Shown one piece after another: positions 1 to 64,000 of a stretch of 64,000 nucleotides of DNA. This DNA comes from Candidatus Ruthia magnifica str. Cm (Calyptogena magnifica) (lineage in GTDB: Bacteria; Pseudomonadota; Gammaproteobacteria; PS1; Pseudothioglobaceae): NCBI RefSeq assembly GCF_000015105.1, contig NC_008610.1, forward strand, positions 992,001 to 1,056,000, in the 5' to 3' direction. The notes beneath the pieces are model-generated. The model did not search any database. It was not told where the DNA came from and saw only the letters and a program-made list of their open reading frames with translations. Position 1 is the first letter of the stretch; the number at the start of each line of letters is the position of its first letter. The translations under genes were made by a program, and so were the position numbers.

Positions 1-569
1 GTACTCATCATTATCTACAGGAAAATTTAAAAGAATTAACCGTAGTGCTGATTCATGGAAAGATGCACAAGGATGAAAAATCCACTATTATGGATCAATT
101 TCTAAAAAACAAGATTGATGTTTTAGTCGCCACCACAGTCATTGAAATTGGGGTTAATGTCACCAACTCACCACTCATAGTGATTGAAAACTCTGAAAGA
201 TTGGGACTTTCACAATTACACCAATTACGTAGCCGTGCAGGGCGAGACACTAATACTAGCGTTTGTATTTTAATGTATCAGGCGCCACTCAGTCACAGTT
301 CTTTTGTACGACTTGACACCTTAAGACAAACAAATGATGGCTTTAAAATTGCACAAAAAGACTTAGAGCTTCGTGGCCCTGGTGAGATTTTAGGCACACA
401 GCAAGCAGGTATCGCTAATATGAAAATTGCCAATATTGTGCGTGATAGATATCTACTCAAACAAGTATATTTTTACTCAGAAAAATTCTTAAAATTAAGA
501 AAAGACAAGCAGCAAGCACTTATTACTCGTTGGATTACTGATGATAAAAGCCAATATGGTAATACTTAA
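1..569 (+). CDS. recG: ATP-dependent DNA helicase RecG, C-terminal part (5' partial)
   Basis: RecG remodels stalled replication forks and branch-migrates Holliday junctions. The reading frame is open from position 3, so the gene begins upstream of this window; the GTG at 45 is internal. Visible are the helicase C-terminal lobe motifs: IHGKM, then a stretch resembling motif V (VATTVIEIGVNV), then a motif VI equivalent QLHQLRSRAGR. The usual RecG form of that last motif is LRGRVGR, so Gly-to-Ser and Val-to-Ala changes are present. GPGEILGTQQAG, a RecG hallmark, follows. The gene ends 31 bp before ubiC on the same strand. Identity is secure; the missing N-terminal wedge domain cannot be checked here. 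Confidence 0.95.
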   Translation, partial: THHYLQENLKELTVVLIHGKMHKDEKSTIMDQFLKNKIDVLVATTVIEIGVNVTNSPLIVIENSERLGLSQLHQLRSRAGRDTNTSVCILMYQAPLSHSSFVRLDTLRQTNDGFKIAQKDLELRGPGEILGTQQAGIANMKIANIVRDRYLLKQVYFYSEKFLKLRKDKQQALITRWITDDKSQYGNT

Positions 570-600
570 AAGTGCTTAATTAACGTAAAATAACTCAACT

Positions 601-1074
601 ATGATTAACACAAAAAACTTGATATGGACAAACTTAAATCAAGTGAGCAATATACCTAACCACGTTCTTATTTGGCTTAATGACCACCAATCCTTAACTG
701 CTAAATTAAAGCAAAAATTTAATCATTTTTCCATCAATGTTTTATCACAAATAGAGTCTTTTGTATATGCTAATGAAGCAGAATTGCTTGACTGGAACGG
801 CCAATCTATTGTGCGTGAAGTAGAACTTTTAGGAGATAATCAGGTTGTTGTATTTGCCAGATCAATTATCCCCATCACTAATGACACAAAAAACTTATTA
901 AAAATTGGTAGTAAACCTTTAGGCGAGGCATTGTTTAATGATAAAAGTATTAAACGTAGTCAACTACAAATCACACACACACATGATACTTGGGGTAGAA
1001 GGTCTATTTTTACCATTGGTTCAACTCAAGTATTGGTCAGTGAATTTTTTATAAAAAATTTATATGCTGTATAA
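601..1074 (+). CDS. ubiC: Chorismate--pyruvate lyase UbiC
   Basis: The enzyme converts chorismate to 4-hydroxybenzoate plus pyruvate, the first committed step of ubiquinone synthesis, in the cytoplasm. The 157-residue length fits the family. Supporting stretches are SIVREVELLG in the middle, SKPLGEALF, then TWGRRSIFTIG, and a C-terminal SEFF that sits where the catalytic glutamate of UbiC is found. No signal peptide is visible. The gene lies 31 bp after recG and 36 bp before cmoA, so co-transcription is plausible. A ubiH-type hydroxylase at 42705 would act later in the same pathway. Confidence 0.88.
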   Translation: MINTKNLIWTNLNQVSNIPNHVLIWLNDHQSLTAKLKQKFNHFSINVLSQIESFVYANEAELLDWNGQSIVREVELLGDNQVVVFARSIIPITNDTKNLLKIGSKPLGEALFNDKSIKRSQLQITHTHDTWGRRSIFTIGSTQVLVSEFFIKNLYAV

Positions 1075-1110
1075 ACCTTATAAAAATAAACAAATTGGTC
1101 AGTCTAACTA

Positions 1111-1824
1111 ATGCGTGATAATATCTTCACTAAAGAGAATGACTTAGTTAATTTCGCCTTTGATTCACAAGTGGCCAATGTGTTTGACGACATGGTTAAA
1201 CGCTCAGTGCCAGCTTATCAATCTATGATTGAGATGATTAGTTTAAGTGTTAAAACTTATGGCCAAGACAATACTAATTATTATGACCTTGGCGCTTCAA
1301 CAGGTGCCACTTCCATTGCCTTAGGTATCAATAACCCACACTCAAATAATCAAATTATTGCCCTTGACAATTCACCAGATATGGTTAAAAAATGCCAGCA
1401 AAATTTAGCAGGTAAAATTGATAATGTTGATGTAATTTGTGGTGATATCCTCGATATGAAGTTTGAAAATGCATCTATTATTGTACTTAATCTAACCTTG
1501 CAATTTATTGCACCAAACAATAGACAAGCCTTAATTAATAGGATTTATAAAGATTTAAATACAAATGGCGCATTAATTATTTCTGAAAAAATTCATTTTA
1601 ATGATCAACAAAAACAAAAACAGATAGCCAAATTACATTTAAATTTTAAACGCGCCAATGGTTATAGCGAGCTTGAGATTACAAATAAACGTCAATCGAT
1701 TGAAAATGTACTAATAACAGATAGCAAGCAAACCCACTTTAAGCGATTTAACATGGCAGGCTTTAAAAACAGTATTTGTCATTTTCAGTGTCTTAATTTT
1801 GTTTCCTTTTTAGCGGTAAAATAA
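1111..1824 (+). CDS. cmoA: Carboxy-S-adenosyl-L-methionine synthase CmoA
   Basis: CmoA uses prephenate to convert SAM into carboxy-SAM, which CmoB uses to make the wobble base cmo5U34 in tRNA. The 237-residue protein starts with [16 protein letters not shown], typical of CmoA, and has a Rossmann methyltransferase motif [12 protein letters not shown] near residues 57-68 followed by ALDNSPDMV. CmoB is not visible in this window. The gene is followed 8 bp later by trpG/pabA. It is intact, unlike two other tRNA-modification genes of the window (tcdA and dusB remnants). Alternative: a generic SAM methyltransferase, but the N-terminal region argues for CmoA. Confidence 0.88.
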
Positions 1825-1832
1825 CACACAGT

Positions 1833-2420
1833 ATGTTACTGATGATTGACAATTACGACTCATTTACCTATAACTTGGTGCAATATTTTGGAGAGTTGGG
1901 GCAAGCCGTTGAAGTGTATCGTAACGATGAAATTACAATACAAGACATTGAAAAACTTGCACCTAAATTTTTGGTAATTTCACCAGGCCCTTGTACACCA
2001 AATGAGGCTGGGATTTCAATTGAAGCTATTAAATACTTTTCTAAGAAAATGTCAATTTTAGGGGTTTGCTTAGGGTTTCAGGCTATGGTTCAAGCTTTTG
2101 GTGGACATATTATTGGTGCAAAAAAAATTATGCATGGTAAAATGTCTAGTATTAACCATACTAATAAGGGTATATTTACAAACCTTAAAAATCCACTCAA
2201 TGCAACACGCTATCACTCCTTGGTAGCACAACAATCAACTCTACCCAACTGTTTTGAGATTACCTCATGGACTAAAGATAACAAGGGAAAGATAGACGAA
2301 ATTATGGGCATTAGACACAAAGAACTTGCCATTGAAGGGGTACAATTTCACCCAGAATCAATTTTAACTGAACAGGGTCATGAAATGTTGAACAATTTTT
2401 TAACAGGAAAAACTTTATAA
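1833..2420 (+). CDS. Glutamine amidotransferase, anthranilate/aminodeoxychorismate synthase component II
   Basis: This subunit releases ammonia from glutamine for the TrpE or PabB partner that aminates chorismate, serving tryptophan or folate synthesis. The 195-residue protein is a complete class-I amidotransferase: it opens with [17 protein letters not shown], has [11 protein letters not shown], the nucleophile Cys in GVCLGFQ near residue 79, and the His-Glu pair in EGVQFHPES near the C-terminus. TrpG and PabA cannot be separated from sequence alone, and no trpE, trpD or pabB gene is adjacent, so it may serve both complexes. The start at 1833 is 8 bp after cmoA. Confidence 0.92.
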
Positions 2421-2423
2421 ACC

Positions 2424-2843
2424 ATGGAAATACTTGAATTTTTATTTGCTGATGAGCAAATGTTTACAACCATTACACTTATATTATTAATTGCTTTACT
2501 TGTTGGCAATATTGTTGTTGATAAATTAAAAAAATATGAAGATATTGATGCTAATGGGGCGGTCACACTCATGAATAATAACGATCTTATCCTATTAGAT
2601 GTTAGAGAAGAAAAGGAGAGAAAGATGGGGTATATTGCTGGTGATATTCATATTCCACTTACTAGTGTTAAGGGTAAATTATCTTCATTGGATAAGCGTA
2701 AAAAGCTACTAGTATATTGTCGTAGTGGCTCTCGTTCAGCACATATTGCTGGATTATTAACACGCAATGAGTTTAAAAATGTATACAGTTTAAAAGGCGG
2801 TTTTCAAGCATGGAAAAAAGCCAAACTACCCATTAAAATTTAA
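2424..2843 (+). CDS. Membrane-anchored rhodanese-domain protein (YibN-like)
   Basis: Rhodanese domains carry persulfide sulfur on a catalytic cysteine. The 139-residue protein has one hydrophobic N-terminal segment (about residues 15-32) and then a single rhodanese domain: LILLDVREEKER, HIPLTS, and the active-site loop YCRSGSRSAH with Cys99, ending in GGFQAWKKAKLP. The order rhodanese-grxC-gpsA resembles the yibN-grxC-secB-gpsA order of enterobacteria, which supports a YibN-type assignment. It starts 3 bp after trpG/pabA and ends 6 bp before grxC, so these are probably one transcript. The physiological sulfur acceptor is unknown. Confidence 0.85.
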   Translation: MEILEFLFADEQMFTTITLILLIALLVGNIVVDKLKKYEDIDANGAVTLMNNNDLILLDVREEKERKMGYIAGDIHIPLTSVKGKLSSLDKRKKLLVYCRSGSRSAHIAGLLTRNEFKNVYSLKGGFQAWKKAKLPIKI

Positions 2844-2849
2844 TTAGTT

Positions 2850-3098
2850 ATGAAAAAAAATATTATTTATTGCTCATATTCTTGTTTTTTTTGTCAAAGA
2901 GCTTATCAATTGCTTAAAAAAAGAGATATTTCTTTCAAAAAATACCACGTTAAAAATATAGGAGACTGGAATGAAGTCAAGGAAAAGATAGGTAGAAAAA
3001 CCGTACCAAAAGTGTTTATTAATGATTTTCACATAAGTAGATTTGATGATTTATTAACTGCAGAACAATCTGGAAAATTAGATGAAATTCTAAATTAA
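2850..3098 (+). CDS. grxC: Glutaredoxin, GrxC type
   Basis: Glutaredoxins reduce disulfides using glutathione. The 82-residue protein has the small thioredoxin-like fold signature: the active site is Cys12-Phe-Phe-Cys15 near the N-terminus, TVPKVFIND contains the cis-proline loop, and the C-terminal helix begins DDLLTAEQSGKLDEIL. Most GrxC proteins have CPYC, so CFFC is atypical and could change redox potential; both cysteines are kept. It lies 6 bp after the rhodanese gene and 2 bp before gpsA. In enterobacteria secB usually lies between grxC and gpsA; here there is no room for it. Confidence 0.85.
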   Translation: MKKNIIYCSYSCFFCQRAYQLLKKRDISFKKYHVKNIGDWNEVKEKIGRKTVPKVFINDFHISRFDDLLTAEQSGKLDEILN

Positions 3099-3100
3099 CC

Positions 3101-4069
3101 ATGAGTAAAAACCTTAGTATTATTGGTGCTGGTGCTTGGGGGAGTGCTCTAGCCATTGCTCTTTATGATAATTTTGATACAATTTATCTACATGCCCATA
3201 CTCAAGATGAAGTCAAAATACTAAAACCAAAATATTCTGCACTTTATCCTAACAATATAAAAATTACCTGTGATTTTTCTAAATTACAAAACTCCAAAGA
3301 CATACTAATTGTTACACCTAGTTATGCATTTTCTGAGGTATTAGAAAAAATAAAACCACTAATTAGTAGCGCTCATCAGATTGCTTGGGGTACTAAAGGT
3401 TTTGATACCACCAAGAGATGTTTTTTATATGAAAGTTTTGAGCGTATATTCCCTAATCGCAATGGTTGTGTTATCTCTGGACCAAGCTTTGCTTTTGAAG
3501 TGGCAACGAATAAACCTACTGCATTAGTTGTGGCATCCGTTGATAAAAATACTAGAAAGCACTTTGCAAAATTAATACAAACAACCACCATACGTGCTTA
3601 CACCAATGCTGATATTATCGGTGTAGAGATTGGCGGGTCAATTAAAAATATTTTAGCCATCGCTGCTGGTATTGCTGCAGGATTAGGTTATGGTATTAAC
3701 ACCCAAGCAGCATTGATTACTAGAGGCTTAGCAGAGATGTCACGCCTAGGGGTAAGTCTTGGTGCAAAAAACTCTACCTTTGTTGGCTTGTCTGGTTTGG
3801 GAGATTTAGTGCTTACTTGTTCAGATGATTTATCTAGAAACAGAAGGTTTGGCAAAGAATTAGCCTTTAATCATAGTATTAAAAGTGCATTATACAATAT
3901 AGGAAGTACGGTTGAAGGTCTTAATACACTTGAGCTTATTTTATCTATTGCCAATAAAAAGCAAGTGGAAATGCCAATTTGTGAACAAGTTTATCAGGTT
4001 ACACAAGGCAAGATAACGCCTACTGAAGTAGTCAACTATCTAATGTCTAGAGAGCAAACTAACGAATGA
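3101..4069 (+). CDS. gpsA: Glycerol-3-phosphate dehydrogenase [NAD(P)+]
   Basis: GpsA reduces dihydroxyacetone phosphate to sn-glycerol-3-phosphate, the backbone for phospholipids. The 322-residue protein has the dinucleotide-binding GAGAWGSALA at residues 8-17, ISGPSFAFEV, the conserved GGSIKNILAIAAG with the catalytic lysine, NTQAALITRGLAEM and GLSGLGDLVLTC. The length is normal. It starts 2 bp after grxC. The product feeds PlsY, encoded intact at 26774. The downstream 1.1 kb holds no intact gene, so it closes the run of genes from recG onward. Confidence 0.95.
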   Translation: MSKNLSIIGAGAWGSALAIALYDNFDTIYLHAHTQDEVKILKPKYSALYPNNIKITCDFSKLQNSKDILIVTPSYAFSEVLEKIKPLISSAHQIAWGTKGFDTTKRCFLYESFERIFPNRNGCVISGPSFAFEVATNKPTALVVASVDKNTRKHFAKLIQTTTIRAYTNADIIGVEIGGSIKNILAIAAGIAAGLGYGINTQAALITRGLAEMSRLGVSLGAKNSTFVGLSGLGDLVLTCSDDLSRNRRFGKELAFNHSIKSALYNIGSTVEGLNTLELILSIANKKQVEMPICEQVYQVTQGKITPTEVVNYLMSREQTNE

Positions 4070-4529
4070 AACTAGACTTGTTTAGGCATAACGTGCTATT
4101 GAGTGGGTTCGTGTATTTATCCTGCTAATTAAGATGATCCTTTTACCAAAAAGGACTGACAGTAAACGTTTAATTCTACTCAAGGAAAATTATAGGATTG
4201 TATTGCCAGTTCACTTTTAGTACATTGCTGAGTTTGCTAAGTATTTGTCTAAAAATAAAAATACGTATTGCAAAATTTCAACAACTTTAAAGAATTTAGT
4301 TTTAGCTATTGACAAGAGAAAAGTTATAATTCTATTGGTTAAACATTGTTTGATAATTTTAAATTAAACTATGTTAATCACCAACCACCTAGCAGAAAAT
4401 CTTTATGTTTTTCAAACACGAGTTTTGCCTTACTTTTAAGGCATTGAGCTTTCATAATAATAATAAACCACGTACGCTGGTTCTATATCCTATTTATTAA
4501 ATTCTATCTATTAAAAAAATATTTACAAT
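4070..4529 (+). other. Non-coding stretch after gpsA, unrecognised
   Basis: No open frame of useful length and no hairpin-plus-T-run terminator for gpsA is obvious. All six frames are broken by stops. I could not match any translated piece to a known family. It may hold older gene debris that merges into the glucosaminidase remnant that follows. Confidence 0.4.
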
Positions 4530-5070
4530 GGAAGTCATTTATGTTATACATCCAATTTAAATCATTAGTATGATGCTTAAAGCCACTTCAATTCAAGCAA
4601 ATAAATTTTTGGGTTTAAAATCATGGATAAATTCTTTTGAAACACCAAGCTTTAGTCAAAGAAAAATTGCATTTTTTAATTATCTACTTCCTATGATTGA
4701 AAAAGCACTAAAAGTAATATTAAATGTTATCCAAAACTCCATAATATTAGCATAAACAGAAATAGAATTGGTGATGTTTAACAATTTTTTAAACACTAGT
4801 GTAACTATTTTGGTATTTTGTGCTTCAAGCCTAGTTGTGGCGTTACACCTAAACAACGTCCTGAAAATGCTACGCACAAGATTACAATATTCTCTTCAGC
4901 ATCCAATTCTGTAGAATATTAATCGGCACTTTGCCTACACACTACTTATAAAAATTAGCTAATACAAACGTAATAACCATCTACCATCAGTATTACTTTA
5001 TCATAAAGGCTGTGATTTTACTCTAAAATTAGCTTTGCTTATATTGAAATAAGCATAAAGTATTACTAGA
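4530..5070 (+). pseudogene. Remnant of a Bax-type N-acetylglucosaminidase
   Basis: Bax/FlgJ-like glucosaminidases cut peptidoglycan glycan strands. Fragments in shifting + frames resemble the family in order: a piece near 4630-4720 reading SFSQRKIAFFNYLLPMIEKA (the helix before the catalytic domain), then near 4800-4905 CFKPSCGVTPKQRPENATH followed by KITIFSSASNSVE, corresponding to the family region LFGQWCF..GCG.V P..R followed by the Phe-Ser-Ser-Val block. Stops and frameshifts separate the pieces. The 61-codon open frame at 4570-4755 is a fragment of this remnant rather than a gene. Family assignment rests on remembered motifs and is moderately confident. Confidence 0.5.
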
Positions 5071-5078
5071 TATAATAA

Positions 5079-5125
5079 ATCTCAATAATGCGATTTTATA
5101 AATTATAAAATCGCATTATTGAGAT
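5079..5125. repeat. Perfect 47-bp palindrome (23-bp arms, 1-nt centre)
   Basis: Arms 5079-5101 and 5103-5125 are exact reverse complements around position 5102. The left arm begins ATCTCAATAATGCGATTTTA. It lies between the glucosaminidase remnant and the rpsI terminator, outside any coding region. It could be a very strong transcription barrier in both directions, a protein-binding site or a cruciform. No T-run directly follows on either side. Confidence 0.85.
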
Positions 5126-5130
5126 AGACA

Positions 5131-5170
5131 ATAAAAAACCTGCATTTATTTTGGATAAATATAGGTTTTT
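5131..5170 (-). terminator. Rho-independent terminator of the rplM-rpsI operon
   Basis: Read on the minus strand, AACCTATATTTAT pairs with ATAAATGCAGGTT (an A-C mismatch and a T-G wobble in the middle) around a CCAAA loop and is followed by a T-rich tail. It starts 20 bp after the rpsI stop codon, the expected place for the operon terminator. Confidence 0.75.
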
Positions 5171-5189
5171 ATGAATGCTTAAAAATGAC

Positions 5190-5585
5190 TTAACGCTTAG
5201 AGAACTGCTCACTCTTACGCGCTTTTTTACGACCGACTTTTTTACGCTCTACAATTCTAGCATCACGTGTTACAAAGCCTGCTTTACGTAATTCGCTTCG
5301 CAAATCATTATCATATACCATTAATGCACGAGTCACTCCCAATCTAATTGCACCGGCTTGACCTGTATCACCACCGCCTTTAACCATGATATTAAAATCA
5401 AACTTATCTCTCATTTCAACCATATCTAATGGTTGATTGATAATCATTGAAGAAGTTTCACGTCCAAAGTATTCATTCATTGGACGCCTGTTAACCATAA
5501 AAATACCTTTGCCTTTGGTCATATAAACACGAGCTACTGATGTCTTTCTTCTTCCTGTTGCATAATAAGTTTCTGTCTTTGCCAT
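5190..5585 (-). CDS. rpsI: Small ribosomal subunit protein uS9
   Basis: uS9 sits in the head of the 30S subunit with its C-terminal tail reaching the P-site tRNA. The 131-residue protein starts [19 protein letters not shown], contains [21 protein letters not shown], and ends in the basic tail [17 protein letters not shown], where the final SKR is the invariant tRNA-contacting end. It follows rplM by 14 bp on the minus strand, the universal rplM-rpsI pair. A hairpin terminator lies just downstream. Confidence 0.98.
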
Positions 5586-5599
5586 AATATTTTTTTATC

Positions 5600-6028
5600 T
5601 TAAATATCTAAAACTTGAGGTTGCTGTGCACCGTGTGTGTGTTCACTACCTGCAAATACCTTCATTTTTCTAAACATATCTCTACCTAAAGGGCCTTTTG
5701 GCAACATACCTTTCACTACTTTATTGATAATTTCCTCTGGCTTTTTGGCTTGTAAATCTTTAAATGCAATTGATTTTAAGTTGCCAACATAACCCGTATG
5801 GTGGTGGTACATTTTATCTTCAAATTTATTACCTGTTACCTTAATTTTTGAGGCATTGATAATAACAATATAATCGCCTGTATCCGTATGCGGTGTGTAT
5901 TCAGGTTTATGCTTACCACGAAGACGAGAGGCAATTTGCGTTGCAAAACGACCTAAGATTTTACCGTCAGCGTCAACGAGTAACCAATCTCTTTTTACTT
6001 CATGTGCTTTAGCACTAAATGTTTTCAT
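5600..6028 (-). CDS. rplM: Large ribosomal subunit protein uL13
   Basis: uL13 is an early assembly protein of the 50S subunit. I place the start at the ATG ending at 6028, giving 142 residues beginning [20 protein letters not shown], exactly the family's normal start and length. The open frame extends 35 codons further upstream, but that extension overlaps the promoter elements at 6065-6094 and is unlike uL13. Conserved stretches [32 protein letters not shown] and [12 protein letters not shown] are present. It is the first gene of the rplM-rpsI operon. Confidence 0.98.
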
Positions 6029-6064
6029 AATCCAATTTATCTTTTCATGTAGAATAATCGGGCT

Positions 6065-6094
6065 ATTATAATCACTTTTAACTTTAAATGTTAA
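6065..6094 (-). promoter_or_regulatory. Sigma-70 type promoter for rplM-rpsI
   Basis: On the minus strand TTAACA (6094-6089) and TATAAT (6070-6065) are separated by 18 bp. The -10 is a perfect consensus and the -35 matches five of six bases of TTGACA. The expected transcript start lies near 6058, giving a leader of about 30 nt before the rplM ATG at 6028. This placement supports the shorter rplM start. Confidence 0.75.
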
Positions 6095-6143
6095 ACTATA
6101 TTTCAATACCAATATAATTAATCGCATAGCCAATGCCGTTAGT

Positions 6144-7739
6144 TTATTTGATATAACTAATATAATCCAACTTTTCTTTGTAAATAAGGGTATCTACATT
6201 CATCAATCCTAACAATGTGTGAAACATACCATCATGAGAAAGTTTGGTATTTGCTTTTTTATTTAACAATTCTGCATCAACATCTTTAAAAAACTCATCA
6301 CCAAACCACAAAATTGAGCCAACATGAATTTGTTCCTTGGGAGCGATAAAATAGGGCATTCCATGCAGATATAATTCATTCTCTCCCAGAGATTCCCCAT
6401 GATCACTCATATAAAACATAGCGGTTTTAAATAGACTTTGGTTATTTTTTAAAAAATTGATTGTTTTGGATAAAAAATAATCTGTATAAACAATGGTATT
6501 GTCATACGCATTGCTAATTTGCACATTTGTGCATTTGTTAAGCTGATTGGTTTCACATATAGGAGTAAATATTTTAAACTTTTCAGGATAACGTTTGTAA
6601 TATGCTGGGCCATGACTACCCATCATGTGCAAAATAATAAGCATGTCTTTGTCATAATGAGCATCAACATATTGTTGCAAACCAACCAGCATCCCCTCAT
6701 CTCTGCATTCAATATTACAAACTGTATTCAAACTCTTTGATTTAAAATCTTGATAAGTGAGACGATCTGCTACACCCTTTGAGTTAGAATTGTTATCTCT
6801 CCACAAGATTTTCACGCCTGCATAGCTTAAAATATCAAGTGCATTACTCATATTTTTACCTTCGACATGCGTATAGTCACTTCGACCTAAGTTTGAAAAC
6901 ATACATGGCAATGAATAGGCAGTATCCGTACCGCAAGAATACATTTGTCTTAAACTAATCACATTTTCATTTGCAAGCAAAGGATTAGTCATTCTTTGAT
7001 ATCCATTCAAAGAAAAACGATCTGCTCTGGCTGTTTCACCAACAACCATAATGATTAATTTTTTCTTATCATCAGCTCGATTGATTAATGCATCTTGAGC
7101 AATTACCTTAAAAGGAATAGTGGTAGTTTCAAATTTTGAATTGATATGTTTACCAATAGCATATAAATAATAAGTTGGATTAATATATAGACGAAGTTGC
7201 TTATTTTCTCGAATAAAAGAAGTGTATGATTTAGAAAATATCGAAGTTATCAGAACAAACATAACCAACAAAATAACAATTACTTTTAATTTAGACCATA
7301 ATTGTTGCAGAAAATTTTCTTTAATAATTTGAACCTTATAAATCCAATAACTAGGAATTAGCCCTAACAAAATAGCATATGCAATTAACTCAAAACTAAA
7401 TAAGTCGACTGACTCTGCCACACTGGTTTCTAGACTATTAGCAATCATATTATCATCAAAGATAATGCTATAATTATTGGCAAAATAAGCAACAATAGCC
7501 GAAACAATAAGCAATAAGATTAATATTGGCTTGACGCTATATCGATAACAAATTAAGAGTAACCCTATCACTAAAAATACAAGCAACCAGAGTAATAAGG
7601 AAGCCACAAATGCGATATTATCAACCAAAGGATAAATCTCAATCACTTCTGAGAAGAATTTAAAATTGCCTATCGTAGTTAAAAATATCGCAACAATAAG
7701 TACTAAATTAGTTGTCGTTATTCTTTGTAAAAGCTTCAT
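6144..7739 (-). CDS. Phosphoethanolamine transferase, EptA-like
   Basis: Enzymes of this family sit in the inner membrane and move phosphoethanolamine from phosphatidylethanolamine onto lipid A or core sugars in the periplasm. The 531-residue protein has about five N-terminal membrane segments (near residues 11-28, 41-64, 70-88, 113-135, 151-170), then an alkaline-phosphatase-like domain. Key stretches are [16 protein letters not shown] with Thr236 as probable nucleophile, [27 protein letters not shown], and the metal site SDHGESLGE followed by LYLHGMPYF. The architecture matches EptA/MCR-type proteins; the exact acceptor cannot be told. It is separated from rplM by 115 bp on the same strand. 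Confidence 0.85.
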
Positions 7740-7802
7740 TAATAGCTAAATTGAGTATAAATAATGATTATTATATTGTCTAAATCATAATGACACAAAG
7801 CA

Positions 7803-8392
7803 ATGATTAATTCACATGCCCATTTAGACTTTGACCATACAGTACAATCGTCGAAAATGCAGTATCAATTGTATCTAGCGTAGGTAAACAAAACTGAAAT
7901 ATTATTAGATTAACGAGGATTAGTACGATTAGCAAAATCTCATATTTTAATTATTGGTCTTGATGATGCTTGTACAGAAGCACTCTATAGAGCTGGTATT
8001 AACACATTAATCTTAGTTCATTTTGATATTTTATAAACGTACCTTAATCGTCAAATTATTGCACTTAATTCAACACTTAACCATGCCAAAGTAGACGTGC
8101 TTGCTGATAGATTATTTTATATCAAACCCTATCAAATCTGAGTTTTATTGCAGGTTGTATTGATACAGGTGGAAGACTTAATCTCACTCAAATTAAAATT
8201 TCGCGTATGGATAAAATCCAGAGCTGTGCCTTAGTTACGTGAACAAGCTTCAGCGCCAATTAAGGCATTTACACATACTGATGCCACTCTTCTGATAGAT
8301 TTAGAGCAGCAAATGGTGTAATTTCGTATATGCCTAATATTTTTAGGGTTGATGATGCAAGACATACCATTCAAACTCTATTAAAATCATAA
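7803..8392 (+). pseudogene. tcdA: Decayed tRNA threonylcarbamoyladenosine dehydratase
   Basis: TcdA (CsdL) cyclises the t6A base of tRNA. Translating the + strand with frame changes gives family pieces in order: an N-terminal MINSHAHLDFD, AKSHILIIGLDDACTEAL replacing the nucleotide-binding G-G-V-G-S loop, INTLILVHFDIL, then NRQIIALNSTLNHAKVDVLA, and CIDTGGRLNLTQIKI where the family has TGGAGGQIDPTQI. The end reads NGVISYMPNIFRVDDARHT and stops at 8392. At least three stops or frameshifts and a ruined nucleotide-binding loop show it is dead. The next gene downstream on the same strand is the redoxin gene. Confidence 0.75.
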
Positions 8393-8435
8393 TCTCTAAA
8401 AATAAAATCTTGTCTGTTTCAAGAAAGAGGAAAAA

Positions 8436-8999
8436 ATGGTTAGTACAAAAACCCCAATTTGTGATTTTAATACCCCGGCAATCGACTTTAGTTTAAAAGG
8501 TGTTGACGAAAAAATGCACACTTTAAAAAGTTGCAAAGGTAAAAACGGCCTATTGGTAATGTTTATTTGCAATCATTGCCCTTATGTTAAAGCAATTATT
8601 GATCGTATTATTTATGACACCAGAATATTCAAAGCAATAGGAATAAATTCTGTTGCAATTATGTCAACCAACCCAAATGAATATGAGGTTGACTCTTTTA
8701 AAAATATGCAAAAAATTGCCATGAGTATGAACTTCCCATTTCCGTACTTGATGGATAAAACTCAGCAGATTGCTAATGCCTATGGCGCTGTATGTACGCC
8801 TGATTTTTTTGGCTATAATGCTGATTTAAAATTGCAATATCGTGGTCGGTTTGACGCTTCACGTAAAGAATCTATAGCAGTAGGTATTAAACGTGATTTA
8901 TTTGATGCAATGAGTCAAATAGCCACAACTGGACAAGGCCCTAAAGAACAAATTCCCTCAATAGGTTGCTCAATCAAATGGCTGCATAGTGTTGATTAA
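8436..8999 (+). CDS. Thioredoxin-like (redoxin/AhpC-TSA) family protein
   Basis: The 187-residue protein has a thioredoxin-fold layout: LLVMFICNHCPYVKAIIDRI carries a Cys-X2-Cys motif (Cys-Asn-His-Cys) near residue 48, then SVAIMSTNPNEYEVDSF, YLMDKTQQIANAYGAVCTPD with a cis-proline type loop and third cysteine, and YRGRFDASR. It belongs to the widespread single-domain redoxin proteins annotated only as thioredoxin family. There is no signal peptide, so it is probably cytoplasmic. A plausible ribosome-binding site (AAGAGGAAAAA) lies just upstream. The substrate is unknown. It is intact between two decayed genes, suggesting selection keeps it. Confidence 0.75.
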   Translation: MVSTKTPICDFNTPAIDFSLKGVDEKMHTLKSCKGKNGLLVMFICNHCPYVKAIIDRIIYDTRIFKAIGINSVAIMSTNPNEYEVDSFKNMQKIAMSMNFPFPYLMDKTQQIANAYGAVCTPDFFGYNADLKLQYRGRFDASRKESIAVGIKRDLFDAMSQIATTGQGPKEQIPSIGCSIKWLHSVD

Positions 9000-9045
9000 G
9001 TATATTGCTGTGCAATATGGTTAAAAACGACCCTGACATTAAAAA

Positions 9046-9849
9046 TTTATTACCCTAGGTTTTATCTAAATCTATGTTGGCTTTAATTTGATAATTTCAT
9101 CAATCGTCTTACTTTGCTTTATCAAGTTTTTCATACGCCACCAACATGTCTTAATAACGCACTAAAGACGTTTTATCGCCTAAGACCCATAACCCAAAAG
9201 TATAATTTTTGTATGCTCATCAATTTGGTTTAAAACCTGATTAACATTGCCAATCATGCCTTTAACACTACCGCCATTTGAAGCATCAATAAAGAATATA
9301 AACCATTAAAAAATATCTCCCATGTGTACAATATTTATAGTTTTACAGAAAACAATACCATCACCATTTGGTATGTGAATTATCTTGATGTGTTACTTAT
9401 ATTTTTTGATTGTTTAAATGAAGGTAATGCTATCATTAAATATAATGATAGCAAAAGTAACTTTGGAAAGGATGGGTATTTCTTATTAAAAGCCTTAATA
9501 AAATTATCATAACCCATATGCTTTGAACCTCGTCATGCATCACAATAATAACATCTACCTTAGCCATTTTTTCATTACCACCCCACGTATTAATCACAAA
9601 TTTAATCGTCTAGATTGTGATTTTAACCATAGTAACTTGAATTTTTGTGCTCAAAGGCGCAAGCTAGTCATCAGTATCAACTGACAAATCAATATTGCTA
9701 TCCTTGCCTGTTAGCATATACAAGTTATCACTAATTTGTTGTATTTTGATTAGTCTCTGTTCAAAATCATAACCCTTAGCAAACACTAAATTGGTTGCAA
9801 AATAAATAAAGAAAAGTAGACTTAACAGAGATATTTTTATAAATTTCAT
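9046..9849 (-). pseudogene. Decayed secreted metallo-beta-lactamase-fold hydrolase
   Basis: The minus strand begins with a signal peptide (MKFIKISLLSLLFFIYFATN, start at 9849) followed by IQQISDNLYMLTGKDSNIDL, the usual N-terminus of these periplasmic MBL-fold proteins. An early in-frame stop ends the first piece at 9664. Further pieces continue downstream: KFVINTWGGNEKM (where active members have the HxHxDH zinc motif), a histidine/aspartate block reading like H-T-D-G-D, HGRYFF/HMGDIFFNG, GSVKGMIGNVNQVLNQIDEH, and a tail ending KTIDEIIKLKPT. Many stops and frameshifts mean no product. The 62-codon + strand frame at 9324 is antisense to it. Confidence 0.7.
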
Positions 9850-9982
9850 GTCTATTATCCTATTCGATACCCAACGTAGAAAAATCAACATGACTACGAT
9901 TCTTTCACATCAAACAATTCGATCAAATGTTGGTTATTAGCATACTGTTCACTTAGTTATTGTAATTATGAAATATTCATAT

Positions 9983-10553
9983 TTATGTCTTTTAAACAAA
10001 TTTCATCAAAATAACGATTCTCTACCCTTCTATTTTGCCTTTAATATGCTCAATATTATTAGTTACTAATGATATATTACGTGTTGCACCACGTTTAACA
10101 GTAAAGTTTGCGCCTTTAACTGTAGATCTTTGGTTAGAATTAATCGTATTACTGGAGTCTAACTGAGTTTCATGACTATTTTTGTGTTTTAATGTTTATT
10201 GGTCATTTAGTATGCTCATCCATTACTTGCGCCCAAGTTAATGTTTCACCATCTAAATAAAGCATATCAAGCAAGTCCTGTGCTAATTTTTCACTACTTA
10301 ACTTAGTCAATATACGCCAAGTTACTACTTGTATCGCTACTATTGACGACCACGCAGAATCGCTCAAGTAATATCAATGGTTAATATTTCTCTGCATGGG
10401 ATTAAATAGAGTTATGACAAATGTTGCAAATTAAAATAGATTGATTGTCGCTATTCTAAAGGCATCACTGCAAATACTGATAAATCATGCTTATTGCTAC
10501 ACAACTCGCACTTGGATTATAACACGGCTTAATAATATTTGTTCAGTACCCAT
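9983..10553 (-). pseudogene. phnA: Decayed PhnA-family zinc-ribbon protein
   Basis: PhnA (YjdM) proteins are small zinc-ribbon proteins once linked to phosphonate use. The minus strand from the ATG at 10553 gives MGTEQILLSRV, SKCELCSNKHDLSVFAVMP (first zinc knuckle), DSAWSSIVAIQVVTWRILTK, LAQDLLDMLYLDGETLTWAQ and VKGANFTVKRGATRNISLVT, ending with the family's VILTKFVKK-like end in which a lysine codon has become TAA. Several frameshifts and stops separate these. The order and wording match PhnA closely, so the identity is good although the gene is dead. Confidence 0.75.
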
Positions 10554-10703
10554 AAAATTGCCCATTTATATTGGAGCACTTTAAATTTAAATGCTAAAAA
10601 CGAACTGTATTTTAACCGATAAATACAGCAAAAACTAATATAGTTCGCTTAAGCATTACCTAAATAGGTATAATTTTGATCTTCATTTATCCCACAAAAT
10701 CAC

Positions 10704-12524
10704 ATGTCTGAAAATAAACCTGACCATAAGCCATTATCCAAATTTAAATGTTTAGGATTGTCTAATACCATTTTAAAAGTATTGGATGCTATTGGCTATG
10801 AAACACCCTCTCCCATTCAAGAACAATGCATCACCCACTTACTAAATGGCGAAGATATTATCGGTCAAGCACAAACAGGAACGGGGAAAACAGCAGCATT
10901 TTCTCTACCACTGCTTGACAAAATTGACTTAGGTATTAACATGCCACAATTATTAATTTTAACGCCCACCCGTGAACTTGCCATTCAAGTATCAGAAGCA
11001 GTACAAACCTATGCTAGAGGCATGAAAGGTTTTCATGTATTGCCTATTTATGGCGGACAATCTTATGATATCCAACTAAGACCACTTAAACGTGGTGTAC
11101 ATGCTATTGTTGGTACACCTGGTCGGGTGATGGATCACATTAAAAAAGGCACTTTAAAACTAGATCATCTCAAATCCTTCGTGCTAGATGAAGCCGATGA
11201 AATGCTAAAAATGGGCTTTATCGATGACATTAAATGGATAATGCAACGCATTCCTGAACAACGACAAATTGCCCTATTCTCTGCCACAATGCCAAGCGTT
11301 ATCAAAAAAGTAGCTGAACAATTTTTAAACCAACCAAAAATTGTTAAAATAAAAACTAAGACAGAAACAGCGACCACCATTACCCAAAAATACTGCATGG
11401 TTGGTGGTTTATCACAAAAATTAGAAGCTTTAACTCGTATTCTTGAAGTTACTACCTTTGATGCAATGATTATCTTTGTAAGAACCAAAACACTCACTAC
11501 AGAATTGGCAGAAAAATTATCCGCCCGTGGCTTTTCAGCAGAGGCCATAAATGGCGATATTCAACAAAACCAACGAGAACGTATTATCACTAACTATAAA
11601 AAAGGCAAAATTGACATTCTTATTGCTACTGATGTTGCTGCTCGTGGTTTAGATGTAGAGCGTATCTCGCACGTGGTTAATTACGACATTCCTCAAGATG
11701 CTGAATCTTATGTACACCGCATTGGCAGAACAGGACGTGCAGGTCGAAAAGGTGACGCAATTTTATTCGTATCAAATCGTGAAAGACGTATGCTCAATAC
11801 TATTGAGCACATTACTCGCCAAAAAATCACCCCTATTGAACTACCCAGTGCAAAGATTATTAATGCCAAACGCATTGAAACATTCAAACAAAATATAGCA
11901 CAAACTATCAACAATCAAAAATTAGATATATTTAAAAAATTAGTCAGCGAATTCCAGCAAGAAAATCCAGAAATTGAAACCTCAAAAATTTCTGCTGCCT
12001 TAGCATTTATTGCGCAAGGTAATGAGCCATTACTATTATCAGAAAAAGAGCCAAACTTTAATAACAATCAAATACCAAAAAAAGAAAAAATAATCCCTAT
12101 TAAAGCCGACCCACTAAAAGACTTTCCAAAAATTCAAATGTGTCGTTATAAGATTGAAGTGGGCAATAATAATAATATTAAACCGGGTAATATTTTAGGT
12201 GCCATCGCCAATGAAGCTGACATAGATAGTGAATATATTGGCTCAATTCAAATTTTTGATCATTGCTCAACTATTGACTTGCCAGATGAGATGCCAAACG
12301 AGATATTTGAAGTTTTAAAAAATAGCGTGGTTTGTGGCAAACACTTAAACATTGTCGAACTCACTGAAAAAAATAACAAAACCACTATTGGAGGACGGTC
12401 AAAAAAACGTAATTTTAGCCGTGTAAAGTTCTCAAAGAGTAAAAATAATAACCGATGTAGCAATAAAGACTATTACGGCAAAAACAAAAAAAACAATAAA
12501 CACGGTAGAAAATTAAAATTTTAA
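10704..12524 (+). CDS. deaD: ATP-dependent DEAD-box RNA helicase DeaD/CsdA
   Basis: DeaD unwinds RNA during ribosome assembly and cold adaptation. The 606-residue protein has the Q motif (GYETPSPIQEQ), Walker A AQTGTGKTAA, TPTRELA, the DEAD box VLDEADEMLKMGF, SAT, and the C-terminal lobe motifs up to HRIGRTGRAGRKGDA (about residue 340). Residues near 470-550 (PKIQMCRYKIEVGNNNNIKP onward) form the DbpA/CsdA-type RNA-binding domain, followed by a basic, asparagine-rich tail ending HGRKLKF. Length is typical. It stands alone between two decayed regions. A related gene, dbpA, is dead at 40633. Confidence 0.95.
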   Translation: MSENKPDHKPLSKFKCLGLSNTILKVLDAIGYETPSPIQEQCITHLLNGEDIIGQAQTGTGKTAAFSLPLLDKIDLGINMPQLLILTPTRELAIQVSEAVQTYARGMKGFHVLPIYGGQSYDIQLRPLKRGVHAIVGTPGRVMDHIKKGTLKLDHLKSFVLDEADEMLKMGFIDDIKWIMQRIPEQRQIALFSATMPSVIKKVAEQFLNQPKIVKIKTKTETATTITQKYCMVGGLSQKLEALTRILEVTTFDAMIIFVRTKTLTTELAEKLSARGFSAEAINGDIQQNQRERIITNYKKGKIDILIATDVAARGLDVERISHVVNYDIPQDAESYVHRIGRTGRAGRKGDAILFVSNRERRMLNTIEHITRQKITPIELPSAKIINAKRIETFKQNIAQTINNQKLDIFKKLVSEFQQENPEIETSKISAALAFIAQGNEPLLLSEKEPNFNNNQIPKKEKIIPIKADPLKDFPKIQMCRYKIEVGNNNNIKPGNILGAIANEADIDSEYIGSIQIFDHCSTIDLPDEMPNEIFEVLKNSVVCGKHLNIVELTEKNNKTTIGGRSKKRNFSRVKFSKSKNNNRCSNKDYYGKNKKNNKHGRKLKF

Positions 12525-12529
12525 CACCA

Positions 12530-13975
12530 AGACAAAGCATAATCGAAAGATTAATTGACGCTGTTATTGTCCTGCTTAAAGGTGCAGTATTCGTTATTAT
12601 TTCTAGATTATTCCCTGGATATGGGTTATATGCCGCAATATGTACTGTTCAGCTCATCATTGTATTTAGTTTTAGGGTCAAACCGTAGCCATTTCCATCA
12701 TAGTTTTTTCTGTCATTAGTCATCACGCCGAAACAGACAGTGCTGAATTTGCATCATTAGCACTCGCACTCGCTTTTCTTGCTGACGTTTATCAATTGGT
12801 ATTTAGCTTAACACGCTTAGGTGTAATGGTTAATTGTGTTTCACACACGTCATAATTGTCTTTACAACAAATGCGGCTATTTTATTTGCCAGTAGACAGT
12901 TAAAACACATTATAGGCATCAAAGGTTGAGACGCTAATATTGTATGATTATTATCTTAACGAATCTCATCACAACCGTTTTAACCAAAAAGTTCTTTTCA
13001 AAATTACCTAATTTACTATTAATGGTTAGTAAGTGCGCCTATCTTATATTTCAAAGACTTCATCCCACAAATTAAGTTTGGGGATGAAATGCCTACGCAT
13101 TTACCACCTTTCTTCATACTAAATTTTTCATTCTCTACGATTAAAATCCTCGCTCCTAAAATGTTTACTGTCGTCTTGCTCGATTTAATTGAGGCGTTTT
13201 CAATCAGTCGTACCATGACAATAAAATCCAATTAACATATTAACTCCTAGCCAAGGATTTATTGGTCAAGGTATGTCAAATATATTTGATAATTTTATGT
13301 CTAGCTATTTAGGCTCTAATTTATTTACGCATTCATGGATCAATTTTGAATCAGCTACAAGAATGTCCTTATTCACTATTTTTTCTGTTATTATATTAAT
13401 ATAATAGTCATTTATACTACTTATTGCATCACTCACCGCTTATTTACCCATTACAGCTATAGTAAATGTTATTCTTATGGTTGCCTATAATTTGATTAAT
13501 TTTTATCATATTCGTTAAACCTTAAACTTTAGGATGTAAGAGTCTGCCATCCTAATAACCAACTTTTTAGCAACCTTCTTTCTTGAGCTAGAATTTACTA
13601 TTTGCTTGGAAATTTTACTCTCATTAGTTTTATTTCTTAGCAGGGCTTACACACCTACCATTTCTAATTTATTCTTAGACAACGCCAGAGCCAACGACAA
13701 ATCGTAGAAAATGAACCTATTAATCATATTTTGATTGTTACTAGTGGTATTAATTTTATTGACTCTGACGAGCACAGAAATATTCATTTTAGAAAATAAT
13801 CACCTAATAAAAACAGTAGTGACTTATATTTTATCGGTTTAAGACTTCCATTTATGAGTTTACCACTAAGTCGTATTTCATTCAATAAACTGGTAGATAA
13901 ATACTTTTTTGATTCAAAATTACAAGTCATTAATCATCTTCATATAACCTTCAAGTGCTTATTTTTAATGAATAT
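12530..13975 (+). pseudogene. Decayed SulP-family anion transporter
   Basis: SulP proteins are inner-membrane sulfate or bicarbonate permeases ending in a STAS domain. Broken + frames give family pieces in order: IDAVIVLLKGAVFVII then [44 protein letters not shown]-like text, IYWSRYVKY/GQGMSNIFDNFMSSYLGSN, NFESATRMSLFTIFSVIIL, ASLTAYLPITAIVNVILMVA, LATFFLELEFTICLEILLSL, then STAS pieces NHILIVTSGINFIDSDE and DLYFIGLRLPFMSLP, ending near FDSKLQVINH. Stops and frameshifts occur throughout. The 93-codon frame at 13854-14135 covers only the tail and is not a gene. Substrate cannot be told. Confidence 0.75.
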
Positions 13976-13997
13976 CAATCTTAATAACAAAAATATA

Positions 13998-14157
13998 TGC
14001 TATAATCGAATTCGCTGTGAAGAATATGCTCATAAAAAAATGAATTTTGGGCTACAGTTGCTATTTATATCTATGTTGTTGATTGATTCATTATCGGTTT
14101 TCGTACTCTATAAAGGTGGTTTATTTTTTCGGTAATTTTTAACTTATAGGAGACACA
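13998..14157 (+). promoter_or_regulatory. cspA promoter (extended -10) and long 5' leader
   Basis: TGCTATAAT at 13998-14006 is a perfect extended -10 element; no good -35 is seen, which such promoters tolerate. Transcription from about 14013 would give a leader of roughly 145 nt before the ATG at 14158, close to the long leader of enterobacterial cspA that acts as an RNA thermometer. A Shine-Dalgarno TAGGAG stands 8-9 nt before the ATG. Thermosensing is inferred from leader length and gene identity only. Confidence 0.6.
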
Positions 14158-14361
14158 ATGTCTACAACAGGAAAAGTCAAATGGTTTGACGCAAAAAAAG
14201 GGTTTGGTTTTATTGAACAAGAAAATGGTGACGATGTATTCGTTCACTTTCGCGCTATTCAAGGCGATGGCTACAAATCATTAGAGGAAGGTCAAGAGGT
14301 AGAATTTGACCTAGAACAAGGTGAAAAAGGTCCACAAGTTACGAACCTTTACCCAAAATAA
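14158..14361 (+). CDS. cspA: Cold-shock protein, CspA family
   Basis: CspA proteins are single OB-fold RNA chaperones that melt structured RNA at low temperature. The 67-residue protein has both RNA-binding motifs, [17 protein letters not shown] (RNP1 = KGFGFI) and [10 protein letters not shown] (RNP2 = VFVHF), followed by [20 protein letters not shown]. The Shine-Dalgarno TAGGAG is strong. It is monocistronic: a promoter with a long leader lies upstream and a hairpin terminator 20 bp downstream. I use the symbol for the family; which of several Csp paralogs it corresponds to is not decidable. Confidence 0.93.
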
Positions 14362-14380
14362 TTTGTTAATTATTTAAATA

Positions 14381-14408
14381 AAAACCCAGTTTAATCGCTG
14401 GGTTTTTT
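14381..14408 (+). terminator. Rho-independent terminator of cspA
   Basis: AAAACCCAG (14381-14389) pairs perfectly with CTGGGTTTT (14398-14406) around an 8-nt loop and runs into a T-rich tail. It follows the cspA stop codon by about 20 bp. Confidence 0.88.
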
Positions 14409-14494
14409 ATTGTCTGTAATAATATTTTTAAATTGTCTTTTATTGCAAATAAAAAACTTCTCGTTAAGAAGAATAAAATTTACCTACTATCTCT

Positions 14495-15030
14495 TTTTAC
14501 TCAATCTCTATAGTTTCATATTCATGACCCACATCAGCATTAGATAACTCATTTAATTGATATGTGTCAGGAACGATGAGTTTATTAATACCAATATTAA
14601 GATTATTTGCATCAAAAAATAATAATATTGCACCAGATTCAAAGATATTATTATTCATATTTAAAATATAACTAAAATTGGAACCAACATCTATATCGCA
14701 CTTTCTTCACTCACAAGTAATACTCTTTACTACTCGTATAATATAACTTCTTTCATTCATATTGTTATAATCTAATATATCTGAAGCGAGAAATTGTAAA
14801 AAATTTGGTATTATCATATAGATAAGTTATATCAGAAATACCATTATCAAGCACAAGTGTGCTGCCTTGATTTACATAAAATATAGTGTTTTCATAAATA
14901 TATGACATATCAATATCTTCAAGATATAAAGTACCCAAGAAGTTTACTGCTGAATCTAATAAAACACCGGTATTAACATCAGAACCAAACACTCGATAAA
15001 GACGAACCACTTCCACAAGTAGCAAATGTT
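14495..15030 (-). pseudogene. Decayed protein of unknown function, probably secreted
   Basis: Two minus-strand pieces joined by a frameshift make up the remnant: residues from VEVVRLYRVFGSDVNTGVLL through YIYENTIFYVNQGSTLVLDN (14765-15025) and then VGSNFSYILNMNNNIFESG through NIGINKLIVPDTYQLNEL, ending in EYETIEIE and a stop near 14505. It is rich in Asn, Ile, Leu and Tyr with short alternating beta-like strands, as in surface or beta-helix proteins. I do not recognise a family. It lies directly downstream of, and on the same strand as, the CsgG-like remnant, so the two may have been an operon. Confidence 0.45.
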
Positions 15031-15745
15031 AAAATCAGTAACTTTTTTCTTTTAAAGTTATTGATTATTTACTCATTTGTTCTATTAGCTTGTTATGTGC
15101 ATCTAAAAAGGTAATAGCGATAATTTTTCCTATATCAGTACTTTCATAACTACTACCCACCAACATTAAAGCCTATATTGATTTTCTTTGCTATATCTTC
15201 AGTAGCTGTTTTGCAGTCTTGCTTTAACAGAAATATTCACTACCAATCAATACCTCTATAGGCTTTAAAACCCCAGTAGTAAGAGCGCCAAGGGTAATAT
15301 TTGTGCCACTAGTATTATTATCTGAAAATATAACGCTTGATATTATCATCCAATCAGAACTTATCATACTGCCTAATGCTGTATTTTTGTTACTAGCTAA
15401 CTCTCCAACAGACGCAAGCTTCCTTTCTCTTTCTAATACTTTGAATACTGCTCCTTTATCTATTACTTAAAAACAATTACTTTTTGCTACCATTAATTTT
15501 ATTATTGGAATAGGACTAGGTAAATTATATTATGTTAAAACAGCACAAAAATTCTTAGAAAATTCTGGCTCAACCAATACTGCCAATTTCTAGCGATCTA
15601 GAATATTTTTTAACTCTTTAGTTTTAGCGATAATCGTATTATCAGCCTTACCTATTTTTTATATTTGTACTTAATATATTGAATATATTACATCCGGCTG
15701 TTAATAACATTGTTATTGTTAATATTTTTTCGCTTCTCTTTTTTA
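15031..15745 (-). pseudogene. Decayed CsgG/LpoB-like lipoprotein
   Basis: Near 15740-15690 the minus strand reads ILTITMLLTAGCNIFNIL, a lipoprotein signal with a lipobox (LTAGC). Later pieces include VFKVLERERKLASVG, the family's typical 'F.V.LER..L' block, followed by ALGSMISSDWMIISSVIF (where CsgG-type proteins read 'ga.yli.G.v..f') and then the tail FLDAHNKLIEQM, which resembles the 'DAYNKLV' end of these proteins. Stops and frameshifts break it repeatedly. CsgG-like lipoproteins form or regulate outer-membrane export or cell-wall machines. The assignment is from motif order and is tentative. Confidence 0.45.
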
Positions 15746-15767
15746 AAAGTATTGATATAATTTACAT

Positions 15768-15981
15768 ATGAAATTACTAGCAATACAAATAAAGAAATTT
15801 CATCAATTAAAAAGGTTTTCTAAAAAAAATTGACTGGAAAAATTGGTATAACCAGTTCAACAATTTCTCAGTATGAATCCACATCATCATTTAATGTCAA
15901 ATCCAGTCTAAAAAAAATTAGAAAAATAGCACAAGAATTTGACATCTCATTCGAATAAATAGCAACAGAAAAGAGTTTGTA
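15768..15981 (+). pseudogene. Decayed XRE-family helix-turn-helix regulator
   Basis: From the ATG at 15768 the frame gives MKLLAIQIKKFHQLKRFSKK, the first helices of a Cro/CI-type domain, then a frameshift into LTGKIGITSSTISQYEST, the recognition helix region, and KIRKIAQEFDISFE, the last helix before an in-frame stop. A perfect TATAAT lies at 15756-15761. It is divergent from the CsgG-like remnant and may once have controlled it. The product would be split, so the gene is probably dead. Confidence 0.65.
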
Positions 15982-16295
15982 GAACATAGAGAATTACTTA
16001 ATTGATGTTACCGATATCTAAAAAATAGGACATGCTACTCACGGAGGAGCAAAAAAATTACTACATTTGTAATACACGACACCCAAAAGACTAGCAAGAA
16101 AAATATACAAAACAACACTTAATACATTAAGTCTTGTCATTTTAAAACACACAACAATAAAACAAGGGAGTTGATTATTTGTTTTGAACTACAAAATTTA
16201 TATAAAATCCATCTTGAAACCAAAATCCTTTCGTAGACTACGCAATGTAAAATAGAAATATACTTTATTCTTCGGGTAAAAATTGATAAAAAAAT
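15982..16295. other. Intergenic stretch before sbcB, nothing recognised
   Basis: About 310 bp without an intact gene. A purine-rich CGGAGGAGC occurs near 16040 but is followed by no open frame. Nothing else could be matched on either strand. Confidence 0.4.
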
Positions 16296-17711
16296 ATGAA
16301 AACATTTTATTGGTACGACTATGAAACTTTTGGTATTTCGCCAAAAATAGACAGAATCTCTCAATTTGCTGGCATCAGGACTGATGAAAATTTTAATATT
16401 ATAGATGAGCAAATGTTTTACTGCAAACCAACTAATGATTGTTTGCCATCTCCTGAGGCTTGTTTTATAACTGGTATTAGCCCACAATTATGTGAACAAA
16501 AAGGCATGATTGAGCATGAATTTATTAAAAAAATTCATGCTCAATTTTCAACATCAAATACATGCATTGTGGGTTACAATTCAATTCGTTTTGATGATGA
16601 GTTTACTCGTCATACACTGTATCGTAATTTTATAGACCCTTATACTTGGCATTGGCAAAATGGTAATACTCGTTGGGATATATTAAATGTTGTGCGACTA
16701 TGTTATGCGCTAAAAAAAGACACAAGCCTTAAATGGGTGTATGATAAACAAGGCAATCCAGTATTTAAACTTGATCAATTATCACTTGCTAATGACATTG
16801 AACATGCAAATGCACATGATGCCCTAGCTGATGTTCATGCCACTATTGCTATTGCTAAAATTATCAAACAAACACAACCTCAGTTATTTAACTACAGTTT
16901 TAGTTTAAGAGAAAAGAAAACAGTCGCCTCTAAAATTAGTCTATTTGAGCCAATGTTACATACAACTGATATGCATCCAGCACAATTGTCTTGTACTCGA
17001 TTGTCTGTTGCGCTGGCTTATCATCCTGAGTATAACGATCGAGTTCTTATGTTTAACCTTGATCAAGATCCTTGTGTTTTGTTAGAGCTCGACATTGAAG
17101 CGCTTAAAACTTTAACGTTTACCAAACAATCTGAATTATCAAAAGAAGTGGAAAGACTACAAATCAAAGAACTTATTTTTAATAAAAGTCCAATGTTCGT
17201 TCCCAATATTTATAAACTTGAACCAAAAATTATTAAGCAGTTAAATATTGACATGAATCAATGCATGCAGCATCTTTCTTTTATCAAAGACAACCAACTT
17301 AAAATTGGTAAAATCGTGCAAGATTTATACAAAAACGATCAAAAACATATTGCGCTAAAAGAAGTAGACCAATCACTTTATGATGGTTTTATTGATAATA
17401 CTGATAAGCGTATTTGTAATCAAATTCAAGCCTTATCCGTTCATAAATTAAAAGAATTTCATCCAAAATTTAAAGATGAGAAGCTCTCAAGATTATTCAT
17501 GCATTTTAAAGCTAGAAATTACCCCAATACTTTAACTGAAAACGAAAAAGAAGATTGGTTTGAAATCGTTCAAGGGCGGATTCAAACGAATCAAAATGGT
17601 TACATAACTATTGATGATTACCTTCAAAAAATCAACACAATGAGAACGCAACATCCACATCAAGAAAAACTATGGCAGCAGCTTGAGGCTTATAGTAAAT
17701 TGTTCTTTTAG
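16296..17711 (+). CDS. sbcB: Exodeoxyribonuclease I
   Basis: Exonuclease I degrades single-stranded DNA 3' to 5' in recombination and mismatch repair. The 471-residue protein has all DEDDh residues at a constant offset from E. coli ExoI: Asp8 and Glu10 in YDYETFG, Asp101 in SIRFDDEF, His174 and Asp179 in AHDALADVHA. The SH3-like and C-terminal helical regions follow with normal length. The coding region contains a perfect 15-bp inverted repeat at 16509-16545. The gene is followed 37-67 bp later by nth, depending on which nth start is used. Confidence 0.96.
   Translation: MKTFYWYDYETFGISPKIDRISQFAGIRTDENFNIIDEQMFYCKPTNDCLPSPEACFITGISPQLCEQKGMIEHEFIKKIHAQFSTSNTCIVGYNSIRFDDEFTRHTLYRNFIDPYTWHWQNGNTRWDILNVVRLCYALKKDTSLKWVYDKQGNPVFKLDQLSLANDIEHANAHDALADVHATIAIAKIIKQTQPQLFNYSFSLREKKTVASKISLFEPMLHTTDMHPAQLSCTRLSVALAYHPEYNDRVLMFNLDQDPCVLLELDIEALKTLTFTKQSELSKEVERLQIKELIFNKSPMFVPNIYKLEPKIIKQLNIDMNQCMQHLSFIKDNQLKIGKIVQDLYKNDQKHIALKEVDQSLYDGFIDNTDKRICNQIQALSVHKLKEFHPKFKDEKLSRLFMHFKARNYPNTLTENEKEDWFEIVQGRIQTNQNGYITIDDYLQKINTMRTQHPHQEKLWQQLEAYSKLFF
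16509..16545. repeat. Perfect 15-bp inverted repeat inside sbcB
   Basis: ATTGAGCATGAATTT (16509-16523) and AAATTCATGCTCAAT (16531-16545) are exact reverse complements with a 7-nt A-rich loop. They encode IEHEFIKKIHAQF of SbcB. A stable hairpin in the mRNA or a cruciform is possible; it may also be chance in AT-rich DNA. Confidence 0.8.
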
Positions 17712-17778
17712 GCTATTTTGCCTTATTTTTAAATCTAGAGTATAATGTTTGTCATTGAGAAAAACAAGCAAAGAAAAA

Positions 17779-18411
17779 ATGAACTCTGAAACACGTACAA
17801 AAATGTTTGGAAGGTTGCTTAAAAAGATACCTAATCCAACCACAGAATTAAATTATTCAACACCATTTGAATTGCTAGTAGCTGTTACATTATCCGCACA
17901 AGCAACGGATAAAAGCGTTAATAAGGTCACTGATAAATTGTTTCCAATTGCCAATACACCTGAAACTATTTTTGAATTAGGTGAAGACACACTTAGAGAT
18001 ACAATAAGAGCCATTGGCTTGTTTAACTCAAAAGCTAAACATATTATTCAAGCTTGCAAAATTCTGATTGAAAAATACAGCTCAAGCGTACCAGAAACTC
18101 GTAAAGAATTAGAAGCACTGCCTGGTGTTGGTCGTAAAACTGCCAATGTTGTGCTTAATACTGCCTTTGGCCATCCAACCATTGCAGTGGATACGCATAT
18201 TTATCGTGTAGCAAACCGCACTGCTATTGCCAGTGGTAAAACCGTATTGGAGGTAGAGAAAAAATTGGTTAAATTCATCCCTGATGAATACCGAGTGCCT
18301 GCGCACCACTTAATGATTCTACATGGTCGTTATACTTGTAAAGCTCGTTCTCCATTATGCACAGAATGTATTTTGCTTGATCTTTGCGAATATGAAGAGA
18401 AAAATCTATAA
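17779..18411 (+). CDS. nth: Endonuclease III
   Basis: Endonuclease III removes oxidised pyrimidines and nicks abasic sites. I choose the ATG at 17779, which gives MNSETRTKMFGRLLKKIPNP and places Lys120 (in LPGVGRKTANVV) and Asp138 (in AVDTHI) at the same numbers as in E. coli; an in-frame TTG at 17749 would add ten unsupported residues. The C-terminal [4Fe-4S] cluster ligands are spaced C-X6-C-X2-C-X5-C (CKARSPLCTECILLDLC). Helix-hairpin-helix and catalytic residues are intact. It is followed immediately by the DUF1841 remnant on the same strand. Confidence 0.96.
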   Translation: MNSETRTKMFGRLLKKIPNPTTELNYSTPFELLVAVTLSAQATDKSVNKVTDKLFPIANTPETIFELGEDTLRDTIRAIGLFNSKAKHIIQACKILIEKYSSSVPETRKELEALPGVGRKTANVVLNTAFGHPTIAVDTHIYRVANRTAIASGKTVLEVEKKLVKFIPDEYRVPAHHLMILHGRYTCKARSPLCTECILLDLCEYEEKNL

Positions 18412-18788
18412 ATATTTTACACTCAAGATAGAACGCAACAGCGACAATTCCTTTCCAATATTTGGAAAAGTTTTTAAATAAACGAGTGTTCTTGACCTAT
18501 TGAAAACTCAACTAACCTAGGCAATTGAAATACACCCTGAGTATCAAACTGATTATTTTACAGAAAAAGGCAAGGATTAATCCTTATCTGATTAATCTAC
18601 GTCTATCTTAAAGAAAACAATTTTCAATTAACCAGACACTGGGCATTAAAAAGATTTATCAAAAAATATTAACCAAAACTAAAGACCCACATGAAACAAA
18701 GCACAAAATGATAAATTGTATTGTACAGATATTTTTTTCCGAACAGAAAAACAACACGCCGATGGATTATCAGTCTTATGTCTGTTGA
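18412..18788 (+). pseudogene. Decayed DUF1841 family gene
   Basis: Directly after the nth stop codon the + strand reads (with frame changes) TQDRTQQRQFLSNIWK, PIENQLTQAIEIHPEYQTDY, YLINLRLSLK-like text, then LTKTKDPHE and a C-terminal end reaching the YQSY region near 18780. This matches the DUF1841 layout, in which 'QAI..HPEY' and 'K..DPHEAEH.M' are typical. The expected ATG start has become ATA at 18412 and stops interrupt the frame. Function of the family is unknown; it often follows nth in gammaproteobacteria. Confidence 0.65.
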
Positions 18789-19632
18789 GTTACACATTGA
18801 AAAACATCTAGGTCAAACACTCATCAACAAACAATTCATTGGTACAGGGTTATTTGATGCCTATAAAGTGACACTAGATGATGGTAATCACGTTTTTATT
18901 AAATATCAATCTAGTGCCAATCAACAATTACTATCAGAAAATAGTGCTCTTTCAATATTGAATAAAATAATCCACACACCAAAAGTATTAGGTAATTGTG
19001 AACATTGCTTAATTTTAGAATGGATTGAAACCGAGCACAATATAAATATACAGTCACAAATTGGCGTTGAATTGGCCAAACTTCATCAAAATACCCATAA
19101 CTATTTTGGCTTTGAATTTGATAATTATATTGGGCAAACACCACAATATAATGGGGTTGGTAAATACATCAGTGATTGGTCGATGTTCTTTTGGGAATTT
19201 CGTTTATTATTTCAAATTGAACTTGCCAAGCAAAATAATTATTTAAATGCACAAAACTACAAGCAACTACTAAGCGTAGAAAAAATATTACCTAATTTAT
19301 TAGATATCAATATCACTCCAATCTTACTACATGGAGATTTGTGGTCTGGTAATGTTTTGAGTGAAAAAAACAATCCTTATTTTATTGACCCTGCTAGTTA
19401 TTATGGTCACTACGAGGCTGATTTTGCCTTAACTTTTATGTTTGGTGGATTTTCAAATGATTTTTATAACAGTTATACAACCATCTTCCCGCTCAAAAAA
19501 GGGTTTGATAAACGTAAACCTTTGTATATGTTATATCATTACCTCAATCATCTTAATATTTTTGGTTATAGTTACCACACAAATGTGATGGATTGTTATG
19601 GGAGAATTGCTGAAGTTACACGGTTTGGGTAA
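18778..19632 (+). CDS. Fructosamine-3-kinase family protein
   Basis: These aminoglycoside-phosphotransferase-fold kinases phosphorylate protein-bound fructosamines or small substrates. I use the ATG at 18778 (MSVELHIEKHLGQTLINKQF); the frame runs 19 codons further up but that part overlaps the DUF1841 remnant. Key stretches: GTGLFDAYKVTLDDG (nucleotide loop), VFIKYQ with the ATP-binding lysine, LEWIETEH, the catalytic loop LHGDLWSGNVL, and the metal-binding IDPASYYGHYEADFA. The C-terminus is FGYSYHTNVMDCYGRIAEVTRF, a little short of typical. The true substrate is unknown. Confidence 0.82.
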   Translation: MSVELHIEKHLGQTLINKQFIGTGLFDAYKVTLDDGNHVFIKYQSSANQQLLSENSALSILNKIIHTPKVLGNCEHCLILEWIETEHNINIQSQIGVELAKLHQNTHNYFGFEFDNYIGQTPQYNGVGKYISDWSMFFWEFRLLFQIELAKQNNYLNAQNYKQLLSVEKILPNLLDINITPILLHGDLWSGNVLSEKNNPYFIDPASYYGHYEADFALTFMFGGFSNDFYNSYTTIFPLKKGFDKRKPLYMLYHYLNHLNIFGYSYHTNVMDCYGRIAEVTRFG

Positions 19633-19848
19633 AAACTGAATAGCAATTAAACAAAGATTTACAAGAAATAAGTACAATTTCTACCTACAGCAAGTTAGGT
19701 GGGCCGTATTTATGTTTTTTGTATACACTAACTAACACACTTTGAGAATAGAAATTAGCTTGATATTGTTCATAATAAAAAACTTTGGCTTATTACTGAG
19801 TTGGATAATTATAAGATTGAGTAAAGCAAACTCAAAAACAAAAAATGA

Positions 19849-20469
19849 TTAACCCTGTCGCCAATTAACAAAATTACTCAGTAATTGCAAACCATCATGT
19901 TGTGACTTCTCAGGATGGAATTGCACTGCAAATAATTTATCTTTAGCAATGGCACAAGTAAAATCAACCCCATAATTAGTCACCCCGGCAACCATATTTG
20001 CTTGGCTTGTTTCTACATAGTAACTATGCACACTAAAAAAACGTGTATTATCATCAATATTATGCCAAAGCGGATGCTCTATTGACTGTTTGACTGTATT
20101 CCAGCCCATGTGTGGCACTTTAAGATTATTCTTAGAAAATTTAACAATACTACCTGGCACAATAGACAAGCCATCAGTACCGCCATTTTCTGCACTAAAA
20201 TCAAACAAAAGTTGCAAACCTAAGCAAATACCTAAAAATGGTTTCTCATTAATACAACGCTTAATTACATCAATTAATTCATGCTCTACTAAAGCCTTCA
20301 TACAAGCGCCTATTGCACCTTGTCCTGGAAAAACAATGCAATCAGAATTCATGATTAAATCAGCATCATCAGTTAAAAATACTTCGTCGTTCGGAGCAAC
20401 ATATGCAAGTGCTTTTTGCACACTACGCACATTACCCATACCATAATCAATAATTGCAATACTTTGCAC
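19849..20469 (-). CDS. hisH: Imidazole glycerol phosphate synthase subunit HisH
   Basis: HisH hydrolyses glutamine and channels ammonia to HisF in histidine synthesis. The 206-residue protein has the nucleophile Cys82 in FLGICLGLQ, and the His185-Glu187 pair in AVQFHPEKS; N-terminal IDYGMGNVRS is characteristic. It lies 6 bp after hisB on the minus strand. hisF is not in this window; hisA is at 47147 and hisC at 23462, so the histidine genes are scattered. Confidence 0.96.
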   Translation of the reverse strand: MQSIAIIDYGMGNVRSVQKALAYVAPNDEVFLTDDADLIMNSDCIVFPGQGAIGACMKALVEHELIDVIKRCINEKPFLGICLGLQLLFDFSAENGGTDGLSIVPGSIVKFSKNNLKVPHMGWNTVKQSIEHPLWHNIDDNTRFFSVHSYYVETSQANMVAGVTNYGVDFTCAIAKDKLFAVQFHPEKSQHDGLQLLSNFVNWRQG

Positions 20470-20475
20470 GAATGT

Positions 20476-21054
20476 TTAAAGCGAACCTTTAGTTGAAGGT
20501 ACACTTTCTTGACGTTCATCTTTTGTTATTGCCATACGTAACGCTCTACCGAATGCTTTAAAAATGGTTTCAGCCTGATGATGAGAATTAACTCCTTTAA
20601 AATTATCAATATGCAATGTAATTAGAGCATGATTAACAAATCCTTGGAAAAATTCTGAAATCAAATCAACATCAAAAGTACCAATCATAGCACGCGTAAA
20701 ACTCACATTTAAATCCAAATTAGCGCGACCAGAAAGATCCAACACAACGCGTGATAACGCTTCATCTAGTGGCACATAAGAATAGCCATAACGGGTAAAG
20801 CCTTTTTTATCGCCGACTGCTTGAACAAAGGCTTGACCCAATGTAATGCCAATATCTTCAACACTGTGATGATCATCAATCTGTGTATCGCCATCACATT
20901 TAATGGTTAGATCCATTAATCCATGCCGTGCAACCTGATCTAACATATGATCTAAAAATGGCACGCCAGTATCTATATTTGCTTGACCAGTACCATATAA
21001 ATTGAGTTTAACACTAATGTCAGTTTCATTGGTTTTTCTAGAAACTTTAATCAT
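20476..21054 (-). CDS. hisB: Imidazoleglycerol-phosphate dehydratase
   Basis: This manganese enzyme dehydrates imidazoleglycerol phosphate to imidazoleacetol phosphate. The 192-residue monofunctional form (no phosphatase domain) has [13 protein letters not shown], the first metal site [11 protein letters not shown], and the second [19 protein letters not shown] ends the protein. It is the first gene of a hisB-hisH pair. Confidence 0.96.
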
Positions 21055-21057
21055 ATT

Positions 21058-21280
21058 TATTCCACAAGTTCAATTATCTTTTTATTATAACTATTGACAG
21101 CAATAATCGCCCATATAATACAAAGATAAATAATTTAAATATAGAAATAATAAAAACCAACAATTGTAATAATAACCAGCATAATCAAAACACTAATAAT
21201 CCTCGCATAAAATAGTCCAATTGATTCTAAAAATATGGCTAAAAGAACAGCAACAACAAGACTTTTAGTGGGTAATTTTT
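21058..21280 (-). pseudogene. Small two-helix membrane protein with an in-frame stop
   Basis: Between asd and hisB, one minus frame reads SQKLPTKSLVVAVLLAIFLE, IGLFYARIISVLIMLVIIT, then a TAA, then [20 protein letters not shown] and a stop near 21062. Two hydrophobic stretches followed by an Ile/Trp-rich segment and a basic end resemble short membrane proteins of the type 'GPIGLLYA...GIIWA..A...HN'. No ATG is visible at the 5' end. A single nonsense codon and lost start suggest a recent loss, although readthrough or an unusual start cannot be excluded. Confidence 0.4.
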
Positions 21281-21292
21281 GTGATGATACAA

Positions 21293-22318
21293 TTATAAAT
21301 ACTCTTCAATTAAAATTTCAGCAATTTGTACCGTATTAAGCGCTGCACCTTTGCGAATATTATCAGAAACTACCCATAAGTTTAAACTTTTTTCACAAGA
21401 AATATCCTCACGGATGCGACTCACAAACGTATCATCATGGTTAGTTGCCTCCACAAATGGCGTAGCATAGCCCCCATCTTCACGATTATCCATAACTGTA
21501 ACACCGTTTGCTTTTGACAAAATATTAGTGGCTTCAGCTGCAGTAATTTTTCTTACAGTTTCGATATTAATCGCTTCAGAATGCCCATAAATAACAGGCA
21601 CACGTACTGCTGTGGGATTAATCAAGATGTCTTCATCTTCAAAAATTTTTTGAGTTTCCCACACCATTTTCATCTCTTCCTTGGTATAGCCATTGTCTTG
21701 AAAAACATCAATATGTGGAATGATATTAAACGCAATCTGCTTTGGATATACCTCAACATCAACCTCAGTATTGCCACTTAATAATTTAGTAGTTTGGTCA
21801 ATTAATTCACTAATAGCTTTCTTTCCAGAACCCGATACCGCCTGATAAGTCGCCACATTGATACGCTTAATCCCCACCATATCATAAATCGGCTTGAGTG
21901 CCACCAACATTTGAATGGTGGAACAATTTGGATTGGCAATAATATTACGCTTAGTGTAATCCGCAATCGCATGTGCATTAACCTCTGGCACGACTAAAGG
22001 GATATCCTTATCACGACGAAAATGTGCCGTATTATCAATTACCACACACCCTGACTCAGCTGCAATCGGTGCATATTTCTCAGAAATACTACCACCTGCT
22101 GAAAACAACCCTATTTGCACTTTCGAAAAATCAAAGGTACTTAAATCTTGTACCGTCCAACTTTTACTCTGACAAAACACTTTCTTACCAGTAGAATTGG
22201 CACTCGCTAAAGGATATAAATTATTAATTGGAAAGTTACGCTGTTCTAAAATAGAAATAATCGTTTCGCCCACCGCGCCTGTTACACCAACAACGCATAC
22301 ATCAAACTTCTTACTCAT
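21293..22318 (-). CDS. asd: Aspartate-semialdehyde dehydrogenase
   Basis: Asd makes aspartate semialdehyde for lysine, diaminopimelate, methionine and threonine. The 341-residue protein has the NADP-binding GVTGAVGETI at residues 11-20, the nucleophile Cys132 in IIANPNCSTIQM, the substrate-binding region AVSGSGKKAISEL, and the catalytic histidine in VPVIYGHSEAI. It is the shorter usg-like/asd form found in many bacteria. It is monocistronic or leads the small membrane remnant and hisB-hisH on the same strand. Confidence 0.95.
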   Translation of the reverse strand: MSKKFDVCVVGVTGAVGETIISILEQRNFPINNLYPLASANSTGKKVFCQSKSWTVQDLSTFDFSKVQIGLFSAGGSISEKYAPIAAESGCVVIDNTAHFRRDKDIPLVVPEVNAHAIADYTKRNIIANPNCSTIQMLVALKPIYDMVGIKRINVATYQAVSGSGKKAISELIDQTTKLLSGNTEVDVEVYPKQIAFNIIPHIDVFQDNGYTKEEMKMVWETQKIFEDEDILINPTAVRVPVIYGHSEAINIETVRKITAAEATNILSKANGVTVMDNREDGGYATPFVEATNHDDTFVSRIREDISCEKSLNLWVVSDNIRKGAALNTVQIAEILIEEYL

Positions 22319-22734
22319 AAGTATAAAAATTGAAAATTATAAATTAACAGTATTATACTTGACTTGCAGTTATTTTTTTTATTACCAAATTCAATGTTAA
22401 ACAACTTATTTTCTTTAGTTTGAGTCTTTAAATATTGTTGTCTCCATTCTGTATATCAATAATTTTACTAAAATAGCAATAGTGCGATAAAAATACTCGC
22501 TCGTTAATTTTTTTTAAGATAAAGTTTAGTATCCTCTGATAAATTATATGATCTTAACACCTGCTCTATCTTCTTGGTTTTAGATTTATTTATTTTTTCA
22601 CGAAATCTCTTAATATGAAAAATCACAGGACTTATCTTAACAATAAGAAACTACAATCATCATAATAGCAGTAATAATCAACACCTCATGCTTTGTGGCA
22701 CTCCTGTTAGGATTTATTGAATATCTATATTCAT
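22319..22734 (-). other. Unrecognised minus-strand gene debris between nif3-like gene and asd
   Basis: About 415 bp without an intact gene. The best minus frame holds ISPVIFHIKRFREKINKSK followed by KIEQVLRSYNLSEDTKLYLK, preceded by a hydrophobic stretch containing AIMMIVVS, as if a small single-helix membrane protein had decayed. I could not match it to a family. Confidence 0.35.
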
Positions 22735-23475
22735 TTATACAATATTATCAATATCAACAAATTTATGCTTAAGTCCAAAATTTTTACTAAGGTGTTGACA
22801 TAGGGCTTGCACCCCATAACGTTCAGTGGCATGGTGTCCAGCAGAAATGAAGGCAATATTATTTTCTTTAGCGATGGCGGGGGTTTGTTCTGATACTTCA
22901 CCCGTTAAAAAACAATCAGCGTTAATATTAATAGCGTGGTCAATGTAGGTTTGTGCGCCACCGCTACACCACGCGATGCGTTTTAATATTTTATCATCCA
23001 TACCAAAAACTAACGGAGTACGGCTTAAAACTTGTTTGATGATATTAGAAAAACTGCCTAGCGTGATGTCAATTTCCCCTTGCCAGACTAGTGTATCCCC
23101 AATTGGCATAGGATTTTTAATGTCAAAACGTTGGGCAAGTTGAGCATTGTTGCCTACTTCAGTATGGGCATCTAAAGGCAGGTGGTAAGAGAATAGGTTA
23201 ATATCGTTATCTAACAGTGCTTTGATGCGTTTTTTTTTAATACCTGTTATAGCTGAATTTTCATTTTTCCAAAAAAATCCATGATGAACAAACAGCGCAT
23301 CTACCCCTTCATCAATTGCTCTATCAATCAAATTTTGATTAGCACTCACACCTGAGATGATTTTATCAATATTAGATTTGCCTTCAATTTGTAAGCCATT
23401 GGAACAATAATCATTAAATGCATCTACATTAAGATAGTCATGGCAGTATTCGGATAAGGTTTTATTCCCAATCAT
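22735..23475 (-). CDS. Nif3-like dinuclear metal centre protein (YbgI/DUF34)
   Basis: These conserved proteins form toroidal hexamers with a two-metal site; a GTP cyclohydrolase I type 2 or repair role has been proposed but is not settled. The 246-residue protein has metal-ligand regions LFVHHGFFWKN and AGHHATERYGVQAL, with GLQIEGKSNIDKI near the N-terminus. It starts inside the 3' end of hisC (14-bp overlap), so the two are translationally coupled. Confidence 0.9.
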   Translation of the reverse strand: MIGNKTLSEYCHDYLNVDAFNDYCSNGLQIEGKSNIDKIISGVSANQNLIDRAIDEGVDALFVHHGFFWKNENSAITGIKKKRIKALLDNDINLFSYHLPLDAHTEVGNNAQLAQRFDIKNPMPIGDTLVWQGEIDITLGSFSNIIKQVLSRTPLVFGMDDKILKRIAWCSGGAQTYIDHAININADCFLTGEVSEQTPAIAKENNIAFISAGHHATERYGVQALCQHLSKNFGLKHKFVDIDNIV

Positions 23476-24523
23476 AGAAACGTTTTACAAGATTGATAAA
23501 GGTTTGGTTTTGTGTTTGCGTACCAATGGTGGCACGTAGGCAGTCTGTTAATGCCGGAATACTGCTTAAATCTTTAATTAACACCCCATTCACTTTTAAA
23601 AATTTAAACAAGAGATTGGCATTCTGTGTTTTGAATAAAATAAAATTAGCTTGTGATGGATAAACTTGCAAACCACTAATTGCACCAAGCGTGGATGACA
23701 ACTTGATGCGTTCTTTGAGGATAATTTGAGAGTTCTGGTTGATTTCCTTTTTTTCTTTGAGAAGAAAATTCGCACTCACCTGTGTAAGCGTATTGATATT
23801 GTAAGGCAGGCGTAGTTTATCCAATGCTGCCACCATGTCTTGCGCAGCAATCAACAAACCTAGACGTAGCCCTGCAAAACCGATTTTTGACACAGTTCTA
23901 AGCAATACTAGATTTGGATATTTTTTAATATCCAGCAAAAAACTGTCATTAGCATAGGCATAATACGCTTCATCAAGCACCACTAAAGCATTACTTGAGG
24001 TGATAATTTTCTCGATAACTGTTCTATCAAACGCATTTCCTGTTGGATTATTTGGATAGGCGATAAAAATTAATTTAGGACTGTGAGTTTCTATCACTCT
24101 TTGCATGGCATCAGCGTCAATCTCAAAATCATTCGTTAATGCAACACTTAGATAATTAAGCCGTGTAAATTTTGCAATCATCCCATACATGACAAAACTT
24201 GGGTCAACACTTAGAATGGTATCCCCCGCATCACATGCCAATGCTAATAGTTGAATCAGCTCATCCGAGCCATTACCAAGTAACACACCAAATTCATCAG
24301 GAATATCCATTAACTCACGCAAAGTTTGTTGCAACTCGTTTGCACTGGCACTGGCAGGATAACGGTTTAGTTGTATATCTGCCAAATACTGCCCAATTAA
24401 CGTATTTGATAAGGAGAATGGCGACTCCATCGCATCCAACTTCACCATATCATTAGAAAAAGGTACATGATAAACATTAATTGCTTTAATATCAGGGCGC
24501 AGCCAGTTGTTAATAAAACTCAT
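23462..24523 (-). CDS. hisC: Histidinol-phosphate aminotransferase
   Basis: HisC transfers an amino group from glutamate to imidazole acetol phosphate using PLP. The 353-residue protein shows MESPFSL, LLGNGSDELIQLL (cofactor phosphate), IFIAYPNNPTGNAFD, VLDEAYYAYA, and the PLP lysine in TVSKIGFAGLRLGL, ending with ATIGTQTQNQTFI. It overlaps thiD (4 bp) upstream and the nif3-like gene (14 bp) downstream on the minus strand, part of a compact five-gene run dsbA-like, thiD, hisC, nif3 plus folK just upstream. Confidence 0.93.
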   Translation of the reverse strand: MSFINNWLRPDIKAINVYHVPFSNDMVKLDAMESPFSLSNTLIGQYLADIQLNRYPASASANELQQTLRELMDIPDEFGVLLGNGSDELIQLLALACDAGDTILSVDPSFVMYGMIAKFTRLNYLSVALTNDFEIDADAMQRVIETHSPKLIFIAYPNNPTGNAFDRTVIEKIITSSNALVVLDEAYYAYANDSFLLDIKKYPNLVLLRTVSKIGFAGLRLGLLIAAQDMVAALDKLRLPYNINTLTQVSANFLLKEKKEINQNSQIILKERIKLSSTLGAISGLQVYPSQANFILFKTQNANLLFKFLKVNGVLIKDLSSIPALTDCLRATIGTQTQNQTFINLVKRFYDWE

Positions 24524-25272
24524 AGTGGTGATTGTCGATTAGGATGATATTGCATTTTACCAATACTTTTGGCATTTAATAAAGCTTGATAGGTATAGTC
24601 CAATGCGCGCTTACAAGCAATTTCAACACTCAAACCCAATGCAATTAATGTGCTTATTACACTTGAAAGTGTGCAACCAGAACCGTGATAACTGCCTGAT
24701 AGTTTTTTATAAATAAAACTTTGAATAAGTATTCCGTGGCGATATAAACAATGTTCAATCACATCATCAGATGAATCAGTTTTGGTGAGTAAAATCCAAT
24801 TGCAAAAAAGTTTTTTGATGGCTTTTTGTTCATCTTGCTCATCTGCCAGAATCTTCAATTCTGACAAATTAGGAGTGATAACTTTTGCCAGTGGCAACAA
24901 ATATTGTTTTAAAGCATCAATTAAGGCATGATCTAAAAAATCACAATCACTACTAGACTTCACAATTGGGTCAAGAATAATAGTTTTATTTTTAACCAAC
25001 TTAGCAATAGTTTTAATTTGCTTAATTGAGGATAATAAGCCAATTTTCACCACTTTAAAATCAATATCAGCTTGTAAATGCTTAAATTGCTTAACAATCA
25101 AGCCACAATCAACCTCAACCAAACTTTCAATTGACACTGTGTTTTGCACAGTAAGATTAGTAGTAATAACAAGTGGTGTTACGCCAAATTGATTGATACT
25201 TTCAATATCAGCAACTAACCCTGCACCACCACAAGGATCAAGTCCTGATAAAACTAAAACTACATCATTCAA
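24520..25272 (-). CDS. thiD: Hydroxymethylpyrimidine/phosphomethylpyrimidine kinase
   Basis: ThiD phosphorylates HMP and HMP-phosphate for thiamine synthesis. The 250-residue ribokinase-fold protein has the N-terminal [52 protein letters not shown] and the anion-hole [14 protein letters not shown] near the end. The standard motif GTGCT is here GSGCT. It overlaps the dsbA-like gene by 8 bp upstream and hisC by 4 bp downstream. Confidence 0.92.
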
Positions 25273-25882
25273 GTTTGCTTTCTTTTTTGATTAAAAAATC
25301 CACGACTTTTAGCATGTTAGTATGTGAACCTGCATGTGTGGCATCGATTAAATACTTGCCATTAATAACCATAACCGGAACGCCAGTAACCTTATATTTA
25401 AGTGTATTTAATTTAGATTTATTGACTTTAATTTTCACACTAAAGGAATCGAATGCTTTTTCTATCTTGGTTTTATCAACACCAAAACTTGTCACCCAGC
25501 TAATAAAACTCTCTTTAGAGTTAAAGCGTTTATTCTTTGTGTGAATTGTATCAAATAACACCTCATGCAATTTTTCAACTAAGTTTAATTCTTCTAACAC
25601 AAAATAAAAAATCGCCCCATTCAGCCAACGCTTAGAAAATATAGCTGGTTGGCGCACAAACTCAACATTGCTAAGTTTAGTTTTGAACCATTCATTCATT
25701 AGAGGCTCAAAATTATAACAATGTAGACAATAATACCAAAATAACTCGCGCACCTCAATTTTATTGCCCGTTGTGGTTTTGACTGGCTTATCAAGCACTA
25801 CATAATCTATACCAGCTTCATAATCCTGCGAAAATGCAAAACTAGAAAATATAATTAGTAGAGAAAATAGTATCTTTTTCAT
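25265..25882 (-). CDS. DsbA-type periplasmic thiol:disulfide interchange protein
   Basis: DsbA introduces disulfides into exported proteins. The 205-residue protein has a signal peptide ([19 protein letters not shown]), the thioredoxin active site Cys52-Leu-His-Cys55 in [13 protein letters not shown], an alpha-helical insert, and the cis-Pro loop [12 protein letters not shown]. Most DsbA have CPHC, so CLHC is unusual; the change at the X position lowers or shifts redox power in studied mutants. The overall layout fits DsbA rather than DsbC. It lies just after folK and overlaps thiD. Confidence 0.85.
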
Positions 25883-25884
25883 AG

Positions 25885-26367
25885 TTATTTCTTGTTTAAG
25901 ATTTCAATATTATACGATTTTAACTCATCCATAGTTGCACGTAACTGCGTATAAGTTTTATGCTGCTGTGGATGAGTTAAATTTGGACTTAATTCTGCCA
26001 ATGGCATAAGTACAAAGTTATATTTCAAAATATCATCTCTTGGTAGGTTGTGACTTTTGTCAATAATCATGTCATACAAAATTAAATCAAGGTCAATTAA
26101 GCGTGATGAAAATTTTGAAGAACACCTATCTCTACCAAGATTATCTTCAATTTTATGAAAAATACTAACTACTTCAGAAATTGTTAAATTAGTCGGTACA
26201 TTAACACCAATATTATAAAAATTATTACCTTCAAAACCAAAGGCTTTAGATTCATAAACTCTAGAAAAAACTGTGTTTTCAAACATTGCTTTAATAGTGT
26301 CAATAGCCTTAGACAAATTTTTCCTACGGCTTTGATTTGAACCAATATTGATGTGAATATTAGCCAT
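25885..26367 (-). CDS. folK: 2-amino-4-hydroxy-6-hydroxymethyldihydropteridine pyrophosphokinase
   Basis: FolK transfers pyrophosphate to the pterin in folate synthesis. I choose the ATG at 26367, giving [20 protein letters not shown], the family's usual start; the frame extends 14 codons higher but that part lies inside folB. Conserved: [28 protein letters not shown], and [13 protein letters not shown] with the metal-binding aspartates, PHP-like [12 protein letters not shown]. It overlaps folB by 8 bp, so translation is coupled. Confidence 0.92.
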
Positions 26368-26719
26368 TACTACGCTCACGCTCAATGATAACACCCACTC
26401 CGTGTGCACCTGTCAATACTTCTCCTTTGTTTAAAGTAAGTTTTACCCAGGTAACTTCAAATTCTTTCAATACAATTTGGGTGATTTTTTCTGCCAAGGT
26501 CTCAACCAACTGGAACTCACTATTTTGCACAAAATCAATCAAATACTTTGACACTGCTTTATAATTCAAGGCTTGGTCAATATGATCAGTTTTACTAGCA
26601 GCCTTAACATTAGCTGACATTTCAATATCTAGTACAATATCTTGACGAATTTTTCTCTCCCAATCGTAAATACCAATGACGGTATCAATTTTTAATCCTT
26701 GTATAAATACAATATCCAT
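26360..26719 (-). CDS. folB: Dihydroneopterin aldolase
   Basis: FolB cleaves dihydroneopterin in folate synthesis and can also epimerise it. The 119-residue protein has MDIVFIQGLKIDTVIGIYDW, ALNYKAVSKYLIDFV, LVETLAEKITQIVL and VTWVKLTLNKGEVLTGAHGV; the Glu and Lys near IGIYDWERK and LNKGE fit the active site. It overlaps folK by 8 bp. The divergent plsY starts 55 bp away, so the two promoters share a short intergenic region. Confidence 0.93.
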   Translation of the reverse strand: MDIVFIQGLKIDTVIGIYDWERKIRQDIVLDIEMSANVKAASKTDHIDQALNYKAVSKYLIDFVQNSEFQLVETLAEKITQIVLKEFEVTWVKLTLNKGEVLTGAHGVGVIIERERSNG

Positions 26720-26773
26720 AGTAACATTTTGAGCAACTAAAATTACCCACTCAATTAAACCAAAAAAAGTATC

Positions 26774-27367
26774 ATGTTACCTGAATTGCTCTTTATCGTT
26801 CTTCTTCTCCTTAGCTATCTAATCGGTTCAATCTCAACAGCAATTATTGTTTGTAAAATGTTTAATCTACCCGACTCCAGAACTCAAGGATCAAACAACC
26901 CAGGAGCAACTAATGTATTACGCATTGGCGGTAAAAAAGCGGCCGCAATTACACTCATTGGTGATGGACTCAAAGGTGCAATTCCAGTACTAATCGCACA
27001 TTACTTAGCCTTTAACATGCTTAATGTTACTTGGGTTATTTTGGTAACATTTTTAGGCCATGTATATCCAATTTTCTTTAGCTTTAAAGGTGGAAAAGGA
27101 GTTGCAACTTTTTTAGGCGCTCTGCTTGCTCTTAGTTATCTTACTGGGCTTAGTTTTATAATTACTTGGGTTTTTGTAGCAAAAGTACTAAAAATTTCAT
27201 CACTCTCAGCACTAATTTCTACTGTGCTCACTCCAGTTTATTTTTATCTAATTACTAATAATTTAGCTTCTACTTATGTCATTATCTTAATCTGTCTATG
27301 GATTTTTTATACCCATCAAAGTAATATTAAAAGACTACTTAATAGCCAAGAAAATAAAATCAATTAA
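26774..27367 (+). CDS. plsY: Acyl-phosphate:glycerol-3-phosphate acyltransferase
   Basis: PlsY is an inner-membrane enzyme that makes lysophosphatidate from acyl-phosphate and glycerol-3-phosphate, the latter supplied by GpsA (3101). The 197-residue protein has about five membrane helices. Family motifs: GSISTAII, the phosphate loop RTQGSNNPGATNVLRIGG, GHVYPIFFSFKGGKGVAT with the third motif, and the conserved C-terminus near YTHQSNIKRLL. It is divergent from folB. Confidence 0.95.
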   Translation: MLPELLFIVLLLLSYLIGSISTAIIVCKMFNLPDSRTQGSNNPGATNVLRIGGKKAAAITLIGDGLKGAIPVLIAHYLAFNMLNVTWVILVTFLGHVYPIFFSFKGGKGVATFLGALLALSYLTGLSFIITWVFVAKVLKISSLSALISTVLTPVYFYLITNNLASTYVIILICLWIFYTHQSNIKRLLNSQENKIN

Positions 27368-27479
27368 CGCTCAAAACTTAGTACTTATCCATTAAAATAA
27401 GTAAAATATTGCATTCATTAAAAATAATATCACGTCTGAAAATACATTGTTAAGCTTATCAAAAATAGCAGACGATTAC

Positions 27480-28150
27480 CCTTATTCTAAAAAGATGAGT
27501 GTTGAGAAGTGAGAAAGTGAAAAATATTCACTGAAAACTGAACTACTAAAAAATGCAAGATTGGATAAAAATTATTTAAAAGCTTCGACGTAGCTAGCTT
27601 TATGGACGCCTCAATCCACGTACCGTACATGTTATTGCGCTAAAAAATCATTAAGTAGAGTTAGGGTAATGGTATTTACAGCGTATTTTCCCACTAATGA
27701 GAAATGGTACTTTAACCGATCTTGGTATAATAGAGTTTGGTGTAAAATTTGTCATGAGTTTTTTGTAAAAACTCAGAATATCTTGAATTTATGCGATAAA
27801 CGTCTTTATTGAAACGCATGTTTATTAATGACAGTTTTATATTTTCTAAATATTAGATTTCTATCAGTTGTCAGGAACAGTTAAGACGCTTTCACCTACG
27901 TAAAAATGACTCTTAAAAAAGATGGAAACTAAGTGAAATAGATTTACAACCACTAACCAAGTGGAATCAATATGCTTTTTATACCAATACCGCTACTCAC
28001 CTTGAATTGTTGTAAAGTCAGATGACAAAAAACGTGCGAGAATCAATTGTATTAAACACTTTCTTTATCATCTAAATTATCTTAACAAAGATACTAAAAT
28101 AATTTTCGAACCTGACTCGAAAATTATTGAAAATGAAAAATAGGAAAAAA
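27480..28150 (+). pseudogene. ppk2: Decayed polyphosphate kinase 2
   Basis: PPK2 enzymes transfer phosphate between polyphosphate and nucleotides. The + strand, with many frame changes, gives pieces in family order: LQEELVKLQ-like text near 27530, NEKWYFNRSWYNRVWCKI (where the family has 'L F D R S W Y N R A G V E'), FLNIRFLSVV, KRWKLSEIDLQPLTKWNQY, the region for 'D..F..T.T..APW', and SDDKKRARINC split by a frameshift. It ends near IFEPDSKIIEN. No frame is intact. Identity is good, activity impossible. Confidence 0.7.
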
Positions 28151-28243
28151 TTTTTAAAATAATTCCGTTTTTCACCAATTTATAGTATCAGTCATAGATT
28201 AGTACTATATTCTTAATATTTTTTCTTTCTAAGGTTAACCCAA

Positions 28244-29002
28244 TTAAGCCTTGATATTTAAGCCCTTTTTAAGCAAATAAAAAGCAAACATTGCTAATAC
28301 AGCAATCATGCTCAATAAAACTAAAATTGACACCCAAAACTCAGAGGTACTAATGCCCAAAAACCCCAATCTAAAACTATCAACCATATAATAAATTGGA
28401 TTGAATTTAGATATATTTTGCCAAAATTGTGACAATATTTCCACACTATAAAACATACCGCCAAGATAAGTCATGGGCATCAAAATAAAAGTCGGAACAA
28501 TAAAGATGTCATCAAACGATTGGGCAAATATAGCATTAATAAACCCTGCCAATGAAAACAAAACTGAAGTGAGTAAAAAGGTAATTAACACGATGAGCAT
28601 ACTGTCTACTTCAAAATCAAAAAAAAACCACACAGAAGTAAAAACTCCTAATCCAACTACAAAACCACGTACCACGCCACCAGAAACATAACCTAATAAA
28701 ATAACCCAGTAAGGCACAGGTGCAATTAACAACTCTTCAACGCTATGGTTAAATTTTGCTAGAAAAAATGATGTCACTGTATTGGCATAAGAATTGGTAA
28801 TAACGGTCATTAAAATCACGCCAGGAATAATATAATGCAAATAATCTACACCTTGCATATCGCCAATGCGCTCACCCATTAAACCACCAAAAATCAATAA
28901 ATACAATGACGTAGTAATAATGGGTGGAAAAATAGTTTGCACCCAAATACGAAAGAATCTTAGAATTTCCTTAACAACAATAGTTTTATAAGCAACCCAC
29001 AT
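28244..29002 (-). CDS. ABC-2 type exporter permease
   Basis: The 252-residue protein has six hydrophobic segments and the ABC-2 signature region, with VDYLHYIIPGVILMTVI and the conserved late stretch PMTYLGGMFYSVEILSQFWQ. It pairs with the ATP-binding protein just upstream (the genes share one base) and resembles the YadH/YadG-type exporters of gammaproteobacteria. Substrate is unknown. Membrane segments are near residues 20-40, 60-80, 105-130, 140-165, 170-190 and 225-247. Confidence 0.85.
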   Translation of the reverse strand: MWVAYKTIVVKEILRFFRIWVQTIFPPIITTSLYLLIFGGLMGERIGDMQGVDYLHYIIPGVILMTVITNSYANTVTSFFLAKFNHSVEELLIAPVPYWVILLGYVSGGVVRGFVVGLGVFTSVWFFFDFEVDSMLIVLITFLLTSVLFSLAGFINAIFAQSFDDIFIVPTFILMPMTYLGGMFYSVEILSQFWQNISKFNPIYYMVDSFRLGFLGISTSEFWVSILVLLSMIAVLAMFAFYLLKKGLNIKA

Positions 29003-29919
29003 TACTCCTCCTTATTGGTTAGACATAAAAATAAGGCTTCTAAACGATTTTGCGTACTACGAACGTAGTCCACATTAATACCCTGAATACTCAAGTTTTG
29101 CAATACATTGGTGATATTAACATCTGAGCCTAATGTAACTTGTAATGAATAATCATCTAAGCGTTCACACTTAAAATTATCAGTTACTATTGTTCGAGGT
29201 AGTTTTGTTGAGCTTTCCAAAATCAGCACCTGTTGGTCAACCTGTGACAATAACGCCTTCATACTAGTTTGCTTAATTATTTCGCCCTCATTTAAAATAG
29301 CAATATTACGACAAAGTGACTCAGCCTCTTCAAGATAATGTGTGGTTAAAATAATGGTCATACCTTGATCATTAAGTTTACTCAAAAAACGCCACATTGA
29401 ACGACGTATTTCAACATCAACACCTGCGGTAGGCTCGTCAAGAATTAATATTTTAGGTTGGTGAATGAGTGCTCTTGCTAACATCAAACGACGTTTCATA
29501 CCACCTGACAATGATTTGGCCATATTAAAACGTTTATCCCAAAGCCCCACCTCCTTGAGTAAAAGTTCAGCTTGAATTTTAGCTTTTGATTTAATAATGC
29601 CATAATAACCCGCCTGATTAATCAAAATTTCCTCAATAAATTCAAAAGGATTGAAATTAAACTCTTGTGGCATTAACCCAATCAATTTTTTCACCTGATT
29701 AGCATGGCTATTTTGATTAAAACCTAATACCTCAATATTACCTGAAGTTTTATTAAGCAGCCCGAAAATGATGCCAATAACTGTTGTTTTTCCTGCGCCA
29801 TTACTGCCCAATAATGCAAAAAAATCACCCTGCTCGATACGAAGATCGATACCTTTTAGTGCCTCCAATTGATTGGCATAAGTTTTTTTTAAACCCTGAA
29901 TGAGTAGTGCAGCCGACAT
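29002..29919 (-). CDS. ABC transporter ATP-binding protein (YadG-like)
   Basis: The 305-residue protein is the ATPase of the exporter encoded next to it. Walker A LLGSNGAGKTTVIG near residue 40, a Q-loop in LMPQEFNF, signature LSGGMKRRLMLARAL, Walker B ILILDEPTAGVD, and TTHYLEEAE with the H-loop are all present. After the ATPase fold there is about 90 residues of extra C-terminal domain. The gene starts 20 bp inside the longest open frame of the divergent aceF, which is why the aceF start is set further downstream. Confidence 0.9.
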   Translation of the reverse strand: MSAALLIQGLKKTYANQLEALKGIDLRIEQGDFFALLGSNGAGKTTVIGIIFGLLNKTSGNIEVLGFNQNSHANQVKKLIGLMPQEFNFNPFEFIEEILINQAGYYGIIKSKAKIQAELLLKEVGLWDKRFNMAKSLSGGMKRRLMLARALIHQPKILILDEPTAGVDVEIRRSMWRFLSKLNDQGMTIILTTHYLEEAESLCRNIAILNEGEIIKQTSMKALLSQVDQQVLILESSTKLPRTIVTDNFKCERLDDYSLQVTLGSDVNITNVLQNLSIQGINVDYVRSTQNRLEALFLCLTNKEE

Positions 29920-30028
29920 AATGAATATAACCTATAAAAAATCAAAACATTTTAACATTTATCCCTTTTCATTAGTTATTTTTGCGATAATTACCCACTT
30001 TAAATTGTTTTCTAAATATGCAAAACTT

Positions 30029-31537
30029 ATGACAAGTATAAAAAATATAACATTGCCTGATATTGGCGATTTTGACAAAGCTGAGGTAATTGAAATTTTA
30101 GTCAACATTGGCGACAAAATAAACACTGATGACAGCATAATTACTTTAGAAAGCAACAAAGTTTCTATGGAAATTTCAAGTCCTTTTACAGGTATTGTCA
30201 CAAAAATTGAAGTCAATATTGGCGACAAAATTAAACAAGGTAGCGCTATTTTGAGCGTTGAAAGAAAAGATAATAAAGTTCAAAATACCAAAAATGAAAA
30301 TTTTAAGTCCCAAATTGTACCCGTTGTTATGCCTGATATTGGTGATTTTGATGAGGTTGAAGTGATTGAAATTTTAGTCAGCATAGGTGATAAACTATCT
30401 AAAGAAGACAGCATAATAACTTTAGAAAGCGATAAAGCCTCAATGGAAATCCCAACGCCAGTTGCAGGCAAGGTCATCGATATTAATGTTACACTGGGCG
30501 ATAAAATCTCTTTAGGTGCATTAATTCTTAACATTGAAAGTATAGGCGTAGAAAAAGCACTCGAAACATCTATCGAAACTAAAGCGCAAAGCCTTGTGTC
30601 CGAACCGATACCAACACCCATAACAACAAATACTAATCAAACTGTCTCAATTCTACCCAAAGGCAATTCGCACGCTTCACCTTCTATTCGTAAGCTGGCT
30701 AGAGAGTTGGGTGTTGATTTATTATCTGTCACTGGCACAGGGCAAAAAGGCAGAATTTTAGATGCTGACCTTAAAGACTATGTTAAACAAATAATGATCT
30801 CTGGTAATTTAAGCAGTGTTATTCCTAAAACACCAGTGATTGATTTTTCTAAATTTGGCGACACTGAAACATTAGCATTGTCCAGAATTAACAAATTATC
30901 AGGCAAACATTTGACTGCCTGCTGGCTAAACATCCCCCACGTTACCCAATTTGACGAAGTCAATATTAATCAAATGGAAGCGTACCGACAAGAACAAAAA
31001 GCCAACGGTATTAAACTCACCCCCTTAGTTTTTATCATGAAAGCACTGGTTCAAACGTTAAAAAATCATCCAAATTTTAATGCATCACTTGATGAGTCAG
31101 GTGAAAACCTGATTATTAAAAAGTATTTCAATCTAGGTATTGCAATGGATACACCAAAAGGTTTAATTGTGCCAGTTATTCACGATGTTGAACAAAAATC
31201 CTTATTTGATTTGGCTAAAGAACTTTTTAAAACTTCAAAAAATATACGAGAAGACAAGTTAAGGCCTTCTGATATGCAAGGCGCAGGCCTAAGCATTTCC
31301 AGCTTAGGCGGTATTGGTGGTACACAATTCACCCCCATTGTTAATGCGCCAGAAGTGGCTATTTTAGGTGTATCACGCTCATATTTCAAACCCACTTGGG
31401 ATGGTGAAAATTTTACCCCCACTTTAACATTACCACTAGCATTATCCTACGACCACCGCGTGATTGATGGCGCACAAGGTGGACGGTTTATGGCAGAGTT
31501 AAACAACACTTTGCAAGGCATGAAGGGAATCCTATGA
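30029..31537 (+). CDS. aceF: Pyruvate dehydrogenase E2, dihydrolipoamide acetyltransferase
   Basis: E2 is the core of the pyruvate dehydrogenase complex. I use the ATG at 30029 (MTSIKNITLPDIGDF, 502 residues); the open frame extends up to 29900 but that leader overlaps the divergent ABC ATPase start and is unlike E2. There are two lipoyl domains with Lys44 (ESNKVSME) and Lys136 (ESDKASME), an E3-binding domain near residues 208-250 (ASPSIRKLARELGVDL), and the catalytic domain with His476 in LSYDHRVIDG. E. coli has three lipoyl domains. lpdA overlaps its end by 4 bp. No E1 gene (aceE) is next to it in this window. Confidence 0.93.
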   Translation: MTSIKNITLPDIGDFDKAEVIEILVNIGDKINTDDSIITLESNKVSMEISSPFTGIVTKIEVNIGDKIKQGSAILSVERKDNKVQNTKNENFKSQIVPVVMPDIGDFDEVEVIEILVSIGDKLSKEDSIITLESDKASMEIPTPVAGKVIDINVTLGDKISLGALILNIESIGVEKALETSIETKAQSLVSEPIPTPITTNTNQTVSILPKGNSHASPSIRKLARELGVDLLSVTGTGQKGRILDADLKDYVKQIMISGNLSSVIPKTPVIDFSKFGDTETLALSRINKLSGKHLTACWLNIPHVTQFDEVNINQMEAYRQEQKANGIKLTPLVFIMKALVQTLKNHPNFNASLDESGENLIIKKYFNLGIAMDTPKGLIVPVIHDVEQKSLFDLAKELFKTSKNIREDKLRPSDMQGAGLSISSLGGIGGTQFTPIVNAPEVAILGVSRSYFKPTWDGENFTPTLTLPLALSYDHRVIDGAQGGRFMAELNNTLQGMKGIL

Positions 31538-32949
31538 TTATAAAAACTCAAATTGTTGTGATTGGTTCTGGTCCTGGCGGTTATACAGCTGCATTTCGAG
31601 CGGCTGATTTAGGTAAACAAGTTGTCTTAATTGAGCGTTATGACGCTTTAGGTGGTGTGTGCCTAAATGTTGGCTGTATTCCTTCTAAAGCACTCCTTCA
31701 CACTGCCAAAATCATCAATGAAGCAAAAGAAGCCTCCCATCTAGGTGTTACGTTTAATGAACCAAGCATTAATATTGACGACGTACGCACAAATAAAACC
31801 AACATTATCGCTAAATTAACAGGTGGCATCAAAGCTTTGGCAAAAGCAAGAAAGATTAATGTTATAACGGGTTATGGTAAGTTTATCTCATCCAATCAAC
31901 TTGCAATCGAAAATAGCGACGATATCATTGAATTTGAACAATGTATTATCGCCGCAGGTTCACGAGTTACCAAAATCTCTGTCTTTCCATTTGATGATGC
32001 TCGTGTGATGGACTCAACAGATGCATTAGACCTAACCAACATACCAAAACGCTTGCTTGTTGTTGGGGGTGGTATTATCGGCCTAGAAATGGCAACAGTA
32101 TATCACGCACTGGGTAGTGAAATATCAATTGTTGAATTATCAGACCAACTCATTACTAGCGCTGACAAAGATATTGTCAATCCACTATTTAGACGCATTA
32201 AAAAACAATATACCAATATCTTTTTAAACACTAAAGTAATCAATATGAATGCACTAAAAGAAGGCATCAAAGTCGGTTTTGAAGGCAAAAACGCTCCAGA
32301 ATTTGACATCTTTGATAAAGTTCTAGTCGCCATTGGTCGCACTCCTAATGGTAAATTAATCAATTGTGAAAAAGCAGGCGTTGAAGTCAACGATTGGGGC
32401 TTTATCCCAACAGACAAGCAAATGAAAACCAACGTTCAAAATATCTACGCCATCGGCGATATTATTGGACAACCCATGCTTGCCCACAAAGCCGTACACG
32501 AGGCCAAAGTCGCAGTAGAAGTCATTTATGGACACAAATTAGGCTTTGATGCTCTCACAATTCCATCCGTTGCCTACACCGACCCAGAAATCGCCTGGAC
32601 AGGAAAAACCGAAAAAGAACTTAAAGCTGAAGGTATTTCTTATGAAAAAGGTGTATTTCCTTGGGCAGCTTCAGGCCGTAGTTTAAGCATTGGTAGATCT
32701 GAAGGCATGACCAAAGGCTTGTTTGATACAAAAACAGGTAGGATTTTAGGCATGGGTATTTGTGGTACTAATGCAGGTGAGTTAATTACTGAAGCAACAC
32801 TTGCTATTGAAATGGGTTGTAATATGGATGATATCGCACTCACCATCCACGCTCACCCAACTTTAAGTGAAACTATTGCCTTTGCAACTGAAATGGCACA
32901 GGGTACAATCACAGATTTATTACCGCCAAAAAATAGGAAGCAACTATGA
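31534..32949 (+). CDS. lpdA: Dihydrolipoyl dehydrogenase (E3)
   Basis: E3 reoxidises the lipoyl groups of 2-oxoacid dehydrogenases with FAD and NAD. The 471-residue protein has FAD-binding GSGPGGYTAAFRAADLG, the redox-active disulfide in GGVCLNVGCIPSKALL, NAD-binding GGGIIGLEMATVYHALG, NIYAIGDIIGQPMLAHKA, and the C-terminal base His in HAHPTLSETI. It begins 4 bp inside aceF, and the PCMT-like gene begins 4 bp inside it, so all three are coupled. Confidence 0.95.
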   Translation: MIIKTQIVVIGSGPGGYTAAFRAADLGKQVVLIERYDALGGVCLNVGCIPSKALLHTAKIINEAKEASHLGVTFNEPSINIDDVRTNKTNIIAKLTGGIKALAKARKINVITGYGKFISSNQLAIENSDDIIEFEQCIIAAGSRVTKISVFPFDDARVMDSTDALDLTNIPKRLLVVGGGIIGLEMATVYHALGSEISIVELSDQLITSADKDIVNPLFRRIKKQYTNIFLNTKVINMNALKEGIKVGFEGKNAPEFDIFDKVLVAIGRTPNGKLINCEKAGVEVNDWGFIPTDKQMKTNVQNIYAIGDIIGQPMLAHKAVHEAKVAVEVIYGHKLGFDALTIPSVAYTDPEIAWTGKTEKELKAEGISYEKGVFPWAASGRSLSIGRSEGMTKGLFDTKTGRILGMGICGTNAGELITEATLAIEMGCNMDDIALTIHAHPTLSETIAFATEMAQGTITDLLPPKNRKQL

Positions 32950-33599
32950 ATACAAGGCAAGCAAGAGAAAACGTCATTGAGCAACAAATTCGTCCTTGGG
33001 GTGGATTAAATTATATTGCTAATAATGCACTTAAAGACACACAAAGAGAAGATTTCGTACCAGAGAAATATAAAAATCTTACCTTTGCAGATATTGAAAT
33101 TCCACTTACTGATAAAGCAAAAATGCTTTTTCCAAAAATTGAAGGACGCTTACTAGATGCGCTTAATATTCAAAGAGATGAAACTGTATTAGAAGTGGGC
33201 ACAGGTAGCGGTTATTTAACAGTTGTTCTATCAAAATTATGCAAATCTGTAACCAGTATTGAAATTAATGAGGCACTTAGTCATAGTGCTCAAGAAAAAA
33301 TCAATGTATTGGGCATTGATAATATTAATTTAAAAGTGGGAGATGCTTCAAAGGGTTGGTATTCTGATGACTTTTTTAATGTGGTTATTGTTAGCAGTTC
33401 AGTGCCTAAAATTACAGGTCGTTACTTTCACTTATTAAATGTGGGTGGTAGAATTTTTGTGATTGAAGGTACTGGAAATATCATGAGTGCAAAATTGATT
33501 ACTCGTATTAGTGAACATAAATGGAATACAAAATCCTTATTTGAAACACAATTAGATCCCATGCAAGGGTTAGAATCATCAGCCAGTTTTGAGTTTTAA
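32946..33599 (+). CDS. Protein-L-isoaspartate methyltransferase family protein
   Basis: The 217-residue protein has the PCMT fold: MNTRQARENVIEQQIRPWGG, PEKYKNLTFADIEIPL, the SAM-binding LEVGTGSGYLTVVLS, and VGGRIFVIEGTG. PCMT repairs isoaspartyl residues, but this branch with the 'RENMIEQQIRPW' start is a shorter homologue common near tolC in gammaproteobacteria, whose substrate is not established. The overlap with lpdA suggests co-expression with the pyruvate dehydrogenase subunits. Confidence 0.8.
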   Translation: MNTRQARENVIEQQIRPWGGLNYIANNALKDTQREDFVPEKYKNLTFADIEIPLTDKAKMLFPKIEGRLLDALNIQRDETVLEVGTGSGYLTVVLSKLCKSVTSIEINEALSHSAQEKINVLGIDNINLKVGDASKGWYSDDFFNVVIVSSSVPKITGRYFHLLNVGGRIFVIEGTGNIMSAKLITRISEHKWNTKSLFETQLDPMQGLESSASFEF

Positions 33600-33602
33600 A
33601 AC

Positions 33603-35984
33603 ATGAATGTGTTTTTTGGATTTGTTCTGAAAAAACCCTTATTAGGGCTTGCACTTTTATCACTGGTTACTATATTTTTTATTGCTCAAATACCTGATTT
33701 TCAACTGGATGCCTCTTCAGATTCTTTAGTACTGGAGGGTGATGAAAACCTACGCTATTACCAAAGTATTAAAAAAAATTATGGATCTGATGATTATTTG
33801 GTTATTTCTTATCAGGTTGAAGGTAATTTACTGGCATCTGAACAACTCAACCATCTTAGAAAATTTAGACAAAAATTAATCAAAATTAATCAAGTCAAAT
33901 CGGTGACGACTATCTTAGATGTGCCACTCTTTAGATCACCCCCATTATCTTTAGCTAATTTAGCTGATGAAAACATCAGCATTGATAATAGCAATGCTGA
34001 CTTAATCTTAGCCAATGATGAATTTAAAAATTCACCTTTATATGCTAATAATTTAGTCAGCAAAGATGGCAAGACAACCGCCATTTTAGTGGTGCTAAAA
34101 GACAACCATAAGTTCAAAAAATTACGTGAAAATCGTGACAAAATGCGCATTAAAATGGCTGATAATAAATTGTCAGATGACCAGAAATTAAAACTTAAAA
34201 TTATCGAAAAGCAAGTTTTAAAAAATACCATTGTCCAGAGTGAATTACAAACACAAACAATTGCCAAAATTCGAACCACTATTAGTCAACATTCAGACAA
34301 AGCCCGTCTATTTTTAGGCGGTTTACCTATGATAACCAGCGATATTGTGGCTTATATTGGTAGTGATTTGATCATATTTAGCTTGGCAGTTATTGGGCTA
34401 ATGAGTTTAATCTTAATGATTATTTTCAAAAGTATTCGCTGGGTTATTATACCAATTGGCATCAGTATTGTTAGCGCTCTTATCATGACTGGTATTTTGG
34501 CTTATTTAGGTTGGAAAGTTACCGTTATTTCATCTAACTTTTTTTCATTATTACTGGTAATGACACTTTCTGTGATTATTCATCTCGTGGTTAGATATAG
34601 AGAAATTGCTCAACTAAATCCAGATCTTGACTCAAGCCAACTCATTAAAGACACTTTGTTACAAATGTTTAAGCCCTGTCTTTTTACAACTTTAACCACG
34701 TTTGTGGCTTTTGGTTCTTTACTTATTAGTGGCATCAGACCCGTAATTGATTTTGGCTGGATGATGTCAATTGGTGTCACCATTGCCTTTATGTTATCAT
34801 TTCTTGCTTTTCCAATGATCATGAGTTTATTATCAAAAGAAAAAATTTCAAAACACAAAACAGAATTAAGTGTCACTACTTCATTGGCTAAATTTGTAGA
34901 AAAATTTGGCAATCATTTGTTGGTGGTATTGATAATATTTGTAATAGGTGCTTGGTTTGGGATTAGTAAACTTAGTGTTGAAAATCGTTTTATTGATTTT
35001 TTTAAAAAAAACACGGAAATCAACCAAGGTTTAACCTTAATTGATAAAAAACTAGGTGGCACCATTCCGCTAGAAATTATTTTTGATGATTTGGCAGAAG
35101 ACTATTGGTTTGATGAAGATTTACGTGATGAGATACATGAAGTTCATCAGTATCTTGATTCTTTGAAAGAAACTGGCAAGGTTTTATCAATTGACATTCT
35201 GATGCAACTCTTAACCCAAGCCAACAATGATGAGAAGCTTAATGGATTTTTCTTAAACATTATCCGCCTTCAACTACCTGAAAGCGCTAAAAAACAAGTA
35301 TTATATCCTTATTTATCTGAAGATAGCAGGCAACTCAGAATGGTTGTCCGTATCCTAGAAACTAATAAAGAGTTAAAACGTAGTGAGTTGATTGATAAAA
35401 TCAAACACCATATTTCTACTAATCTTAGGTTTAAAGCAGATAGTTTTCATTTAAATGGCATGTTTGTTTTGTATAACAACATGTTACAAAGTTTATTTGA
35501 GTCGCAAATCAAGACCATTGCTATAGTATTTATGATGATTTTTATTATGTTTTTGTTTATTTTCAAATCAATTAGTTTATCTATTCTTGCACTAATTCCA
35601 AACACTTTGCCGTCGCTTTTTATTCTTGGTATTATGGGACTATTGAATATTTCACTAGATTTAATGACCATCACCATTTCAGCGATTGCCATTGGCATTG
35701 GTGTTGATAATGCCATTCACTACATTCATCGTTTTAAGGATGAATTTAAAAAAGATAGAGATTATATAGCAACAATGTATCGTTCTCATGCTAGTATTGG
35801 TTTGGCAATGTTTTATACGTCAATTACGGTAACAATGGGCTTTTTAATTTTAGCCTTATCTAACTTTATACCCAGTATTTACTTTGGCGTATTTACTGCC
35901 ATTGCAATGCTCAGTGCGCTACTTACTAATTTAACTCTACTACCCAAATTAATACTCATGGTAAAGCCGAAAATCAATCTATAA
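33603..35984 (+). CDS. MMPL/RND-family exporter
   Basis: The 793-residue inner-membrane protein has the two-fold RND layout: one N-terminal membrane helix, a large periplasmic loop (about residues 35-240), a bundle of helices near 250-410, a second helix near 440-460, a second periplasmic loop, and a final bundle from about 640. Motifs such as AIAIGIGVDNAIHYIHRFKDE are typical of the hydrophobe/MMPL proteins. No membrane-fusion or outer-membrane partner is adjacent. It starts 3 bp after the methyltransferase gene; substrate is unknown, lipids or hopanoid-like compounds being common guesses for the family. Confidence 0.85.
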   Translation: MNVFFGFVLKKPLLGLALLSLVTIFFIAQIPDFQLDASSDSLVLEGDENLRYYQSIKKNYGSDDYLVISYQVEGNLLASEQLNHLRKFRQKLIKINQVKSVTTILDVPLFRSPPLSLANLADENISIDNSNADLILANDEFKNSPLYANNLVSKDGKTTAILVVLKDNHKFKKLRENRDKMRIKMADNKLSDDQKLKLKIIEKQVLKNTIVQSELQTQTIAKIRTTISQHSDKARLFLGGLPMITSDIVAYIGSDLIIFSLAVIGLMSLILMIIFKSIRWVIIPIGISIVSALIMTGILAYLGWKVTVISSNFFSLLLVMTLSVIIHLVVRYREIAQLNPDLDSSQLIKDTLLQMFKPCLFTTLTTFVAFGSLLISGIRPVIDFGWMMSIGVTIAFMLSFLAFPMIMSLLSKEKISKHKTELSVTTSLAKFVEKFGNHLLVVLIIFVIGAWFGISKLSVENRFIDFFKKNTEINQGLTLIDKKLGGTIPLEIIFDDLAEDYWFDEDLRDEIHEVHQYLDSLKETGKVLSIDILMQLLTQANNDEKLNGFFLNIIRLQLPESAKKQVLYPYLSEDSRQLRMVVRILETNKELKRSELIDKIKHHISTNLRFKADSFHLNGMFVLYNNMLQSLFESQIKTIAIVFMMIFIMFLFIFKSISLSILALIPNTLPSLFILGIMGLLNISLDLMTITISAIAIGIGVDNAIHYIHRFKDEFKKDRDYIATMYRSHASIGLAMFYTSITVTMGFLILALSNFIPSIYFGVFTAIAMLSALLTNLTLLPKLILMVKPKINL

Positions 35985-36039
35985 GGCGTTAACGAATTAA
36001 AAAAATTATGTCAGTAACATTCATTTATCATTAATACCT

Positions 36040-37623
36040 ATGTCAAAACAACATAATTTTGACGTTCTAATCATTGGTACAGGCAGTGCAGGATTAATGA
36101 GTGCACTGCAGTTGTCAGATAATTTAAACATCGCATTGATTGCAAAAGATAAGATATTAAAAGGCAGTTCATACTATGCACAAGGCGGTATATCTGCCGT
36201 ATTAGATGTAAATGATAACTTTAATACTCACGCACAAGACACCCTGTCAACTGCAAAAGGTCTGGGTGATAAAACTGCCATTCACTTTATGGTTGAAAAT
36301 GCACCCAAAGCTATTACTTCATTAGAACATTCTGGCGTTAAGTTTACCAAAAATAAAGAAGGGTACCATCTAACTACCGAAGGTGGTCATAGTCATAGAA
36401 GAGTAGCACATGTTGCTGATAAAACAGGGCAATCAATCCAAATCAATTTACTCAAAAGCGTTAAAGAAAAAAGTAACATAACACTTTTTAAAAACTATAT
36501 TGCCGTTGATTTGTTAATCAAATCTCACGGTTGCTATGGCGCCTATATTCTTAATAAGAATACCTGCCAAATTGAAAATTTTATCTCCCATAAAACCATT
36601 ATTACCACAGGTGGCGCATCAAAGGTTTATCTTTATACCTCCAATCCAGATACATCAACGGGTGATGGTATTGCCATGGCATATCGAGCAAAATGCGTGA
36701 TTACTAATATGGAATTTACCCAGTTCCACCCTACCTGCCTTTACCATCCTCACGCAAAATCTTTTTTAATTACTGAGGCACTTCGTGGCGAAGGTGGCAA
36801 ATTAGTCTTACCAAATGGTAAAGCCTTTATGCATGAATTTGATAGTCGAGAAGAGCTTGCACCACGTGATATTGTTGCTCGTGCCATTGATGCGCAAATA
36901 AAAGCCCATGGCCTTGATTGCGTTTATTTAGACATTTCATTTAAAAACAAAGATTGGATTAAGCAACACTTCCCGACTATTTATAAAAAATGTCAATCGT
37001 TTGGTATTGATATCACTATAGAACCCATTCCTGTTGTGCCTGCAGCTCATTACACTTGCGGCGGTGTACAAACTAATCTTTATGGTCAAACTAATGTAGA
37101 CAATTTATATGCTGTTGGAGAGGTAGCATACACAGGTGTGCATGGTGCCAATCGTATGGCGAGCAATTCTTTATTAGAATGCATGGTATTTGCCAAATCT
37201 TGTGCCAATCATATTAACCAACAATCAATAACATTAACGTATAAAAAATTTAGCCAATGGGATGCCTCCAGAGCAGCGCCTTCAAAAGAAAAAGTTGTGG
37301 TGTTGCATTTATGGGATGAAATTCGCCGTATTATGTGGAATTTTGTTGGCATTGTACGTTCTAACAAACGCCTAAAATATGCACAACATCGGCTTAAGCA
37401 AATTCAAGCAGAAGTAAACGATTACTACAAACTTTATTTAATCTCTAGTGATTTAATTGAGTTAAGAAACCTTGTTCAAACTGCACAATTAATTGTTCAA
37501 TCTGCAATTTCTAGAACAGAAAGCAGAGGATTGCATTACAATGAGGACTATCCACAACAAGCAAACCAAGCAATTAACACCATAATTAAAAATCATGATT
37601 CTACCCATCTTAAACTACCCTGA
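36040..37623 (+). CDS. nadB: L-aspartate oxidase
   Basis: NadB oxidises aspartate to iminoaspartate in de novo NAD synthesis. The 527-residue flavoprotein has GTGSAGLMSALQL at residues 13-25, AQGGISAVL, GGHSHRRVAHVADKTGQ, GGASKVYLYTSNPDTSTGDG, HPTCLYHP, LRGEGGKL and VPAAHYTCGGVQTN. The end overlaps def by 29 bp in another frame. nadA and nadC are not in this window. Confidence 0.95.
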   Translation: MSKQHNFDVLIIGTGSAGLMSALQLSDNLNIALIAKDKILKGSSYYAQGGISAVLDVNDNFNTHAQDTLSTAKGLGDKTAIHFMVENAPKAITSLEHSGVKFTKNKEGYHLTTEGGHSHRRVAHVADKTGQSIQINLLKSVKEKSNITLFKNYIAVDLLIKSHGCYGAYILNKNTCQIENFISHKTIITTGGASKVYLYTSNPDTSTGDGIAMAYRAKCVITNMEFTQFHPTCLYHPHAKSFLITEALRGEGGKLVLPNGKAFMHEFDSREELAPRDIVARAIDAQIKAHGLDCVYLDISFKNKDWIKQHFPTIYKKCQSFGIDITIEPIPVVPAAHYTCGGVQTNLYGQTNVDNLYAVGEVAYTGVHGANRMASNSLLECMVFAKSCANHINQQSITLTYKKFSQWDASRAAPSKEKVVVLHLWDEIRRIMWNFVGIVRSNKRLKYAQHRLKQIQAEVNDYYKLYLISSDLIELRNLVQTAQLIVQSAISRTESRGLHYNEDYPQQANQAINTIIKNHDSTHLKLP

Positions 37624-38152
37624 TAAACGTCTAAGAACCAAAGCCAAACACGTAAATGTGATTGATGAAACTATACAAACTTTAATCAAGGACATGTTTG
37701 AAACCATATACGCCAAAGATGGTATCGGCTTAGCTGCCACTCAAGTTGACCAACATTTACAAGTGGTGGTGATTGATTTGGAACCAAACTCGCAAGATGA
37801 CTATCAACTATTTTTAAAAAACTTCCAAAGAAGCTCACACAAGCAATCACAAAAACATCATCCTTTGTGTTTTATTAACCCAAGAATTAAAGAAAAAGAC
37901 GGGCAAGAAAAACACATCGAAGGTTGTCTATCCGTACCAGATTTTCAAGCAGAAGTGCAACGCGCTAATCATATTAAAGTTGAAGCACTCAATGAAAAAG
38001 GAGAGGTATTTACTCTGCAAGCAACAGGGTTACTTGCTATTTGTATTCAACATGAACTGGATCATTTAAAAGGTGTTTTGTTTGTTGATTATTTATCCAA
38101 ACTCAAACAAAAACGCCTATTAAAAAAAACAAAAAAAATGACTAAAAATTAG
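37595..38152 (+). CDS. def: Peptide deformylase
   Basis: Deformylase removes the N-formyl group of new proteins. The 185-residue enzyme has motif 1 GIGLAATQV, motif 2 EGCLSVP with the metal-binding Cys, and motif 3 CIQHELDHLKGVLF with the HExxH pair. It starts inside the 3' end of nadB, so translation may be coupled. A fmt gene is not beside it as it often is elsewhere. Length and motifs are those of a working enzyme. Confidence 0.95.
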   Translation: MILPILNYPDKRLRTKAKHVNVIDETIQTLIKDMFETIYAKDGIGLAATQVDQHLQVVVIDLEPNSQDDYQLFLKNFQRSSHKQSQKHHPLCFINPRIKEKDGQEKHIEGCLSVPDFQAEVQRANHIKVEALNEKGEVFTLQATGLLAICIQHELDHLKGVLFVDYLSKLKQKRLLKKTKKMTKN

Positions 38153-38169
38153 TCTGTATAAGCTTGATT

Positions 38170-38575
38170 CGCAAGTATTATTTGGAGGTAGCTACAGAGG
38201 TACAGCATTAACAACCTCAGAAATGGTGTGTAATATCACACATTAAGAATGTGGTGTATCAAATTAATATTTCAGTAATTGCCAGTGTAGATAAAGCTAA
38301 ATAAGTTCTGGAATATAGTGGTGCTATAACTGATAGGGAGACATAGTGAAACCCTTGGATTATTAATGAAATTGATCATTTTCTTAAAACTGAATAGTAT
38401 GTTCCAAACCATATCACTTAAAAGCCATTCTTAGTCATATTCAACAAATTTATAAATTTTATGACAATTTTTAGGTTTAAGACTCGCTAGAAAGCACATT
38501 TTTTGGTATGCTACGCACCTTGAATAAAAAATATGCCAGCAATTTTAGCAAAGCACTAATCTAATTAATAAGCAA
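38170..38575 (+). pseudogene. dusB: Decayed tRNA-dihydrouridine synthase B
   Basis: DusB normally precedes fis in gammaproteobacteria, and here the debris sits right before fis. Recognisable pieces: RGTALTTSEMVCNITH near 38198-38245 (N-terminal region), then INISVIASVDKAK and VLEYSGA (the ADG-D-I..P.KA...L.YTGADA block), NPWIINEIDHFLKTE (the family's GNPWIF.EI.H.L.TG), and NKFINFMTIF to ARKHIFWY with the conserved ARKH..WY. Only about 130 codons of the normal 320-330 remain and stops interrupt them, so large deletions have occurred. Confidence 0.7.
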
Positions 38576-38616
38576 AAATAATAATTCAACCTACTTGAAA
38601 AGTACCTGCAATAATT

Positions 38617-38847
38617 ATGAGCTCAACTGATTTACCAACCTGTATAAATGCAAAACTTAAACGTTATTTTAAACAATTGGATGGCGAGCAAGCAAGTGGC
38701 GTGCATAAAATGATCATTAATAATGTAGAATCTATTGTGATTAAATTTGTACTTGACTTTGTCAAAAATAATCAAAGTGAGGCTTCAAGAATTCTAAGTA
38801 TTAATCGTGGTACATTAAAGAAAAAAATCCAACGATACAAACTCTAA
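38617..38847 (+). CDS. fis: DNA-binding protein Fis
   Basis: Fis is a nucleoid protein that bends DNA and activates rRNA promoters. The 76-residue protein has the dimerising helices and a C-terminal helix-turn-helix, KNNQSEASRILSINRGTLKKKIQRYKL, where the family has 'GNQT.AA..LGINRGTLRKKL..Y'. It is shorter at the N-terminus than the 98-residue E. coli protein. The dead dusB lies upstream in its usual operon position, so fis must now be driven by a promoter within or before that remnant. Confidence 0.88.
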   Translation: MSSTDLPTCINAKLKRYFKQLDGEQASGVHKMIINNVESIVIKFVLDFVKNNQSEASRILSINRGTLKKKIQRYKL

Positions 38848-38887
38848 CACTTTATAATTATTTTTTTAACTACTTGTCAAATTTTAA

Positions 38888-40429
38888 ATGTTTATACAAC
38901 GTGCCTTAATCAGTGTTTTTGATAAAACTGGATTGATTGATTTTGCCCAATTTTTGGCAAATAAAAATATCGAAATTATTTCCACAGGTGGTACAGCCAA
39001 ACTGTTGAATAAGCATCATATTCCAGTTATTGAAGTATCAGACTACACGGGATTCCCTGAAATGATGGCAGGTCGCGTTAAAACCCTTAATCCTAAAATT
39101 CATGGAGGCATTTTAGCGCGCCGCGGGCTTGATGAGGATGTAATGGCAGAAAACGACATTAAACCAATTGACCTAGTTGTGGTTAATCTATATCCATTTC
39201 AAGAAACGATTACTAAGGCTGACTGCACGTTAAAAGATGCGATTGAAAATATTGATATTGGAGGCCCAGCAATGCTAAGATCAAGTGCCAAAAATCATAT
39301 ATCTGTTACGGTTGTAGTAGATAATACATATTATAAAAAAGTCATGAGTGAAATTAGTAAATCAGGCAATACCACGCTTGAAACTCGAATCAAACTAGCC
39401 CTTAAAACATTTGAACATACAGCAGCTTATGACGGCGCCATTGCTAATTATTTAGGCAAAGAAGAAGACGGTTTTTCTAACACCATCAATCTACAATTTA
39501 ACAAGGTTCAATCAATGCGCTATGGGGAAAATCCACACCAAAATGCTGCATTCTATGTTGAGAGTAACATCACTGAGGCTTGCGTAGCATCCTCAACACA
39601 ATGTCAAGGTAAGGAAATGTCATACAATAATATGGCAGATGCAGATGCAGCGCTTGAGTGTGCACGTAGTTTTGATGAGCCGTGTTGCGTGATTGTTAAG
39701 CACGCCAATCCATGTGGTGTTGCCGTATGTGCTAACATTTTTAATGCTTATGATAATGCTTTTAAAACCGATCCAACTTCAGCATTTGGTGGCATTATTG
39801 CCTTTAATCGTAACCTAGATAAAAAGACAGCACAACGTATTATTGAGCGTCAGTTTGTTGAAGTCATTATTGCGCCTAATGTTGATAATGACGCTAAAGA
39901 AGTGTTATCAGCCAAACAAAATATACGTGTACTAGAGTGTGGTGATTTAAACATAGAAAAACCTTCACTAGATTATAAACGTGTGACTTATGGCTTGTTA
40001 GTACAAGATAAGGACTTAGGCGTTATCACAAAAAATGATATTAAATACGTCAGTAATTTAGCACCCAATAAAGACCAAATTAAAGATTTATTATTTGCTT
40101 GGAAAGTTGCCAAAGTGGTTAAATCAAACGCCATTGTTTACGCTAAAAACCAGATGACCATTGGTGTTGGTGCGGGTCAAATGTCTAGAGTCTACTCTGC
40201 CAAAATAGCTGGCATTAAGGCAGCTGACGAATCTCTCACTATTGAAGGCTCTGTAATGGCGTCTGATGCCTTTTTCTCATTTCAGGATAGTATTGACGCA
40301 GCAGCACAAATCGGCATCAAAGCCATTATTCAACCAGGTGGCTCAATGCATGATTCCGAAGTTATAAAGGCAGCAAATAAGCATACTATTGCAATGGTAT
40401 TTACAGACATGCGCCATTTTAAACATTAG
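38888..40429 (+). CDS. purH: Bifunctional AICAR transformylase/IMP cyclohydrolase
   Basis: PurH performs the last two steps of IMP synthesis. The 513-residue protein has the N-terminal MGS-like domain ([36 protein letters not shown] with the usual 'RVKTLHP' as RVKTLNP, YPFQET), then the transformylase domain with [26 protein letters not shown] and the conserved FRDS-like SFQDSIDAA. The final 'D.R.F.H' is TDMRHFKH. purB is at 61729 in this window. Confidence 0.95.
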
Positions 40430-40632
40430 CTAAAAAACAACTATGTCAGTCGATAAAATTAAGGCCTATCCACAAAATACAAAATCCATCGCTAATGGTA
40501 AGCTTGATGTGCTTGCACAGGAGTAGAAAAATACTAAAGATTAAAAAGAGTGTTAGAGAATTGGCGAACATGATAAAAAAATATGAAATCCCTGATTAAA
40601 CCTAAATTTATTAATGAGGTGTTGTAGGTGCG

Positions 40633-41710
40633 CTAAAGAACTCTCACTTTAAACGACCTGCTTTTTAATTTATCACGACTTATCTTTTTTAATGCAGTTT
40701 TAACCAATTCTGAACTTACCGCAACATAAGACTACATTAATCTTACCAATTTGGTCAAAAGTAACACTCCCTTTTCCAAGTTATATCACCTGAGCGTAAT
40801 TATTGATTTTTTAAATAATACTCACTTGGTAATGGGTCAAAAATAATCCCATCCCCCAATATTTAACTCCAACACATTAAGTTTGTAAGTTTTCTCTATC
40901 ATTATACAAAGTACAAACAATACCAACAGCCTACTCTACCAGTACGACCAATGCGGTATGTACGAACTTGTTCATTATGAGCAATATTAAAATTAATCAA
41001 GTGAATCAATATCCAAATCACGAACTGCTACATCAGTTGCCATAAGAATAGGCATGCTTTTATTAGAAAATATAATCAATGCTTGATCGCATTTTCGCTG
41101 ATCAAGATAACCACTCATTACCAATACGTAAAACTTATAATAAATTAATTTATCAGTAACTTCTTGCATATCGCTTTTGGTATTACAAAAAAACTAAACT
41201 AGATTTAGACTTGTATTTTGCCAATAAAAGCTTAAAAGCCGTCAATATGCGTTCCATCCCTGCTTAATTGGTCGATTCTTCATGTGTTAATGACACCTTA
41301 ACCATAACTTCATTACGTACTATGCGATACTGGAAGTGCTATTTAGATAAGTCACATTAAATAATAAAGTTTGTTGATTGACGAATATTATTTCAATAAT
41401 ATTATCAATGAATCCTTGAAAACCCATATCTAACATACGATCTGCCTCATCAAGTATCAATATACTAACATGATTCAATTTATACCTTTTCGCAAATACT
41501 CTTCAATGCACCCAGAGCAAATCCGAACACCATAAGTTAATGAGGCGATTTGCGATCCAAAAGGTGTACTGTCATTATACAGTGCTAAAATCTTAATATT
41601 ATGAATGACTCTGACAAGTTTTTGAATTTCAATTGCTACCTGATTAACCAACTCAAAAGTTGGACACAAAACAATGGATTGTACTTTAAACGATTTAACA
41701 TCTAATTTTT
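40633..41710 (-). pseudogene. dbpA: Truncated and decayed DEAD-box helicase DbpA
   Basis: DbpA is an RNA helicase that matures 23S rRNA. The minus strand carries the middle and C-terminal parts: VKSFKVQSIVLCPTFELVNQ, GSQIASLTYGVRI, EEYLRKGI, SILILDEADRMLDMGFQ (DEAD box), SLNLV.FFCNTKSDMQEVTD, ATDVAVRDLDIDSLD, and an RNA-binding tail ending DKLKSRSFKVRVL with stop at 40633. The Q motif and Walker A at the N-terminus are missing; the sequence ends about 30 bp before ygfA. Many stops and frameshifts. The 200 bp between it and purH is not recognised. Confidence 0.75.
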
Positions 41711-41737
41711 ATAATTTAAAAGTTATAATACTTAATT

Positions 41738-42295
41738 ATGCAGGCATTAAGACTCACACTTAGACAAAAAAGACGTGCTATTAATCACAGCAACCGAGAA
41801 AAATTAGCCAAACGCTTATTATCCCAAACACAAAGATTAGTCACTTTCAAACATGGACAAAAAATTGCCATTTACCTACCAAATGACGGTGAAATTGATA
41901 CTAAATATATTTATAACTTCTTAAAAAGACAAGGCTTTAGTATCTATTTACCGATATTAGTTAATAAAAGTCTTAAATTTTCTAAAATTAATAAGCATTT
42001 CAAAAAAAATATATTTAGCATTAAAGAGCCTGTTTTTACCCAAATTTTAAGTGCCAAACAAATAAACATTATCTTTATGCCACTGGTGGGCTTTGATAAA
42101 AATAAAAATAGAATTGGTATGGGTGGTGGCTTTTATGATCGTACACTTACCTTTAAAAAACCTCAACAAAATTATAAAAATCCAAAACTTTATGGCTTGG
42201 CATTTGATTGTCAAAAAGTATACAGACTCAACGCCAATCCTTGGGACGTACCGCTTAATGCAATCATCACTCCAACAGCAATTTACACCAAATAA
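41738..42295 (+). CDS. ygfA: 5-formyltetrahydrofolate cyclo-ligase
   Basis: This enzyme converts 5-formyl-THF to 5,10-methenyl-THF with ATP. The 185-residue protein starts MQALRLTLRQKRRAINHSNR, and has IAIYLPNDGEIDTKYI and the signature MPLVGFDKNKNRIGMGGGFYDRTL, ending GLAFDCQKV and LNAIITP. In enterobacteria the 6S RNA gene ssrS precedes ygfA; here a dead dbpA lies upstream on the other strand and I cannot recognise 6S RNA. Confidence 0.9.
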   Translation: MQALRLTLRQKRRAINHSNREKLAKRLLSQTQRLVTFKHGQKIAIYLPNDGEIDTKYIYNFLKRQGFSIYLPILVNKSLKFSKINKHFKKNIFSIKEPVFTQILSAKQINIIFMPLVGFDKNKNRIGMGGGFYDRTLTFKKPQQNYKNPKLYGLAFDCQKVYRLNANPWDVPLNAIITPTAIYTK

Positions 42296-42704
42296 GCAAA
42301 AACTTTAATACTGCTTAGAATAATGGTATCTGAAACAACATACGTAAACCCTTTGAATCACGTCAACACATATCTATTACATTCATACTTTAAACCTACA
42401 TTTGCCCGTCACACTTAAGTACAAATATAAGAGGTAACATTCTAACTATTAATTTTTCATTTTATTTCTTCATACCCTCTAAAAAATACTAATGAATAAA
42501 AATTAGGCATATCTAGTATAAACAATAGGTCTTTCTAGCTCAGTAAACGCGTCATATCCAACCTATCTTACACATCAGTTTTAGTTTCATTTACGTGGCT
42601 AGTAACTGGAGGTAGTGAGACTGAAAAGTTGACGAAAGAAAACAAATCAATCAAGAGAAACTTAGAACAATAAGAAAAATTAGTAAATTTTTTTCAAGCA
42701 GCTA
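42296..42704. other. Intergenic region between convergent ygfA and ubiH-like gene
   Basis: About 410 bp. The + strand has fragments such as LVSFTWLVTGGSET and NLEQXEKLVNFFQAAIKY in one shifting frame, which look like gene debris but match nothing I recognise. No hairpin terminator is clear for either convergent gene. Confidence 0.35.
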
Positions 42705-43886
42705 TTAAATATTAAATGGTGTGTCACCTGAAGCTTGTTTTTGCAAGAAATATTTTAAAATAGGGCTTTCGTTAATAAGATTCATACCAAAACCACGTAG
42801 CCACCTAAGTGGCTCACTATTTTCTTTATAAATCCAATTAAGTCCAGTTATGGTTTTTGCCATGAGCTCATTATTCAATCTCCTAGCTCTGGCATATTTT
42901 CGTAAAACTAAATAATCACCTAAAAGTTTATTATTTGTTTGTAATTGTTGTGATAATTCTGCAACATCTAAAAAACCTAAATTAACCCCTTGACCTGCAA
43001 GAGGATGCATATTATGTGCAGCATCACCGATTAATGCCAGATTATGTTTTACATAATCTTGTGAGTTACGACCAATGAGTGGGAAAGCTTGAATGTTGCT
43101 GATAACTTTAAATCGACCAAATTTATATTCAACACCTTGGGCAAGCCTGTCAGCAAACTGCTTAGCTGAAAGTTGTATAAGCTCATCAGCTAAATGATTT
43201 TCTGCTGACCAAACAATGGATGCTTGACGTTCGCTAAAAGGCAGCAAGGCAATAATACTATCTGATAAAAAACGCTGCCAAGTTGTACTTTGAAAACTTT
43301 GTAATGATTCAATATTACAAACAATAGCTTTTTGCTGGTAATTATTCTCAATATATTCAATACCTGCCAATTCTCTAACGTTTGATTTAGTGCCATCTGC
43401 ACCAATCAATAAACCACATGTTATTTTCTGATTACTAGTTAAATCAAGCTGATAGCCATCATCAATTTTATGAATATTAGTTAATTTTGTACGAATAAAT
43501 GCAATATGGGCTTTTTCTAACTCTGTATATATTGCAGATTGTATGGCATCATTTTCAATAATATAGCCCAATTGATTAACACCCTCATTTTCTTTATTAA
43601 AATTTAAACTACCATGAGAGTTTTGATCCCAAATATACGTATCGGTGAACGCATATTTACGCTTAATTAACTCCCATACGCCAATATTTTTTAAAAATAT
43701 CTCTGATTTAGGTGTAATTGCACTAACACGTGTGTGGCACTTATCCTGCAATTCTGGATTAGGGTTATTAGGTTCAATAACAGTAATCTTTAAGCCTTTA
43801 TTAACCATAGATAAAGCAAATGCCTGTCCCACCATGCCACCACCGATAATGACAATATCATATTGCAAATTATTTTCAGGGTGCAT
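42705..43886 (-). CDS. UbiH/UbiI/UbiF-family ubiquinone FAD hydroxylase
   Basis: These monooxygenases add ring hydroxyls in ubiquinone synthesis. The 393-residue protein has the FAD-binding IIGGGMVGQAFALSMVNKG, GLLIGADGTKSNVREL and the family fingerprint LIGDAAHNMHPLAGQGVNLGFLDVAEL. UbiC at 601 supplies the head-group precursor. Which ring position it hydroxylates is not decidable from sequence. It directly abuts pmbA upstream (1-bp overlap). Confidence 0.85.
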   Translation of the reverse strand: MHPENNLQYDIVIIGGGMVGQAFALSMVNKGLKITVIEPNNPNPELQDKCHTRVSAITPKSEIFLKNIGVWELIKRKYAFTDTYIWDQNSHGSLNFNKENEGVNQLGYIIENDAIQSAIYTELEKAHIAFIRTKLTNIHKIDDGYQLDLTSNQKITCGLLIGADGTKSNVRELAGIEYIENNYQQKAIVCNIESLQSFQSTTWQRFLSDSIIALLPFSERQASIVWSAENHLADELIQLSAKQFADRLAQGVEYKFGRFKVISNIQAFPLIGRNSQDYVKHNLALIGDAAHNMHPLAGQGVNLGFLDVAELSQQLQTNNKLLGDYLVLRKYARARRLNNELMAKTITGLNWIYKENSEPLRWLRGFGMNLINESPILKYFLQKQASGDTPFNI

Positions 43887-45205
43887 TACATCTCTCCTGC
43901 GATGGTCATCTGATTCACTAAAACAGAACCAACCTTAATATTACTACGATGGTCAATATCTGAGCCAATATGTTCAACGCCTAATAGCATTTCTTTAAGA
44001 TTACCAGCAATTGTAATACCTGACACTGGGTATTGAATTTTTCCATTATCTACCCAAAAACCCAAAGCGCCACGAGAATAGTCACCCGTTATGTAATTTA
44101 CGCCTTGTCCCATCAGTTCAGTTACTAATAGCCCTTGGTGCATATCTTTAATCATCTCATCAAGACCGCCTTCAAATCCATGCCCAATCATAACATTATT
44201 TACCCCGCCTGCATTTGCTGTAGTTTTAAGACCCAACTGATTGGCTGAATATTGCCCCATAATATAACTTTGTACTTGGCCGTCTTTGACAAAATATTGT
44301 CGTCTTTTTAGCACACCATCTTGGTCAAAGGCCTTCGCACCAATGGTTTTTTTAACCAATGGATTTTCTAATAAACTAATACCACTAGGCATTATCTTTT
44401 GCTCAATACTGCCTAATAAAAATGTTGATTTTTTATATTGGCGAGCACCACTTAACGCGCCCATTAATTGTGAAAATAATCCGCAAGACAAACGTGGTGT
44501 GAAGATAATTGGGCATTTTTTCGATGTGAGCGATCTTGTTCCTAGCTTGTTAATAGCCAACTTTGCTGCTTTTTGACCTACCACTTCTGGTGATTCTAAA
44601 TCATTATTATCTAATGCCACTGTATATTCATAGGCCGTTTGCATATCCTTGTCTTGCTTAGCAATAATAGCACAATGCAATGAATGCTTAGCACTTTGTT
44701 GTGCTGCCATCATGCCATGTGAGTTTACATATAAGCCCTTGCCTTGGTAACTTGATAATTCGGCACCATCTGAGTTATCAATATACTTTTGGTCTAATGC
44801 TTTTGCTTCACAACGCATGGCCAGCTCAATACTATCACTTGAGTCTAAATCCCACGGGTAATACAAATCTAAATCAGGTGCATTAAACGCCATTAATTCT
44901 TTTGGTGCCAAACCGTTAAATTCATCATTTTGTGTGTATTTAGCAATCAAACAAGCAGATTCTATGGTCTTACTAATGCACCGTTTGCTAAAATCAACAC
45001 TAGATGCGTGTCCTTTTTTATTGCCCATATAAACATTAATATCAAAACTCTTATCTAAATGATATTCTAAAGTTTCAACCTTGCCTAATCTAACAGAGGT
45101 AGAAATACCAGAACTTGAGCTTAACAAAATTTCATAATCAGTAATATCATATTTTTTTAATAAATCAATAGTAAGTTGCGCGGTGTTTTCTAATAAGGAT
45201 GCCAT
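43886..45205 (-). CDS. pmbA: Metalloprotease PmbA (TldE)
   Basis: PmbA with TldD forms a cytoplasmic protease that matures modified peptides and degrades unfolded ones. I place the start at the ATG at 45205 (MASLLENTAQLTIDLLKKYD); the frame continues eight codons above it into the safE-like gene. The 439-residue protein has SSGISTSVRLGKVETLEYH, FTPRLSCGLFSQLMGALSG, YIMGQYSANQLGLKTTANAG and GALGFWVDNGKIQYPVSGITIAGNL, typical of TldE, which lacks the HExxxH of TldD. tldD is not in this window. Confidence 0.9.
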   Translation of the reverse strand: MASLLENTAQLTIDLLKKYDITDYEILLSSSSGISTSVRLGKVETLEYHLDKSFDINVYMGNKKGHASSVDFSKRCISKTIESACLIAKYTQNDEFNGLAPKELMAFNAPDLDLYYPWDLDSSDSIELAMRCEAKALDQKYIDNSDGAELSSYQGKGLYVNSHGMMAAQQSAKHSLHCAIIAKQDKDMQTAYEYTVALDNNDLESPEVVGQKAAKLAINKLGTRSLTSKKCPIIFTPRLSCGLFSQLMGALSGARQYKKSTFLLGSIEQKIMPSGISLLENPLVKKTIGAKAFDQDGVLKRRQYFVKDGQVQSYIMGQYSANQLGLKTTANAGGVNNVMIGHGFEGGLDEMIKDMHQGLLVTELMGQGVNYITGDYSRGALGFWVDNGKIQYPVSGITIAGNLKEMLLGVEHIGSDIDHRSNIKVGSVLVNQMTIAGEM

Positions 45206-45212
45206 GATAAAA

Positions 45213-45974
45213 TTATACCAAATAATCAAAATCTGTAGACTTGTAAAAACTCGTAACGCCTTGCGAAGGCTTTATCATACGCATGTTGTCAAATATCATA
45301 GATTTAATCGGCATCCATAATGCCATAATACCTAATATAATAATCAACAAGCCAGATAAATGCCGAACCAAAGATTTTTGAATTAAAAAACCCAGATGGG
45401 TAGATAGACTTGCCATTAACAACAAACTTGGTAATGTCCCTAGTCCAAATGTTAGCATAATTAAACCACCTTCAAGCATAGAGCCAGACAAAATAGCAAA
45501 ACTAAGCGCACCATAAACTAATCCACAAGGAATGCCCCCCCATAATAAGCCAGTAAAAAACGCACTTCTAAGGCTTCTAATTGGTAAAAAGCATCGGGTT
45601 AATGGTTGTAATTTTACCCAAAGTTTAGCGCCAAATTTTTCCAATATTTGAATACTGGATGACCAATTACCAATATATAGTCCCACCATAACCATCAACA
45701 CACCTGAAAATATTCGCAAAACCTTATCAAACATACTCATTTGTAAGGTTTGTGCCAATAGTGTACCAATTAAGCCAAAGATAGCTCCTATCAGCATATA
45801 GCTTAAAATTCTACCAAGGTTATAATTTAGATGAAAAAGTACTGCTTTTTTTGGATTATCCCTTACTTGTGGATCAAGTCCAGCACTGAGCATACCCACT
45901 ACACCACCACACATACCTAAACAGTGCACGCCACCTAATAGCCCCATTAAAAAAACACTAATAAAGATATCCAT
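45213..45974 (-). CDS. Sulfite-exporter TauE/SafE-like membrane protein (UreH/CcoH-cluster type)
   Basis: The 253-residue protein has about six membrane helices. The double motif GGVHCLGMCGGVVGMLSAG near the start and GLLWGGIPCGLVYGALSFA in the middle is characteristic of the COG2836-type proteins that often sit by cbb3 cytochrome oxidase or copper genes and are thought to help cofactor or thiol handling. A role in copper delivery or cytochrome maturation is inference. It lies between corC-like and pmbA on the minus strand, with a 1-bp overlap with the former. Confidence 0.75.
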   Translation of the reverse strand: MDIFISVFLMGLLGGVHCLGMCGGVVGMLSAGLDPQVRDNPKKAVLFHLNYNLGRILSYMLIGAIFGLIGTLLAQTLQMSMFDKVLRIFSGVLMVMVGLYIGNWSSSIQILEKFGAKLWVKLQPLTRCFLPIRSLRSAFFTGLLWGGIPCGLVYGALSFAILSGSMLEGGLIMLTFGLGTLPSLLLMASLSTHLGFLIQKSLVRHLSGLLIIILGIMALWMPIKSMIFDNMRMIKPSQGVTSFYKSTDFDYLV

Positions 45975-46822
45975 TAAGTGTTACCAGCATTCAACGAGCG
46001 CTCTACTTCAAGCAAATGAATACGTCTAGAATCCGTTTTTAAAATTTTAAAATCAAAACCTTGTAGTGATATTTCATCCATCTGCTCAGGTAAACGAGTA
46101 AAACCTTTAATTACCAAACCAGCTACCGTGTCAATATTTTCAACTTGTAATTTAACCCCAAAGAACTCATCAAATTCTTCAATAGGTATATTGGCTTTAA
46201 GCAAGAATCTACCTTCACCAAAATCAATAATACTATCTTCTTCTAAATCGTGTTCATCTTCAATCTCGCCCACAATTTGTTCTAATACATCTTCAAGAGT
46301 TACCAAGCCCGCAATTTCACCATATTCATCCATCACAATTGCCATATGTGATTTTTTTTGTTGAAAATCTCTTAATAATGCACCAAGGGTTTTGCTTTCT
46401 GGAACAAGAATAGAATCTCGTAAATATTCTTTATAATTAAACTCAGAGCGCTGATCACCTGCCAAAAACTCAAGTAAATCCTTAGCCAAAATCACACCTT
46501 GAATTTTGTTCTTATTGCTGTTAATAATTGGAAATCTAGAGTGTGAAGATTTAATCATAATATCAAGTAAATCTTTAGTAGTTGCTTGATATTCAATCAT
46601 CACCATTTTTGATTTTGGCACCATCACATCACGCACTTCTAGCTTTTCAAGCTGCATCGTACCTTCAATAATCAAGCGAGAATGGGAGTCAATGACATGA
46701 TTTTTTTCCGCCTCTTTGAGCACCTGCAAGAGCTCATCAGTTGTACGTAGTGGTGTACGCAGATAACGTTTTTTTAGCCTTTGTAAAAAGGAGGGTTTCG
46801 ATAAAGACTGTTCTTCATTCAT
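45974..46822 (-). CDS. CorC-like CBS-domain protein (Mg/Co efflux or YbeX)
   Basis: The 282-residue soluble protein has a short N-terminal region, two CBS domains (LEVRDVMVPKSKMVMIEYQA at about residues 55-75 and MAIVMDEYGEIAGLVTLEDVLEQIVGEIED), and the C-terminal CorC/HlyC transporter-associated domain (GRFLLKANIPIEEFDEFFG to KGFTRLPEQMDEISLQG). The family includes CorC/YbeX, linked to magnesium and cobalt and to ribosome maturation. It lacks membrane helices. It stands 38 bp from rnfH on the same strand. Confidence 0.85.
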   Translation of the reverse strand: MNEEQSLSKPSFLQRLKKRYLRTPLRTTDELLQVLKEAEKNHVIDSHSRLIIEGTMQLEKLEVRDVMVPKSKMVMIEYQATTKDLLDIMIKSSHSRFPIINSNKNKIQGVILAKDLLEFLAGDQRSEFNYKEYLRDSILVPESKTLGALLRDFQQKKSHMAIVMDEYGEIAGLVTLEDVLEQIVGEIEDEHDLEEDSIIDFGEGRFLLKANIPIEEFDEFFGVKLQVENIDTVAGLVIKGFTRLPEQMDEISLQGFDFKILKTDSRRIHLLEVERSLNAGNT

Positions 46823-46860
46823 TAACGTTTATGTATATCAAGGCGTTATTTTAACAAAGT

Positions 46861-47157
46861 TCAAGTTTTTTTACCACTGCGCATTTTTTTACCTTGCGCG
46901 GCCCGCTCCTTACGCACCACTTTAGGGTCAGCAATGAGTGTGCGGTAAATCTCAACTCGGTCTTTCTCTCTAAGTATTGTATCAAGTTTGGCAATTTTGC
47001 CAAAAATACCAGTTTTGTCTTTGATAAGATCAATCTGCGGATAAATATCCAATATACCAGACACCTCAATTGCTTGCTTTAAGGTCGCCCCTTCATTCAT
47101 TCTTAACTCAAGTAAAGTTTGCTTATCTCTTAAAGCGTAGGCAACCTCAATTTGCAT
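46861..47157 (-). CDS. rnfH: RnfH/RatB family ubiquitin-like protein
   Basis: The 98-residue protein starts at the ATG at 47157 ([20 protein letters not shown]) and has the conserved [52 protein letters not shown] and a basic tail. RnfH proteins are named for their position near rnf genes but their role is unclear; a toxin-antitoxin (RatB) role has been suggested and is doubtful. The frame could be read 30 codons higher, but that part lies in hisA. It overlaps the end of hisA by 11 bp. Confidence 0.85.
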
Positions 47158-47878
47158 CGCAAAATTGTTGTGCTTGTTTAAAATCAAGCGTTCCTTCATA
47201 AATCGCCCGTCCAATAATCGCCCCCATAATACCATGGTGCGCTTCAACTAATAATCCGAAGATATCTTCCATATTGCTAATTCCGCCTGAAGCAATGATG
47301 GGGATTGAGGTTTGTTTAGCAAGGTCAACTGTAGCCTCAATATTCACTCCCTGCATCATTCCATCACGCGCAATATCCGTATAAACAATAGAACTTACCC
47401 CATATTGTTCAAATTTTTTAGATAAATTCACCACATTCAAATCCGTTTGTTGTGTCCAACCTTGTGTTGCCACTAAGCCATCATTCGCATCCAAACCCAC
47501 AATCACCTTGCTAGGGAATTCACGACACAACTCAGACACAAATTCAGGATTTGTTACCGCCATCGTGCCAATAATCAAATAATCAATGCCTGCTTCAATA
47601 TAAGCATTCGCAATCTGCATGTTACGAATACCGCCTCCAATTTGCACCGGTAAATCAGGAAATGCTGATACAACTTCAGTTACACTAGATACATTGACAG
47701 GCCTTCCTTCAAATGCGCCATTAAGATCCACCAAGTGCACTCTGCGTGCACCTTGTTTTACCCACTGTTCCGCCATTTCAACGGGGCTGTCAGAAAATAC
47801 CGTCGTATCTTCCATCAAACCCTGTCTTAAACGAACGCATTGCCCATTTTTTAAATCTATTGCTGGAATAACAATCAT
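47147..47878 (-). CDS. hisA: Phosphoribosylformimino-5-aminoimidazole carboxamide ribotide isomerase
   Basis: HisA catalyses the Amadori rearrangement of ProFAR in histidine synthesis. The 243-residue TIM barrel has [20 protein letters not shown] with the catalytic Asp, [59 protein letters not shown], and [12 protein letters not shown]. hisF is not adjacent here. rnfH overlaps its 3' end. Confidence 0.96.
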
Positions 47879-48475
47879 ACTTTTCTCTTAATTATTGTGT
47901 CAGCAATATCCAATCACTTCAACTAAATATTGCTAATTAGTATTCTCACCATTTTTAAAATATGATAACAAATCCTAGCAGATAGGTACAATTTATTAAT
48001 CACACCTTCTAAATAACCACTTATTTTTTCTTGTCTTTCTAGTTACGCATTATAGCTTTTAAATCCTTGCTCACTCTATTAATTTTTTTAACCAAGTAGT
48101 GCTTCTTTTAGCAAAAGAAAAGTATATTTAACCAATAATCTTAAGAATATAAACCTATTAATTTAAGTGAAGTCTTTATAAAGCATTTATAGTTTGGCAT
48201 TACTCTTTCCTTTGTCCTTATTTATTGCCATTAATCACTAAGACTATATTTTTAGCAATAGAGCGGGGCGAAATCAAAGGAAGTACTATAAAAAATTCTA
48301 TAGCCCAAACTTAATCCAAATAGAAATTACGTTAGAATTAAAACCGAAATCTATTAAATTCATAAACAAAGAAGTAAGCCCAAACATGGAAAGTCGTTAT
48401 TAGCGCATAAAGAATACGCTGTACTTTACTTTTAAACATTTTATATTTTGCTTAATTAGTAACTATTATGAACAC
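47879..48475 (-). other. Non-coding stretch with possible membrane-protein debris
   Basis: About 600 bp with no intact gene. A minus-strand run near 48280-48440 reads RILYALITTFHVWAYFFVYE then NRFRF, and WAIEFFIVLPLISPRSIAKN, as though a small membrane protein had decayed. Nothing here matches a family I know, and no RNA gene is evident. Confidence 0.35.
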
Positions 48476-48907
48476 TTACCATTCACCAATGGTCGGCATG
48501 CTAACCCATGGTTCTTGTATTTCCAATGCATCACCCTCTTGCAATAGTTCAATTGATATATTATCAGGTGAGCGCACAAAAGCCATATGCCCATTTTTAG
48601 GCGGAAAATTAATAACAACACCTGCATCCATCAACTGCTTGCATGTCCCATATATATTTTTTACTCTAAATGCTAAGTGTCCAAAATTCCTCCCTTCAAC
48701 ATATTTCTCTTTATTCCAATTATGAGTAATTTCAATTAATGTGGAGTTTGGATAATTAACATCTTCATCTGCTGCCAAAAAAATAAGCGTGAACTCCTCC
48801 TGTGGATAATTCTTCCTACTAACTTCAATCAACCCTAAAACATCACAATAAAAATGCAATGTTTTATCCAGATTAGTTGCTCTAATCATGGTATGTAAAT
48901 ACTTCAT
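48476..48907 (-). CDS. gloA: Lactoylglutathione lyase (glyoxalase I)
   Basis: GloA turns the methylglyoxal-glutathione hemithioacetal into lactoylglutathione. The 143-residue VOC-fold protein begins MKYLHTMIRATNLDKTLHFY, with metal-binding His5, then LIEITHNW with Glu, GHLAFRVKNIYGTCKQL with His, and ISIELLQEGDALEIQEPW with the last Glu. The four ligands are in family positions. It is isolated between two long non-coding stretches. Confidence 0.9.
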   Translation of the reverse strand: MKYLHTMIRATNLDKTLHFYCDVLGLIEVSRKNYPQEEFTLIFLAADEDVNYPNSTLIEITHNWNKEKYVEGRNFGHLAFRVKNIYGTCKQLMDAGVVINFPPKNGHMAFVRSPDNISIELLQEGDALEIQEPWVSMPTIGEW

Positions 48908-49680
48908 GCTTATTTCCTATTGTTCACAGAATTGAATTTTCTCAATTGACTTGAGGAACTTTGACACCATATGAATATCAATTAATTTATTTTTTATAGT
49001 CTCTAAATGCTCCTATATTTTATACCCATATCATTAGAATGCCTAACATTAAGCAAATTATAATCATAAAAAACCATGAGATTTTTTGTTCATTTACTTG
49101 TTTATAAAGCGACTTTAACATTTTAATTTTCGACTTTAATCCTCAAAATACATTTCAGAAATGATTAAAATTTTATTTTTATCGCAAATTGTACAAATTG
49201 ATTTTTTATCAGAAACTATAAGCAACTACTAATTTGAGTCAAATACCACCTAGATTCCAGAATACAAACCATACATTAAAGTTTTACTTACAAAAAATTG
49301 TAGTAAAGTAACTAACTCTTTTTATCAATTTTAGAGAAAAAATCTTAAAAATATAATTGTTGTTCAGTCATGCCTTACAAACTTCTAATATTTCTTTTAT
49401 CACCTTTTCATTCATAATCTACAAGAGCAACAATCATACTATTATTTGCTCCTGCAAAAATATTGTCATCAACTTCAATACGGCTATTCACTTACTTTAA
49501 TATAATTTGCACTCTTTTTAAGAAACTCATCCTCTAAAAGAAACGCATATTCTTCTTTTACTCAGATACTATTTTTTATCATTTGTAAAAAATGTAATAG
49601 AACGCCCGTAAAGTAATGATTTTCTATTTTCAAGATAATTATTTTTGTTATTTTCATAAAAATTTTGAAGAATGCTGTTA
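48908..49680. other. Long intergenic region with debris and one tiny ORF
   Basis: About 770 bp upstream of gloA. A 33-codon minus frame at 49020-49121 (MLKSLYKQVNEQKISWFFMI, then a hydrophobic end) would be a single-helix peptide, perhaps debris. Another minus-strand piece near 49425-49490 reads SRIEVDDNIFAGANNSMIVA followed by a stop. I do not recognise either. No terminator or RNA gene is clear. Confidence 0.35.
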
Positions 49681-49866
49681 AAATTGTTGAACAATGGTAT
49701 TAGTATACTGCCTTTCTACATTTGTGTTGATGCAATCAAAGAAGGAAAGCTAGAAATTAAAAATTTACCTAAAAGCGCTAATAACATATAGATTGCATAT
49801 CAGAAAGAAAATTTGAAAAACAAAAGCATTGCATTATTTATTAAAACTCTAGTTAGCAACACCTAA
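49681..49866 (+). pseudogene. C-terminal fragment of a LysR-type regulator
   Basis: One + frame reads LLNNGISILPFYICVDAIKEG then KLEI, and after a stop AYQKENLKNKSIALFIKTLV. This is the layout of the end of the LysR substrate-binding domain ('G.GI..LP.Y.......G.L......', then 'YP....LS.K...FIDFL'). No DNA-binding domain is seen upstream. It is short and weak, so this is only a tentative call. Confidence 0.4.
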
Positions 49867-49899
49867 CTAAATTGCTACCAATCCATAAGTTTCAACACA

Positions 49900-50880
49900 A
49901 TAAAAACAAACGAATAAGTCGATAAGTATTAAAATCATACTTTGTTGGTGTTTTAGTTATCAAATCGCCGGCACTTAATTATCTCAATTAAATAAATTTT
50001 TCAATAACACTAAATAATGGTTGTTGTCTTGACTTATGGCAACTAGTTTTTCTATTTAACCAAATGTAAGTTTGTCGTTAGGTTTACCTTGTCTTTTTTA
50101 ATTGAATATTGTAAGCCTTAATAACTCTTTTTCTGATAATTTCATTGGTCTCGCTATTTTAAGTATTTTTATTAAGTAATGCTTCTTTGAGCAAAGGTAA
50201 CACGTCTAACATCATATCAATTCTATCCAAAAGCGAACCTGATATTTTGTTTTTATATTTGGTAATTTAGTCTGTTGTATAGTAGCATTTACTGGTGCCG
50301 TCGCCATAGAATCCACACATACAGATACTCATTGCGTCAATAAGTTATAAATTTACAGGAAAGTGACTTATTAGACAATCCGAGATAGGTAGATTTTTCC
50401 GTTTTTTAGGGGTTGGCGTAAACTTTCTAGAACACCTCGAGAAAGTTAGAATAATTCGTCTAAAAAAATGCTAGTAAAATTTTACCTGTGAATAAAAGTG
50501 CATTCTAAGACTTTATCGACACTTAGTGGCGACATGATTGGTAAACATCTTGCCAATATTATTTTTACTGAACTAGACAGACTGATTAAAAGTAAATTAT
50601 GCACCACTACTTTCAGCAATTTTAAGTGCACGTTTTGCGTAATGCCGTTCCTTAACTTGAGAAAAATTATTAACATCTTGTAAAAATCACATATTTTAAG
50701 AAAATAAACATATGGGTAAATAATGGCTTTGTCAACAAGTGCATATTGATTTCAATTTTGAGATCATAATTGTAGTCTTTGCTCACACACTACGCCTTCA
50801 GGCAAGTCACCTAAAATATGCGCTTCAATAGCTACCAATGACGCATCAAGCCCTATTTGATACACGAGTAAATAATTTGC
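49900..50880 (-). pseudogene. comM: Decayed competence-related Mg-chelatase-like ATPase ComM
   Basis: ComM (YifB) is a branch-migration helicase used in natural transformation. Minus-strand pieces in family order: IGLDASLVAIEAHILGDLPE near 50865-50800, then after a deletion QVKERHYAKRALKIAESSGA and LARCLPIMSPLSVDK (after the Walker A), FSRGVLESLRQPLKNGKIYL, then a CMCGFYGDGTSKC zinc-like stretch, YKNKISGSLLDRIDMMLDV, EIIRKRVIKAYNIQLKK and LSARD. Walker A is ruined and stops break every frame. Most of the 500-residue gene can still be ordered. Confidence 0.75.
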
Positions 50881-50885
50881 TTAGT

Positions 50886-51956
50886 TTACTCAATTTGACT
50901 TAATTCTTCTAAACTCCATCTGGGCTTGATATTAATTTCATGATGAGTGTCATGCTGCCCGTGGCTTAGTCGAAAATACCCAACTAAGGCTATCATAGCG
51001 CCATTATCAGTACAAAACTCTTGCCTTGGATAAAAGACATTTACATCCAACTTTTGACCCATTTGGTTAAGCTTTTTACGTAAAGACAAGTTTGCACTAA
51101 CTCCACCTGCAACTACAAGTGTTGCGTATTTAGTTTGTTCCAACGCTCTTCTGCATTTAATCATGAGCGTTTGTGTAGTAGCCACTTCAAAGGCTTTAGC
51201 AATATCTTCTTTTTTGCTAGGATACTTGGCAAAAGTATTACGTACAAATGTTTTAAGCCCACTGAAGCTAAAATCAAGGCCAGGACGACCAACCATAGGA
51301 CATGGAAACTTAAATGCACCGTAGTTGCCTTGCTCAGCAAGCATCGCTAAAGCAGGACCGCCAGGATAGCCCAAACCTAAAATCTTTGCTGTTTTATCAA
51401 ATGCCTCACCCACTGCATCATCTAAAGATTCGCCCAGAATTTTATATTGACCAATAGCTTTAACATCAATCAGCATGGTATGACCACCTGAAACCAATAA
51501 AGCTACAAAGGGAAATTCAGGCTGAGATTCTTCTAGTAAAGGAGTTAACAAATGTCCTTCCATATGGTGCACAGCCAAGGATGGAATATCCAAACTCCAA
51601 GCTAAAGATTTAGCCACAGCACACCCTACCAAAAGTGCACCTGCTAAGCCAGGTCCGGCTGTATAGGCAATACCACTTAAATCTTGCAGAGTAAATTTTA
51701 CGTCTGCTAAAACTGCTTTAATTAAAGGCAACACTCTTTGAATATGATCACGTGATGCTAGCTCTGGAACCACACCACCATACTCAGCATGAATTTTAAC
51801 GGATGAAAATAATTCGTGCCCAATAAGACCTAGCTCAGAATGATACAAGCCAATACCTGTTTCATCACAAGAGCTTTCTATGCCCAACGTAATAAAGTCA
51901 AGTTGAGTGGTTTGTTGATCCTGATTATTGTGCATTGTAGAGACAGAACTAGTCAT
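50886..51956 (-). CDS. tsaD: tRNA N6-adenosine threonylcarbamoyltransferase TsaD
   Basis: TsaD transfers the threonylcarbamoyl group to A37 of ANN-decoding tRNAs and is essential in most bacteria. The 356-residue protein has [45 protein letters not shown], the metal ligands in [55 protein letters not shown] and [13 protein letters not shown]. It starts 8 bp inside lptB, with an N-terminal extension of about 25 residues beyond the usual start; an ATG at 51935 is an alternative. tcdA, which acts on its product, is dead at 7803. Confidence 0.93.
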
Positions 51957-52674
51957 GCCCGCCTAAATAAACTTCACGAACTTTTTCATTGTAAAGAATT
52001 TGCTCTTTATTACCCTGTGCAATAATCACACCATTGTGTAGCACATAGGAGTAGTCACAAGTATCCAGCATTTCACGATAATTATGATCCGTAATTAAGA
52101 TACCAATATCTTTATTTTTTAAGTGGTAAATAATTTTTTGAATATCACCAACAGAAATTGGATCAACGCTTGCAAATGGCTCATCAAGTAGTACAAATTT
52201 TGGATTCGTTGCCAGCGCTCTAGCAATTTCTACTCTTCTTCTTTCACCGCCAGACAGGCTAATACCTTTAATATGATGAATATGTTTAATATTAAATTCT
52301 GCCAACAACTCTTCTAATCGATGAACTCTTTGCTTTTTATTGAGACTAAAGTTTAATTCTAACACCGCCATAATGTTATCTTCCACAGAAAGCTTACGAA
52401 AAATAGAAGGCTCTTGGGGTAAGTAACCAAGCCCTAAATCAGCACGCTTATGCATAGGCAAATGATCAATTCTTTTTTTGTTCAAAGATACTTGACCTGA
52501 ATTTGCCCTAACCAAGCCACAAGTAATATAAAAACAAGTAGTTTTCCCCGCACCATTCGGACCTAATAATCCAACTACCTTACCACCTTGTACAAAAAAT
52601 GAAACATCGTTAACCACACTCCTACCTGCGTAAGATTTACTAATATTTTGTATGCTTAGAACATTACTAGACAT
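51949..52674 (-). CDS. lptB: Lipopolysaccharide export ATPase LptB
   Basis: LptB powers extraction of LPS from the inner membrane by LptFG. The 241-residue ATPase has Walker [37 protein letters not shown] with the Q-loop and the LptB-typical 'YLPQE.SIF', signature [16 protein letters not shown], and Walker [21 protein letters not shown]. LptA, LptC and RpoN, its usual neighbours, are not beside it; instead the bactofilin remnant lies upstream. Confidence 0.93.
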
Positions 52675-52769
52675 AATGATTGATACTGATCATAATTAAC
52701 GATTTTAACAGTTAAACAGTTATTATATTTAATACTAAAAACCTAAACAAAATAATAATCAAGAACAAG

Positions 52770-53005
52770 CAAGTGTTAGCACACAATGAACTGGCGGTGA
52801 TATGAGAATCTGCTAAAATTGTTAATATCAATGGCAATATTGAAGCAAGTGAAAAAAATTGTCATTACTAATAATGGTAACGTTACTGGCGATATAAGTA
52901 CACCAAGAGTTATTCATAAAAAATAACTCTTGCCTTAGGTGGTGTTTCAATGACAGGCACAAAAGTAAATATTACGCCAATCAACACTAACAAAGATGTA
53001 AAAAC
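52770..53005 (+). pseudogene. Decayed bactofilin (polymer-forming cytoskeletal protein)
   Basis: Bactofilins form filaments that position wall enzymes. The + strand, in two frames, reads SAKIVNINGNIEASEK and then KKIVITNNGNVTGDISTPRV, the repeating beta-helix 'V.I.G.V.G.I.A.. V.I...G.V.GDI..P.V' of the family, followed by ALGGVSMTGTKVNITPINTN, which fits the 'GALF.G...M' end. A frameshift and stops prevent a product. It lies convergent with birA, whose stop is at 52987. Confidence 0.5.
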
Positions 53006-53739
53006 TCAGATGAATAAATCGATTTAACGCCGTATTGAGTTTCAACCAACAAAACGCCTTGATGATTGATCCCAAGGCAAGTACCGTTAAATAACTGTCT
53101 CTTGCTTATATGCTTAACTTGTTTATCTAATAAATAATCTACTTTCGCCCACTTAGCATAAAACTCATCAAAACCACTTGATTCAAAAATATCAAAATAT
53201 TCTAAAATTTTGTTAATTAAATTTTTACTCAAATTGAGCTTATCAATCGGCGTTGAAATTATTTGTTTCAGATCTATCCAAGATGTTTCGCACTGAAAAT
53301 TTTGATTAAAATTAACATTCAGCCCCAAACCAATAATGACTGATTGATAATCGCCTTGTAGTGAATTCTCAATCAAAATACCTGCCAATTTCCTATCTTC
53401 AAAATAAACATCATTTGGCCATTTAAGTTTCAAATCAGAAATACCGTATTTTTCTAACACATCAACCAATGCTAGACCAATCACCAAGCTTAACCCGTTC
53501 AATGAAATATTACTAGGAAAAACATAGCGAATTGATAAAATAATGCTTGTATCTTTCTGGCTCAACCACGTTCGGTTGTATTGACCCTTTCCACGAGTTT
53601 GCTCAGAAGCAATGCAAATTTGTGTTTTTGTGCAAAAGGCTAACTGAGATAGATAGTCGTTGGTACTGGATATTGAATCAAAAGTAAAGCATTCAACATC
53701 ATCGCTCAAATAATTAACTAAATCAGAATAATTAACCAT
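52987..53739 (-). CDS. birA: Biotin--protein ligase BirA (no DNA-binding domain)
   Basis: BirA biotinylates the biotin carboxyl carrier protein. I start it at the ATG at 53739 (MVNYSDLVNYLSDDVECFTF); ten more codons are open upstream but lie in dgkA. The 250-residue protein has the ligase core SISSTNDYL, RGKGQYNRTW (usually GRGRRGRxW), LKWPNDVYFEDRKLAGIL, IGLGLNVN and the C-terminal domain. The N-terminal winged-helix of E. coli BirA is absent, so it cannot act as a biotin repressor by that route. Confidence 0.88.
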   Translation of the reverse strand: MVNYSDLVNYLSDDVECFTFDSISSTNDYLSQLAFCTKTQICIASEQTRGKGQYNRTWLSQKDTSIILSIRYVFPSNISLNGLSLVIGLALVDVLEKYGISDLKLKWPNDVYFEDRKLAGILIENSLQGDYQSVIIGLGLNVNFNQNFQCETSWIDLKQIISTPIDKLNLSKNLINKILEYFDIFESSGFDEFYAKWAKVDYLLDKQVKHISKRQLFNGTCLGINHQGVLLVETQYGVKSIYSSEFLHLC

Positions 53740-54074
53740 GATATAACAAGTAGAGTTAATGACAACCACACCGCTGCAGAGCCCATATCCTTTGCAGCAC
53801 CCGATAATACGTGATATCCATCACCAATTCTATCAACCACTGATTCAATAGATGAGTTTAAAACTTCAATAATTAACACTAAAAATATAGGCGCAATTAA
53901 TAGCACCTTATCAACGGATGAGTCCCCTAAGAAAAATGCCAAAGGAATTAACACAATACTTAACCATAATTCTTGCCTAAAAGCTATTTCAGATTGATAA
54001 CAAAACTTTAAGCCCTTCATAGAAAAGCCAAAAGCATTGATAATTCTACCCAGCCCTGTTCGTTCATTTTTCAT
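53718..54074 (-). CDS. dgkA: Diacylglycerol kinase
   Basis: DgkA phosphorylates diacylglycerol, recycling it from lipid and membrane-derived oligosaccharide metabolism. The 118-residue protein has three membrane helices. The family fingerprint is EVLNSSIESVVDRIGDGYHV with AKDMGSAAVWLSL following; the N-terminal amphipathic part and AFRQELWL are typical. It overlaps birA by 22 bp in another frame. Confidence 0.93.
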   Translation of the reverse strand: MKNERTGLGRIINAFGFSMKGLKFCYQSEIAFRQELWLSIVLIPLAFFLGDSSVDKVLLIAPIFLVLIIEVLNSSIESVVDRIGDGYHVLSGAAKDMGSAAVWLSLTLLVISWLIILI

Positions 54075-54121
54075 GTAAACTCATTTAAATAGTTAACTTA
54101 ATTTTACCAAAAAATTGAATC

Positions 54122-54865
54122 ATGAAAATAGCATTAGGTGTTGCATACTTAGGCACAAACTTCCACGGATGGCAGTGTCAAAAACCTAACATCCGCACTG
54201 TTCAGCAAGTAGTTGAACAGGCTCTATCAAGCGTTGCCAATCACCCCGTTAGGGTATTTTGTTCTGGTAGAACCGATGCTGGCGTGCATGCCACCTGCCA
54301 GGTTATTCACTTTGAAACCAACATTAAGCGCGAAAATAAAGTTTGGCTATTTGGTGGCAATGCTAATCTACCAAGTGATGTTAATTTCACTTGGGTAAAA
54401 CATGTTAATGATAATTTCCACGCACGATTTAGTGCCATTGCTAGACAATACAACTACAAAATACACAACACAAAAGTTCGCTGTTCCATCATAACAGCTC
54501 ATTCATTATGGGAATCAAAAAAATTGGACATAATGGCAATGAATAAAGCCAGTAAATATTTAATTGGCAAACATAACTTTTCAGCCTTCAGAGGTAGTTT
54601 ATGTCAAGCGAAATCCTCCATTAAAACCATTGAATTTATAAAACTAAACAAATGTGATGACAACATTCTACTAGACATAAAAGCCGATGCCTTTTTACAT
54701 CATATGGTACGCAACATTGTTGGCACATTACTCAAAGTGGGTAAAGGTGAAAAATCCATTGAATGGGTGAAAGAGATACTGGATAATAAGCAGCGCAAGC
54801 AAGCCGCCCCTGCCGCCCCGTCCCATGGTCTTTACTTTATTAAAGCTTTTTACTCCAATTTATAA
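54122..54865 (+). CDS. truA: tRNA pseudouridine synthase A
   Basis: TruA makes pseudouridine at positions 38-40 of tRNA anticodon stems. The 247-residue protein has AYLGTNFHGWQCQ, the catalytic Asp52 in FCSGRTDAGVHA, YNYKI, HNFSAFRG and DAFLHHMVRNIVGTLLKVG. It is divergent from dgkA and convergent with metE, its stop one base before the metE stop on the other strand, leaving no terminator space. Confidence 0.95.
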   Translation: MKIALGVAYLGTNFHGWQCQKPNIRTVQQVVEQALSSVANHPVRVFCSGRTDAGVHATCQVIHFETNIKRENKVWLFGGNANLPSDVNFTWVKHVNDNFHARFSAIARQYNYKIHNTKVRCSIITAHSLWESKKLDIMAMNKASKYLIGKHNFSAFRGSLCQAKSSIKTIEFIKLNKCDDNILLDIKADAFLHHMVRNIVGTLLKVGKGEKSIEWVKEILDNKQRKQAAPAAPSHGLYFIKAFYSNL

Positions 54866-54866
54866 A

Positions 54867-57143
54867 TCAATTTTTTCGAAGCTGTTGGCTGGCTAACACC
54901 ATATTAGTTAATGCAAGATTTACCTCATCCCAATGTCTAGTTTTTAAGCCACAATCAGGATTGACCCATAGTCTTTTAATAGGGATGTACTTTGCCGCTT
55001 TTTGCATGAGTTCAACTATAGAATCAACCGAAGGAATATTAGGAGAATGAATGTCATAAACGCCTGGGCCTATTTCATTAGGATAATCAAACTCATCAAA
55101 TATATCTAATAATTCCATGTCCGAGCGAGAAGTCTCAATAGTGATAACATCAGCATCCATCTGCGCTATTGCCTCAATAATATCATTAAATTCTGAATAA
55201 CACATATGTGTGTGAATTTGAGTTTCATCACTTACACCATTAGCACTGACTCGATAAGCCCTAATTGCCCAATCAAGATAAGTTTGCCACTGAGATTTTC
55301 GCAGTGGCAAACCCTCTCTTAATGCCGCTTCATCAATCTGAATGATATTTATATTAGATTTTTCAAGGTCCAATACCTCATCTCTAATAGCCAAAGACAA
55401 CTGCAAACATGTTGTCGCTCTTGGCTGGTCATCACGCACAAATGACCAATTCAACATCGTAACAGGGCCTGTAATCATGCCTTTCATAGGCTTATTAGTG
55501 AGTGACTGAGCGTAGGTTATCCAATCTAGCGTCATGGGTTTTGGACGAAAAATATCACCAAAAATAATCGGTGGCTTGACACAACGCGAACCATAAGATT
55601 GCACCCAACCAAATTGACTAAATACATAGCCACTTAGTTGTTGTCCAAAATATTCCACCATGTCATTACGTTCAGGTTCACCATGCACCAAAACATCTAA
55701 ACCCAAGTGTTCTTGCACTTGCACACAATACCTAATTTCAGAACGCATCGTTTGCATATATTGCTCTGCTGATAATTTACCCAATTTATAATCGTGTCTG
55801 GCTTGTCTAATCTCTAGCGTTTGTGGAAACGAACCAATGGTCGTGGTTGGATATAAAGGTAAGTTAAATTTTTCACTTTGCAATTTTGTTCTACTCTTAT
55901 AATCAGATTGACGATTACCCAGTTCATCATTTACTTTAGCAATGCGTTCTTTAACTTTAGCGTTATGCACAAGTGGTGAATATTTTTTAGAATTAATGGC
56001 ATCAATATTATTTGCTATTTCTTTAGTTACACTTGCTTGACCTTGATTAAGTGCTTGTGCTAATAAGCTTAGTTCTTCTAATTTTTGCACAGCAAACCCA
56101 AGCCATGATTTAATATCGTCATTCAGTTCTTGCTCGCTGTCTAAATCCACAGGCACGTGCAATAATGAGCAAGACGGGGCTAGCCATAATCTATTTTGTA
56201 ATTGCTGGTGAATAGGTTCTAGCCACAACAAGGTTGTACTTAAATCTGTTTTCCAAATATTACGACCATTTACCACACCCAATGATAAAATTTTATCATC
56301 TGATAGACTATCAATCAGCAATTGAACCTCATCTTTTGCATTAATTGCATCAATATGTAACCCGTCAATAGGTAAGCCACAAGCAAAGCTTAAATTATCC
56401 TGTAAAGTACCAAAATAACTAACAAGTAACAATTTAATCGGACTATTTGCCAATATATCATAAGCCTTCCTAAACGCCACTTGCCAATCTGTTTCTAATT
56501 CTGTGACCAAAATAGGTTCATCAACCTGTATCCACTCTATGCCTAACTTTACCAATTCATCAAATAATTGCGTATACACTTTAACCAATGAGTCTAATAA
56601 ATCTAGTTTATTGATTTTATCTTTAGACTTGCCTAACCATAAGTAAGTGACTGGGCCAATAACAACAGGCTTAACCTTTACACCTTGCGCTTGCGCTTGT
56701 CTAATTTGTGCAATCAGACGTTGTGCTTGGAGTGCAAAGTTTGTCTCTTGACTAAATTCTGGTACAATATAGTGATAATTGGTGTCAAACCATTTGGTCA
56801 TCTCACCCGCTTGAATACAAGTACGCTCAGACTCATTAATAAAGGCGCGCCCACGCGCTACTCGAAAATAGTTATCTAGCTCATTATCTGATAAATTTTC
56901 AGCACGTTTTGGGATATTACCTAATAAAAAACTCATATCCAAAACATGATCATAAAAAGAAAAATCACCTACTGGCACCCAATCTAATTTATTTTGATTT
57001 TGCCAGTATTGCTTGCATAATGTACTAGCAGTTTGCAATAACTCATCTTGAGAGATTGCATTTGACCAATATTTTTCTAATGCAAATTTTAACTCCCGAT
57101 GTCTACCAATACGTGGAAAACCCAAATTGTGTATTGTAACCAT
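54867..57143 (-). CDS. metE: Cobalamin-independent methionine synthase
   Basis: MetE transfers a methyl group from methyltetrahydrofolate to homocysteine using zinc. The 758-residue double barrel starts [19 protein letters not shown], has [29 protein letters not shown], the zinc ligands in [11 protein letters not shown] and [12 protein letters not shown], and the DNA-like gene length of other MetE proteins. The divergent metR lies 98 bp away; the MetR box at 57226 is in that interval. Because it works without B12 it fits a cell that does not depend on cobalamin. Confidence 0.96.
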
Positions 57144-57225
57144 AATTGAGATTCCTACTGAATTAAAGTCAAAGATTATATAAGGGCTACTATATAAAGT
57201 AAAATGATTATTTTTAACTTAACAA

Positions 57226-57238
57226 TGAATTATATTCA
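57226..57238. promoter_or_regulatory. MetR-type binding site TGAA-N5-TTCA
   Basis: TGAATTATATTCA fits the MetR consensus TGAANNWNNTTCA exactly, including the central A/T. It ends 3 bp before the metR ATG, so binding there would block metR expression (autorepression), and it sits 83 bp from the metE ATG where it could also activate metE. A second good copy near metE is not seen. Confidence 0.6.
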
Positions 57239-57241
57239 TAT

Positions 57242-58135
57242 ATGATAACGCTTAAACATTTAAAAATCATCCAAGCATTACATGAAAATAGCACTTTAAC
57301 GCGCGCTGCAAATGTGTTATATTTGAGTCAATCTGCCTTATCCCACCAAATTCGTTACTTAGAGGAAAAACTGGGTGTTACACTCTGGGAACGAAAAGGT
57401 AGAAATTTACTCCTCACAAAAGCAGGTGAATTATTATTACAAACTGCACAACAATTGTTGCCAATTTTAGAACAAACTGAGAAAACTTTGAAAGCCTATG
57501 CACAAGGTCACCAAGGTATTTTACGTATAGGCGTTGAATATTATCCTTGCTATAAGTGGCTAACAAAGGTCATTGGTGTGTTTTTGCAAAAAATGCCTAA
57601 TGTTGAAGTAGAAATCATCAACAAATTTCAATTTTCTGGGCACGAAGGGTTGCTCAATTACCATATTGATATTCTAATTACACCTGATATAGAGAAAAAA
57701 GCAAACATTCACATTGAAACACTCACCCAATATAATTTGGTACTTTTAGTTGCTGATAAACACCCACTAGCACATAAAAAAGTAATTATACCAAAAGACT
57801 TAGCTCATAAAACTTTACTTACTTTTCCTGTGCCACTAGAACGACTCGATATTTTAACAAAATTTTTAAACCCAGCACATACCAAGCTCAAATATATTAA
57901 AAAAATTGAATCCATTGAGATCATACTACAAATGACAACGCTCGGACGTGGAGTTTGTATATTCCCAGAATGGCTGGCAGATGAATTTATTAAAAAAATG
58001 CCTGTTAAAAAAATTCGTATAAGCGCCAACGGGCTTAGTCAAAAACTCTTTGCAATTTTGCGTAAACAAGACAAAGAAATTAATTATATTCAACGCTTTG
58101 TCAAAATTAGTAAGAAGGTAGTCAATAAGACCTAA
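57242..58135 (+). CDS. metR: LysR-type regulator MetR
   Basis: MetR activates methionine genes with homocysteine as coinducer. The 297-residue protein has an N-terminal winged helix (LKHLKIIQALHENSTLTRAA, LSQSALSHQIRYLEEKLGVTLWERKGRNLLLT) and a LysR substrate-binding domain with GILRIGVEYYPCYKW. The position divergent from metE, with a MetR box between them, supports MetR rather than another LysR protein. No Shine-Dalgarno is obvious before the ATG because the box occupies that space. Confidence 0.9.
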   Translation: MITLKHLKIIQALHENSTLTRAANVLYLSQSALSHQIRYLEEKLGVTLWERKGRNLLLTKAGELLLQTAQQLLPILEQTEKTLKAYAQGHQGILRIGVEYYPCYKWLTKVIGVFLQKMPNVEVEIINKFQFSGHEGLLNYHIDILITPDIEKKANIHIETLTQYNLVLLVADKHPLAHKKVIIPKDLAHKTLLTFPVPLERLDILTKFLNPAHTKLKYIKKIESIEIILQMTTLGRGVCIFPEWLADEFIKKMPVKKIRISANGLSQKLFAILRKQDKEINYIQRFVKISKKVVNKT

Positions 58136-58237
58136 AAAATTACTTAATCAGTAAAAAACTTGTTTGGTGATGATTAATAATGTTGTGATTATGGTATAAT
58201 TTTTTCTATTATTTTTTATGCTTAAAAAATCAAAATC

Positions 58238-60181
58238 ATGTTAAATAAACAAAATATTTTAGCTATTATTTTTGCTATTTTTGCCGTGTGGCTTTCAACA
58301 ATTGCACCAACTACTCCCATCTCTTGGATGTTGGGCATTCTAGTATTAACAATTTATTTGTTTACTTTTGAAGTGTTAGAAATTGATGAAGCCTCCATTA
58401 CTATTATGATTATTTTAGGATTAAGCTCTATACCATGGATTCATACTTTAATGGGTCTAGAAGAAGGTTTGGTTGATAACCAGAGACTGTTTGATGGATT
58501 TTCTTCTAATGCAGTTATGTCAATTATTGCGGTAATGATTATTGGTGCAGGCTTAGATAAGACAGGATTAATGGGCAAGGTTGCTACTTTTATTCTTAAA
58601 GTAGGGGGTAGTTCTGAACCAAGAGTGATTCCAATCATCTCTTCTACCGTTGGATTTATCTCATCTTTTATGCAAAATGTAGGTGCAGCTGCACTATTTA
58701 TCCCTGTTGTGAGTCGTATTTCATCACGCTCTGGTATTCCAATATCACGGCTATTAATGCCGATGGGATTTACAGCAATTTTAGGTGGTACAATAACCAT
58801 GGTGGGTTCTAGCCCTTTAATCTTGCTAAATGATCTAATTCTAACCACTAATCAGGGATTAGAAGTTGGACAACAAATGGATACCTGGGGATTGTTCTCT
58901 GTAACCCCAATAGGTATTGCATTAGTTATAACAGGTATTGTGTATTTTGTTATTGTTGGAAGGTTTGTTTTACCTGCAGCTAAAAAAAACCAATCTGAAT
59001 CTGTATCAGCCATTGAACACTTTCATCAAGTTTACAACATAGATTATGATTTATTTGAGGTTAATGTCCCTAAAGACTCTAACTTAATTGGCATGATGCT
59101 TGATGATATTGAAACGGCTACTAAAATCAGAATCATCGCTATACAAACCACTGAGGGTAGAACATTTATTGGTCACCACTCAGTTGAGCGTAGCACTACA
59201 ATTAAAGCACAAATGACTTTAGGTGTATTGACAACAAAAGAACATCTGGATGCTTTTGTTCAAGGCTTTCATCTTGAACTATCAGATACCATTAAAAAAT
59301 TCTCTAACTTATTATCTACACAAGAGTGTGGGACAGCAGAAATTGTCATTCCACCTAATTCTTCTCTCATTAATCAAAGTGCTAGAGATATATGGTTACG
59401 CAAAACTTATGGCATTGCCATGGTGGCATTACATCGTGGTGGAGAAACCATGCAAGAAGGCGAAGGCATTCGTGATATACCCTTTCAATCAGGCGATACA
59501 CTAATTGTCTACACACGTTGGGTTGACTTAGACAGGTTGCAATCAAACACCGATTTTATTGTTATCACCTCTGAATATCCAAGACAAGAAGAGTATCGCC
59601 CTGAGAAAATTAAATGGGCAAGTATTTTCTTTGCCGTTGCGCTTTTTTTAGTATTATTTACTGATATTAAACTTTCTATCGCGCTCATGACTGGCGCCTT
59701 AGGTATGATTTTATCTGGCGTTCTTAAAATAGAAGAGGCCTATCGTGCTGTTTCTTGGAAAACAGTATTCTTATTAGCAAGTCTTATTCCACTAGGCATG
59801 GCAGTATCAAAAACTGGTACTGCTTTATGGATTGCACAAGAAACAGTTAAAGTGGTTGGAGATATGGCACCTTGGGTCATACTAACCTCAATTGTCATAC
59901 TTGCAACTTTTTTTACTTTGGTGATGTCCAATGTAGGCGCGACTATTCTCTTAGTGCCGATTGCTGTTAATATTGCCATTCAAGTAGGAGAAAATCCTGC
60001 AGTTTATGCACTAGCAGTAGCTATTGCAACTTCAAACTCATTTTTAATTCCCACCCATCAAGTAAATGCTTTAATTATGGGCCCTGGTGGCTATAAAGTA
60101 GCAGATTTTATCAAAGCTGGAAGTCTTATGACAGTACTATTTATCATCGTTATGATGTCAATGATGAGTATTATTTTTTAA
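58238..60181 (+). CDS. SLC13-type transporter with central RCK_C domains
   Basis: SLC13/DASS proteins move anions such as dicarboxylates, sulfate or arsenite with sodium. The 647-residue protein has an N-terminal membrane half (about residues 5-240, with TITMVGSSPLILLNDL), a soluble middle with two TrkA_C/RCK_C-like domains (about 260-440: VPKDSNLIGMMLDDIETATK and IVIPPNSSLINQSARDIWLR), and a second membrane half with FTLVMSNVGATILLVPIAVN. This layout is common in marine bacteria. Substrate is not settled; the gene 28 bp downstream is a carbonic anhydrase, which makes bicarbonate a candidate. Confidence 0.8.
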   Translation: MLNKQNILAIIFAIFAVWLSTIAPTTPISWMLGILVLTIYLFTFEVLEIDEASITIMIILGLSSIPWIHTLMGLEEGLVDNQRLFDGFSSNAVMSIIAVMIIGAGLDKTGLMGKVATFILKVGGSSEPRVIPIISSTVGFISSFMQNVGAAALFIPVVSRISSRSGIPISRLLMPMGFTAILGGTITMVGSSPLILLNDLILTTNQGLEVGQQMDTWGLFSVTPIGIALVITGIVYFVIVGRFVLPAAKKNQSESVSAIEHFHQVYNIDYDLFEVNVPKDSNLIGMMLDDIETATKIRIIAIQTTEGRTFIGHHSVERSTTIKAQMTLGVLTTKEHLDAFVQGFHLELSDTIKKFSNLLSTQECGTAEIVIPPNSSLINQSARDIWLRKTYGIAMVALHRGGETMQEGEGIRDIPFQSGDTLIVYTRWVDLDRLQSNTDFIVITSEYPRQEEYRPEKIKWASIFFAVALFLVLFTDIKLSIALMTGALGMILSGVLKIEEAYRAVSWKTVFLLASLIPLGMAVSKTGTALWIAQETVKVVGDMAPWVILTSIVILATFFTLVMSNVGATILLVPIAVNIAIQVGENPAVYALAVAIATSNSFLIPTHQVNALIMGPGGYKVADFIKAGSLMTVLFIIVMMSMMSIIF

Positions 60182-60208
60182 AATAACCTTTGACTCCGTT
60201 TTTACAAC

Positions 60209-60814
60209 ATGAAACATTTAAATCCAACACAAGCAAAAAAAAGACTGATTGATGGCAATCAACGCTTTGTTAATGGCACTACATTGCATTATAAATTTCA
60301 TCCCCATAGATATATAAAAAATATACAAGATCAAGCGCCTTTTGCTATTGTAGTAGGTTGTTCTGATTCGAGAGTGCCAATTGAGACTATTTTTGATCAG
60401 AGTTTTGGCGATTTATTTATTATTCGCATTGCAGGGAATATAGTAGCTCCATCACAAATGGGTAGTGTTGAGTTTGCAATCTCAAAATTTAAAGCCTCCT
60501 TGATTATGGTATTAGGGCATTCTAACTGTGGTGCTATTGGCGCTACTATTGATGAGTGCATTAATAAAACATATTTATCAGGCAGTCTTCATTCTATTAC
60601 TGATAGGATCAAGCCATCAATCCTTCCCTTAATTAGCCTAAATTTGCCAAATCATAAATTAATGAATAAGGCTATTAAGGTTAATACTATTAATTCTGTC
60701 AACCAATTACAAAATCAATCACTAATCATTAAAGAGGCTATAGAAAATAATAAATTAGAGATTATAGGCGCTAACTACTCTTTAAAATTAGGTACAGTTC
60801 AGTTTCTGACTTAA
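60209..60814 (+). CDS. Beta-class carbonic anhydrase
   Basis: The enzyme interconverts CO2 and bicarbonate. All zinc ligands and the Asp-Arg pair are present: Cys51, Asp53 and Arg55 in GCSDSRVP, and His104 and Cys107 in GHSNCGAIGA. The 201-residue length is normal, and there is no signal peptide, so it is cytoplasmic. It starts 27 bp after the SLC13-type transporter gene on the same strand, suggesting one operon. It could supply bicarbonate to carboxylases or CO2 to Rubisco in an autotroph. Confidence 0.93.
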   Translation: MKHLNPTQAKKRLIDGNQRFVNGTTLHYKFHPHRYIKNIQDQAPFAIVVGCSDSRVPIETIFDQSFGDLFIIRIAGNIVAPSQMGSVEFAISKFKASLIMVLGHSNCGAIGATIDECINKTYLSGSLHSITDRIKPSILPLISLNLPNHKLMNKAIKVNTINSVNQLQNQSLIIKEAIENNKLEIIGANYSLKLGTVQFLT

Positions 60815-60846
60815 CTTTTTTAGACTTTTGAATTGAATCAATCTGT

Positions 60847-61416
60847 TTAAAAATTCTCATCCCAATCAACTAAAATAATTTGATTATCTATATCTACTTT
60901 AATTAAAAATGGCGAAATATAAGGCACCCAATGTTCTCTCTCTCCATTAATCACAAGTACATTGTTTGAACCAGTATCAACTAGATTGGACACCTTACCA
61001 AGTATAATTTTTGCTTTATTGATTACTTCTAAACCAATGAGATCATCCCAATAATACTCGCCTGATTTAAGTTGTGGTAATTGTGATTTTTTAATGTACA
61101 AATCAATGCCTATATAAGCCCTAGCTTGCTCTTTATCAAAAACATCTTTGATTTGTGCCACAATGGTTTTAGCTTGCACGCAACCTTGAATAATCTCTAA
61201 GGTTTGCCAATTAGCATCAACATTGATATGCCACGGCTGATAAAATAGAATATTTTCTCTTGGATGAGTATGGGAGAAAATTTTTACCCAGCCTTGAACA
61301 CCAAAAAGACTATTAATCTGCCCGATTAATAGTCTTTTGTCATCAAATGTGAAAATTTCTGAATTACTCAGCGACCTTTTTCGCTCTTGATTGTTAGGTA
61401 GCAACACGTTTTTCAT
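60847..61416 (-). CDS. rimM: Ribosome maturation factor RimM
   Basis: RimM helps assemble the 30S head around uS19. I place the start at the ATG at 61416 ([20 protein letters not shown], 189 residues); the open frame goes 27 codons higher but those lie inside rpsP. The N-terminal domain has [20 protein letters not shown] and the PRC-barrel C-terminal domain [13 protein letters not shown], and [20 protein letters not shown] near the end. The start overlaps rpsP by 23 bp. The usual trmD and rplS genes do not follow; the convergent carbonic anhydrase does. Confidence 0.9.
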
Positions 61417-61669
61417 AAATTGAAGGGTCTTTGAACTCTTTAACAAGCTGTTTAACACGATCAGAAATTTGTGCACCTTTTGATGTCCAATATGCAAATC
61501 TATCTTTTTCGATAGTCAGTCTAACCTCTTGTCCATGAGCAACTGGATTAAAATATCCAAGTCGCTCAATGTAGTAACCACTATCTCTACGTTTTCTAGA
61601 ATCTGTTGCTACAATTAAATAAAAAGGTTTTTTCTTGGCTCCACCTCGGGCTAGTCTAATTTTAACCAT
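61394..61669 (-). CDS. rpsP: Small ribosomal subunit protein bS16
   Basis: bS16 is a 30S assembly protein. The 91-residue protein reads [41 protein letters not shown]-like text and a tail ending KRVAT, all as in the family. rimM overlaps its 3' end. purB lies 59 bp upstream on the same strand. Confidence 0.96.
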
Positions 61670-61728
61670 GAATTTTTTACTCCTTTTGTATTATTAATTG
61701 CTTATACCAAAAAACATAAGACACGAAA

Positions 61729-63144
<1,416 letters not shown>

Positions 63145-63215
63145 TTAAAAAACAAAAAAGAGACAGAAATAAAATGATAAAATTATACGCTTTATTATTT
63201 TATTCAAAGACTTAG

Positions 63216-64000
63216 ATGAAATCAGCCTATCTTCAACATGTTAATGAGCGTCAACAAAACAATTTACCACCACTTCCCTTAAATGCACAACAAACTAAAT
63301 CAATGGTTGAGCATTTAATCAAGGATGATGATGCACCTTTCTATCTTGATTTATTAACCCATCGGATACCGCCTGGTGTTGATGAATCAGCCTATATAAA
63401 AGCCAATTTTTTAAACAGTGTTGCTAAAGGTAAGCAAGCCTGTCCTAGTATTTCTCAAGCATATGCTACTTTTCTTTTAGGCACTATGATGGGCGGTTAC
63501 AACATTGAGCCTCTGATTGAACTACTGGATATTACTGCTACAAGAAAAAATGCACAAACAGCACTGGCAAACACCTTATTGATTTATGGAGCATATCAAA
63601 CTATTTTTGATAAATCTCAAACTAACCCTTACGCCAAGAGTGTTGTAGATAGCTGGGCAGATGCACAATGGTTTAACAAAAAAGCACCCTTACCTCAGAA
63701 AATTAAATTGAGTGTTTTTCGTGTTAAGGGCGAGATTAATACAGATGATTTATCACCTGCAACACAAGCTTGGTCACGCCCAGACATTCCTTTGCACGCA
63801 CAATCCATGTTGATTAAAAAAATGAATAAACCACTTGAGATGATTAAAAAACTCAAACAAAAAGGTCTACCATTAGTCTTTGTGGGTGCTATTGTTGGCA
63901 CAGGTTCTTCACGTAAATCTGCCATTAACTCAGTGCTTTGGCATATGGGTCATGCTATTGATTACGTACCCAATAAGCACAGTGGTGGTGTTCTATTGGG
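63216..64000 (+). CDS. acnB: Aconitate hydratase B, N-terminal part (3' partial)
   Basis: AcnB isomerises citrate and isocitrate in the TCA cycle. The frame begins at the ATG at 63216 (MKSAYLQHVNERQQNNLPPL) and is still open at the window end, so about 261 of some 860 residues are visible. These cover the HEAT-like domain (LLTHRIPPGVDESAYIKANF, ATFLLGTMMGGYNIEPLIEL, SWADAQWF) and the start of the swivel domain (INTDDLSPATQAWSRPDIPLHA, GTGSSRKSAINSVLW). The cluster-binding cysteines lie further on and cannot be checked. Confidence 0.93.
   Translation, partial: MKSAYLQHVNERQQNNLPPLPLNAQQTKSMVEHLIKDDDAPFYLDLLTHRIPPGVDESAYIKANFLNSVAKGKQACPSISQAYATFLLGTMMGGYNIEPLIELLDITATRKNAQTALANTLLIYGAYQTIFDKSQTNPYAKSVVDSWADAQWFNKKAPLPQKIKLSVFRVKGEINTDDLSPATQAWSRPDIPLHAQSMLIKKMNKPLEMIKKLKQKGLPLVFVGAIVGTGSSRKSAINSVLWHMGHAIDYVPNKHSGGVLL

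Follow-up and report, generated by a model that had tools for sequence, protein, structure and literature searches.

An SLC13-fold transporter encoded beside a β-carbonic anhydrase in Candidatus Ruthia magnifica: a candidate bicarbonate transporter of clam and mussel symbionts

In the genome of Candidatus Ruthia magnifica str. Cm, the gene for an SLC13/CitMHS-fold anion transporter (TR) is followed directly by a β-carbonic anhydrase gene (CA). TR, usually labelled a citrate carrier, probably transports bicarbonate and would then supply the DIC transporter reported as missing from these clam and mussel symbionts, which live on sulfide and CO2; this is suggested by gene context, since the pairing with CA is conserved and other carbon partners recur near TR. 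The pair is under purifying selection, and in related genomes TR is linked to further CAs, SulP/BicA-type genes, phosphoribulokinase (PRK), CbbQ and a carboxysome operon. The association is real, conserved and recurrently rewired, and it makes TR a strong candidate inorganic carbon (DIC) transporter of a new type. On balance, we favour a two-gene inorganic-carbon supply unit, in which TR would import bicarbonate and CA would feed Rubisco.

The DIC systems listed recently comprise SbtA, BicA/SulP, CmpABCD, Chr and vectorial-CA complexes, and in the same account the Ruthia/Vesicomyosocius/Thioglobus/Bathymodiolus clade has a β-CA and no DIC transporter genes, which was ascribed to the CO2-rich host cell (Scott et al. 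2024, PMC10880623). TR itself was described in 2008 as the vesicomyid 'citrate transporter', in which two SLC13 domains and one TrkA-C domain were recognised (PMC2642828). Literature on SLC13, CitMHS or DASS proteins in connection with carbonic anhydrase or carboxysomes yielded no prior proposal, although the carboxysome-locus transporter survey of Scott et al. 2020 may mention one. If TR carries bicarbonate, the transporter gap of the clade would be closed, a new family would be added to the known means of CO2 supply, and accounts of host-symbiont exchange built on the 'citrate transporter' would need revising; if TR also moves sulfate, it would help to explain sulfate disposal by Dsr-type sulfur oxidisers, which is poorly documented.

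The TR-CA gene pair

The window analysed is a stretch of 64,000 nucleotides (positions 992,001 to 1,056,000 of contig NC_008610.1), and the features discussed below are collected in Table 1. A first-pass annotation had described a 647-residue SLC13-like transporter with RCK_C domains, 27 bp ahead of a complete β-CA on the same strand, and this arrangement is borne out by open reading frames and Pfam. TR is an intact ATG-initiated ORF that matches CitMHS (245.6 bits), contains two TrkA_C stretches and gives a C-terminal Na_sulph_symp match. CA is likewise intact, scores far above the Pro_CA (PF00484) cut-off of 25.7 bits, retains all metal and catalytic residues of β-CAs (C51-x-D53-x-R55 and H104-x-x-C107), and is nearest by sequence to the solved carbonic anhydrases 2a5v/1ym3. 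No other Pro_CA gene occurs in the genome, a single contig of 1,160,782 bp. A terminator-like site was sought in the gap between the two genes and none was found. Across the symbiont clade, dN/dS is 0.04-0.09 for TR, indicating strong purifying selection at least equal to that on the flanking truA and rimM, and 0.09-0.19 for CA. The sole other CitMHS protein of the Ca. Ruthia genome is NhaD, which is not linked to TR. The LysR-type gene upstream of TR was considered as CbbR and rejected, its best match being MetR and its neighbour metE; LysR genes divergent from TR in other lineages resemble YeiE-type regulators and the Rubisco-operon regulator 5y2v alike.

Table 1. Features of the TR-CA region and the SulP remnant, in window coordinates.
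Feature	Position	Strand	Basis
TR, SLC13/CitMHS-fold anion transporter with central RCK_C domains	58238..60181	+	ORF, Pfam/NCBIfam, AlphaFold2, dN/dS
First RCK/TrkA_C-like domain of TR (residues 258-346)	59009..59275	+	TrkA_C stretch, TrkA match 258-346, KhtT c-di-AMP domain match
Second RCK_C (TrkA_C) domain of TR (residues 367-436)	59336..59545	+	PF02080; MthK/KtrA RCK_C matches
Q146-N147-V148 of TR, counterpart of first DASS Ser-Asn-Thr substrate motif	58673..58681	+	VcINDY SNT alignment
S564-N565-V566 of TR, counterpart of second Ser-Asn-Thr motif	59927..59935	+	VcINDY alignment
P605-T-H-Q-V-N-A611 of TR, subfamily signature, second unwound-helix region	60050..60070	+	Homolog conservation
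TR-CA gap, 27 bp	60182..60208	.	Terminator-like site absent
β-Carbonic anhydrase, 201 aa	60209..60814	+	Pro_CA 124 bits; C51, D53, R55, H104, C107
Upstream neighbour of TR, a LysR-type regulator with MetR as best match	57242..58135	+	metE-metR-TR-CA block
Decayed SulP (sulfate permease family) pseudogene	12673..13557	+	Three PF00916 fragments with stops; tblastn 13240-13698

Fold and substrate motifs of TR

The AlphaFold2 model of TR (mean pLDDT 75.5, pTM 0.61) displays a DASS fold together with two RCK_C domains, and the overall elevator fold is recovered by Foldseek against VcINDY (E 1e-10). Of the structures matched, the human sodium/sulfate carrier NaS1 comes closest (Z 38.4 over 422 residues), ahead of VcINDY at Z 32.6. 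Identity in these DASS matches is only 12-18%, and the tight clustering with characterised dicarboxylate or sulfate carriers that would have spoken against the earlier proposal is not seen. TR scores 107.5 bits against the NCBIfam DASS model (TIGR00785), below the curated cut-off of 198.6, and is therefore filed only within the wider CitMHS/ion-transporter superfamily. In comparison with the DASS/SLC13 carriers VcINDY, NaS1, NaDC3 and NaCT, TR is alike in fold, in the second Ser-Asn motif and in the residues at the Na+-site positions, whereas it differs by the QNV that replaces the first SNT, by the PTHQVNA signature, by the central double RCK_C insert and by its sub-threshold score. Pfam and NCBIfam scans of TR gave no homology to the SulP/BicA, SbtA, Chr or DAC families. 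TR also shares the broad CitMHS Pfam with the Na+/H+ antiporter NhaD, yet the two belong to separate families and NhaD models are not matched by TR.

In DASS carriers the SNT motifs coordinate Na+ and substrate carboxylates (PMC7553777). Neither is present as such in TR, the first reading QNV and the second SNV. Q146-N147-V148 is invariant in 132/132 homologs of at least 58% identity, the third position being V or I below 58%; S564 and N565 are invariant in the same 132, and the PTHQVNA signature is shared by every homolog of 45% identity or more. Near-invariance of all three elements extends to that level. The motif changes favour a substrate unlike a dicarboxylate. This bears on the role published for the vesicomyid 'citrate transporter' (PMC2642828), in which TR as a 'single citrate transporter' would serve host-symbiont traffic in citrate or C4-dicarboxylates. 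That assignment was taken from the family name and agrees with the CitMHS and DASS matches, but it appears improbable: the first SNT, which holds one carboxylate in VcINDY, is an invariant Gln-Asn-Val in TR, the DASS score lies below the cut-off, TR lies beside carboxysome and Calvin-cycle genes in free-living autotrophs, and the TR neighbours examined included no recognisable partner for the TCA cycle or dicarboxylate utilisation. Gene context points to inorganic carbon instead.

At the Na+-site positions of VcINDY, TR keeps the N residues plus S142/T560. Arg159/His392 of LaINDY are the positive residues that stand in for Na+ in DASS exchangers of the LaINDY and DiT type; their positions, located through the VcINDY alignment and the text of the paper, would correspond to A150/T560 in TR. 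Exchangers do exist among DASS proteins (PMC7553777). The kept Na+-site residues and the apparent absence of exchanger-type positive residues at these positions favour Na+ coupling of TR, namely Na+ symport, which is normally inward.

Conservation in clam and mussel symbionts

TR is present at 92-100% identity in 12/12 genomes of the same genus that were searched, including this one, and also in several bathymodioline symbionts. A survey of adjacency showed that the pair is not confined to the Ca. Ruthia genome: CA lies directly downstream of TR in 12/12 surveyed loci with TR 92-100% identical, from vesicomyid and bathymodioline symbionts, and in these loci the pair is placed between truA and rimM wherever the contig covers both. 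TR-CA adjacency is far above chance, being found at all 12 high-identity loci and recurring in other arrangements. The pair is retained in genomes of about 1.0-1.2 Mb, one of which (G035) has lost SulP entirely and others of which have only fragments.

In comparison with a Bathymodiolus symbiont (L034), dS is 0.5-0.6 for metR, TR and CA, with metE beside them, and exceeds 2 for the flanking truA and rimM (window positions 54867-60814). Within one genus of mussel symbionts, some members have the metE-metR-TR-CA block and others a 77% version. From the low dS of metR, TR and CA and the two versions within one genus, the block looks to have been exchanged horizontally between clam and mussel symbionts. 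TR and CA could be merely adjacent, their order inherited or carried along with metE-metR; within the symbiont clade the pairing is indeed a single historical event. This is highly unlikely as a full account, given at least three independent CA pairings that involve two CA subclasses and differing orientations, and the SulP, BicA-like, PRK and carboxysome partners found besides CA.

A dead SulP gene had been noticed near position 12530 and is confirmed here as three stop-bearing fragments (contig coordinates 1004673-1005557); no intact SulP was found across the Ca. Ruthia genome. Other genomes of the genus show SulP at varied stages of decay, one lacking it and another (G043) having two intact copies. 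TR had been proposed as a replacement for this gene, within a carbon-uptake unit formed with CA. The inorganic-carbon link is well supported by the conserved pairing, by the separate pairings of TR with further CAs and by the carboxysome operon that ends in TR. The idea of a late substitute was discarded because relatives possess both: an intact SulP coexists with the TR-CA pair in G043, and the two occur within a single gene run in L138.

Exchange of partners within the family

TR orthologs of the same family with 74-79% identity occupy the same locus, rimM-X-TR-truA, in which X is variable. In four loci (L043, L046, L144, L145), X is a β-CA of a different, Can-like subclass (27% identical), head to head with TR. 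CAs of the same subclass are found upstream in L147, with a 14-bp overlap with the TR start, and in L143, where a Mutator-family transposase and two further ORFs intervene before TR. In this relative of the mussel symbionts (5460-7715), one of the ORFs between CA and TR is an unidentified one of 315 aa. X is SulP in L140, CbbQ-SulP in L138 and L139, and a BicA-like SulP (543 bits) divergent from TR in L142. In L138, which is the same contig as MAG BH20 (L049), the order on one strand is cbbL-cbbS-csoS2-csoSCA-csoS4-...-cbbO-cbbQ-sulP-TR, the main genes being confirmed by Pfam and the cbbO call resting on size, position and a weak VWA match; as read from this gene order, TR is the terminal gene of a complete α-carboxysome operon. 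In L146, also of this family, cbbL lies four genes from TR, and the LysR gene adjoining TR has CbbR as its best match. In two genomes, TR is flanked by neither CA nor SulP even though they belong to the family (L148, and L141, where TR is at a contig edge). The L138 operon also encodes two tandem 79-aa proteins (8033-8547) between a ParA-like gene and cbbO, one of which weakly resembles histone-like HC2 (39.6 bits, under the cut-off).

Neighbours beyond the family

TR homologs of 58-66% identity are usually followed by NhaD (in L069 with 645 bits against the curated model), and many have a BicA-like SulP (L069, 617 bits) or a PRK (L098, 461 bits) nearby. Same-strand TR-PRK pairs recur at 50-55% identity (L218, L219, L225), and in a distant homolog of 43% identity (L235) a β-CA follows TR after a 6-bp gap. 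Neighbours were counted over 167 distinct TR loci, near being defined as ±2 genes (618 slots) and far as ±5 to 8 genes (687 slots). CA occupied 18/618 near and 0/687 far slots, SulP 25/618 and 1/687, PRK 16/618 and 1/687, and NhaD, the commonest neighbour of all, 40/618 and 0/687. TrmB is frequent near TR as well (32/618 slots), and some of the linkage to PRK may accordingly reflect inherited gene order. The SulP neighbours include both sulfate-type and BicA-like proteins. On a quick FastTree phylogeny of 133 TRs, with gains and losses pooled, CA adjacency underwent 5 changes, at least 3 of them forced by well-supported branches, PRK adjacency 9 and SulP adjacency 16.

CA adjacency is limited to the own family and L235, which counts against the bicarbonate model: inspection of coordinates in 78 TR genomes revealed none outside the family, L235 being a sole exception found separately. 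Rubisco was not found close to TR outside the family, L067 giving only a weak match six genes off, and in Proteobacteria outside the Gammaproteobacteria TR had no carbon partner, the neighbours comprising one NhaD (two genes off) and one LysR. As a comparison of how the systems work, TR resembles the SulP/BicA, SbtA, Chr and DAC/DAB sets with CA in being encoded with CA, carboxysome and Calvin-cycle genes, and it shares an operon-like run with SulP itself; it lies outside all these families, and bicarbonate transport is its candidate function.

Distribution of TR and the question of sulfate

Core TR, defined as about 58% identity or more, was found in 61 of 369 gammaproteobacterial genomes. 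Rubisco is present in 57/61 of these, as against 38% of the remaining gammaproteobacterial genomes, and DsrA also in 57/61. The genomes share descent, and kinship was handled only by sampling one genome per family; on that basis core TR occurs in 25/49 families with Rubisco and Dsr, 1/26 with Rubisco only, 1/6 with Dsr only and 0/77 with neither. Within families that have Rubisco, the difference between those with and without DsrA (25/49 vs 1/26) gives p = 2e-5. Within the Gammaproteobacteria, TR is thus a feature of autotrophs whose sulfur oxidation takes place in the cytoplasm. Core TR follows Dsr more sharply than Rubisco, which also speaks against the bicarbonate model. Outside the Gammaproteobacteria, TR of 57-63% identity occurs in 11 genomes, with Rubisco in 0/11 and DsrA in 9/11; some of these may fix CO2 via the reverse TCA cycle. 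Complete genomes with homologs of 53-56% identity have neither Rubisco nor Dsr. This distribution weighs most heavily against a role of TR in bicarbonate transport alone, and in favour of some connection with sulfate.

TR may accordingly be considered as an exporter of the sulfate formed by the cytoplasmic reverse Dsr-Apr-Sat pathway, or as an exchanger of sulfate out for bicarbonate in. In the exchange variant, one sulfate would leave per two bicarbonates entering, and CA would convert HCO3- + H+ to CO2. The near-restriction of core TR to genomes with DsrA, the persistence of the Dsr link where Rubisco is lacking and NaS1 as the nearest fold match all agree with a sulfate role, as do the exchangers known among DASS proteins (PMC7553777) and the description of the sulfate transporters of mussel symbionts as unidentified (PMC6976577). 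Rubisco genomes without Dsr, Sox-only sulfur oxidisers included, are mostly without TR. In Sox-only sulfur oxidisers, sulfate is produced outside the cytoplasm. However, pure sulfate export leaves the CA, carboxysome, CbbQ and PRK partners unexplained, and Arg159/His392 of LaINDY appear to have no positive counterpart at the inferred TR positions, while residues at the Na+ sites are kept; a sulfate role in either form is possible, if somewhat unlikely. The more specific proposal, that an RCK_C-gated TR swaps cytoplasmic sulfate, the end product of reverse Dsr, for bicarbonate and acts with CA, both in symbionts and in carboxysome-bearing relatives, is put forward tentatively and is considered rather unlikely. 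If true, a single step would clear product, neutralise acid and supply Rubisco. Another inorganic anion of Dsr-type autotrophs, such as sulfite, thiosulfate or nitrate, would fit the Dsr association and the altered substrate motif; it would leave the inorganic-carbon partners unaccounted for and is very improbable.

Under the favoured reading, TR would be an elevator-type SLC13/DASS-fold anion transporter with a regulatory RCK_C module that brings bicarbonate into the symbiont cytoplasm, where the β-CA would equilibrate the imported HCO3- with CO2 for a carboxysome-free form II Rubisco. Vesicomyid symbionts have form II Rubisco and no carboxysomes (PMC2642828). The CA reaction would also use up protons from sulfur oxidation. 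Bicarbonate as substrate, inward direction and Na+ coupling are properties that we infer for TR; uptake is probably Na+-energised, as residues at the Na+-site positions are kept, exchanger-type positive surrogates appear to be absent at the aligned positions and NhaD is the commonest neighbour. Bicarbonate entering a CA-containing cytoplasm devoid of carboxysomes would, however, be subject to CO2 leak, which weighs against the model.

Further genes at TR loci

In L068 (5309-5869) and the similar loci L052, L056 and L063, a same-strand ORF of about 190 aa lies immediately upstream of TR and is accompanied by a sigma-54 two-component system; the L068 ORF has no Pfam match. L231 carries, immediately upstream of TR and on the opposite strand, another TR homolog that is divergent (195 bits).
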